Shown one piece after another: positions 1 through 35,360 of a stretch of 35,360 nucleotides of DNA. A program made the position numbers and the translations under genes. The stretch lies in contig JAUSKG010000005.1 in assembly GCA_030647005.1 (NCBI GenBank), forward strand, positions 1-35,360, in the 5' to 3' direction. The stretch comes from a bacterium (GTDB lineage: Bacteria > Patescibacteriota > Patescibacteriia > JACPHY01). The notes beneath the pieces are model-generated. The model was not told the origin of the DNA, did no database searches, and worked only from the letters and a program-made list of their open reading frames with translations. How positions within the stretch are numbered: the stretch's first letter is position 1; every line of letters starts with the position of its first letter.

Positions 1-1
1 C

Positions 2-79
2 CATTCGGCACTGAAGATGCCTCCGGCGGTGTTCCGAGCACGGCACGAAAAGAAAATGACGGCCATGATGGCCGCCTAA
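2..79 (+). CDS. possible 3' end of a protein-coding gene cut by the window edge
   Basis: Frame 2 is open from the left edge to TAA at 77-79 and would encode a short basic tail ending KKMTAMMAA. No domain can be recognised in 25 residues. It may simply be a chance open frame. From here to the hairpin at 253-283 I see no other convincing gene. On the minus strand an AGGAGG lies only 2 nt before an ATG at about 190, leading a 23-codon frame that I do not accept as a gene. Confidence 0.25.
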   Translation, partial: HSALKMPPAVFRARHEKKMTAMMAA

Positions 80-252
80 CGAAGGCAATACTTTACCGGA
101 CGAAATGAGAAAGCGTGTCTAAAGAATGGGGTACATACCAACTCGACTCGCCCAGACATCCAAATTCCGCACGACTTCCGCCCATTCCATGACCTCCTGA
201 AGAAACCCCGTTCTAACATCGTCCCGTCCGGCCCGTTTTGATGAAACACCGT

Positions 253-283
253 ATAGCGACCACCCGTAACGGGTGGTCGCTAT
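253..283 (-). terminator. hairpin terminator downstream of the NYN gene
   Basis: A perfect 13-bp stem (253-265 with 271-283) closes a 5-nt loop, about 25 nt after the stop codon of the NYN gene. The T-richness is better on the plus side (ggttttgg), so it may work in both directions. Confidence 0.6.
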
Positions 284-308
284 GGTTTTGGACTTCGTAC
301 AACGCGCT

Positions 309-866
309 CTATTCCGAAGGTTGATCCTCGAAGGGAACAATTTCCTCCTTGATCAACAACCTCGAAGTGGTGACGTACTTCTGGAGTCCCAAACTTGGCT
401 GGTGCGCAAATCCGATGTATTCAACATTTTTCCCGAGCGCCCGTACCTTGCGGATTGCGGGGATGAGATCGGTATCAGAAGAAACAATGATGAAGGTGTC
501 GCATGTACCCTCGTACGCATCAACGAGGAGATCAACTGCGAGCTGTACATCAACTCCTTTCTCGTGATAGTCCCCATCATGCTCCATAAGGTATCCGCGA
601 CGAACCTCGAAATGCTGGGACGGCGAGGTCAGATGAGAAAATAATTGCTGCTGACGCTTCCGAAGTTGTTGACCCCGCTCATCTCCTTCCTTTGCTCGAA
701 TCACACCAACGTAGTAGCGTTGCGAAATCACGCTCCGCTCTCGAGCAAGCCAGGCAGTAAGACCACGGAAGTCAAACTTCCGCTTGTTTTTGACTTCAAG
801 GGACTTGAGCTTGTAGTAAAAGTTGCTCCCATCGATCAGCACTGCGATGCGTTCTTGTTTGCTCAT
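309..866 (-). CDS. NYN domain (LabA/DUF88-like) putative RNase, 185 aa
   Basis: This is a small PIN-like NYN-domain protein. Members of this family are metal-dependent nucleases or RNA-processing proteins, usually cytoplasmic. The acidic residues expected for the metal centre are visible: D12 in VLIDGSN near the N-terminus, D106 in KGVDVQLAVD and the SSDTD pair (D131, D133). The length of 185 residues is normal for single-domain members. I place the start at the ATG at 866; a TTG three codons upstream also fits the frame. No Shine-Dalgarno site precedes the ATG, whose context is TTTATG. The gene is monocistronic, with a promoter at 926-954 and a hairpin terminator at 253-283. The substrate cannot be told from sequence. 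Confidence 0.85.
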   Translation of the reverse strand: MSKQERIAVLIDGSNFYYKLKSLEVKNKRKFDFRGLTAWLARERSVISQRYYVGVIRAKEGDERGQQLRKRQQQLFSHLTSPSQHFEVRRGYLMEHDGDYHEKGVDVQLAVDLLVDAYEGTCDTFIIVSSDTDLIPAIRKVRALGKNVEYIGFAHQPSLGLQKYVTTSRLLIKEEIVPFEDQPSE

Positions 867-925
867 AAACCACAAAACCCGCCGTGTGCCCGTGAGGGCG
901 CAGAGCGGGTGGTGTTAGTATCTTC

Positions 926-954
926 ACTATACCCAGTCGCACTCCACCCGTCAA
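926..954 (-). promoter_or_regulatory. promoter of the NYN gene
   Basis: The minus strand carries TTGACG (954-949), a 17-nt spacer and TATAGT (931-926). The start of transcription should be near 919, giving a leader of about 50 nt that can fold into a small GC-rich hairpin. Confidence 0.65.
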
Positions 955-994
955 TGCCCAGTGTATCAAATAGCTCCATTGAGGGGAATAATAT

Positions 995-1024
995 GCAAAC
1001 GCCCCATGCGAGTGGGGTGTTTGC
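995..1024. other. intergenic hairpin
   Basis: An 11-bp stem (995-1005 with 1014-1024, one G-T pair) has an 8-nt loop. It lies between the 367-residue gene and the NYN promoter and could be a second-line terminator for minus-strand transcripts. Confidence 0.45.
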
Positions 1025-1094
1025 GGTTATTGATGCTTGCGCATCAAGGGAAATACAAAAAAACGACGTGTTGGTATGGGAGACATATGAGCAT

Positions 1095-1119
1095 CACCCA
1101 CCCCGTGAAGGGGTGGGTG
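1095..1119 (-). terminator. hairpin after the 367-residue gene
   Basis: A perfect 10-bp stem (CACCCACCCC with GGGGTGGGTG) with a 5-nt loop begins 15 nt after the stop codon at 1134. No T-run follows directly. A run of seven T on the minus strand comes about 30 nt later, at 1056-1062. Confidence 0.55.
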
Positions 1120-1133
1120 GTATTGGAGTCGAG

Positions 1134-2237
1134 CTAGGGCGATGTCCCGTACCTGTACTCGCGTGGCGATGATGTCCGACGGGCGATGGCGAGGAGCTTG
1201 GTGCCTCCGGGGAGCACGGCGGCGTGCACTGCGACGCGCTCGCCCTGTTCGTGGAGTAGTATCCACATGGCGTAGGCGGCACCGGACTTCACGACGACAT
1301 CCGCGTGGGCGTGGGCGCGACAGAGCACCTGGAGTATCGCTTTGAGGTGCGATGGCGGTGCGAGCACCGCGATGAGCTGGAGGAGCTTCGCGCGAGTGAA
1401 CCCCGCATCCTGATCCGTTCGCTCCTGGAGCGATGCTTCGAGCGTACACGCGAGCTCGTAGAGCTGCGATGCACTGGGGATTGCTCCTCGCGCTACCGGG
1501 GCCTGGGCAATGAACGACCGTATCGCGACACCGAGGGCGAGGCGAAGGTGCTTGATGGGCCACGTGTGCAACCGCCGCGCCAGTTCGGAGATGCCTCGGG
1601 GATCCTCGAGGACGAAGATGGACATCAGCGCACGCGCGGCGACGTACGGATCTTCCTCGAGCAGCGTGTCCATGACGGCAATGAGGTGGTCAGCGAGGTT
1701 CGTGGCGTACGGAGTACCGCGACCGACGCCGCGTGCCGCTTCCACCGCCGCAAGGAACCACGTTCGTTGCGGATCACCGCGCAGGATGCCGAGTGCCACG
1801 GGTGCAGCACCTTGCGCGCCCAGCTTTGCACAGGTGTTGAGCCATAGCGGTACATCGTCTGGCCGCGATGCAACCGCTTCGTGAAGGCATCGGAGCGCCT
1901 CATCTTGACTCTGCTGCAACGCTCCGTACACCACCCCGGCGATGATGAGCTCTTCCGCTCTCACCTGCAACGGTGACGGGAGTGTCGCGATGACGTGCCG
2001 GAGGGCCTGCGACCGCTCCGTGCAGGTGTAGCCAGGATTGGCATCTTCCAAGCCAGCACCGCACCCGCAGAGTCCCGTACGGATCCTGAACCCGGATTCC
2101 ACCTGCCAATCAACTGCGACCCGACCACCACCGAACATGACCTCGAGCACCCGACCACCATCTGGCCCGTGCACGATCGCGCGCGCCGCAGGCAGCTGCA
2201 CCATAATCTCATCGCGAAGGGACTCCAACTCACACAT
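1134..2237 (-). CDS. hypothetical protein, 367 aa, with a helical repeat-like C-terminal part
   Basis: I do not recognise this protein. The first 75 residues look like a small alpha/beta domain containing a cysteine cluster (LCGCG followed by YTCT), which might bind a metal. Residues of about 80-350 are almost entirely predicted helices rich in Ala and Leu, in the style of HEAT or TPR-like solenoids. It has no signal peptide or membrane segment, so it is probably cytoplasmic. The start at 2237 is well supported by GGAGG six bases before the ATG. The open frame extends far upstream of this ATG, but that part overlaps the promoter region and is not coding. The promoter lies at 2275-2303 and a hairpin follows the stop. 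It is divergent from the small membrane protein at 2391. Confidence 0.7.
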   Translation of the reverse strand: MCELESLRDEIMVQLPAARAIVHGPDGGRVLEVMFGGGRVAVDWQVESGFRIRTGLCGCGAGLEDANPGYTCTERSQALRHVIATLPSPLQVRAEELIIAGVVYGALQQSQDEALRCLHEAVASRPDDVPLWLNTCAKLGAQGAAPVALGILRGDPQRTWFLAAVEAARGVGRGTPYATNLADHLIAVMDTLLEEDPYVAARALMSIFVLEDPRGISELARRLHTWPIKHLRLALGVAIRSFIAQAPVARGAIPSASQLYELACTLEASLQERTDQDAGFTRAKLLQLIAVLAPPSHLKAILQVLCRAHAHADVVVKSGAAYAMWILLHEQGERVAVHAAVLPGGTKLLAIARRTSSPREYRYGTSP

Positions 2238-2274
2238 GACACACCTCCATGGTCTTCGTTTCCTGCACGCTGCC

Positions 2275-2303
2275 ACCGTACCTACCACACCGTGCGCGGT
2301 CAA
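2275..2303 (-). promoter_or_regulatory. promoter of the 367-residue gene
   Basis: TTGACC (2303-2298), a 17-nt spacer and TACGGT (2280-2275) are on the minus strand. The predicted transcript starts near 2268, with the GGAGG site in its leader. Confidence 0.6.
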
Positions 2304-2331
2304 GAGCGAGTAAGAATCTTTATACAGAAGA

Positions 2332-2360
2332 TTGGCACCTCCCGCAGTACATGGTATGGT
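2332..2360 (+). promoter_or_regulatory. promoter of the 151-residue membrane protein gene
   Basis: TTGGCA (2332-2337), a 17-nt spacer and TATGGT (2355-2360) are on the plus strand. They are followed by GAGGAGG (2376-2382) ahead of the ATG at 2391. Confidence 0.55.
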
Positions 2361-2390
2361 GATCGTGGATCTTTTGAGGAGGATTGCATC

Positions 2391-2846
2391 ATGGTGAAAC
2401 GGGTATTGGTGTTGCTCTGCGTTGTGGTCGCACTGCTCGTGGTTGGTGGGTGGTACATCGTAGGATTTGGGCATCCGGATCGTGATCTCGTACGACTGGG
2501 GGGTGATATGGTGGTACTTGGATCGGTCCTGGGCGGCATCCCGCTCGGCATCGTCCTCTGCATCATCTTCGTCGCGGACTCGCTCGCCGTGCACAAGCAG
2601 GGTCTCCCGCCAGGCATGGGGTGGTGTGTGCTCTTCGGTGCGGGTGTGGTGACGCTGCCGGGGGTCGCGCGCGCATACGAGGGTGAGTACTACTACCCGC
2701 GCAACACCGACATGTCGGAGCCGTGGGTGTTGTACTTCGCGCTCGCCATGATCGCGCTCCTGGTCATCCTGAACGTCATCGGGGCGATCGTTGGTATTTT
2801 CACCAGACCGAGACACGACAATGGCACTCCGCCATCGCATGGCTGA
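2391..2846 (+). CDS. small integral membrane protein of unknown function, 151 aa
   Basis: This hydrophobic protein has about four predicted membrane segments: residues 3-24, a second centred on the VVLGSVLGGIPLG stretch, a third in the GWCVLFGAGVV stretch, and a fourth near the C-terminus (LYFALAMIALLVIL). A tyrosine-rich loop (EYYYPRN) lies before the last helix. No family is recognised. The start is fixed by the strong GAGGAGG site 8 nt upstream of the ATG. Its own promoter (2332-2360) and the terminator hairpin directly after the stop make it a single-gene transcription unit. It is divergent from the 367-residue gene, so the two may share regulation; no operator is evident. Confidence 0.7.
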   Translation: MVKRVLVLLCVVVALLVVGGWYIVGFGHPDRDLVRLGGDMVVLGSVLGGIPLGIVLCIIFVADSLAVHKQGLPPGMGWCVLFGAGVVTLPGVARAYEGEYYYPRNTDMSEPWVLYFALAMIALLVILNVIGAIVGIFTRPRHDNGTPPSHG

Positions 2847-2851
2847 CCGCG

Positions 2852-2878
2852 ACACTCCTCCCCATTGGGGAGGAGTGT
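2852..2878. terminator. terminator hairpin between convergent genes
   Basis: A stem of about 12 bp (CACTCCTCCCC with GGGGAGGAGTG and flanking pairs) lies just after the membrane protein stop at 2846 and before the YibE/F stop at 2900. It probably serves both convergent genes. The following T-run is weak. Confidence 0.65.
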
Positions 2879-2899
2879 TCTCTTGCTCATGCAATGTTG

Positions 2900-3952
2900 C
2901 TACCGCGCACGTCGTTTGATGAGGAGCACCGCGAACCACGTCGTGAGCGGGACAGCGGCGATCACGCCGATGGAGCCGACGAGAGCGCGGATAATCTCGG
3001 TGGCGATCATCTCACGGTTCACGATCTGGTCAAGCGGACTGAGCGCATGACTGAAGAGCAAGAGCAACGGGAGTGCTGCGCCGACGTAGGCGAGCGCGAG
3101 CGTGTTCACGAGCGCGCCAACGTGCTCGCGTCCGATGCGTAGTGCGCGCTGGAACAACGCACGAGCGGTGAGCATTGGTGCGGCATCGTTGAGCTCTTTG
3201 ACGGCGGCGGCCTGCGTGATGGCGACATCGTCCAGAACACCGACCGCACCGATGATGATCGCGGCGAGGAGCAGACCCCGAAGATCAATCGCACCACCGG
3301 TACCAATGTCCAGGTAGAAGGCGGCATCATCTGCCAAGCCGGAGAACTTCGAGATGGAAACCGCTACGGTAGCGAGCGCAGCGGTGAGTCCGACGGCAAC
3401 AGCGGTACCGAGGAATGCCGCAATCGCCGTGCGTCCCCTGCCGTGCGTGAGCGCGATGGAGACGAAGAGGATGCCGATGGCAACCGCGGTGGCCCACAGC
3501 ACGGGCGATCCGCCGGCGAGGATACGCGGCACGAGTACCCCGATCACCGCGACGATGCTCACGCCTAAGCTCGCGAGCGCGCGCACGCCCTGCCACCGAC
3601 CGAGGGCGACGACCGCGAACATGAAGAGCGCCGTGAACCAGAGCAGGGCGGAGCGACGGTCCACCTCCTCTATTTGGAGGTACTCATCACCATCGAGCGT
3701 GACGAGGCGATGGACGAAGAGCTGATCCCCTGTTTCGAGGCGCACACCATTGAAATCGAGCTCCGCACTCCGGCCCTCCTGCGTGCCACTGAGGAGCTCC
3801 ACGGTGAGCTGCTGACGATCACCATCGCGCACGACGCTCCGCACGACGGCATGGTGTGTCTCCTCCACCACGTCGCTCATCTGTGCATACGATGGGAGTG
3901 CCACGCTCAAACCTATGAGCATCGTCAGTACGAGTATTGCTTTTCGACGCAT
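2900..3952 (-). CDS. YibE/F family membrane protein, 350 aa
   Basis: This is a polytopic membrane protein of the YibE/F family, whose transport role is not established. A Sec signal-like N-terminus (MRRKAILVLTMLIG to about residue 24, ending SYAQ) precedes an extracytoplasmic beta-rich region of about 90 residues. About seven or eight membrane helices follow. The family-typical stretches GVLDDVAITQAAAVKELN and GREHVGALVNTLALAY are both present. I use the ATG at 3952 because the signal peptide starts there. An ATG at 4027 overlaps the znuB stop (ATGA), but the added residues look like untranslated sequence. It is the last gene of the znuA-znuC-znuB cluster, 71 nt after znuB, so it is probably co-transcribed under Zur control. 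This suggests, without proving, a link with metal homeostasis. Confidence 0.85.
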   Translation of the reverse strand: MRRKAILVLTMLIGLSVALPSYAQMSDVVEETHHAVVRSVVRDGDRQQLTVELLSGTQEGRSAELDFNGVRLETGDQLFVHRLVTLDGDEYLQIEEVDRRSALLWFTALFMFAVVALGRWQGVRALASLGVSIVAVIGVLVPRILAGGSPVLWATAVAIGILFVSIALTHGRGRTAIAAFLGTAVAVGLTAALATVAVSISKFSGLADDAAFYLDIGTGGAIDLRGLLLAAIIIGAVGVLDDVAITQAAAVKELNDAAPMLTARALFQRALRIGREHVGALVNTLALAYVGAALPLLLLFSHALSPLDQIVNREMIATEIIRALVGSIGVIAAVPLTTWFAVLLIKRRAR

Positions 3953-4023
3953 AGAGATGCGAGCGTGGAAAAAATATGTTGCATTCCGAGTACGCGGAGA
4001 GGGAGGGGAACGGATGACGATGT

Positions 4024-4827
4024 TCATCGCGGGCGATGCGCGAGGACGGAGGTGAGGAGGAAGATCGCAACGGCGATGAGGACAATGGTGGCACCGCTCG
4101 CGAGATTGAAAACGAATGAGGCGGTGAGGCCGAGGATAACGGAGAGCACGGAGCACGCGACGGCGATCGCCCACGTGGCTCGGAAGCCCAGGCGCAGCTG
4201 CATCGCCGCGAGCACGGGAACGACCATGAGCGCGCCGATGAGGAGGAGACCGACGACGTTGATGGCGATGGCGATCGTTGCGGCACCGAGTACGGCGAGC
4301 GCGCGGTTGAGGAACCGTACCGGCAAACCGGCGGCGAGTGCGACATCCTCATCGAGCGACACGGCAAAGAGAAGCCGCCAGAGAAGCACCGCCGCGAGCA
4401 CGGTCATCGCGCCAACAATGGCGATTGCGACGATGGACGCGCTCGAAACCGTGAGGATGCTTCCGAAGAGGAAGCTCGCGATGTTCACACCTGCGGCCGG
4501 TTGCAGGCCGAGGAGCACGACGCCGAGCGCGAGACCGCCGAAGAGGAAGAGCGTCATGATCGCATCGGGCGCGAGCGCGCGCCGCTCGCGGAGGCGTTCG
4601 ATGCCGAGCGCGGCGAGCACACACGCGACGAGTGCGGCCCACACGGGAGCAACACCAACGAACAAGCCGCCCGCGATACCCGCGAGTGAAATGTGTGCGA
4701 GCGTATCCGCCATGATCGCGTAGCGTCGCACGACGAAGAAAATGCCGATCGTCGGCGCGACGACCGCGAGGATGAGGCCGGCGGCGAGCGCGCGAACCAT
4801 GAAGTCGTACTGGAAGAAATCGAGCAT
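4024..4827 (-). CDS. znuB: zinc/manganese ABC transporter permease (ZnuB-like), 267 aa
   Basis: This is the membrane subunit of a cluster 9-type metal-chelate ABC importer, expected to form a homodimeric channel in the cytoplasmic membrane. The protein is almost wholly hydrophobic, with about eight to nine helices. It carries the family hallmark RRYAIMADTLAHISLAGIA near residues 29-47, the cytoplasmic helix that docks on the ATPase, and a typical glycine-rich C-terminal half. The length is normal for ZnuB/MntB/TroC proteins. The start at 4827 lies 4 nt after the znuC stop codon and has TATG context without a Shine-Dalgarno site. Its place with znuC, znuA and zur points to zinc rather than manganese. 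The metal assignment rests on context. Confidence 0.88.
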   Translation of the reverse strand: MLDFFQYDFMVRALAAGLILAVVAPTIGIFFVVRRYAIMADTLAHISLAGIAGGLFVGVAPVWAALVACVLAALGIERLRERRALAPDAIMTLFLFGGLALGVVLLGLQPAAGVNIASFLFGSILTVSSASIVAIAIVGAMTVLAAVLLWRLLFAVSLDEDVALAAGLPVRFLNRALAVLGAATIAIAINVVGLLLIGALMVVPVLAAMQLRLGFRATWAIAVACSVLSVILGLTASFVFNLASGATIVLIAVAIFLLTSVLAHRPR

Positions 4828-4831
4828 ACGG

Positions 4832-5590
4832 CTACGCGCTGTGGTGCGACACGAGTTCATCACGGCTCGCATGGAGGATGGTTCGGAGCTCCGCACCACC
4901 GATGTGACACGCGTGTGCACCGTGGCACACAAGCTCGTGGCGGAGACAGATCGCCGCGTCTGCCTCGCGGACGATGCGGTGGACATCGTGGGTGACAAAG
5001 AGGATGGTCGTCCCCGTGCCATGGATCGCACGGAGCGTCGCGTAGAACTCTTCGCGTGATTGGGGGTCGAGTCCGTCAATCGGCTCATCGAGGACGAGGA
5101 GGTCTGGCGTGGCGGCGAGTGCGCGGGCGAGCAACACGCGCTGGCGCTCGCCACCGGAGAGCGAGCTCACCGTCCGGCGGAGGAGGTGCGTGATGCCGAG
5201 GACATCCACCGCAGCAGCAATCGCGCGACGATCCTCCGCCGCGAGACGACGGAACAGCCCGACGCGCTGCGTCCGTCCGGCGGCAACGACCTCGCGGACG
5301 GTCGCGGGAAAGTGCTCATCAATACGTCCGCCGCGCTGCGCGATGTACCCGACGCGACGACGAACGCGTGCGTCGCTCACCGGTACTCCAAAGAGCCGCA
5401 CGATACCCGCAGATGGCGTGTCGAGACCGAGGAGCGTTCGGAGGAGCGTCGTCTTCCCACCACCATTCGGACCAATCATCGCCACGTACGACCCGGCATC
5501 AATCGAAAACGAAAAGTCCTCGCAGATGGTCATCCCACCGCGCCGGAGCGTGAGCGCATTGACGGCAATCGCCGGTGTTCCTACTGACAT
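4832..5590 (-). CDS. znuC: zinc/manganese ABC transporter ATP-binding protein (ZnuC-like), 252 aa
   Basis: This is the ATPase subunit that powers metal import through ZnuB. All nucleotide-binding motifs are present: Walker A GPNGGGKT (40-47), the signature LSGGERQ (144-150), Walker B LLVLDEP (164-170), a D-loop GLDP and the switch histidine H201 (TH in FVTHDVH). The C-terminal tail is His- and Cys-rich (CLRHELVCHGAHACH), which could sense or bind metal. The start at 5590 overlaps the last 10 nt of znuA, consistent with translational coupling. It is the second gene of the znuA-znuC-znuB-yibE/F cluster, transcribed from the Zur-controlled promoter near 6510. Confidence 0.9.
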   Translation of the reverse strand: MSVGTPAIAVNALTLRRGGMTICEDFSFSIDAGSYVAMIGPNGGGKTTLLRTLLGLDTPSAGIVRLFGVPVSDARVRRRVGYIAQRGGRIDEHFPATVREVVAAGRTQRVGLFRRLAAEDRRAIAAAVDVLGITHLLRRTVSSLSGGERQRVLLARALAATPDLLVLDEPIDGLDPQSREEFYATLRAIHGTGTTILFVTHDVHRIVREADAAICLRHELVCHGAHACHIGGAELRTILHASRDELVSHHSA

Positions 5591-6501
5591 GCCATTGCAG
5601 TGCGAAGATTCGTGAGGTTCTCACCCATGACCGAGAGGTACGATGCGCCCGATGCGCGCTCGGCATCCGTGAGGCCTTCCAGGGGATTGAAGACGAGCGT
5701 TGCTGCGCCGATCTCGCGCGCGAGCGTCTCCGCGAGCTCGTGACTCACGAGCGTCTCGAAGAAGACGTGGCGCACTCCGTGTGTACGCGCTTCCCGCGCA
5801 ATGGCCGCGAGCGTACCCGCGGACGGCTCGACATCTGGAGAGAGTCCCGCGATCGCGAGCACCTCGAAATCGTACGCGTCGGCGAGGTACTGGAATGCGG
5901 CGTGCGATGTGACGACGATGCGGCGACCGCAGGTGGCGAGGCCGTCCGCATACGCGCGATCGAGCGCGATGAGCTGTACGAGGAACGCACCTGCGTTCGC
6001 GCGGTACGCGCTCGCGTGCGCACCATCATGTGCAATGAGTGCATCGCGCATCGCCGCGACCTGACGCTGCGCGTGTACGGGGTACAGCCAGAAGTGCGGA
6101 TCGAAATCGTCATGGTCATCATCCCCCGCGGGGAGCAATCCGTCTATCACCTCCCGCATCTCCAGCACTGTGACACCACGCTCCACTGCCGATGGAACGA
6201 GATCGGTCACCCATGCATCAATACCGCCATTGACGAGCAGGAGGTCCGCATCGTAGAGACGTGCAATATCGTTGGGCGTCGGCTCAAAATCATGCGGCTC
6301 CACGCCAGCGGGGGTCAGCGTCTCGACGGTGACGAACTCCCCACCAACCTGTCGCGCGAACTCCGCGAGCGGGTAGAAACTCGCGGCGACACGCACGCGC
6401 CCGTCGTCGCGCACGCGCTGGGGTACGGTTTTTTTCGTTACAACCACGACGAGAAGCGCGATGACGGCGATGACGAGCACGCTGCCGATGTACTTTCGCA
6501 T
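5581..6501 (-). CDS. znuA: zinc-binding ABC transporter substrate-binding protein (ZnuA-like), 306 aa
   Basis: This is the extracytoplasmic metal-binding receptor of the importer, TroA/ZnuA superfamily. The three metal-ligand histidines are visible in family context: H70 in GVEPHDFEPTP, H136 in DPHFWLYP and H200 in TSHAAFQYLA. An acidic ligand is expected near FNPLEGL. A short Asp/His-rich loop (DDDHDDFDPH) is a typical zinc feature. The N-terminus (residues 1-22) is a membrane helix without a lipobox cysteine, so the protein is probably anchored by an uncleaved helix. The ATG at 6501 has the context CCTATG and lies about 7 nt from the putative -10 TATACT, so the message may be leaderless. 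It is the first gene of the operon, with the Zur box immediately upstream. Confidence 0.92.
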   Translation of the reverse strand: MRKYIGSVLVIAVIALLVVVVTKKTVPQRVRDDGRVRVAASFYPLAEFARQVGGEFVTVETLTPAGVEPHDFEPTPNDIARLYDADLLLVNGGIDAWVTDLVPSAVERGVTVLEMREVIDGLLPAGDDDHDDFDPHFWLYPVHAQRQVAAMRDALIAHDGAHASAYRANAGAFLVQLIALDRAYADGLATCGRRIVVTSHAAFQYLADAYDFEVLAIAGLSPDVEPSAGTLAAIAREARTHGVRHVFFETLVSHELAETLAREIGAATLVFNPLEGLTDAERASGASYLSVMGENLTNLRTAMACQ

Positions 6502-6510
6502 AGGACCGAG

Positions 6511-6537
6511 TATAGATGAGAATAATTCTCATTTATA
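6511..6537. promoter_or_regulatory. Zur/Fur-type operator between znuA and zur
   Basis: A near-perfect 27-bp palindrome has the core ATGAGAATAATTCTCAT (6516-6532) centred on 6524. Its 7-1-7 form TGAGAAT-a-ATTCTCA is the classical Fur-family box. Four more pairs (TATA with TATA) extend the symmetry, with only 6515 and 6533 unpaired. It overlaps TATACT (6514-6509, minus strand), the likely -10 of znuA, and a plus-strand TATATC (6534-6539) that could serve zur. Binding would therefore block both divergent promoters. Confidence 0.85.
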
Positions 6538-6609
6538 TCGTCCCGCATTCCGCTCGACTCGTCAAGATGGACTCGTCAACGAGCCGAAACTCTGGCACCA
6601 TAGAGCTGT

Positions 6610-7023
6610 ATGACTTCCTCTCGCATCACTGCCGCACTCAACGGTGCCTCCCTGCGGGCGACACCCGCGCGCATCGCACTCATCGCCGCGCTCGAACGCG
6701 CGGCGAAACCGCTCGCCGTCCCCGAGCTCGCCGAACGCCTGCGTGGTACCGTCAACCAAGCGACGCTCTACCGTGCACTCCAGCAACTCTCGGACGCGGG
6801 ACTCATCCGTCGCGTGAACCTTGAACACGACCACGCGCACTACGAACGTGTAACGGACGACCACCACCACCTCGTCTGCACGACGTGCGGACGCGTGGAG
6901 GATGTTGCGCAGTGCACCATAGACCGACTCACCTCCCGCACGCTCCGTGCGTCCGAGCACTTCGCGAGCATCGAGCGCCATGCACTCGAGTTCTTCGGGA
7001 CGTGCAATGCGTGCGCGCGGTAG
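6610..7023 (+). CDS. zur: Fur-family transcriptional regulator, probably Zur, 137 aa
   Basis: This is a metal-dependent DNA-binding repressor of the Fur family. An N-terminal winged helix (about residues 18-70) contains the family signature VNQATLYRALQQLSDAGLI. The C-terminal metal/dimer domain carries the His cluster H73, H75 and H77 (EHDHAHYER), the HHHLVC region with the structural-zinc pair C90 and C93, and the second pair C132 and C135. The full zinc site set and 137-residue length fit Fur and Zur equally. The neighbouring zinc-type importer makes Zur the better call. The operator at 6511-6537 suggests it controls both itself and znuACB. It is monocistronic and ends at a strong terminator. 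Two direct copies of GACTCGTCAA (6555-6579 region) lie in its leader, of unknown meaning. Confidence 0.88.
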   Translation: MTSSRITAALNGASLRATPARIALIAALERAAKPLAVPELAERLRGTVNQATLYRALQQLSDAGLIRRVNLEHDHAHYERVTDDHHHLVCTTCGRVEDVAQCTIDRLTSRTLRASEHFASIERHALEFFGTCNACAR

Positions 7024-7036
7024 CACCCGAGGGACA

Positions 7037-7076
7037 CACCACGAACACCCCGCGCATGCGTGGGGTGTTCGTGGTG
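7037..7076 (+). terminator. terminator of zur, also convergent with the Cys-rich gene
   Basis: A perfect 15-bp stem (7037-7051 with 7062-7076) has a 10-nt loop and starts 14 nt after the zur stop. No T-run follows. It lies between convergent genes and may act in both directions. Confidence 0.65.
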
Positions 7077-7088
7077 ACGGAAGCATTC

Positions 7089-7274
7089 CTACGACGTGGG
7101 CTCCTGCACCGATCCACTCTGCTCGCCGTGGACGTGCGTACACGATGGGCACGTCTTACACTCACAATCTGCGCAACCACTATCGTCATGCGTGTGTTCG
7201 CAGCCCGAACACGTCCCCGGCTTCTCGCACGTCTGCTCCTGATCCGACCCACAACCTGTGCAGGTGTGATGCAT
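7089..7274 (-). CDS. Cys/His-rich mini-protein, metallothionein-like, 61 aa
   Basis: Ten cysteines (positions 5, 8, 16, 22, 25, 34, 37, 39, 42 and 45) and six histidines lie in 61 residues. They form CxxC, CxC and CxxC-type pairs such as TCTGC, TCSGC, GCADCEC and TCPSC. This density is typical of metallothionein-like or multi-zinc-binding mini-proteins. No exact family can be named and the spacing does not match classical SmtA. The start at 7274 (context CTATG) lies 7 nt after the stop of the PilB-like gene, so it is probably the last gene of that operon. A longer frame starting at 7313 would overlap that gene. It ends 12 nt from the zur terminator. A role in buffering zinc is an inference from composition and location only. 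Confidence 0.6.
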   Translation of the reverse strand: MHHTCTGCGSDQEQTCEKPGTCSGCEHTHDDSGCADCECKTCPSCTHVHGEQSGSVQEPTS

Positions 7275-7281
7275 AGAAAAA

Positions 7282-9069
7282 CTATCGTATGAATACGCAA
7301 GTGGAAGCCGCATCTCTCGTATCGGGAGTCGCGTCCTCCGGAAACGCAGCGACCGGTGTCATGTGGAGCACCTCTGCGAGGGTGATCGCGCCCTGCAATG
7401 CCTTCGCTACAGCATCATCGAGGAGCACCGTCATGCCATCCTGTCGCGTCTGGGCGGCAAGAACGTCCCTCGAGGCGCGGGTGCAGATCATCGCACGCAT
7501 CATATCGGTCATCTCCAGAACCTCGAACACGCCAACCCGTCCGGAGAAACCGGAGTACTGACAGCGGTCGCAGCCCCTCCCCTCGGAGACCGAGAGCCGA
7601 TCGAGATCGTGGTGGCCGTGACGCTCCAGTGCGGCAACGAGTGTGGGGATGCGCGCGATCTCTCGCTGCTCATCCGCGGAGCAATGCCGGAGCGTACGAC
7701 ATGCCGTACAGAGCTTCCGCACGAGCCGCTGCGCGATGATCCCACGCAGTGCGGACGCGACGAAGAACGGAGCGGCACCCATGGCGATGAGGCGTTGGAG
7801 CGCGTCCACTGCACCATCCGCGTGGAGCGTCGCGAAGACGAGACGGTTGGCCATCGCGTGCTCGATGGCAATCCCCGCGGTCTCCGCATCGTGGAGCGCA
7901 TCAACCGCGATGATGTCGGGGTCCTCGCGCACGATGGCGCGGATGCCCTGCGCGAACGTGCGATCCGCTCGGGGACCTCCCGACACCTGGTGGACACCCT
8001 CGATATCGTACGCGATCGGATCCTCAACCGTGGCAATACGCACCCCGCGCCGATTGAGCATCGTGAGCATCGCGTAGAGCGTCGTCGTGATACCAGAACC
8101 CGTGGGACCGGTGACGAGGAGCATCCCCTGGGGGTGCGAGACCTGCCGATGAACGCGGACGAGATCGTCGTCCGCAAGTCCAATGGTCTGGAGTGAGAAC
8201 TGCCGTGCGTGCGATGCGAGGAGGCGCAGGACGACGCGCTCCCCCGCTCCCTCGGGCACGATGGAGACACGGACAGCGGCGGTGCTCTCGCGCTTGGTCC
8301 GATCGCCACGCACGTCGCCGACGACTGAGAAGCGGAATTTCCCATCCTGTGCCACGCGATGTGCGTCGGTCTGCAGCTGTGCGAGCATCCGTACCCGTAC
8401 GAGGAGCGCCTGCTGGAGCGTGCTCGGCATCTCGAACGCATCGTGGAGCATACCATCGATGCGGAAGGACACGCGGATGTGGTCACGGTGCAGCGTGATG
8501 GAGATATCCGACGCGCGATTCTCATGCCCGTACTGGAGCAACGCGTCCACCACCTCGACCACTGCACGATCGCGCTCCTCGCGTGGCTGCCGGAAATCTC
8601 GCACCGTACGCAGGAGGCGTTCGAGCACCTCGCGGATGCTCATGTGGTACTGATCGAGCGCGACGCGCACCACGCGGGGTGTCGCGTGGTGCGGGAGCAC
8701 CGGTACACCGATGTACTTCGCGATGACGTGGATGACCTCGTGATCATCCGGATGTACCATCGCGAGCTTCACACCGGCGTCGGTCTGCGCGAACGGCATG
8801 ACCTCCCTGCTCCGCGCGACGAGCTCCGGTACAAGCCCGAGCACTTCCGCGGGTATCGGGCTGATCGCACGAATGAACGGGACACCGTAGTGCCGCTCGG
8901 CGAGGAGGAGGCCGAGATCATCTTCCGCCATGGCCCCCCGATCCACGCACACGTCCCGGATGTCGCGTCCCACGCGACACGCTTCCGCGACGACACGCGC
9001 GAACGTTTCTGCGGAAACGTACCCGGGATGGACGAGGAGCTCTTCCCATCGCTCCGTGGACAGCTGCAT
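7282..9069 (-). CDS. PilB/GspE-family ATPase homologue with altered Walker A and Walker B, 595 aa
   Basis: The family is the secretion/type IV pilus assembly ATPases. The order is normal: a GspE_N-like N-terminal domain (about 1-145), a linker, the N2 domain (about 165-285) and the RecA-like domain (about 290-540), including a zinc tetracysteine (LCTAC and GCDRC). The Walker A reads GPTGSGIT (321-328), with Ile327 where lysine is required. Walker B reads DPDIIAVDAL (383-392), with Ala391 in place of the catalytic glutamate. The His-box TLHADG and Asp-box TVEDP are kept. ATP hydrolysis is therefore probably lost or very weak. It starts 18 nt after pyruvate kinase and no pilus genes are adjacent, so it may be a regulatory or structural paralogue. 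Confidence 0.85.
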   Translation of the reverse strand: MQLSTERWEELLVHPGYVSAETFARVVAEACRVGRDIRDVCVDRGAMAEDDLGLLLAERHYGVPFIRAISPIPAEVLGLVPELVARSREVMPFAQTDAGVKLAMVHPDDHEVIHVIAKYIGVPVLPHHATPRVVRVALDQYHMSIREVLERLLRTVRDFRQPREERDRAVVEVVDALLQYGHENRASDISITLHRDHIRVSFRIDGMLHDAFEMPSTLQQALLVRVRMLAQLQTDAHRVAQDGKFRFSVVGDVRGDRTKRESTAAVRVSIVPEGAGERVVLRLLASHARQFSLQTIGLADDDLVRVHRQVSHPQGMLLVTGPTGSGITTTLYAMLTMLNRRGVRIATVEDPIAYDIEGVHQVSGGPRADRTFAQGIRAIVREDPDIIAVDALHDAETAGIAIEHAMANRLVFATLHADGAVDALQRLIAMGAAPFFVASALRGIIAQRLVRKLCTACRTLRHCSADEQREIARIPTLVAALERHGHHDLDRLSVSEGRGCDRCQYSGFSGRVGVFEVLEMTDMMRAMICTRASRDVLAAQTRQDGMTVLLDDAVAKALQGAITLAEVLHMTPVAAFPEDATPDTRDAASTCVFIR

Positions 9070-9087
9070 ACGGGATACCGCAGGGCT

Positions 9088-10497
9088 TTACTCCACCATC
9101 ACCCGATTGGTGGTTCCGGGATGACCCCAGGGTTCACCGGTGACAATGACGAGCTTCACGCGCTGCGGTTGTTTGCGACGCTGCGTGATCGCACGGCGTG
9201 CGCGGGTGAGGAATGGACCCGCCTCCTTCGTCATGGGCACGAGCACCGGCACGATGCCGTAGGAGAGATTGAGCTGGCGCTGCACGGTCGCATCGGGCGT
9301 TGCCGCGTACACCGGCAGTTGCGGCCGGAATCGTGCCACACGTCGCGCCGTGCGTCCGGTTGCGGTCGCAACGAGGATGCCCGCAACCGTCGGGATGTGC
9401 GCTGCGAGGAGCGCGGCACATTCCGCGACGACATCCGCGGGATCCATGCGGCCGGGTGCGGGGAGCGAGACACCGATATCATCGAGCGACGTCGCCTCGA
9501 TCTCCGCCGCGATCGCGCTGAGCATCTCGACGGCCTCAACGGGGTACTCGCCCGTCGCGCTCTCGCCGGAGAGCATGACCGCGTCCGTGTGGTCCATGAT
9601 CGCGTTGGCGACATCGGAGACCTCCGCACGTGTCGGCCGCGGGTTGCGGATCATGGAGTCGAGCATCTGCGTCGCCACGACCACGGGCTTGCCGGCGGCG
9701 TGCGTCTTCTCGATGATCGTCTTCTGGTGCACGGGAACCTCTGCCGCCGGCAGCTCCACGCCGAGATCACCGCGCGCGACCATGATGCCGTCCGCAGCGG
9801 CGAGGATCTCATCGAAGTGCGTGATGGCCTCCGGCTTCTCGATCTTCACGATGATTTTTTGATTGCCGCCGAGCTTGCGCACGAGTTGCCGAAGCGCGAG
9901 CACGTCGCTCGCGCTGCGAACGAACGAGAGCGCAATCCAATCCGCGCCCTGCGCAACCGCGAACGCCGCATCCTTCCGATCCTTCAAGGCGAGCGCCGGA
10001 AGCGCGAGGTGCGTCTCCGGCAAGTTCATACCCTTGTGCGACGTGAGTGTACCGCCGGTGACGACTGTGCACGCGATGTCCCGCCCTCGGACGCGCACGA
10101 CGAGCACCTCGATGAGGCCATCGTCCAGGAGGATGCGCTGGCCCACGCGGACATCATCGTGGAGGCCGCGGTACGTGAGCGGTATCTTCTTGCCATCGAA
10201 CGTCGTGCTCGCGGTCGTGAAGATGACGGGCTTCCCGCGCGTGAGCGTCACGCCAACTTCCGGGAGCACACCAACGCGAATCTTTGGGCCCTGGAGGTCT
10301 GCGAGGATAGCGAGCGGCTCACCCGTTTGTTTCGCCACCGCGCGGATACGCGTAATCGCCGTACGGTGCCACGCGTGATCGCCGTGCGACATGTTCAGCC
10401 GACACACGTTCATCCCCGCCCGCACCATGGCGGTGAGTGTGGCCTTTGTCTCCGATGCCGGCCCAATGGTCGCGACGATTTTCGTGCGCTTGTGCAT
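9088..10497 (-). CDS. pyk: pyruvate kinase, 469 aa
   Basis: This enzyme converts phosphoenolpyruvate and ADP to pyruvate and ATP, the last step of glycolysis. The hallmarks are present: the N-terminal KIVATIGPAS and RLNMSHGDH, the active-site signature IIVKIEKPEAI, the metal-binding MVARGDLGVELP, and the ATQMLDSM and DAVMLSGESA stretches. The length fits the standard A, B and C domains, with no extra C-terminal PEP-utiliser domain. The start at 10497 has the context GCTATG and lies 17 nt past the -10 TACACT, implying a very short leader. It is the first gene of a unit with the PilB-like ATPase and the Cys-rich protein. Confidence 0.96.
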   Translation of the reverse strand: MHKRTKIVATIGPASETKATLTAMVRAGMNVCRLNMSHGDHAWHRTAITRIRAVAKQTGEPLAILADLQGPKIRVGVLPEVGVTLTRGKPVIFTTASTTFDGKKIPLTYRGLHDDVRVGQRILLDDGLIEVLVVRVRGRDIACTVVTGGTLTSHKGMNLPETHLALPALALKDRKDAAFAVAQGADWIALSFVRSASDVLALRQLVRKLGGNQKIIVKIEKPEAITHFDEILAAADGIMVARGDLGVELPAAEVPVHQKTIIEKTHAAGKPVVVATQMLDSMIRNPRPTRAEVSDVANAIMDHTDAVMLSGESATGEYPVEAVEMLSAIAAEIEATSLDDIGVSLPAPGRMDPADVVAECAALLAAHIPTVAGILVATATGRTARRVARFRPQLPVYAATPDATVQRQLNLSYGIVPVLVPMTKEAGPFLTRARRAITQRRKQPQRVKLVIVTGEPWGHPGTTNRVMVE

Positions 10498-10514
10498 AGC
10501 GGTTATCACCAACC

Positions 10515-10523
10515 AGTGTACCA
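10515..10523 (-). promoter_or_regulatory. extended -10 promoter of pyk
   Basis: The minus strand reads TGGTACACT, an extended -10 with hexamer at 10520-10515. No good -35 is seen. Transcription should start about 10 nt before the ATG. Confidence 0.45.
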
Positions 10524-10569
10524 CGCTGCGCGCGGTTATCTTTCCACTCGTGCGACTGCGGAACCACAT

Positions 10570-10685
10570 GTCATTGCGAGGAACGAGTCCGCGAGTGACG
10601 TGGCAATCCCGGTCATATCGGTACAAGGTGAAAGCCGGGTGCGCTCATGGCCGGGATTGCCGCGTCGCGGACTCCTCGCAATGAC
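10570..10685. repeat. MITE-like palindromic repeat, copy R1
   Basis: The 116-bp element has perfect 13-bp terminal inverted repeats (GTCATTGCGAGGA and its complement). An internal segment contains GGTACAAGGTGAAAGCCGGG. The copy R2 at 13255-13366 carries the same internal segment in the opposite orientation. It contains no coding potential. Confidence 0.85.
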
Positions 10686-10690
10686 ACGAG

Positions 10691-10724
10691 AAAAAAGACC
10701 GGTCCCCCTTTCAGGGAACCGGTC
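10691..10724 (-). terminator. intrinsic terminator of the 762-residue membrane protein gene
   Basis: On the minus strand a 12-bp GC-rich stem (two G-T pairs) with a GAAA tetraloop (10724-10697) is followed directly by six T (10696-10691). Confidence 0.9.
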
Positions 10725-10777
10725 TCTCAATGCATGCATCCATCTGCGCATAGCAGTGCAATCTGCGCAGTGATCTC

Positions 10778-13066
10778 CTACTCCCAGTGGACCAACTGAC
10801 ACGCGCCATCCTTCACGTCGCCCATGAAGGCGAAGAGGAAGAGCGCGGCATCGCGAATGCCGCGGCACAGGGCGCAGCAGCACGCGAACCCGAACACGAA
10901 CGGCCATGCGCAGGCGGCACGGAAACGCGCCGCCATGGGCGAACGCCAGAACGCGCGGAGCAGGGCGTCCAGCTGGAGCCCTCGGACAAACCCGAGGAGG
11001 AGCTGGAACGTGCTCATCAGGAGCACCCCGAAAATGAATTCGGAGACAAGCTCCACGCCGTGGAGACGCTGCATCATTCCCGCCCACACCACGAAACGCT
11101 CCGTGCGCGTACCCTCGATGAGGACGCGCTCTGCTTCCTCCGCACCGGCGATTTCGTCAGCGAACGACGCGGCGACTCTTTCGCACACATCAGTATAGTC
11201 CTGCACAGAAACACCGAACGGAGGGATCTCATGCGCGTACCACCGCGAATCCCACTGCCAGTGCTCCTGGTAGCACGTCTTGCTCAGTTCGGCGACGAGC
11301 GCGGTCGGGTCATCGCGGAGCGATGCGAGCGTGGCGCGAAGCCATGCTTCGACTTGGGCGACATGCGCATCTATCGCGCGCCGCCGTTCATCGTACTCGG
11401 CGTAGTCCCTCCACTGCCGCGCAGTTGCCTCTGCATCGGCTTGCGCGATCATATCCTTGCCGGTTTGATACACAGCGCGGTAGCGATCCATCACCGCCGC
11501 ACAGACCGCCACGGGGGTGGCGCAACGCACGGGGTCCTCCCAACTCCCGTCTCCAATGCACACCCGTGGGCCGTCGTTCTTGTAGAACCACGCACCCTGC
11601 TGAAGCAGGCATCGTGCGTCCACCCACTCCGTCAGCATGCGGGGATCATCAGCGGGAAGATGCTCCACCTCGCGGAGCCCTACAGCACTGAAGAGTGCTT
11701 CTTGCTTGTGCACGATCTGCGAGCGGATCGTGCTGTAGTGCTCGGCCCGTGCCTCCAGGTGGGCGACGGTGACCGCGAGGAGCCCTTCCACCTCGACACT
11801 GACACGTTGCACGAGCGACGTACGCTCGAACGGTGTTGAGAAGGCACTCGATGTCCCGATGCCGAACGCATCGTGATAGAACACCACGCGCCACCAATCG
11901 TACCACTCCTGAGGATACGCGTTTTCGGAGGTCGCCGCCGCCACGCCCACTCCCTGCCAGTTGTCGGAGAGATAGCGAAGGTCATAGGGGAAGCCACGCA
12001 ACTGGAAGCCAATCTCTTCGAGCTGCGAGTACGTTCGCTCCTGCGCATCGAGCGTTTGGAGGAACAGCACAACATGGGTCTCGAATGCTTCGAGATCGGT
12101 ACGGATTCGCTCATCCATGATGGTAAACGCAGCGAGCGCGAGACGCGTCTCGAACGCATCGAGCTCGATCGCACGCTGGACCGCGTGCGCGTCCATCTCG
12201 GGACGCGCGACTTCTTCGGCCTGTTCGAGCGCGCACGCGTATGCGGCGCGTTCACGCTGCTCTGCGAGCTCCGCGATGTGCGCGGGCTGCCACTCGTAGT
12301 GGTACCATCGCCCAGCGACCATCGCACCGGCTGCGACACCGTACCCAACGAGACCCACGAGACCGGCGGCTACACCGAATGCCGCCGTGCGGCCGTAGCG
12401 CCGAACACCGGCGGCGAACAGCGTCGCGGTGATGCGTACAGCACCGACGGCGAGCGCACCAATACCCCGCACGCCATGCACCACGACGAAGGTGGTGCCG
12501 GATGCGACACCGACGATGGCGAACGCGAGGAACACGAGCACCTGCCTGCGCAAGGCAACGCCGAGCACGTAGCACACGCACGCGGCGGCGACCTTCCAGA
12601 ACACCGGACACCGCGAGACCGGACGGCCGTTCGGGTTGAACGGCTGCTCATCCGGCGGCGAGCGCAGGAAGGCGAGCGTCCGATCGTACGCGACTGCGCG
12701 TCGGCTCCTGTACACGACATCCTCGACACGGAACGCCGAGCACGTCGCACACCCCTCTTGGTGCTTGTGCATCGGGAGCGTAGGCATCGCTCCGTACGAG
12801 AATCCGGTTGCGCAGAACAGCCGTCGCAGCGTGACGATCCACCCACGGTCCTCGCCGTACGCGCGCAGGTAGAGCCGCGCGTACCATGAGTCCTTGTTGA
12901 AGGTGAGCGAGAGGAGCGATCCTCTCCGCCCACACGACGCGCGCCGTGCCGCCGGATTGGCGAGCACGTCCCATGCGATGCCCAACGGGGCGACGAAGAC
13001 GGTCACGATCACCGCCAGTACCATCCCGCAGTACATCACGAGCTGCGCCAACAATCGTGCGATCAT
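10778..13066 (-). CDS. large orphan membrane protein, 762 aa
   Basis: I do not recognise this protein. A first membrane helix (about residues 5-33) is followed by a region of about 110 residues with a CATC pair (EGCATCSAF). A cluster of about four helices follows (about 155-260). A long, mostly helical, charged and tryptophan-rich domain comes next (about 262-650), containing several cysteines (CLLQQ, RVCIGD, RCATPVAVC, KTCYQ) that could form disulfides outside the membrane. Two final membrane segments (about 670-750) include the run FACCCALC. The start at 13066 is supported by GGAGG five bases upstream; an in-frame start at 13084 would include that site. It has its own promoter (13149-13177) and terminator (10691-10724), and the unit lies between inverted repeats R1 and R2. 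Confidence 0.8.
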   Translation of the reverse strand: MIARLLAQLVMYCGMVLAVIVTVFVAPLGIAWDVLANPAARRASCGRRGSLLSLTFNKDSWYARLYLRAYGEDRGWIVTLRRLFCATGFSYGAMPTLPMHKHQEGCATCSAFRVEDVVYRSRRAVAYDRTLAFLRSPPDEQPFNPNGRPVSRCPVFWKVAAACVCYVLGVALRRQVLVFLAFAIVGVASGTTFVVVHGVRGIGALAVGAVRITATLFAAGVRRYGRTAAFGVAAGLVGLVGYGVAAGAMVAGRWYHYEWQPAHIAELAEQRERAAYACALEQAEEVARPEMDAHAVQRAIELDAFETRLALAAFTIMDERIRTDLEAFETHVVLFLQTLDAQERTYSQLEEIGFQLRGFPYDLRYLSDNWQGVGVAAATSENAYPQEWYDWWRVVFYHDAFGIGTSSAFSTPFERTSLVQRVSVEVEGLLAVTVAHLEARAEHYSTIRSQIVHKQEALFSAVGLREVEHLPADDPRMLTEWVDARCLLQQGAWFYKNDGPRVCIGDGSWEDPVRCATPVAVCAAVMDRYRAVYQTGKDMIAQADAEATARQWRDYAEYDERRRAIDAHVAQVEAWLRATLASLRDDPTALVAELSKTCYQEHWQWDSRWYAHEIPPFGVSVQDYTDVCERVAASFADEIAGAEEAERVLIEGTRTERFVVWAGMMQRLHGVELVSEFIFGVLLMSTFQLLLGFVRGLQLDALLRAFWRSPMAARFRAACAWPFVFGFACCCALCRGIRDAALFLFAFMGDVKDGACQLVHWE

Positions 13067-13148
13067 CTCTGCCTCCTCTCCCACCGCTCTCGCGGCGGGT
13101 CTCTAAAGTCACGAATTGTGAATGTGCCAGCCGGAACGCTGACTACCA

Positions 13149-13177
13149 TTTGTACCACAAAATGCCGATACTGTCAA
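13149..13177 (-). promoter_or_regulatory. promoter of the 762-residue membrane protein gene
   Basis: TTGACA (13177-13172), a 17-nt spacer ending TGG and TACAAA (13154-13149) form a strong promoter with extended -10. The leader is about 75 nt and contains the GGAGG site. Together with R2 and the groEL hairpin it fills the 386-bp gap before groEL. Confidence 0.7.
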
Positions 13178-13254
13178 GGAGGTTCGCACAACGGAGCGGA
13201 AAAATGACGATAGTGGGCAATTTTACAGAGGATCCCATGCCTCTACCAACGCAT

Positions 13255-13366
13255 GTCATTGCGAGGAGTCCGCGACGCGGCAATCCCGGCCATGAATGCA
13301 CCCGGCTTTCACCTTGTACCGGTATGGCCGGGATTGCCACGCCTCGTGGACGCGGCTCGCAATGAC
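13255..13366. repeat. MITE-like palindromic repeat, copy R2, with an extra half-end
   Basis: This is the inverted counterpart of R1. It begins GTCATTGCGAGGA and ends CTCGCAATGAC, with the shared internal segment in reverse orientation (CCCGGCTTTCACCTTGTACC). A stray extra end (CCTCGCAATGAC) lies at 13381-13392, suggesting a partial duplication or nested copy. Confidence 0.85.
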
Positions 13367-13400
13367 AGCAATAGACGGCTCCTCGCAATGACATTGCTAT

Positions 13401-13440
13401 AAACGAGCATCGCGTCCGCATGGACGCGATGCTCGTTTAC
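13401..13440 (-). terminator. terminator hairpin of groES-groEL
   Basis: A perfect 18-bp stem (13401-13418 with 13423-13440) and a 4-nt loop lie 13 nt after the groEL stop. No T-run follows on the minus strand. Confidence 0.7.
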
Positions 13441-13452
13441 GCTGATGGCTTC

Positions 13453-15389
<1,937 letters not shown>

Positions 15390-15436
15390 ACGACAACGGG
15401 AATGCTTCTTATGAAAAAATGGCGAAACAAAATCGT

Positions 15437-15463
15437 TTGGCACTCCGACCTAGAGAGTGCTAA
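15437..15463 (-). promoter_or_regulatory. CIRCE operator (HrcA binding site) of groESL
   Basis: On the minus strand TTAGCACTC, nine bases, then GAGTGCCAA matches the CIRCE consensus inverted repeat with one mismatch in the second arm. It sits just downstream of the predicted transcription start near 15470. This implies repression by HrcA at normal temperature; hrcA is not in this window. Confidence 0.93.
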
Positions 15464-15476
15464 ACGCTCATCCACA

Positions 15477-15504
15477 AGCGTAGCAGGGGCCACGGAACGG
15501 TCAA
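15477..15504 (-). promoter_or_regulatory. promoter of groESL
   Basis: TTGACC (15504-15499), a 16-nt spacer ending TGC and TACGCT (15482-15477) form an extended -10 promoter. The -35 overlaps the stop codon region of the O-antigen ligase gene, which ends at 15501. Confidence 0.65.
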
Positions 15505-16793
15505 GTTGTGCCGTCGTCCTGTGATTGGCCCTCCTGTTTACCCGTCGCTATCGCCACGGAGATTGCCACGAGTGCGATGAAGAACACCGACCCCACGGAC
15601 AAGGACCAGGGGTGGTGGTCAAAGATGATGGCCGGCAGAAGCGATAGCCACACCCAGGGCGCGACAAACCCTGGCGACGCGACGAGCGCGGCGACGAGTG
15701 CAAAAACGACGATGATCATGCCGAGTACCCCCACCTCGACGATCGCGAGCACCGGCACGTCGTGGACGGGTTCGATGGTCGCGGGGTCGCGCGCAGGCGT
15801 GACATCAGCGATCGCGCGCGGCATCGCGTGGAGTCCGACACCGAGGAGCGGGTGTGCGGTGAGCAACGCGTGCGCATCGTCAATCGCTGCGTAGCGCTGC
15901 TGCACCGAAATGAGCTCGAGCCGTTCAGACGTATCGAGACGTGTGGCAACGAGTGGCCAGAGCGTCGTGAAGGCGGCGAGGAGCGTCAGCGCGCCGGCGA
16001 GTGCCGCGTACTGCGTCCGCGGGCGCACGGCGAGCACACCAAAGAGGATGGCGGCACCGATCCACGCCGCGCGGGAGAACGTGAGCACGAGCACGAACGT
16101 GAAGAGCGCGATGACGGCGATTCGGATCGCGCGACGTATGCGGAGGGCTGCACCCGCGCGCGGGAGCAGCGTCGCGGTTCCCATGATGGCGCAGAGGAGC
16201 GCGGTGCCGAACACGTTCGGGTGCGGGAACCCCCCGTACGCACGGAGCCACCGCCCACCGCCCGCCTCGACGACGGACTCGCCGAGGCGGGTCGCGGCGC
16301 GCTCGGGAATACCGAGTGCGGTGAATGCTGGCGCAGCGAGCGCAAGGAACTGCACGATGCCGATCATCGCGTGGACACCCATCGCCGCGAGGAACCCGTA
16401 GAGGAAAGCGCGCGCGTGACGTGCGAGCATCCCCGCACCGGTAGTGGCAAGCACAAGGAGTGCCATGCGCACCCACCCCACCGCGCTGAGGAGCACATCG
16501 GGGCTCCGGAGAATATTGAACGTCCCAAAACCCGCGATCGCGAGGACGGCAATGACACCCGTCACACGCGACCGACGGGTCCCCACGATGAACCCGAAAA
16601 CCGCGAGCGCGAAGAGTACGATGTCACCCGCGAAGATGCCAACATTCACGAGCGCGTAGGGCTGACCCGAGAGCTCCCCCGCGCGCAGCAGCCAGACGGT
16701 CTGCCACGGGAGGAGAAATCCGGCGAGCCCGACGAGCACGTCGCGCCCGTGCGCGCGGAGGCGTGCCAATGCGGAAAGGGGTGGGAATGGCAT
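15501..16793 (-). CDS. O-antigen ligase/polymerase-like membrane protein (Wzy_C-type), 430 aa
   Basis: This integral membrane protein has ten or more helices and resembles O-antigen ligases and related polysaccharide polymerases. The family-typical points are the YGGFPHPNVFG stretch in a periplasmic loop, FSRAAWIG, and the HPLLGVGLHAM loop followed by PVHDVPVLAIVEVGVLG. Such enzymes transfer or polymerise lipid-linked glycans, so it may act in surface polysaccharide or glycoprotein assembly. The start at 16793 has the context TTGTATG; upstream in-frame sequence comes from a repeat and is not coding. It follows the nucleotidyltransferase-like gene after a repeat-filled gap. The precise substrate is unknown. 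Confidence 0.82.
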   Translation of the reverse strand: MPFPPLSALARLRAHGRDVLVGLAGFLLPWQTVWLLRAGELSGQPYALVNVGIFAGDIVLFALAVFGFIVGTRRSRVTGVIAVLAIAGFGTFNILRSPDVLLSAVGWVRMALLVLATTGAGMLARHARAFLYGFLAAMGVHAMIGIVQFLALAAPAFTALGIPERAATRLGESVVEAGGGRWLRAYGGFPHPNVFGTALLCAIMGTATLLPRAGAALRIRRAIRIAVIALFTFVLVLTFSRAAWIGAAILFGVLAVRPRTQYAALAGALTLLAAFTTLWPLVATRLDTSERLELISVQQRYAAIDDAHALLTAHPLLGVGLHAMPRAIADVTPARDPATIEPVHDVPVLAIVEVGVLGMIIVVFALVAALVASPGFVAPWVWLSLLPAIIFDHHPWSLSVGSVFFIALVAISVAIATGKQEGQSQDDGTT

Positions 16794-16807
16794 ACAATTT
16801 TTTCCGT

Positions 16808-16944
16808 CATTTCGAACGATCGAGTCCTCAACCCCCTCCGTCATTTCGACCGACCGAATCCGCGAGGGAGCGGAGAAATCTCTTTTCGCGGTACAAGGAT
16901 CACTGTACTCCAAGACGAGATTTCTCGACTTCGCTCGAAATGAC
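16808..16944. repeat. palindromic repeat of the TCATTTCGA...GAGAAATCTC family, copy E
   Basis: One half unit runs from TCATTTCGACC to GGAGAAATCTC (about 16842-16882). An inverted half follows, from GAGATTTCTCGAC to CGAAATGACGG (about 16917-16946). An additional broken end (GTCATTTCGAACG) lies at about 16807. The right part is read through by the nucleotidyltransferase-like gene, whose last 16 codons it supplies. Confidence 0.8.
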
Positions 16945-17862
16945 GGAAGAGGATCCGCTCGGCATGACGGAAGAGGATCCACTCGGCATGACGGAAGAGG
17001 ATCCGCTCGGCATGACGGAAGAGGATCCACTCGGCATGACGGAAGAGGATCCACTCGGCATGACGAAGGGGGATGGCTGCAACGCCAACTGCGCCATCCA
17101 GGCATCGCGGAACTCCTGCCGCCGATCGTGCGTGTGGAACTTGAGCATGGAATCGTTCATGATGACGCTCGTGTCGCGGTTTGCCTGCGGGAACGCACGG
17201 AGGAGTCGCGGGAGTTGCCATGCGCGTACGAGGGACTCGAGCACCCGCGCGAGTTGCGATGAACGTGCGGCGAGGGATCGCACGCGCATCCCCCACCGCG
17301 GATGGATGGCGCGTGGCTCTGCATCCGGCAGCCAACGCCGCACCCACGCTGCGTTCGCGCTCCAGAACCGATCGTACACGCCACCCGCATCAAACAGCAC
17401 CGTGAGTTGCGTGGGCCAGAAGAGGAGGTAGGGATCGGGGGGAATTGGCGATTGATGATTGACGATTGATGATTGACGTTCGGGGAGCTGGAGCGATTCC
17501 AGACACAGCGCGTCGGTCGTGAGGAAGAACGAGGGACAGAGCGCGTCCGCACCGTGCTCACCAGGACGCTGACGGAAGAGCTTGAGGATGGAGACGATGA
17601 GGAACCGCGCGGTCCAGATGCGCCCGGGCGCGGTGATGATGACGAGGTCAATGTCGCTCGCCGCGCGGCAGTTGCCGTACCCGAGCGCATTCCCGATCGC
17701 AATCATGCGGATGCCGGGTATCCTCCGCAGCACGCGGCTCCACCGTCGCGCCTTCCGGAGCTTGCGCCAGCTCCACTGCGCCTGCCGCTGCCGCCCGACA
17801 TCCAAAATATCCTCCTGCCATCCCTGGAGCGCGAACCACGATCGCCGTGCTTCGCGATCCAT
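16900..17862 (-). CDS. nucleotidyltransferase-like protein with repeat-encoded segments, 320 aa
   Basis: The segment IGNALGYGN...ASDIDLVIIT (about residues 56-77) resembles the minimal nucleotidyltransferase fold, with D70 and D72 as metal-binding acids. No close family can be named and the substrate is unknown. Two oddities are seen. Residues of about 129-138 come from a perfect 14-bp tandem duplication (GATTGATGATTGAC twice, 17450-17477). Residues of about 269-308 are five copies of the octapeptide VMPSGSSS, encoded by a 24-bp tandem array, followed by a tail from a palindromic repeat. I prefer the ATG at 17862 (context CCTATG). A GTG at 17880 overlaps the PRC-barrel stop by four bases and is the alternative. 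Confidence 0.65.
   Translation of the reverse strand: MDREARRSWFALQGWQEDILDVGRQRQAQWSWRKLRKARRWSRVLRRIPGIRMIAIGNALGYGNCRAASDIDLVIITAPGRIWTARFLIVSILKLFRQRPGEHGADALCPSFFLTTDALCLESLQLPERQSSIVNHQSPIPPDPYLLFWPTQLTVLFDAGGVYDRFWSANAAWVRRWLPDAEPRAIHPRWGMRVRSLAARSSQLARVLESLVRAWQLPRLLRAFPQANRDTSVIMNDSMLKFHTHDRRQEFRDAWMAQLALQPSPFVMPSGSSSVMPSGSSSVMPSGSSSVMPSGSSSVMPSGSSSVISSEVEKSRLGVQ
16940..17059. repeat. five tandem 24-bp repeats
   Basis: Five exact-length units begin at 16940, 16964, 16988, 17012 and 17036. Each starts ATGACGGAAGAGGATCC and varies only at one purine (g, a, g, a, a). A sixth, degenerate unit starts at 17060. The unit length is a multiple of three, so copy-number changes keep the reading frame. 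Confidence 0.95.
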
Positions 17863-17876
17863 AGGATGCTGCGCGC

Positions 17877-18188
17877 TCACAAATCCGATGCGGTCGCGAC
17901 GGGCTGCGCGGATGGCGCACGACTGCGTTGCTCGTCATCCGCACGCACGCGCGTGCCGCGTCCACGGATGACCATACGCCGTGCATCGAGCGAAACGACT
18001 TGCGTGTGGTGCACGAGAAGCTCGTTCGACGTCGGGAAAAACATGGCGAAAAAACCGCGTGCCCGCACGCGGTACTGCGCGATGATTCCACTATCGACAT
18101 CCACCACGAACCCGACGAGCGTGCCGACACGCTCACCCTGCTCCGTTTCCACCGCAATACCCACGAGCTGATCATCGGAGAGAAACAT
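17877..18188 (-). CDS. PRC-barrel domain protein, 103 aa
   Basis: A single small beta-barrel domain spans about residues 5-75 (VGIAVETEQGERVGTLVGFVVDVDSGIIAQYRV, then ELLVHHTQVVSLD), matching PRC-barrel proteins. These occur in RNA-processing and photosynthetic assembly factors and as free-standing proteins of unclear role. A basic, Arg-rich and disordered tail follows. It lies between yidC (24 nt upstream) and the nucleotidyltransferase-like gene. Its TGA overlaps a possible GTG start of that gene. It is probably co-transcribed with yidC. It starts in TATG context without a Shine-Dalgarno site. Confidence 0.75.
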   Translation of the reverse strand: MFLSDDQLVGIAVETEQGERVGTLVGFVVDVDSGIIAQYRVRARGFFAMFFPTSNELLVHHTQVVSLDARRMVIRGRGTRVRADDEQRSRAPSAQPVATASDL

Positions 18189-18212
18189 ACAGGGACGGAG
18201 ACCTTCAGTCCT

Positions 18213-18947
18213 CTATTTTTTTTCCGAAGCTGGCGCGGGAGCGCCGCGGATCGAGGCGAACGCGAGCTTCTGCTGCGCGCCCTGGAAGAGCGTCGTCACG
18301 AGCCAGTAGAGCGTGAGACCGGCGGGGAGTGTCGCGCCGATGACGACCGTGACGATCGGCATCATGTACTTCATCTGCTTGTTCATCATCGTCATCATAT
18401 CCTCATCCTTCCCGGAACTCTGCGCGACACTCGTCGGCGGACGGCTATCCACGAGCATCTTCATGACCCAGAACTGCGCCGCACCCGCGAGGAGCGCGAG
18501 CGGAATGGAGGATGTCCCCATGGGAAGGAAGCCGAACGCGACGTCCCGAAGCTCGGTGGGGTGTGCGACGAACGCGTAGAGGAGCGATTGCGCTCCACCC
18601 TCGAACGCGAGGCGGAGCGCCCCGTAGATGCCGAGGAGGAACGGGAGTTGCACGAGTGTCGGTAAACAGGAGGAGAGCGGGTTCACCTTCTGCTCTGCGT
18701 AGAGTGCCATCGTCGCCTTCGCGAGTGCCTCGCGGTTCCCCTTATGCTGCTGCTGGAGCTCCTTCATCTTGGGCTGAATGCGCTGCATGGCCACCTGCCC
18801 CGCGATCGCCTTCCTCGAGAGCGGATAGAGCACGAGGCGAATGAGCACCGTGAGCGCGATGATTGCAATGCCGAGATCGTGCCCGAGCACGTTGTAGAAC
18901 ACGATGAGGATGTTCGTGAGTGGCTGGACGATGAGGGTGGTCCACAT
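18213..18947 (-). CDS. yidC: YidC/Oxa1-family membrane protein insertase, 244 aa
   Basis: It inserts and folds proteins in the cytoplasmic membrane, alone or with SecYEG. The Oxa1 core is complete: a first helix after LTNILIVFYNVLG, the hydrophilic-groove arginine in IALTVLIRLVLYPLS, a cytoplasmic helical hairpin (KMKELQQQHKGNREALAKATMALY), PLSSCLPTLVQLPFLLGIYGAL, and the last helices with MPIVTVVIGATLPAGLTLYWLVT. It lacks the large periplasmic P1 domain and is therefore the short form found in Gram-positive-type cells. The start has context CCTATG. A repeat element fills the gap from nusA (18960-19016). It heads a probable yidC-PRC-nucleotidyltransferase unit. Confidence 0.95.
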   Translation of the reverse strand: MWTTLIVQPLTNILIVFYNVLGHDLGIAIIALTVLIRLVLYPLSRKAIAGQVAMQRIQPKMKELQQQHKGNREALAKATMALYAEQKVNPLSSCLPTLVQLPFLLGIYGALRLAFEGGAQSLLYAFVAHPTELRDVAFGFLPMGTSSIPLALLAGAAQFWVMKMLVDSRPPTSVAQSSGKDEDMMTMMNKQMKYMMPIVTVVIGATLPAGLTLYWLVTTLFQGAQQKLAFASIRGAPAPASEKK

Positions 18948-18975
18948 AGGAAGCGACGAGTCCCGACGTTTGAGT

Positions 18976-19001
18976 CCAAAGGAAATCGGTCGGGATCCCG
19001 A
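18976..19001. repeat. repeat family 3, copy upstream of yidC
   Basis: A 26-bp core begins CCAAAGGAAA and ends CGGGATCCCGA. It is shared, with two differences, with a segment inside argS (27378-27403, opposite strand). Both copies are flanked by further GTCCCGACG-like inverted sequence. This copy is intergenic and includes a TATATT just beside it. Confidence 0.75.
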
Positions 19002-19016
19002 ATATACTTCGGGGCT

Positions 19017-20360
19017 TCAAGCGGGAGTGGGTGCGGTGCCGTCGTCTGCCGGTGGCACCTCGGGTGCCTCAGATGCCTCAAGTGCTGTAGGTGCTTCGGG
19101 CGGCACCGTTGCCGGTTCTGCGTCGCTCACTGCGTCCACAACTTCTCCCTCCTGCACGGCGGGAGCTACCGCTTCCTGGACGTTGATCTTCCAGCCAGTC
19201 AACCGCGCGGCGAGGCGCACATTCTGCCCACTGCGACCGATGGCGAGCGAGAACTGGTCCGCCGGAACGCGGACCACCGCGGTCTTCGAGGGTTCGTGGA
19301 GCTCCACCGCGACGACCTTCGCTGGCGACATCGCGTTCGCGAGGAATGCCGCCGGCTGCTCTGCATACTCAATGATATCAATTTTCTCACCGGAGAGCTC
19401 GGCGATGATCGTTTGGACACGAGTCCCGCGCTGCCCAATGCACGCGCCGATGGGATCAACGTGCTCCTCGGTCGCGCGCACCGCAACCTTCGCGCGAGAA
19501 CCGGGCTCGCGGGCAACCGCCATAATCTGGACCGCGCCGGACGACACCTCCGGAACCTCGACCATGAAGAGGTGGCGAATGAGGTCCGGGTGCGTGCGTG
19601 AACAGAGGAGTTCGGGGCCACGCATGGTCTTACCCACCGCGTAGAGGAGCACCTTCACGCGCGTGCCGGGTGCGTAGCGGTCGGTAGGAATCTGCTCTTC
19701 CTCGCGGAGGATACCCGTGGTGCGCGGGCCAAGGTCCAGGAGCACCGTGCGTCCCTCACGGCGCTGCACCGTTGCCGTCACCACCTCGCCTTCGGCCGAC
19801 TTCCACTCGTTGTAGATGGTGTCGCGCTCCGCCTCGCGCAGGCGCTGCATGATGACTTGCTTCGCGGTTTGCGCGGCCATGCGTCCAAATGCGCCCGGCA
19901 CCTCGAGTGGGATGCGAATGGTGCCCCCCACCTGTGTGTCGGACTCGTGTCCGCGCGCCTCGGCGAGTGCGATGTGGAGCTTCGGATTGTACTTCTTCAC
20001 GCCGTCCTCCTCCACGATCTCGAGCTCCTCGGGCTGACGCCGCGTCTCCACCGCAACTTCTGGTGCGGGTGGCAGCTTCCCCTCCGCACGCATCTGCTCC
20101 TCAAGGTCGCGCTGCTTCTGGCGCTCCTCAATCTCGCGGAGTGCCTCGGCGACGAACTCGTCCTCGACGACCTCCTTCTCATCAAAGGCGGACACCCCAG
20201 CGGTCTCGGGATCGAACGTCACCTTAATGTTCTGATTCTTCTCACCGAAATCCTTCCGGTACGCAGCCGCGAGCGCCGCCTCGACGGTCTCGAGAACGGA
20301 CTCGAACGGGATACCCTTCTCATCACAGATATCACGCATGGCTTGGGAGATGGCGGACAT
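19017..20360 (-). CDS. nusA: transcription termination/antitermination factor NusA, 447 aa
   Basis: It binds RNA polymerase and modulates pausing, termination and antitermination. The N-terminal polymerase-binding domain begins MSAISQAMRDICDEKGIPFESV and is interrupted by a long acidic, charged insert (about residues 60-125). The S1 domain (188-252), KH1 (GACIGQRGTRV at 306-316) and KH2 (AIGRSGQNVRLA at 373-384) follow. The C-terminal tail is Ala/Pro/Glu-rich and no E. coli-type acidic repeats are seen. The start at 20360 has context CCTATG. A promoter and an intrinsic terminator both lie between the upstream gene and this start, suggesting attenuation. Confidence 0.95.
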   Translation of the reverse strand: MSAISQAMRDICDEKGIPFESVLETVEAALAAAYRKDFGEKNQNIKVTFDPETAGVSAFDEKEVVEDEFVAEALREIEERQKQRDLEEQMRAEGKLPPAPEVAVETRRQPEELEIVEEDGVKKYNPKLHIALAEARGHESDTQVGGTIRIPLEVPGAFGRMAAQTAKQVIMQRLREAERDTIYNEWKSAEGEVVTATVQRREGRTVLLDLGPRTTGILREEEQIPTDRYAPGTRVKVLLYAVGKTMRGPELLCSRTHPDLIRHLFMVEVPEVSSGAVQIMAVAREPGSRAKVAVRATEEHVDPIGACIGQRGTRVQTIIAELSGEKIDIIEYAEQPAAFLANAMSPAKVVAVELHEPSKTAVVRVPADQFSLAIGRSGQNVRLAARLTGWKINVQEAVAPAVQEGEVVDAVSDAEPATVPPEAPTALEASEAPEVPPADDGTAPTPA

Positions 20361-20370
20361 AGGGAGTTGT

Positions 20371-20376
20371 AGAATA
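20371..20376 (-). promoter_or_regulatory. possible -10 for a leaderless nusA message
   Basis: TATTCT (20376-20371) lies 10 nt before the nusA ATG, the same spacing as the -10 before valS. No -35 is seen. Confidence 0.3.
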
Positions 20377-20427
20377 ACCGCGACGAGCTGCGGGGCGGTC
20401 GGGACTTCCCGAGGGCCGGCTCGTGCT

Positions 20428-20459
20428 AAAAAAAGAGGCCAGTGCTCATGCACTCGCCT
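20428..20459 (-). terminator. intrinsic terminator/attenuator in the nusA leader
   Basis: On the minus strand AGGC, G, AGTGC, loop ATGA, GCACT, G and GCCT form a nine-pair stem with one G-G mismatch (20459-20436). One C and seven T (20434-20428) follow. It lies downstream of the TTGACA promoter at 20468-20497 and upstream of nusA. Confidence 0.7.
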
Positions 20460-20467
20460 ATACGACA

Positions 20468-20497
20468 ACGGTACCATACCTTATTCCTCCGTGTCAA
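20468..20497 (-). promoter_or_regulatory. promoter ahead of the nusA attenuator
   Basis: TTGACA (20497-20492), an 18-nt spacer ending TGG and TACCGT (20473-20468) are present. The -35 overlaps the stop codon of the upstream UPF0102 gene. Transcription would start at about 20461, directly before the terminator hairpin. Confidence 0.6.
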
Positions 20498-20865
20498 TCC
20501 TCACCGGCGACCGCGTTCGGGATGTGCACGATCTCCGGCTCGCCGCTTCCGGTGGTGATGGCGATGACGTCAATGCGCCACGGGTGGGATCGCAAGTACG
20601 GCACGTGCGCGAGGTACTCCTCCGATGCACGAATGAGGCGGTGCTGCTTCGCACGGGTGACCGATTCCTCCGGTGCGCCGTACCCCTTCCCCGAGCGCGT
20701 CTTCACCTCGACGAACACGACCTCGCGCCCGAGACGACAGACGAGATCAATCTCTCCGCACCGCAGGCGCGCGTTGCGCTCGATGATGCGGTATCCCTTG
20801 CTGCGGAGGTAGCGCTCCGCCGCGCGCTCCCCCTCGTCGCCAAATTGTTTGCGCGGGTCTCGCAT
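20494..20865 (-). CDS. UPF0102 (YraN-like) protein, 123 aa
   Basis: This small protein has an endonuclease-like fold (restriction endonuclease superfamily) and unknown cellular role; family members are often near DNA or ribosome genes. The conserved core is present: GDEGERAAERYLRSKGYRII, CGEIDLVCR with the acidic pair, and VVFVEVKTRSGKGYG, which supplies the E-x-K motif. Length is typical. It is the last gene of the operon starting near tRNA-Val and begins 3 nt after the preceding gene. Its stop overlaps the -35 of the nusA promoter. Confidence 0.9.
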   Translation of the reverse strand: MRDPRKQFGDEGERAAERYLRSKGYRIIERNARLRCGEIDLVCRLGREVVFVEVKTRSGKGYGAPEESVTRAKQHRLIRASEEYLAHVPYLRSHPWRIDVIAITTGSGEPEIVHIPNAVAGED

Positions 20866-20868
20866 GGG

Positions 20869-21138
20869 TCACGGCACGCGCGGCGCGATGGTGTCCTTGG
20901 GATTCTGGAACAACGCATCCGTGAGATTCCGCGCGCGACACGTGAAGTTCCGATCGAATGCCGTCTGTCCGGATTCCGCCTCGAGCGTACACGCCGTATT
21001 CCGATGACACTGGAGTGCCTCGTAGTGCCAGCACTGTGACCGTGTCGTGAAAATGAGGAGGACATACACGAGCGGCAACCCAAGCGCGAGCGCGATGCCC
21101 ACCCACACCAACGTGCGTTGTGAACGGAGGGAGACCAT
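20869..21138 (-). CDS. small membrane-anchored hypothetical protein, 89 aa
   Basis: One N-terminal membrane helix (about residues 11-31) is followed by a short region with four cysteines (SQCWHYEALQCHRNTACTLE and FTCRARN). With an N-in orientation this region would lie outside the membrane and could form two disulfides. No family is recognised. It lies 4 nt after the previous gene and 3 nt before the UPF0102 gene in a tight operon. It starts in CGTATG context without a Shine-Dalgarno site. Confidence 0.65.
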   Translation of the reverse strand: MVSLRSQRTLVWVGIALALGLPLVYVLLIFTTRSQCWHYEALQCHRNTACTLEAESGQTAFDRNFTCRARNLTDALFQNPKDTIAPRVP

Positions 21139-21142
21139 ACGC

Positions 21143-21529
21143 TTAGGGAAGGTACCGCGCCTTCCGCTGACGCTCCTCCATGGAGCTCCGCTGCGCCGGC
21201 ACCCGCGTGCGGACGTGCCCGACGATGAATGAGGCCCACGCGATATCCATGACCGCGACGAGCGCGAGCAGCCACCGTGCGGAGAGCCCTGGGATGCCCT
21301 CGGCGCGGAAGAAGAGTAATACCCAGAGGACCGCTGCCGTGATGAGGAGGAGGTGTCGGACGCGCAGCCACGGCGCGCGCTCGAACGCGCGGAGTTGCTT
21401 CTGCACGACGAGGCGCGGGAGCGCGATGCCCACCCCCGTGAACGCCACGCAGGTGAGTACCCAAAGCCAGAGCGACCACGCCGCGAGCTCAGGAGGGAAT
21501 GACGAGAACCAGAATATCCATGACATCAT
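21143..21529 (-). CDS. small integral membrane protein, 128 aa
   Basis: Three hydrophobic segments are seen: about residues 14-38, 62-80 and 85-106. A basic tail ends the protein (RTRVPAQRSSMEERQRKARYLP). No family is recognised. Its ATG overlaps the TGA of the methyltransferase gene (ATGA), so translation is probably coupled. It belongs to the five-gene operon behind tRNA-Val. Confidence 0.65.
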   Translation of the reverse strand: MMSWIFWFSSFPPELAAWSLWLWVLTCVAFTGVGIALPRLVVQKQLRAFERAPWLRVRHLLLITAAVLWVLLFFRAEGIPGLSARWLLALVAVMDIAWASFIVGHVRTRVPAQRSSMEERQRKARYLP

Positions 21530-22104
21530 AGAGTTGTTCCGTGCGACGTGACTCCTGCATCACCCTTCACGAACAGCACGCCGTAGTGCTGCGGACCGGC
21601 ATCAAATCGCTCGCGGAACGTGAGGCCGACCTCCTGCGCCGTGGCGATGAGCGCATCTTCCGGTACCCGACGCTCTGCCGGAGGGCCCATGACGCTCGCG
21701 ATGGGCTTCCACTCGACGACGAGGACGCGACCGCCTCCGCGCACGAGCCGCGCGGCCTCGCGGAGCACCGCAGCGCGATCGTTCGTGAGGTGGAGCGTCG
21801 AGACGAGCAACGCGACATCGAGCGACCCTGCGGGGATTGGTGTCGCGGCGTCGCGCTCGAGATCGGACCAAATGTAGGTGATCACGCTCACGCTATCGAG
21901 CTTCGCCTTGCTCTCCGTTGCGGCGAGCGCCGAGCGCTGGATGTCCACCGCGTAGGCCTTGCCGTGTTCTCCCACGAGCAACGCCGCCGGAATGATGAGG
22001 TGTCCGGTCGCGCCGCACCCGAGGTCCGCAACGCGCATGCCGCTCGCGAGGCCAGTGCGCGCGAGGAGCGCGTCCGCGTTGAGGAGTGCCGATCCGGTTG
22101 CCAT
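21526..22104 (-). CDS. class I SAM-dependent methyltransferase, 192 aa
   Basis: It has a Rossmann-fold methyltransferase domain. Motif I is RVADLGCGATGHLIIP (about residues 24-39), the acidic motif II is AYAVDIQRSAL, and motif IV/post-motif regions are SLDVALLVSTLHLTND and LVRGGGRVLVVEWKP. The overall pattern resembles UbiE/Methyltransf_11 proteins, but the substrate cannot be told. The length of 192 is normal for a minimal family member. It lies 4 nt after the small membrane protein gene and overlaps the next gene by 4 nt. The ATG context is CATATG. Confidence 0.85.
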   Translation of the reverse strand: MATGSALLNADALLARTGLASGMRVADLGCGATGHLIIPAALLVGEHGKAYAVDIQRSALAATESKAKLDSVSVITYIWSDLERDAATPIPAGSLDVALLVSTLHLTNDRAAVLREAARLVRGGGRVLVVEWKPIASVMGPPAERRVPEDALIATAQEVGLTFRERFDAGPQHYGVLFVKGDAGVTSHGTTL

Positions 22105-22108
22105 ATGC

Positions 22109-22333
22109 CTACCGCACGAAGAGGCGGATGAGAATGGATTGGACCACGCCGCCCATCATGAGGAAGGAGAGGACGATGAGCGCGATGCCCACGAGCTTCC
22201 AGAATAACCGCGTCCCACCCGTGAGGTGTGTCTCTGCCCAGTCCACCGAACCGAAGTTCTGGTAGATCCACTCGGACTTCCACAGCATGAGGAAACCAAT
22301 GATGATGACGATGGTGCCGATGAGGTAGATCAT
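22109..22333 (-). CDS. small two-helix membrane protein, 74 aa
   Basis: Two hydrophobic helices (residues 2-18 and about 50-70) flank a conserved-looking polar stretch (SEWIYQNFGSVDWAETHLTGGTRLFWKLVG). I have seen this pattern in hypothetical proteins of candidate-phyla bacteria, but no function is known. I use the ATG at 22333, where the membrane helix begins; an ATG at 22357 is the alternative. It lies just downstream of tRNA-Val and starts the five-gene operon. Confidence 0.65.
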   Translation of the reverse strand: MIYLIGTIVIIIGFLMLWKSEWIYQNFGSVDWAETHLTGGTRLFWKLVGIALIVLSFLMMGGVVQSILIRLFVR

Positions 22334-22372
22334 GGGGGGTGGAGAGCAGGATACCATGGGAGACCCAAAACC

Positions 22373-22444
22373 TGCGCGCGCCTGGGTTCGAACCAGGGAC
22401 CCTCTGTGTGTAAGACAGATGCTCTACCGCTGAGCTACGCGCGC
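22373..22444 (-). tRNA. tRNA-Val, anticodon TAC
   Basis: A 72-nt cloverleaf is visible: 7-bp acceptor GCGCGCG with CGCGCGC, D-arm GCTC...GAGC, anticodon stem TCTGT/ACAGA with loop CTTACAC, and T-arm CCTGG/CCAGG with TTCGAAC. The discriminator is A and no CCA is encoded (GG follows). An extended -10 (TGGTACCAT, hexamer 22484-22479) lies upstream. Confidence 0.95.
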
Positions 22445-22478
22445 GGAGATCGTGCGCCGCATCCCGCTGACGACTTCC

Positions 22479-22487
22479 ATGGTACCA
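22479..22487 (-). promoter_or_regulatory. extended -10 promoter upstream of tRNA-Val
   Basis: The minus strand reads TGGTACCAT, matching the TGnTACnnT type seen elsewhere in the window. No clear -35 is seen. Confidence 0.4.
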
Positions 22488-22510
22488 CGGCGTACCTGCG
22501 GCGAAAAGAA

Positions 22511-22537
22511 GGCCCCACCGCTTGTGGGGGTGGGGCC
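22511..22537 (-). terminator. terminator of the Cse60-like gene
   Basis: A 9-bp stem (GGCCCCACC with GGTGGGGCC) followed by TTCTTTT on the minus strand begins 6 nt after the stop at 22544. Confidence 0.85.
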
Positions 22538-22543
22538 TGGCGG

Positions 22544-22741
22544 TCACGTGCGCGAAGGAGGCAGAACAACCTTGTTGTAGAAGATGACGATCACCTGTTC
22601 CGTCTCGCCATCCGACGTGGCGGTCGCTGTCACCACACGCTCTATCACCTCGATCTTCTCTCCCCACTCATCCAGCCACGAGTTGACCAGCTGTTCCAGC
22701 GTATTGAGATCATCCCGCCCAAATATCTTCACCTGCTCCAT
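22544..22741 (-). CDS. small Cse60-like protein, 65 aa
   Basis: The sequence starts MEQVKIFGRDDLNTLEQLVNSW and continues into beta strands ending VIVIFYNK. The pattern of VK(I/L)F, an N-terminal helix LExxVNxWL and alternating strands ending in a hydrophobic-Tyr-Lys stretch resembles the small protein Cse60 of spore-forming Firmicutes and its relatives outside them. The function is unknown. I place the start at 22741 because GAGGAGG lies five bases upstream; a longer frame from 22795 overlaps the promoter. It has its own promoter and terminator. The Cse60 link is from memory of the pattern and is tentative. Confidence 0.65.
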   Translation of the reverse strand: MEQVKIFGRDDLNTLEQLVNSWLDEWGEKIEVIERVVTATATSDGETEQVIVIFYNKVVLPPSRT

Positions 22742-22774
22742 GACTTCCTCCTCATCGGCATGATGTTCGCACAA

Positions 22775-22803
22775 ACCGTAGCACGCTGTGCGCACAACGT
22801 CAA
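22775..22803 (-). promoter_or_regulatory. promoter of the Cse60-like gene
   Basis: TTGACG (22803-22798), a 17-nt spacer ending TGC and TACGGT (22780-22775) form an extended -10 promoter. The -35 overlaps the end of the hairpin that follows tRNA-Leu. Confidence 0.65.
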
Positions 22804-22830
22804 GTGCCCGACCGATGGTCGGGCACTTGA
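22800..22830 (-). terminator. terminator hairpin after tRNA-Leu
   Basis: A perfect 14-bp stem (22800-22813 with 22817-22830) with loop GAT lies 16 nt past the tRNA 3' end. No T-run follows. Confidence 0.7.
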
Positions 22831-22845
22831 CCGATTGCTCAACAA

Positions 22846-22929
22846 TGCGGACGAGAGGAGTTGAACCTCCACGGGACTAGGTCCCACTGGCCCCTCAAGC
22901 CAGCGTGTCTACCGTTTCACCACGTCCGC
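22846..22929 (-). tRNA. tRNA-Leu, anticodon GAG
   Basis: An 84-nt class II tRNA is visible. The acceptor is GCGGACG with CGTCCGC, the anticodon stem CTGGC/GCCAG has loop TTGAGGG, there is a long variable arm (TGGGACCTAGTCCC region), and the T-arm contains GGTTCAACTCC. The discriminator is A and no CCA is encoded. Confidence 0.95.
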
Positions 22930-22990
22930 GTAGCATAGGACTACACCGAATGTACTGGACTCTCAAGAAAAAGACAAATAGATGCGTCGC

Positions 22991-23019
22991 TTGACAGTGC
23001 CAAGGTCATGCGCTTGGAT
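22991..23019 (+). promoter_or_regulatory. promoter of the PepE-like gene
   Basis: TTGACA (22991-22996), a 17-nt spacer and TTGGAT (23014-23019) are present. The predicted start of transcription is near 23026. Confidence 0.5.
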
Positions 23020-23066
23020 GGGGGTGCAGGGGGAAAACTGCTCTTTGCAAGAAAGTGAGGAAGACC

Positions 23067-23795
23067 GTGAAGCTGCTGCTCATGTCAACAGGCGGAACGC
23101 CGTTTCTCCAGCACGCACTCCCGGAGATCGCTCGCCTGCTTGGCGAGCGGCGGGATATCGGCTACATCTCCGCAGCGGAGATCATGGACCCACCGGAGGA
23201 GTGGTTCGCGAAAGCACAACACGCGTTCGCACGCATCGGTGCTGCGGTGCACCACATCCGATGGGATGCCGAGGATCGCTTCGCGGCCCTCGGCAGGGCA
23301 AACGCGATCATGGTGGGTGGTGGAAATACGTACGCGCTACTCCAACGCCTCCGTGTGTCCGGGCTGCTCTCGGACATCCGCAAAAGCGTGCGCGAAAACG
23401 ACATGCCATACATCGGCGCGAGCGCAGGCATGAACATCGCCGGCATGACGATCATTCCGACGAACGACTGGAACACCGTCGAGTGCGCGCCGCCGTTCGA
23501 TGGATTCGGGTTCGTGCCCTGGGCGACGAATCCGCACTTCCTGGACGCGCAGGCATCGTCTGCACCCAACCGCGAGCCGACGAGCTACCGCATCGCGGAG
23601 TTCCATCGCTTCCACGAGCACCCGGTCCTCGGCATCGAGGAGGAGGCGTTCGTCGTGGTGCGCAATGGGACAGCGGCGGTGCTCAGTAACGGCACCGCTC
23701 GTGCGCGGTGGTACGAGCGCGGCCAGAATACCCTGTGGTTCCCGCACGGCTCCACGCTCCCTCTCCGCATCGGCACTGCCACAAGCGCAAGGTGA
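23067..23795 (+). CDS. peptidase S51 family (PepE, dipeptidase E-like), 242 aa
   Basis: This is a serine peptidase of the PepE/cyanophycinase fold. The nucleophile is Ser119 in YIGASAGMN, with the expected partners D134 (PTNDW) and H157 (TNPHF) at positions nearly identical to those of E. coli PepE. The oxyanion-side motif IMVGGGNTYAL is also present. PepE cleaves Asp-X dipeptides, though the specificity here is not certain. I use the GTG at 23067 because homology starts with KLLLMSTGG and AGGA lies 5 nt upstream; a GTG at 23055 is possible. It is a single gene with a promoter upstream and a strong terminator downstream. Confidence 0.88.
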   Translation: MKLLLMSTGGTPFLQHALPEIARLLGERRDIGYISAAEIMDPPEEWFAKAQHAFARIGAAVHHIRWDAEDRFAALGRANAIMVGGGNTYALLQRLRVSGLLSDIRKSVRENDMPYIGASAGMNIAGMTIIPTNDWNTVECAPPFDGFGFVPWATNPHFLDAQASSAPNREPTSYRIAEFHRFHEHPVLGIEEEAFVVVRNGTAAVLSNGTARARWYERGQNTLWFPHGSTLPLRIGTATSAR

Positions 23796-23802
23796 TCGCA
23801 AG

Positions 23803-23837
23803 AACCCCCATCCCGAGTACATCGGGATGGGGGTTTT
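23803..23837 (+). terminator. intrinsic terminator of the PepE-like gene
   Basis: A 14-bp stem (23803-23816 with 23822-23835) with a 5-nt loop ends in TTTT. It is also placed to stop the convergent M20 peptidase transcript. Confidence 0.9.
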
Positions 23838-23853
23838 CCGTACGCGCTGCACG

Positions 23854-25011
23854 CTACGGGGCTGCAGGGAGACGATACGGCACGAGCGTTCGCTCGAAAA
23901 TTTCCTGGAGCTGTCGCAAGCTGTCGAGCTCCACAAATTCATCAGCCGCGTGCATGTTATCACCCGTCGGGCCGATGATCGCGCACGGGACGCCGAGCTG
24001 TGAGGAGAGGAGCTGCACGTCCGAGTACCCGCTTGCACCGATGTCTTCAAACTCCACGGAACCGAGTGTCGCGTGCACGGCATCGGTGAGCGGCTTGAGC
24101 GCCTCGTGCGCGGTCTGGAATCCGCGGAAGTCAAAACGCTTCACGACGCGCTCGACGTGGCACCCGGCCTCCTCGACACCGCGACGGAATGCATCAATGC
24201 AGTGCTCCGCGTGCATGGAGGGGACGGTGCGGATCTCGATGATGCCGCGCGCGTAGTCCGGAATGATGTTGCCATCCTCCGCGAGAATCGCATACTCACC
24301 GTCGAGACCACGGAACTGGCCGGCACGCAGCGACGCGATGTTGCGCGTCGTGCGTCCCAACGTCGGATCGGTGTGCTGTTCGGTGAACTCGTCCATCCGC
24401 CGCACACCGTGGAGGAACGCCTTGAGCGCGCTCTGCCCCGTCCACGGACGCGCCGCGTGCCCGCACTTGCCGCGCACGATCGCAGTGAACTCCGTGATCC
24501 CGCGACAGCCCGAACGCACGCGGAGATTGGTCGGCTCGATGGCGATTGCGAGCTTCGGCTTCGCGCGGCTCCGCTCGATGGCGAGAAAACGACGCATCCC
24601 ATGGAAGTCATACTCCTCATCGCAGTAGAGGAGGTACCCAACGCCGCGCGTCGCGCCCATGCGCGCCGCCGCAGCGAGGAGCGCGACGATGCCGCCCTTC
24701 ACGTCGTACGCACCGCGTCCGTAGCAACGCCCGCCGTCCATCTCGCCCGTCACGCGGTACTCCCACCCCGTGCCTGGCGGCACGCAGTCCAGATGCCCTA
24801 CAAAGAGCATCTCCATCGGCGAACCGTCCGTCGCAAAAATGTTGAAGCGATTGCCGTCTACGTGCTGCTGGTTCACCTTGAGCCACGGCAGCTCTCGCTG
24901 GATGACATCGGAGAAGAACGCGCTCACGCCGGACTCCACATCGGGGTTGTCCGGAGTACGCCAACACGGAATGGCGAGCGTGCGTTCGAGGAGTGATGGT
25001 GCGTCAATCAT
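23854..25011 (-). CDS. M20-family metallopeptidase/deacylase (ArgE/DapE-like), 385 aa
   Basis: This is a two-zinc hydrolase of the M20 family. The ligands and catalytic residues are seen in order: H73 and D75 in VGHLDCVP, D103 in GRGAYDVKGG, the E132-E133 pair in CDEEYD, E159 in IEPTN, and the last histidine in GDNMHAADEF. The lid/dimerisation domain starts near GCRGITEFTAIVRGKCGHAARP. ArgE, DapE and peptidase members cannot be separated from this alone. The start at 25011 (GCTATG) follows a strong promoter by about 22 nt. It is a single gene, convergent with the PepE-like gene. Confidence 0.88.
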   Translation of the reverse strand: MIDAPSLLERTLAIPCWRTPDNPDVESGVSAFFSDVIQRELPWLKVNQQHVDGNRFNIFATDGSPMEMLFVGHLDCVPPGTGWEYRVTGEMDGGRCYGRGAYDVKGGIVALLAAAARMGATRGVGYLLYCDEEYDFHGMRRFLAIERSRAKPKLAIAIEPTNLRVRSGCRGITEFTAIVRGKCGHAARPWTGQSALKAFLHGVRRMDEFTEQHTDPTLGRTTRNIASLRAGQFRGLDGEYAILAEDGNIIPDYARGIIEIRTVPSMHAEHCIDAFRRGVEEAGCHVERVVKRFDFRGFQTAHEALKPLTDAVHATLGSVEFEDIGASGYSDVQLLSSQLGVPCAIIGPTGDNMHAADEFVELDSLRQLQEIFERTLVPYRLPAAP

Positions 25012-25039
25012 AGCGGCGGGGTTCGTTCTGCACTCCACC

Positions 25040-25069
25040 ACTATACGGCGCAAACCGCCGCGCTGTCAA
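25040..25069 (-). promoter_or_regulatory. promoter of the M20 peptidase gene
   Basis: TTGACA (25069-25064), an 18-nt spacer and TATAGT (25045-25040) make one of the best promoters in the window. Confidence 0.75.
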
Positions 25070-25087
25070 GCATTGGACATCACCGCG

Positions 25088-25297
25088 TCACGATCGCGTC
25101 CACCACCAATCGGAGTTGCACTCGCCGTTCATGAGGAACGGTGCACGCTTGTGCGTGCCTGACTGCTCATCCCCGCGCTCGGCGGAATCGCCATCGGAAG
25201 CGACCGCATCGGGCGCGTCCACGCGCACCGGCAAGACCTCCGGCTTCGTCGTCTGTCCCGCGAGTCCACCGTACCGCATCCACATCGTTGTACACAT
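25088..25297 (-). CDS. small orphan protein, 69 aa
   Basis: No family is recognised. It starts MCTTMWMRYGG, is acidic and hydrophilic in the middle (DAPDAVASDGDSAERGDEQ) and ends NGECNSDWWWTRS with three tryptophans. Codon third positions are strongly G or C, like the real genes around it. GGAGG lies five bases before the ATG, which decides this start. It has no membrane segment. It lies downstream of a large hairpin (25350-25410) and two other tiny ORFs on the same strand. A GTG-started frame (25418-25167) overlaps it in another phase and looks less gene-like. Confidence 0.5.
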   Translation of the reverse strand: MCTTMWMRYGGLAGQTTKPEVLPVRVDAPDAVASDGDSAERGDEQSGTHKRAPFLMNGECNSDWWWTRS

Positions 25298-25349
25298 CAC
25301 ATCCTCCGCTCAGTACTCGACGACGAACCGTCGTCATGTTATACCTGAG

Positions 25350-25410
25350 CTGGAGGTGGTTGGACCCATGTCCAAGGGATTCGTCCCAAGGAACACCAAC
25401 CACCTCCAGC
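25350..25410. other. large stem-loop in the small-ORF cluster
   Basis: A perfect 15-bp outer stem (25350-25364 with 25396-25410; GCTGGAGGTGGTTGG and its complement) encloses a further imperfect inner stem around TCCC/GGGA. It lies between the 7-codon ORF and the 69-residue gene. It has no T-run, so a structural or regulatory RNA role is as likely as termination. The stem sequence itself contains GGAGG-like motifs. Confidence 0.7.
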
Positions 25411-25431
25411 CGTTTCACTGCAACTCCGACA

Positions 25432-25455
25432 CTACCCGTGCGTGATGAACGTCAT
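25432..25455 (-). CDS. possible 7-residue leader peptide ORF
   Basis: ATG ACG TTC ATC ACG CAC GGG TAG encodes MTFITHG. It follows AAAGGAGGTGA, the best Shine-Dalgarno match in the window, at normal spacing. It starts 15 nt after the 61-residue ORF stop and ends 22 nt before the large hairpin. This arrangement resembles a leader peptide, but no function can be shown. Confidence 0.35.
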   Translation of the reverse strand: MTFITHG

Positions 25456-25470
25456 GGTCATCACCTCCTT

Positions 25471-25656
25471 TCAGAACACCTCATCAAACCGCTCGCCATC
25501 TGGCCCATCCGTCACACCACGCGACGAAGTAGGCCAACCGAGCGCATCCGTTCCGCGATCGCTATCGCAATCGCAGTCGTCCGTACGGCGACGGTCTCGA
25601 CCGCGCCCCAGCACGTCACCGCGCTCCGCATCATCGGGCATCTGCGTATCACGCAT
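25471..25656 (-). CDS. small acidic/basic orphan protein, 61 aa
   Basis: No family is recognised. It starts MRDTQMPDDAERGD and is dominated by Asp and Arg, with a central CDCDSD. It is probably disordered. GGAGG five bases before the ATG supports translation. It follows a 14-bp hairpin (25696-25725) and precedes the 7-codon ORF. Its reality depends on that ribosome-binding site and GC-rich third positions only. Confidence 0.4.
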   Translation of the reverse strand: MRDTQMPDDAERGDVLGRGRDRRRTDDCDCDSDRGTDALGWPTSSRGVTDGPDGERFDEVF

Positions 25657-25695
25657 CGTCACCTCCGTTCAATTGGGAAAGAACAACGAACGTCA

Positions 25696-25725
25696 CACAC
25701 CCCGCTTCCTGGGAAGCGGGGTGTG
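25696..25725 (-). terminator. hairpin upstream of the 61-residue ORF
   Basis: A perfect 14-bp stem (CACACCCCGCTTCC with GGAAGCGGGGTGTG) has a 2-nt loop. A T-rich but broken stretch (TTCGTTGTTCTTT) follows on the minus strand. It may terminate a short transcript carrying the 28-codon ORF. Confidence 0.6.
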
Positions 25726-25751
25726 ATCGTTGCACGGTTGGTACGCTTGAT

Positions 25752-25838
25752 CTACTCGATACGCGCGCACACGTCATCACACCCCGCAGGACCGCGGAGA
25801 TGCTTAAACGAGTACCACGTGGAGACACGAGTGATCAT
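25752..25838 (-). CDS. possible 28-residue ORF
   Basis: It starts MITRVSTWYSFKHLRG and has two cysteines near the end. GAGAGG lies only three bases before the ATG. It comes before the hairpin at 25696-25725. Evidence is weak. Confidence 0.25.
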   Translation of the reverse strand: MITRVSTWYSFKHLRGPAGCDDVCARIE

Positions 25839-25914
25839 AGCCCTCTCACCATAGCATCGCGATCATCGCTGTCAAATGGCGCTGTGGAGAACCATCTCCT
25901 CCAGCGTACCGTCG

Positions 25915-27732
25915 TCACATCCGCTCGAGCGGCTCGATGCCGAGGATCGTGAGGCCACGCGCGAGGGTTTGCTGCGCCACTTCCAACAAAATACCTCGCT
26001 GGGCTCCAATATCCACGTCATCAACGAGTACATGTGCATCGCGGTAAAAATCAGCGAAGGTCTTGGCGAACTCGTAGAGAAACTGTGCGAGCGTTGAAGG
26101 GTCGCGCTCGCGTGCGGCACCAACAAGAACATCCTCGAAACGAGCAATCATGCACAGGAGCTGTTTCTCTGAAGGTTGCTCAAAGAGATACTTCCCCGTC
26201 AAACCCCTTCGCATTGATGCCACTCGTGCACCTTCCACTTTCCGCAGAATCGCACACATGCGCGCGTGCGCGTACTGGAGGTATGGCCCGGTCTTGCCAG
26301 AGAACGCCACAGCCGCATGAGGATCAAAGGTCACCGTAGACCGCGGCGAGACGCTGAGAAGCATGAAGCGAAGCGCAGCCATCGCAATGGCGGACGCGCG
26401 CGCGCGATCGCCATTGCGCGCGACGATCGGCGGCTCGTCCGTCCCCGCGTCCGGCTCGCCTGGCACCGGATCTTCTCGCCGCGCGATCTCCTCCTCCGCA
26501 AGCTGCGTGATCTTTGCGATGAGGTCGTCCGCATCCACTACCGTCCCCTCGCGCGACTTCATCTTCCCCTCCGGGAGGTTCACCATCTCATACGAGAGAT
26601 GCTCAACCGTTGGCATCCCGAGCATCGTGAGGATCGCATTGAGCTGCTTGAAGTAGTAGTCCTGCTCCACGGCGGTAATGACGATCTGTCGCGCACCACC
26701 GTCGTCGCGCGCTTTCGCGGCAACGAGCGCGAGGTCCTGCGTCGCGTACACCGTCGTCCCATCCGCGCGGATGACCACCTTGTCATCGAGCCCCACCGCG
26801 TCGAGCTTCGCGACGGTGTTACCCTTCGCATCATGCGTGAGCGTCCCGCTCGCCACCCCGCGCTCCACGATCGCGCGGCCCTGCTCGTAGATGGCGCTCT
26901 CGCGGTACGTGCGCTCAAACGCGACACCGAGCTTCCCGTACGTCTCCTCGTGCCCCGCGATCACCCAATCCACCATGCGCTGCCAGAGCGCGAGCGTCTC
27001 CTGATCACCGGCCTCCCACTTCCGTACGAGCTCTTGTGCCTCCTCGAGCAAACCCGCGTCGTGCTGCTGCTTCTGATCGAACACGACGTACCAGTTCCCC
27101 ACGAAGTGATCGCCCTTGAGTCCTTCCGACTCCGGCGTTGACCCCGCCCCCCACCGTGCGTATGCGAGCATCGCCTTCGCCATCGCGATCCCACGATCGT
27201 TGAGCAACAGCACCCGCCGCACGGTGTGCCCCGTTGCTTCCAACAGCCGCGCGACCGCCTCACCGTAAAACGCATTGCGCAGATGTCCGAGGTGGAGCGG
27301 CTTATTCGCATTCGGTGAAATGAACTCCAGGATAACCTCCTGACCCTCCCCCTCATCTTGAGGGTCCCGACGCGAGGTCGGGATCCCGGCCGGTTTCCTT
27401 TGGGCTGCAGCGTCGGGAGGAGCTGGAGGGGGTGCGGGTACCGCCAACACGCGCTGCGCCACCTCGCCCGCATCGAGCGTGATGTTGCAGTACGCCCCCG
27501 CAACACCCGCCTGCGCAACGAGCGGATGCGCGGCGAGCGCGTCTGCGATGCGCGATGCGATGGCCTGCGGCTTCTCCGAGAGCTGCTTTCCCAGCACAAA
27601 GCACGGCACCGCGAGGTCCCCCATCGCAGCATCCGGCGGAATTTCAAATGCCAGTGCCTCGATTTCCACCGTCGGCACCGCCCCATGCGCCGCCTCGCGC
27701 AGCTCGTCGAGCATCGTGGACCACACGGACAT
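25915..27732 (-). CDS. argS: arginyl-tRNA synthetase, 605 aa, with a repeat-encoded insert
   Basis: This enzyme charges tRNA-Arg. The N-terminal domain (1-95), the HIGH-type motif HLGH (147-150) in NANKPLHLGHLRNAFYG, the KMSKS-equivalent GKMKSREGTVV and the C-terminal DALR-type anticodon-binding domain (HARMCAILRKVEG to the end) are all present. Between the N-terminal domain and the catalytic core is a Pro/Ala-rich insert. Its part AAAQRKPAGIPTSRRDPQ is encoded by a copy of repeat family 3 (27361-27411). The insert lies in a linker and probably does not disturb catalysis. It starts 3 nt after the tyrS stop, in CATATG context. Confidence 0.95.
   Translation of the reverse strand: MSVWSTMLDELREAAHGAVPTVEIEALAFEIPPDAAMGDLAVPCFVLGKQLSEKPQAIASRIADALAAHPLVAQAGVAGAYCNITLDAGEVAQRVLAVPAPPPAPPDAAAQRKPAGIPTSRRDPQDEGEGQEVILEFISPNANKPLHLGHLRNAFYGEAVARLLEATGHTVRRVLLLNDRGIAMAKAMLAYARWGAGSTPESEGLKGDHFVGNWYVVFDQKQQHDAGLLEEAQELVRKWEAGDQETLALWQRMVDWVIAGHEETYGKLGVAFERTYRESAIYEQGRAIVERGVASGTLTHDAKGNTVAKLDAVGLDDKVVIRADGTTVYATQDLALVAAKARDDGGARQIVITAVEQDYYFKQLNAILTMLGMPTVEHLSYEMVNLPEGKMKSREGTVVDADDLIAKITQLAEEEIARREDPVPGEPDAGTDEPPIVARNGDRARASAIAMAALRFMLLSVSPRSTVTFDPHAAVAFSGKTGPYLQYAHARMCAILRKVEGARVASMRRGLTGKYLFEQPSEKQLLCMIARFEDVLVGAARERDPSTLAQFLYEFAKTFADFYRDAHVLVDDVDIGAQRGILLEVAQQTLARGLTILGIEPLERM
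27378..27403. repeat. repeat family 3, copy inside argS
   Basis: This is the 26-bp core shared with 18976-19001, here on the opposite strand and inside the argS reading frame. The flanking GTCCCGACGCGAGGTCGGGA forms an inverted repeat with it. Confidence 0.75.
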
Positions 27733-27735
27733 ATG

Positions 27736-28938
27736 CTACTTCGCAACCACCCGCACGAAGTGTCGCTTCCCCTTCTGGATCAACACTCCATCCTTGGCTA
27801 CGACGACCACCGCGCTGATATCGCTCATAATACTCCCATCAACCTTCACGCCACGCTGCTGCACCACACGCCGCGCCTCGGCCTTTGAGGGTACGAGTGC
27901 TGCCACCACAAGGAGGTCGAGAATGTTCCACTTGCCACGCTTTACGGGGACGCTCGTCATCTCCTCCGGCATCTCGTGCTTCTGAAACGTCTTCACGAAC
28001 GCCTCCTGCGCCTTGTCTGCATCCTTGACACCATAACGCATGCGCACCAACTCGCGGGCGAGGCGCATCTTGAGGTCGCGTGGATTTGCACCATCCTTCA
28101 ACATCGTGATGATCGCATCCACTTCCTCCATCGGCACGCTTGTACACTGCACGAAGCACGGGACGATGACGCCATCCGGCAGCGCCATGGCCTGACCGTA
28201 CAACTCCGCGGCCGCGACGCCAAGCTCCACCATATTCCCCTCGCTCTTCCCGATCTTCTTCCCGCTCGCGTCCGTCAGGAGCGGCACCGTGATGACGAAC
28301 TTCTCCCGCTCCTGCATCTTCCGCACATAGTCGCGCCCCATGAGCATGTTGAACGTCTGATCCGTCCCCCCGATCTCCACATCCACCTCCATCGCCACGC
28401 TGTCGTAGCCCTGGAGCACGGGGTAGATGAACTCATGCGCGCTGATCGGTTTCCCCTCGCGCATCCGCTCCTGGAACATATCGCGCTCGAGCAGCCGCTG
28501 GACGGTTGTGAGCGACAGCGTTTCCAGCAACTGCTGTGCCGATACCTTATCCCACCACTCGCCATTGCGACGCACGGTGAACCCGCGCGCGAGCACGGCA
28601 CCCGCCTGCTCCTTGTATCGCTTCGCGTTCGCGCGCACCTGCGCACGCGTGAGCTGCACGCGCGTCTTGGACTTGCCCGTCGGATCGCCGATCATGCCCG
28701 TGAAGTCCCCGATGAGCATGATGACCTCGTGTCCGAGATCCTGGAACTGTCGCAACTTCTGCAACACCGTGAGGTGCCCGATGTGCAGCGTGTCCGCCGT
28801 CGGATCAATACCATTGTAGATGCGCAGCTTCTTCCCCGATTCCAGCACCTCCTGCAGCGCATCCGCACTCGGGTACACCGTATCCACGCCTCGGGTGAGA
28901 AGCTCGTTGATAGCTGCGCTGTCTTGTTTTGACTGCAT
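27736..28938 (-). CDS. tyrS: tyrosyl-tRNA synthetase, 400 aa
   Basis: This enzyme charges tRNA-Tyr. The catalytic core has DPTADTLHIGH (HIGH at 52-55), the tyrosine-pocket region IYPVLQGYDSVAMEVDVEIGGTDQTFN and the KMSKS-type loop KIGKS (228-232). The C-terminal S4-like RNA-binding domain (about 335-400; ALVPSKAEARRVVQQRGVKVDG) is present. The order of motifs and length fit the TyrZ type. It is the first gene of a tyrS-argS pair. Repeat copy A lies 18 nt upstream of the start, so its promoter may lie in or beyond the repeat. Confidence 0.96.
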   Translation of the reverse strand: MQSKQDSAAINELLTRGVDTVYPSADALQEVLESGKKLRIYNGIDPTADTLHIGHLTVLQKLRQFQDLGHEVIMLIGDFTGMIGDPTGKSKTRVQLTRAQVRANAKRYKEQAGAVLARGFTVRRNGEWWDKVSAQQLLETLSLTTVQRLLERDMFQERMREGKPISAHEFIYPVLQGYDSVAMEVDVEIGGTDQTFNMLMGRDYVRKMQEREKFVITVPLLTDASGKKIGKSEGNMVELGVAAAELYGQAMALPDGVIVPCFVQCTSVPMEEVDAIITMLKDGANPRDLKMRLARELVRMRYGVKDADKAQEAFVKTFQKHEMPEEMTSVPVKRGKWNILDLLVVAALVPSKAEARRVVQQRGVKVDGSIMSDISAVVVVAKDGVLIQKGKRHFVRVVAK

Positions 28939-28956
28939 ACATCGTTCAATGATTGC

Positions 28957-29046
28957 ACCGTATGAGATTTCTCACTCCGCTACGCTCCGTTCGAAATGAC
29001 AGGATGGTGTCATTTCGACCGAAGGGAGAAATCTCACACGAAACAC
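28957..29046. repeat. palindromic repeat of the TCATTTCGA/GAGAAATCTC family, copy A
   Basis: About 90 bp run from ACCGTATGAGATTTCTCAC to GAAATCTCACACGAAACACT, with the two halves in inverted orientation around GAAATGAC...GTCATTTC. It is nearly identical to copy B (29355-29449) in the same orientation. It supplies the last codons and the TGA of the GIY-YIG gene. Confidence 0.9.
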
Positions 29047-29330
29047 TCTAGCGAAAGGTCACGCAAATCAGGATTCTGTTGCTTGATGAGTGCCCATTTC
29101 TTCATGCGGCTCCACTTCTTGAGCTCTTTCTCACGCGACAGTGCTCCCATGACCTCGTTACAACATTCATAGTACACGAGATCGTGGCACCGGTAGCGTT
29201 TCGTGAAACCGTCCACGATGCCCTCCCGATGTTCGATGACACGACGCGCGAGATCATTCGTCATACCAATATACGAAACGGTCCGCCACTTGTTCATCAT
29301 GATGTAGACGTAGTATGCGCGCTCCTCCAT
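29034..29330 (-). CDS. GIY-YIG domain endonuclease-like protein, 98 aa
   Basis: This is a stand-alone GIY-YIG protein of the small YhbQ/UPF0213-like type. The motif pair is YVYIM (7-11) and YIGMT (20-24), followed by the catalytic-type NDLARRVIEHR with R30, and the conserved glutamate region GALSREKELKKW. Length is typical for the group. The last residues (ECFV) and the stop codon lie inside repeat copy A, and the gene starts 25 nt inside copy B, so it exactly fills the interval between two direct repeats. AAGG lies 9 nt before the start. Whether it is mobile or cuts DNA is not known. Confidence 0.88.
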   Translation of the reverse strand: MEERAYYVYIMMNKWRTVSYIGMTNDLARRVIEHREGIVDGFTKRYRCHDLVYYECCNEVMGALSREKELKKWSRMKKWALIKQQNPDLRDLSLECFV

Positions 29331-29354
29331 ACACTGAGCCCTTGCCCGTAATGT

Positions 29355-29449
29355 ACCGTGTGAGATTTCTCACTCCGCTACGCTCCATTCGAAATGACAC
29401 GAGGGGTGGTGTCATTTCGACCAACGGGAGAAATCTCACACGAAACATT
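29355..29449. repeat. palindromic repeat of the TCATTTCGA/GAGAAATCTC family, copy B
   Basis: This copy is about 95 bp, nearly identical to copy A and in the same orientation. It differs by a few substitutions and about five extra bases in the loop (GAGGGG). The two copies are 308 bp apart and enclose the GIY-YIG gene. Confidence 0.9.
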
Positions 29450-29547
29450 GTTACGAAGCGGGTGACATTGCGTAGTCAGTGCACTCTGCTCGAAACAACG
29501 GCATAAAAACGATTTGTTCCTTCAGTTCTGCATACATCGTTCTGCGT

Positions 29548-30306
29548 TTAGTACACGATCACCCCCTGCCGCCCGAGCTGCTCCCAGTTCTCCAAAAACT
29601 CGTCGAGCTCCCAGTACTGTTCGCCGTAGATGGGATCCATGACGTGGAAACCCTCTACCGCATCGGAACTTCCAGTGTACCCCACCACGACGCGCGTGTG
29701 CTCGCCATCAACGGCGTGCACGATGCGGCCGGAGAGCGTACGCCAGGTGAGATCGCGGCCGCGGCCGTTGACCCCCCAGATAATGACGGGGTTACCGCCA
29801 CTCAGTGCCGTGACGAGCGTGGCTGCGGTGCCGCCTTCGATGACCTCGGCGCGACGGTACGTTCCGGCGACGCGGCCGATGGGGCCTGCGTGCACGCCGT
29901 AGCCCGTTTCGCCCATGATGCCGTCCCGTGCGCCGACGAACGCTTCGTCGGGGTCACCCCACGTGCGTATCCCATTCGCCCAGGTGCTCGGTGTCGGATC
30001 GTACCCGACGCGCTCGAGGAGCTCGTCCTCCGTCACCGCGATGCCACGGTACGCGAGAACCATTTTGAGCACGGCAACCTCGCACGTGAGCGCGTGGTCC
30101 TGCGCGTCGAACGCGATGGCGAGCGCGCGGTACGGCGCGGGCTTGAGCTGGTGATCGTACACGAACTGCCGGAACGACCGCACGACACCCGCGCGGAGGT
30201 TCGCATTCTGCGTGAGCGGCGTCGCAGTGGCGAGTGTCATCGAGGCAACGAGTGCCGCGACCGCCCACCGCATCTTCCGCGGCCACTGATCCTCCTCATG
30301 GGACAT
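29548..30306 (-). CDS. C39-like cysteine peptidase, exported, 252 aa
   Basis: This is a papain-like protein of the peptidase C39_2 type. Cys75 lies in ALTCEVAVLKMVLAYRGI, the place of the catalytic cysteine. His203 is in GEHTRVVVGYTG and Asp224 in HVMDPIYG, completing a plausible triad. An N-terminal hydrophobic stretch (about residues 13-28) probably directs export. The role may be processing or wall-associated proteolysis; the substrate is unknown. The ATG at 30306 (CCTATG) overlaps the valS stop by 11 nt; a GTG two codons upstream is possible. It probably shares a transcript with valS. Confidence 0.8.
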   Translation of the reverse strand: MSHEEDQWPRKMRWAVAALVASMTLATATPLTQNANLRAGVVRSFRQFVYDHQLKPAPYRALAIAFDAQDHALTCEVAVLKMVLAYRGIAVTEDELLERVGYDPTPSTWANGIRTWGDPDEAFVGARDGIMGETGYGVHAGPIGRVAGTYRRAEVIEGGTAATLVTALSGGNPVIIWGVNGRGRDLTWRTLSGRIVHAVDGEHTRVVVGYTGSSDAVEGFHVMDPIYGEQYWELDEFLENWEQLGRQGVIVY

Positions 30307-32965
30307 AGGCACGAACCGTCACCGTCGTCCCGCGCACCGTCGCGCTCGGCGCGCCGTCCTGCGCCTCCGCGATGGTCACCTGCGCCGCCCGCCCGAAGTG
30401 ACGCACGAGCTCCTGCACTTCCGCGTGCGCGCACCGTGCACGCTCCTCCCCACTCCCAGGCACAAGCGTCACCGCGACGAGATCCTTCGGCGGGATCCCC
30501 GCGTCGCTGCGGAACTGACGGATGGCGGACACGAGTTCGCGGACAAGCTCGAAGGTCACTGCCTGCTCCGCGTCCTGCGCCCCCCGCTCCGCGTCTCCCT
30601 CCGGCCACGGCGCGGCGATGAGCATGTCATCGTGTCCAAGGCGCCGCCACAGCGTCTCTGTCACAAACGGCATCGCCGGATGGAGGAGCTTCAACACCAC
30701 CTCGAGCGTCTCCGTGAGCGTCGCGAGCTGAATCCTCGTGGCCTTGCTCGCCTCCACGTACCAATCTGCAAAGACATGCCACGCGAAATCGTAGACCTCC
30801 TGCGCGGCCTTTGAGTACTCGTGCTGCTCGTAGAAGCGTGTGACATCTTGGATGAGCGTGTTCCGCCTCGTGAGGATCCAGGCATCCGCAATCCCCGGTA
30901 CGCCTTCACCATCCGCCGCAATCGTGTGCGACGTGTGAGATTTCTCGGAGGACCTCGAAATGACGGAGGGAGAGGATGCGGACGACACTTCGCTCGTCTG
31001 CATCGCGACATACCGCGCGATGTTCCACACCTTCGTGATGAACTTCGCGTAGCCCGCGATCTTCTGCTCATCGAGCTTGGAATCCGCACCAGGCGACGTA
31101 CCGATGAACAGCGCGAGGCGCACCGCATCCGCGCCGTACTTCTCGGTCATATCGAGCGGATCAATGACATTCCCGAGCGACTTCGACATCTTCCGTCCCT
31201 TTGCATCGCGCACCAGGCCATGCAGGTACACCTGCTTGAACGGCACCGTACTCAATGCGAACTCCGTCATGAGGATCATGCGTGCCACCCAGAAAAACAG
31301 AATATCGTAGCCGGTCTCGAGAACGGATGTCGGATGGAAGGTCTTGAGGTCTTCCGTCTGCTCCGGCCATCCCAACGTCGAAAACGTCCACGTGCCGGCC
31401 GAAAACCACGTGTCGAGGGTGTCCGGGTCTTGCTCGTATTCCGCATCACAAAATTCGCACTCGGGCTTTTCTACCGATACGACCAACTCCTTACATTGCT
31501 GCACGTCACCCTCATGGCCGTGCTTCGGAACGCACTTCGGTTCGTGGTACCACGCCGGAATTCGATGCCCAAACCAAATCTGACGTGAGATGCACCAGTC
31601 GCGGAGGTTCTCCATCCAGTGGAAGTACTCTTTGGTGAATCGCTCGGGGATGATCTCGATGGCACCGGAACGCACGGCCTCGAGCGCGAGGTCCTTGAGG
31701 GAAACCAATTCCTCGTCATTTCGACCGGAGCTCGTCTGCGAGCGAAGCGGAGAAATCTCATCTGCTGCACTCGGAGAGATCTCTCGACTCGCTTCGCTCG
31801 CTCGAGATGACGAGGGAGGAGAGACGCTCGTCTGCGAAGACGCGCGGGGTCGAAACTGCTTATTGACATCCACGAACCACTGGAGCTTCGGGAGCGGCTC
31901 CACCGGTGTCTCGCAGCGATAGCAGACGGAGAGGTTGTGCGTGTAGTGCTCATCAATACGCTCCACGAGTCCCTTCCGTTGGAGAATTGCGACGATGTCC
32001 GCGCGCGCCTCGCGTGCATTACGACCAACAAACATCCCTGCGGCTCCCGTGAGGTTGCCGTCCTCGTCAATAATCGTGACAATCGGGAGACCGTGCTGCC
32101 GTGCGAGCTCGAAGTCCTCGAAACTATGCGCGGGTGTAATCGTCATTGCGCCGGTCCCAAACGAACGATCAATGACCGGATCGGCAATGACGTTCGCGGT
32201 GAGCGGCTCGTCCTCGATCCACGGCACCGCAAACGTCGTACCAACGATGTGGGCGTAACGCTCATCGTTGGGATGCACAACGAGCGTCTTGTCCTGAAAC
32301 TTCGTCTCCGGGCGCGCCGTGCCGATGACGACCGGACCATAATGGAAGTAGTAGAACGGCGTGTGCTCCTCCCGATACTCCACCTCGTCATCCGCGAGCG
32401 TGGATTTGCAGCGGGGACACCAGTTGACGATGCGGTTGCCGCGGTAGAGCACGCCCGCATCGTACATGTTCGTGAACATCGTCCGCACGGCGAGCGAGCG
32501 CGGTGCGTCGAGCGTGTACGCGAGGCGCGACCAATCGAGCGATGCACCCATGGCTTTGGACTGCTCGATGATGCGATGCTGCGAAGCGGCGACGAACGCC
32601 TCCACCTCGCGCAGGAACGCCTCGCGCCCCAACTCGTGGCGCGTGCGGCGGCCCTGGACGTTCTCCTTCTTCAGTTTCTTCTCCACGACGTGCTGCGTCG
32701 CAATCGCCGCGTGATCGGTCCCGGGGATCCACACCGTCCGATCACCGCGCATGCGATGGTACCGCACCATCATGTCTTCGATCGCCAGCATGACCGCGTG
32801 CCCCACGTGCAACGTACCGGTCGCGTTCGGCGGCGGAAGCACCATGCTGAACACCTCACCGGTCCGAGCGATCTCGGACGGCTTGAAGTGCCCCGCGTCC
32901 TCCCATGTGCGATAGAGTTCCGCCTCACCGGACGGATCGTAGCGTGTCGGGAAATCATTTTCCAT
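30296..32965 (-). CDS. valS: valyl-tRNA synthetase, 889 aa, with two repeat-encoded inserts
   Basis: This enzyme charges tRNA-Val. HVGH (53-56) in ATGTLHVGHAVML, a CP1 editing domain, the HWMENLRDWCISRQIWFGHRIPAWY stretch, DTWFSAGTW, and the KMSKS loop (GRKMSKSLGNVIDP) are present, followed by the anticodon-binding domain. The bacterial C-terminal coiled-coil tRNA arm is missing, as in short archaeal-type ValRS. Two segments (about residues 386-417 and 667-677) are encoded by palindromic repeats (31716-31807 and 30938-30966) and are Ser-rich and hydrophilic. The ATG at 32965 has context CCTATG, 10 nt from an extended -10, so a leaderless message is likely. An upstream ATG overlaps that -10. 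Confidence 0.96.
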   Translation of the reverse strand: MENDFPTRYDPSGEAELYRTWEDAGHFKPSEIARTGEVFSMVLPPPNATGTLHVGHAVMLAIEDMMVRYHRMRGDRTVWIPGTDHAAIATQHVVEKKLKKENVQGRRTRHELGREAFLREVEAFVAASQHRIIEQSKAMGASLDWSRLAYTLDAPRSLAVRTMFTNMYDAGVLYRGNRIVNWCPRCKSTLADDEVEYREEHTPFYYFHYGPVVIGTARPETKFQDKTLVVHPNDERYAHIVGTTFAVPWIEDEPLTANVIADPVIDRSFGTGAMTITPAHSFEDFELARQHGLPIVTIIDEDGNLTGAAGMFVGRNAREARADIVAILQRKGLVERIDEHYTHNLSVCYRCETPVEPLPKLQWFVDVNKQFRPRASSQTSVSPPSSSRASEASREISPSAADEISPLRSQTSSGRNDEELVSLKDLALEAVRSGAIEIIPERFTKEYFHWMENLRDWCISRQIWFGHRIPAWYHEPKCVPKHGHEGDVQQCKELVVSVEKPECEFCDAEYEQDPDTLDTWFSAGTWTFSTLGWPEQTEDLKTFHPTSVLETGYDILFFWVARMILMTEFALSTVPFKQVYLHGLVRDAKGRKMSKSLGNVIDPLDMTEKYGADAVRLALFIGTSPGADSKLDEQKIAGYAKFITKVWNIARYVAMQTSEVSSASSPSVISRSSEKSHTSHTIAADGEGVPGIADAWILTRRNTLIQDVTRFYEQHEYSKAAQEVYDFAWHVFADWYVEASKATRIQLATLTETLEVVLKLLHPAMPFVTETLWRRLGHDDMLIAAPWPEGDAERGAQDAEQAVTFELVRELVSAIRQFRSDAGIPPKDLVAVTLVPGSGEERARCAHAEVQELVRHFGRAAQVTIAEAQDGAPSATVRGTTVTVRAYVP
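30938..30966. repeat. palindromic repeat half-unit inside valS, copy D
   Basis: GTGAGATTTCTCGGAGG...CTCGAAATGAC matches one half of the family seen at A and B. It is translated in frame as part of a Ser-rich segment (SVISRSSEKSHTSH). Confidence 0.8.
31716..31807. repeat. palindromic repeat (two inverted halves) inside valS, copy C
   Basis: Left half GTCATTTCGACCGGAG...GGAGAAATCTC and right half GAGAGATCTCTCGAC...CTCGAGATGAC enclose a short spacer. The element is in frame, has no stop codon on the valS strand, and adds about 31 residues or more after DVNKQF. Confidence 0.88.
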
Positions 32966-32975
32966 AGGTAGAACC

Positions 32976-32984
32976 ATCGTAGCA
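32976..32984 (-). promoter_or_regulatory. extended -10 promoter of valS
   Basis: TGCTACGAT (hexamer TACGAT, 32981-32976) lies 10 nt before the valS ATG. A TTGACA lies further upstream but the spacing (about 25 nt) is too long for a normal -35. Confidence 0.45.
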
Positions 32985-33042
32985 GATGGAGAGCAAACGA
33001 TCACATTGTCAACGATGCCTGACATCCCACCACATGGAAATA

Positions 33043-33071
33043 TTGACGCGACCGCACGCACGATGTACTGT
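33043..33071 (+). promoter_or_regulatory. promoter of the DHH-family gene
   Basis: TTGACG (33043-33048), a 17-nt spacer and TACTGT (33066-33071) are present, with transcription likely from about 33078. It is divergent from the valS promoter. Confidence 0.6.
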
Positions 33072-33118
33072 TGATAGCTTATCAGGATAATGTTCCGATC
33101 GTCGCTCAAAAACGATTC

Positions 33119-34261
33119 ATGGCACTCTCCGTCTCCCAGCAAGCTCTCGCGGCGATCACGCGCTCCAACCACACGCTCGTCTGCTTTCCGGAAAGCGCGA
33201 GCGCGGACGGCGTGGCGACGGCACTCGGTCTGGCACTCGCGCTGGAGCGGCAGCGACCGGGACATCAAATTGATGTCGTGTCGAGCGGCTTCACGCCCGG
33301 CCACGCCCTGCGGTACGGGTTCCTCCCGGGCGTTGACCGCGTGCAGCGCGAGGCGCGGTGCGAGCAGAAGGTGCGCATCCGCATCCCGTGCGACGACCCG
33401 CACGCGAGCGACCTCCGCCACCGCGTGCGGGACGGCGCGGTGGAGATCGAGCTCACGACCGGCGGCACGGCGCTCCAGCGCGAGCACATCGCCTCCGCCA
33501 TCGAGCAATCCTCCTACGACCTCATCATCGCCGTGGACAGCCCGGACCTCGCATCGCTCGGCGCGCTCTACACGCGCAACCCCGAACGCTTCCAGGGGAC
33601 GCCAATCATCGCCATTGACCACGCGCCGGACCACGAACGCTACGGGCAAATCCACTGCATTGACGTGACAGCGAGCGCGTGCGGCGAGGTGGCCGCTGCG
33701 CTCCTCCGCGAGCTCGGACAGCCCATGGATGCGGACGTGGCAACCTGCTTCCTCACGGGCATCCTCGTCAAGACGCGGAGCTTCCGCACACCGCGCATGG
33801 GCGCCCAGACCTTCACGACGGTGTCGTACCTCCTCGAGTGCGGGGCGCGGCGCGAGGAAGTCGTCGCGCGGCTCTTCCAAACGAAATCTATCCCCGAGCT
33901 CCAGCTCTGGGGCCGTGCACTCACGCGACTACGCACCGATCGCGAGCGCGGCCTCGTGTGGAGCATCCTCTCGCAACACGACGTGCTCACCGTGGGTGCA
34001 CACGATGCGGACCTCGACGCCATCGTGGACGACCTCCTCGCGAACGCGCCGGACGCGCGAGTCATCCTCCTCCTCTGCGAGCAACCGGATCGCACGATCA
34101 CGGTACGCGCCTACGCACCGTCCGGCCGCTTCGATGTTGCCGCACTCCTCCGCCCCATCGGCGGAACCGGCGCTGCCGCACGCGCAACGGCAACCCTCCC
34201 TGCGCAACCGCTCGCGCAGGCAGAAGCCCACGTCCTTGACGTTGTGAGGGGACGCATGTAG
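33119..34261 (+). CDS. DHH-family phosphoesterase-like protein with altered DHH motif, 380 aa
   Basis: The layout matches DHH/DHHA1-type proteins. The N-terminal motif is SASADGVATALGLALALE, then VSSGF, then a motif II-like LIIAVDSPDLASLGALYTRNPE, and a motif III region IIAIDHAPDHERYGQIHCID where the expected DHH reads DHA. The C-terminal part (about 230-380) looks like the DHHA1-type domain. These proteins hydrolyse phosphodiesters in small RNAs or cyclic dinucleotides using Mn. With the third motif residue changed, activity is uncertain. I use the ATG at 33119 where homology begins. There is no Shine-Dalgarno site. An imperfect hairpin follows the stop. Confidence 0.8.
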   Translation: MALSVSQQALAAITRSNHTLVCFPESASADGVATALGLALALERQRPGHQIDVVSSGFTPGHALRYGFLPGVDRVQREARCEQKVRIRIPCDDPHASDLRHRVRDGAVEIELTTGGTALQREHIASAIEQSSYDLIIAVDSPDLASLGALYTRNPERFQGTPIIAIDHAPDHERYGQIHCIDVTASACGEVAAALLRELGQPMDADVATCFLTGILVKTRSFRTPRMGAQTFTTVSYLLECGARREEVVARLFQTKSIPELQLWGRALTRLRTDRERGLVWSILSQHDVLTVGAHDADLDAIVDDLLANAPDARVILLLCEQPDRTITVRAYAPSGRFDVAALLRPIGGTGAAARATATLPAQPLAQAEAHVLDVVRGRM

Positions 34262-34295
34262 CATCCCTGTCTCGAACGAACACACACACGAAGAA

Positions 34296-34316
34296 CCCCC
34301 GCCACGCTGGCAGGGG
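34296..34316 (+). terminator. imperfect terminator hairpin of the DHH-family gene
   Basis: CCCC and GCCA pair with TGGC and GGGG around loop CGC, with one mismatch. A pyrimidine-rich stretch (CTCCTCCTTTA) follows. Confidence 0.5.
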
Positions 34317-34337
34317 CTCCTCCTTTACATTCCCCCT

Positions 34338-34391
34338 CCCGTGCGAAGCAATCGGGCTTCGCCCGTTGCGAAGCACTGGGGGTCGCACGGG
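34338..34391. other. structured intergenic element
   Basis: An outer 9-bp stem (CCCGTGCGA with TCGCACGGG) encloses an inner 5-bp hairpin (CGGGC-TTC-GCCCG) and two direct copies of GCGAAGCA. It lies between the convergent DHH and LOG genes and may be a repeat element or structured RNA end. Confidence 0.5.
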
Positions 34392-34408
34392 GGGGTGTCG
34401 AAACCCCC
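34391..34408 (-). terminator. short hairpin downstream of the LOG-family gene
   Basis: On the minus strand GGGGGT, loop TTCGAC and ACCCCC form a 6-bp stem that begins 7 nt after the stop at 34415. Without a T-run it is a weak terminator. Confidence 0.45.
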
Positions 34409-34414
34409 TGTGGT

Positions 34415-35131
34415 TTAAAAGTACGCCCGCTCCTTCGTCTTCTTCACAATCGCGAAGGCCTCCTCGGCGGTGTCTACGATCTGCATGAGATCGAGGTCTT
34501 GCGACTCAATCGTCTCCATGCCCTTGGAGAGCATGTGTGTGCGCATCCAGTCATGCAATCCCGACCAGTACTCCCTCCCCACGAGCACGATCGGCACGCG
34601 CGGCACCTTCTTCGTCTGGATGAGCGTGGCCATCTCAACCATCTCATCGAGCGTGCCAAACCCGCCAGGGAAGAAGATGTACGCCTGCGCAGACACGGAG
34701 AGCACGAACTTACGCGTGAAGAAGTAGTGGAACGCCATGGACTTCTTCACCCACTTATTCGTCCGCTGCTCGTGCGGGAGCTGAATGTTGATCCCGACGG
34801 ACTCCGCACCCGTCTCATGCGCGCCGCGGTTCGCTGCCTCCATGATGCCTGGCCCTCCACCGGTGACAATGGTGAAACCGGCCTTGCCCAGCATGGCACC
34901 GAGCTTCCGCGCCTCCCGATACCACCGATGCGACGGCGCGAGACGCGCAGAGCCAAAGAACGTCACCTCGCGCTTGAGATCGAACAAGAATTGTGTTCCG
35001 TCAATGAACTCCGCCATGATGCGGAAGATCCGCCACTGCGCCGTGTTACGGAAATCCGTACCGCGCACCTCCGAGAGATCACCGTTGAGGAACGGCGATT
35101 TAGCCGACGCTCGCGCTGCACGCTTGGGCAT
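34415..35131 (-). CDS. LOG family protein (TIGR00730-type nucleotide phosphoribohydrolase), 238 aa
   Basis: This family resembles lysine decarboxylase-like proteins that in fact cleave nucleoside 5'-monophosphates such as cytokinin precursors or AMP. The two signature motifs are present: GGGPGIMEAANRGA (91-104) and PGGFGTLDE (155-163). The N-terminal extension of about 50 residues places it with the longer bacterial members. It is cytoplasmic. The start at 35131 has the context CCTATG and lies about 21 nt from the predicted transcript start. It is a single gene, convergent with the DHH-family gene. The exact nucleotide substrate is unknown. Confidence 0.93.
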   Translation of the reverse strand: MPKRAARASAKSPFLNGDLSEVRGTDFRNTAQWRIFRIMAEFIDGTQFLFDLKREVTFFGSARLAPSHRWYREARKLGAMLGKAGFTIVTGGGPGIMEAANRGAHETGAESVGINIQLPHEQRTNKWVKKSMAFHYFFTRKFVLSVSAQAYIFFPGGFGTLDEMVEMATLIQTKKVPRVPIVLVGREYWSGLHDWMRTHMLSKGMETIESQDLDLMQIVDTAEEAFAIVKKTKERAYF

Positions 35132-35158
35132 AGGATAGACATTTGAGAGTAGGACTCC

Positions 35159-35167
35159 ATCGTAGCA
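35159..35167 (-). promoter_or_regulatory. extended -10 promoter of the LOG-family gene
   Basis: TGCTACGAT (hexamer 35164-35159) is identical to the element before valS. No clear -35 is seen. Confidence 0.45.
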
Positions 35168-35196
35168 CGCAAAACACACGCCGCGCGTCCACAACC

Positions 35197-35228
35197 AAAA
35201 CCACCCCGATGTTCATCGGGGTGGTTTT
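35197..35228. terminator. bidirectional terminator hairpin near the right edge
   Basis: A perfect 14-bp stem (AAAACCACCCCGAT with ATCGGGGTGGTTTT) with a 4-nt loop ends in TTTT on both strands. It probably ends the transcript of a minus-strand gene beyond the window. From 35229 to 35360 I see no convincing gene; TGGTACAAT on the minus strand could be a promoter. Confidence 0.75.
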
Positions 35229-35360
35229 GGTGTCTGTATTGTACCAAACTCGCACCTATTTCCAAAACAAAGTGAGGTAATGACTTCGCACGCTCCGCGT
35301 GCGTGGTGAAGCGAAACTGAATCGTACGCTCGGAGAAAGCCCCACGCACTGGCGAGTACG

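Follow-up and report, generated by a model that had tools for sequence, protein, structure and literature searches.

A predicted pseudo-ATPase of the PilB/GspE family in one genus of Patescibacteriia

What is to be made of a PilB/GspE-like ATPase gene in which an isoleucine codon takes the place of the Walker A lysine and an alanine codon that of the catalytic glutamate? An earlier note raised this question for the gene at 7282-9069 (minus strand) of the window, the whole 35,360-nucleotide stretch of contig JAUSKG010000005.1 analyzed here. The gene encodes 595 residues in an open frame. The product matches the PF00437 core at 303 bits against a cut-off of 24.9, a profile match by which it belongs to the family by descent, and its MshEN match covers residues 61-141. 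It fell under the curated cut-offs of the NCBIfam PilB (TIGR02538, 362.6 of 675.65 bits) and GspE (TIGR02533, 375.4 of 630.25 bits) models, a shortfall that carries little weight by itself. The protein aligns over nearly its whole length with PDB GspE/PilB chains. A structure prediction was made from a two-sequence input (pLDDT 41.5) and no reading given below rests on it. The window genome (G000) is a draft assembly of 1.06 Mb in 35 contigs and is 98% complete. Features near and within the gene are as follows.

4024..6501, minus: AztC-AztA-AztB-like metal (zinc/manganese) ABC transporter; synteny conserved in the same-genus genome G001
6610..7023, plus: Fur/PerR-like regulator, a convergent neighbour, kept beside the G001 copy
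7282..9069, minus: predicted PilB/GspE-family pseudo-ATPase; PF00437 3.1e-90, MshEN 3.3e-09
7561..7572, minus: second zinc CxxC (C500, C503), kept in the homologue alignment
7699..7710, minus: first zinc CxxC (C454, C457), kept in the homologue alignment
7843..7851, minus: HIS-box region, codons 407-409, A-N-R for T-G-H; T407A and H409R common to the G001 orthologue
7897..7899, minus: catalytic Glu position, codon 391, Ala (GCG); equivalent to G. metallireducens (Gm) E395; Ala in the G001 orthologue too
7900..7902, minus: atypical Walker B Gly position, codon 390, Asp (GAT); Asp in the G001 orthologue too
8011..8013, minus: ASP-box Mg2+ Glu position, codon 353, Ala (GCG); equivalent to Gm PilB E357; Ala in G001 too
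8089..8091, minus: Walker A lysine position, codon 327, Ile (ATC); Lys in 57/57 homologues and in the G001 orthologue
9088..10626, minus: pyruvate kinase, 18 nt upstream of the pseudo-ATPase gene; 76% identical in G001 and its neighbour there too

The substituted catalytic site

Direct reading of the DNA bore out both substitutions described in the earlier note. Codon 327 (8091-8089) is ATC within the motif GPTGSG-I-TTT, and codon 391 (7899-7897) is GCG within AVDALHD. When the protein was aligned to the PDB GspE/PilB chains, I327 fell on the Walker A lysine and A391 on the glutamate of GEIRD. The Walker A column holds lysine in 57/57 other homologues, drawn from the window genome and related genomes, and the catalytic column holds glutamate in 57/57, and thus the disabled residues lie beyond ordinary variation. 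Further losses are E353A, G390D, T407A, and H409R. The lost sites are otherwise invariant in the 57 homologues, the sole exception being a glutamine at position 409 in one of them.

The ASP-box residue E357 of G. metallireducens PilB coordinates Mg2+ and E395 is catalytic; R271 and R286 contact E357 as well as the nucleotide, and the HIS-box contact is made by T411, H413, and H420 (PMC5424180). By alignment these functional sites map to A353, A391, R267, R282, A407, R409, and H416 of the window protein. Both arginine fingers (R267 and R282) are therefore present, as is the zinc tetracysteine of the PilB/GspE clade (C454, C457, C500, and C503). Of the residues expected in an active ATPase, the lysine of Walker A GxxxxGKT is replaced by I327, the GE that follows the atypical Walker B strand by D390-A391, and the ASP-box Mg2+ glutamate by A353; the first HIS-box histidine is gone (R409) and the second is retained (H416). 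From these replacements we infer that the catalytic site of this PilB/GspE relative is disabled and that it has no ATPase activity. Some residual activity is conceivable, as a further change, Q382E, which is shared with the G001 orthologue, puts an extra glutamate near Walker B.

The earlier note had also described the rest of the protein as intact. This held for the zinc tetracysteine but not for the remainder. Among the positions that are invariant family-wide (at least 95% conserved among the 57 other homologues), 71/91 are kept and 20/91 are changed. The changed columns concentrate in the four ATPase motifs, with 12/31 changed inside versus 8/60 outside (Fisher p 0.008), the ranges of these motifs having been chosen by us around the known boxes.

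The same-genus orthologue and the canonical paralogues

G001, the one same-genus genome compared (an orthologue sample of n=2), carries a syntenic orthologue on G001:C3 (JAUSKM010000033.1; L060:8330-9835). Its surroundings match those of the window gene: pyruvate kinase on one side, the Fur-AztCAB-YibE genes on the other, and groES and groEL upstream. The two proteins group together in a quick tree (SH-aLRT 99), in which the G001 branch is very long at 5.15 changes per site. They have in common E353A, Q382E, G390D, E391A, T407A, and H409R. The G001 orthologue differs in keeping the Walker A lysine (GPPGAGKTT), in being without the first ~55 residues, and in its other losses, R282C, H416D, and D350E. 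Immediately upstream of the G001 orthologue is a repeat-element copy (GTCATTGCGAGGAG...) that may have cut that gene. A scan of the genome contigs for pyruvate kinase returned the G001 locus plus distant matches only, the next relative after G001 being on an Uhrbacteria contig, which along with the small genome suggests a place in Patescibacteria. The same-family genome G002 gave no pyruvate kinase match at threshold, and its YibE gene has no syntenic copy next to it.

Of the two changes that the earlier note proposed to look for in orthologues, the loss of the catalytic glutamate thus recurs (A391 in G001), whereas the loss of the Walker A lysine does not. Because A353, E382, D390, A391, A407, and R409 are shared but the lysine loss is not, the loss of hydrolysis most likely predates the split of the two species, with the lysine following later in the window lineage. 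The alternative that the lysine was regained in G001 is also conceivable.

The orthologue bears equally on whether the disabled site could be an artefact of sequencing or assembly, as a draft of 35 contigs might suggest. The conversion of AAA or AAG to ATC takes two base changes, so the argument of the earlier note that no single error accounts for it stands, and the 595-residue frame is open. Moreover, the neighbouring changes (E353A, Q382E, G390D, E391A, T407A, and H409R) recur in the independent same-genus genome, so the disabled site cannot be put down to faulty sequencing. This recurrence contradicts the artefact for the Walker B part, codon 327 itself not being shared. Sequencing error as the source of the disabled site was rejected, and an artefact of any kind is hardly credible.

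The window genome encodes three PF00437 proteins, and only the window copy has a damaged site. The second, canonical PilB that the earlier note suggested seeking was found twice over. One canonical PilB lies on contig C10 together with PilM, PilC, and a pilin, and the other is a lone canonical PilB-like gene on contig C16. These canonical paralogues, the candidate partners for the mixed hexamer proposed in the earlier note, are only 30-33% identical to the window protein. The C16 gene (L065:2491-4170), a canonical PilB-like ATPase without PilC, has relatives in G001 (C38) and G002 (C11). The window copy has no adjacent PilC platform gene of the kind expected for a pilus motor. No pilus gene adjoins it, neither PilC nor pilin, as the earlier note had observed, and the only PilC of the genome is that on C10. 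The five close relatives checked (41-45% identity, all belonging to other families of the class) each carry PilC at a distance of about 1.5 kb or less, and so does the canonical PilB on G001:C1. Note that the latter, from the G001 PilB-PilC operon (L059:5031-6491), is without the N-terminal domain, much as the degenerate G001 copy is without part of its own. At the strict threshold 71/381 class genomes matched, with motifs read in a fetched set of loci. All of the fetched PilB homologue loci were canonical, the window's own copy excepted.

The earlier note had further placed the gene in an operon with pyruvate kinase and a Cys/His-rich mini-protein. The pyruvate kinase neighbour was upheld (18 nt away on the same strand) but the mini-protein partner was not confirmed. 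As listed, the pyruvate kinase open reading frame begins at a TTG at 10626, inside a repeat. The true start is probably near 10497, given that the family match starts at residue 43.

Selection, decay, and possible roles

Our preferred reading, to which we give a probability of about 0.62, is that the gene encodes a lineage-specific, genus-level PilB/GspE-family pseudo-ATPase kept in a non-motor role, as a partner or regulator. The main challenge to it is decay. The gene could be a redundant PilB paralogue without PilC that is under relaxed constraint and heading toward a pseudogene, its open frames being leftovers. The window protein and the G001 orthologue are 37% identical, versus 66-90% for the neighbours pyruvate kinase, GroEL, Fur, AztCAB, and YibE, and purifying selection on the pseudo-ATPase gene, judged from these comparisons, is weaker than on its neighbours. 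The 768-residue open reading frame upstream of the pyruvate kinase gene is also fast-evolving (29% identical in G001). The long branch and N-terminal loss of the G001 copy likewise favour decay, as does the fact that the secondary losses differ between the two lineages.

Against decay stand the divergence data for the gene pair. Codon-position identities are 0.53, 0.60, and 0.36 for first, second, and third positions, respectively. Identity at fourfold sites is 40%, only modestly over the roughly 30% expected by chance, and therefore the synonymous positions are near-saturated. Despite this saturation neither copy has a stop codon and second-position identity remains at 0.60. A neutral simulation set to the divergence of the gene pair, which omits indels and codon bias, gave about 11 stop codons per copy (minimum 2) and a protein identity of 14.5% (maximum 19%), versus no stops and 37% in the real pair. 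Neutral decay would thus predict many stops and about 15% identity. Moreover, the residues that replaced the active-site ones are conserved in both orthologues. More widely, 36 conserved columns of the subfamily are lost in both proteins and 17/36 show the same new residue, which has a probability of about 1e-8 at an assumed chance rate of 10%. The near-saturated synonymous sites, the open frames of both copies, and the 37% identity support a derived, fast-evolving protein that would have been under selection over most of its history. Decay as the explanation of the locus is therefore a minority possibility, if a serious one. Recent decay may nonetheless have begun in either species. The long G001 branch calls for caution, and the N-terminal loss, the 5.15 branch, and the R282C, H416D, and D350E losses of G001 would fit decay.

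The protein is a genus-level variant of a known family. Its closest relatives are PilB and GspE (PF00437; G. metallireducens PilB 5tsg, M. xanthus PilB 3jc8, and GspE 4pht and 1p9r), with which it shares the order of N1/MshEN-like domain, N2D, ATPase core, and tetracysteine zinc subdomain, plus the arginine fingers. Unlike them, it has replacements of the Walker A lysine, the ASP-box Mg glutamate, the Walker B glycine, the catalytic glutamate, and one HIS-box histidine. The PilB family acts together with PilC and PilM. Given this, and with domain order, zinc site, and fingers all retained in the window copy, a partner of the pilus apparatus is the favoured role, although this step taken alone is possible rather than probable. 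Under the preferred reading, a PilB of the PilB-PilC type would have parted from PilC in the genus ancestor and ended behind pyruvate kinase, where it would have lost the catalytic glutamate, the ASP-box Mg glutamate, the HIS-box histidine, and the conserved threonine. In the window species the gene would have stayed open, with domain order, zinc site, and arginine fingers retained, and the Walker A lysine would have been lost afterwards in that species only. The product could then serve the pilus machinery of the canonical PilB-PilC operon as a structural or regulatory partner, acting through binding rather than ATP turnover.

A special form of this reading is a switch that binds nucleotide without hydrolysis. 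Loss of the ASP-box glutamate and conversion of the Walker B glycine to aspartate, giving a conventional hhhhD, would have re-wired the Mg2+ site such that the ancestor bound ATP without turnover; in the window species K327I would then have ended tight binding. One genus would thereby have turned a pilus-motor ATPase into a non-hydrolyzing switch or structural subunit that controls pilus assembly, or some other process, through binding only. PilT-like ATPases have glycine in place of the Mg2+-coordinating acidic Walker B residue of other ASCE ATPases, with the ASP-box glutamate substituting for it (PMC5424180). Both orthologues combine E353A with G390D, a combination seen in 0/57 homologues, and the G001 copy has GPPGAGKTT. 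However, two sequences are all that carry the pair of changes, the co-change on a long branch may be coincidence, and the window copy is without the Walker A lysine. We regard the switch as doubtful.

The earlier note had also proposed a c-di-GMP sensor, to which the MshEN match at residues 61-141 would lend itself. There is no GGDEF match in the window genome (98% complete), and hence no known source of c-di-GMP, whereas 8/14 control genomes gave matches. The G001 copy is without the N-terminal ~55 residues that precede the MshEN match. The N-terminal residues of the window protein, judged by eye, are presumably unlike those of c-di-GMP-binding MshEN domains. The proposal found no backing and is very improbable.

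Precedents for family members that act without their own hydrolysis come from mutants. In M. xanthus, the PilB mutant K327A lacks ATPase activity and still signals to exopolysaccharide (EPS) production, an effect absent in the Walker B mutant E391A (PMC5544727). By alignment these are the same two positions as in the window protein, the equal numbers being a coincidence. By analogy, the E391A result would count against a non-motor reading of the window protein. The M. xanthus mutants are laboratory alleles of a working motor, whereas the window protein is a natural paralogue beside canonical motors and has more losses. PilT/PilU pairs are a second precedent, as ATPase-dead PilT still supports PilU (PMC6762196, PMC9815625). 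Unlike the present case, PilT is naturally active, and the other two PF00437 proteins of the window genome are PilB-like. No natural PilB pseudo-ATPase is described in the literature searched (open-access texts, a few phrases). Laboratory dead PilB and PilT mutants probe roles of the motors besides ATP burning, and this species pair appears to be a natural version, changed at the same two positions and at others besides, in a genome that also has working motors. Should PilC, PilM, or a canonical PilB prove to be bound by the protein, it would give a direct handle on the non-motor roles of the family in small-genome bacteria.

Repeats elsewhere in the window

The 768-residue open reading frame upstream of pyruvate kinase (10778-13084) is flanked by 88-nt inverted repeat arms (10599-10686 and 13254-13341) that are 95% complementary. 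It has no Pfam or NCBIfam match, and related GTCATTGCGAGGAG copies lie nearby. A tandem 24-nt repeat (CGCTCGGCATGACGGAAGAGGATC-like) of about 6 copies occupies 16908-17098, inside overlapping open reading frames. At 28954-29457, two direct-repeat families of 54 nt each, with copies 398-402 nt apart, lie around an open reading frame (29034-29330, minus strand) that is GIY-YIG-like by eye.
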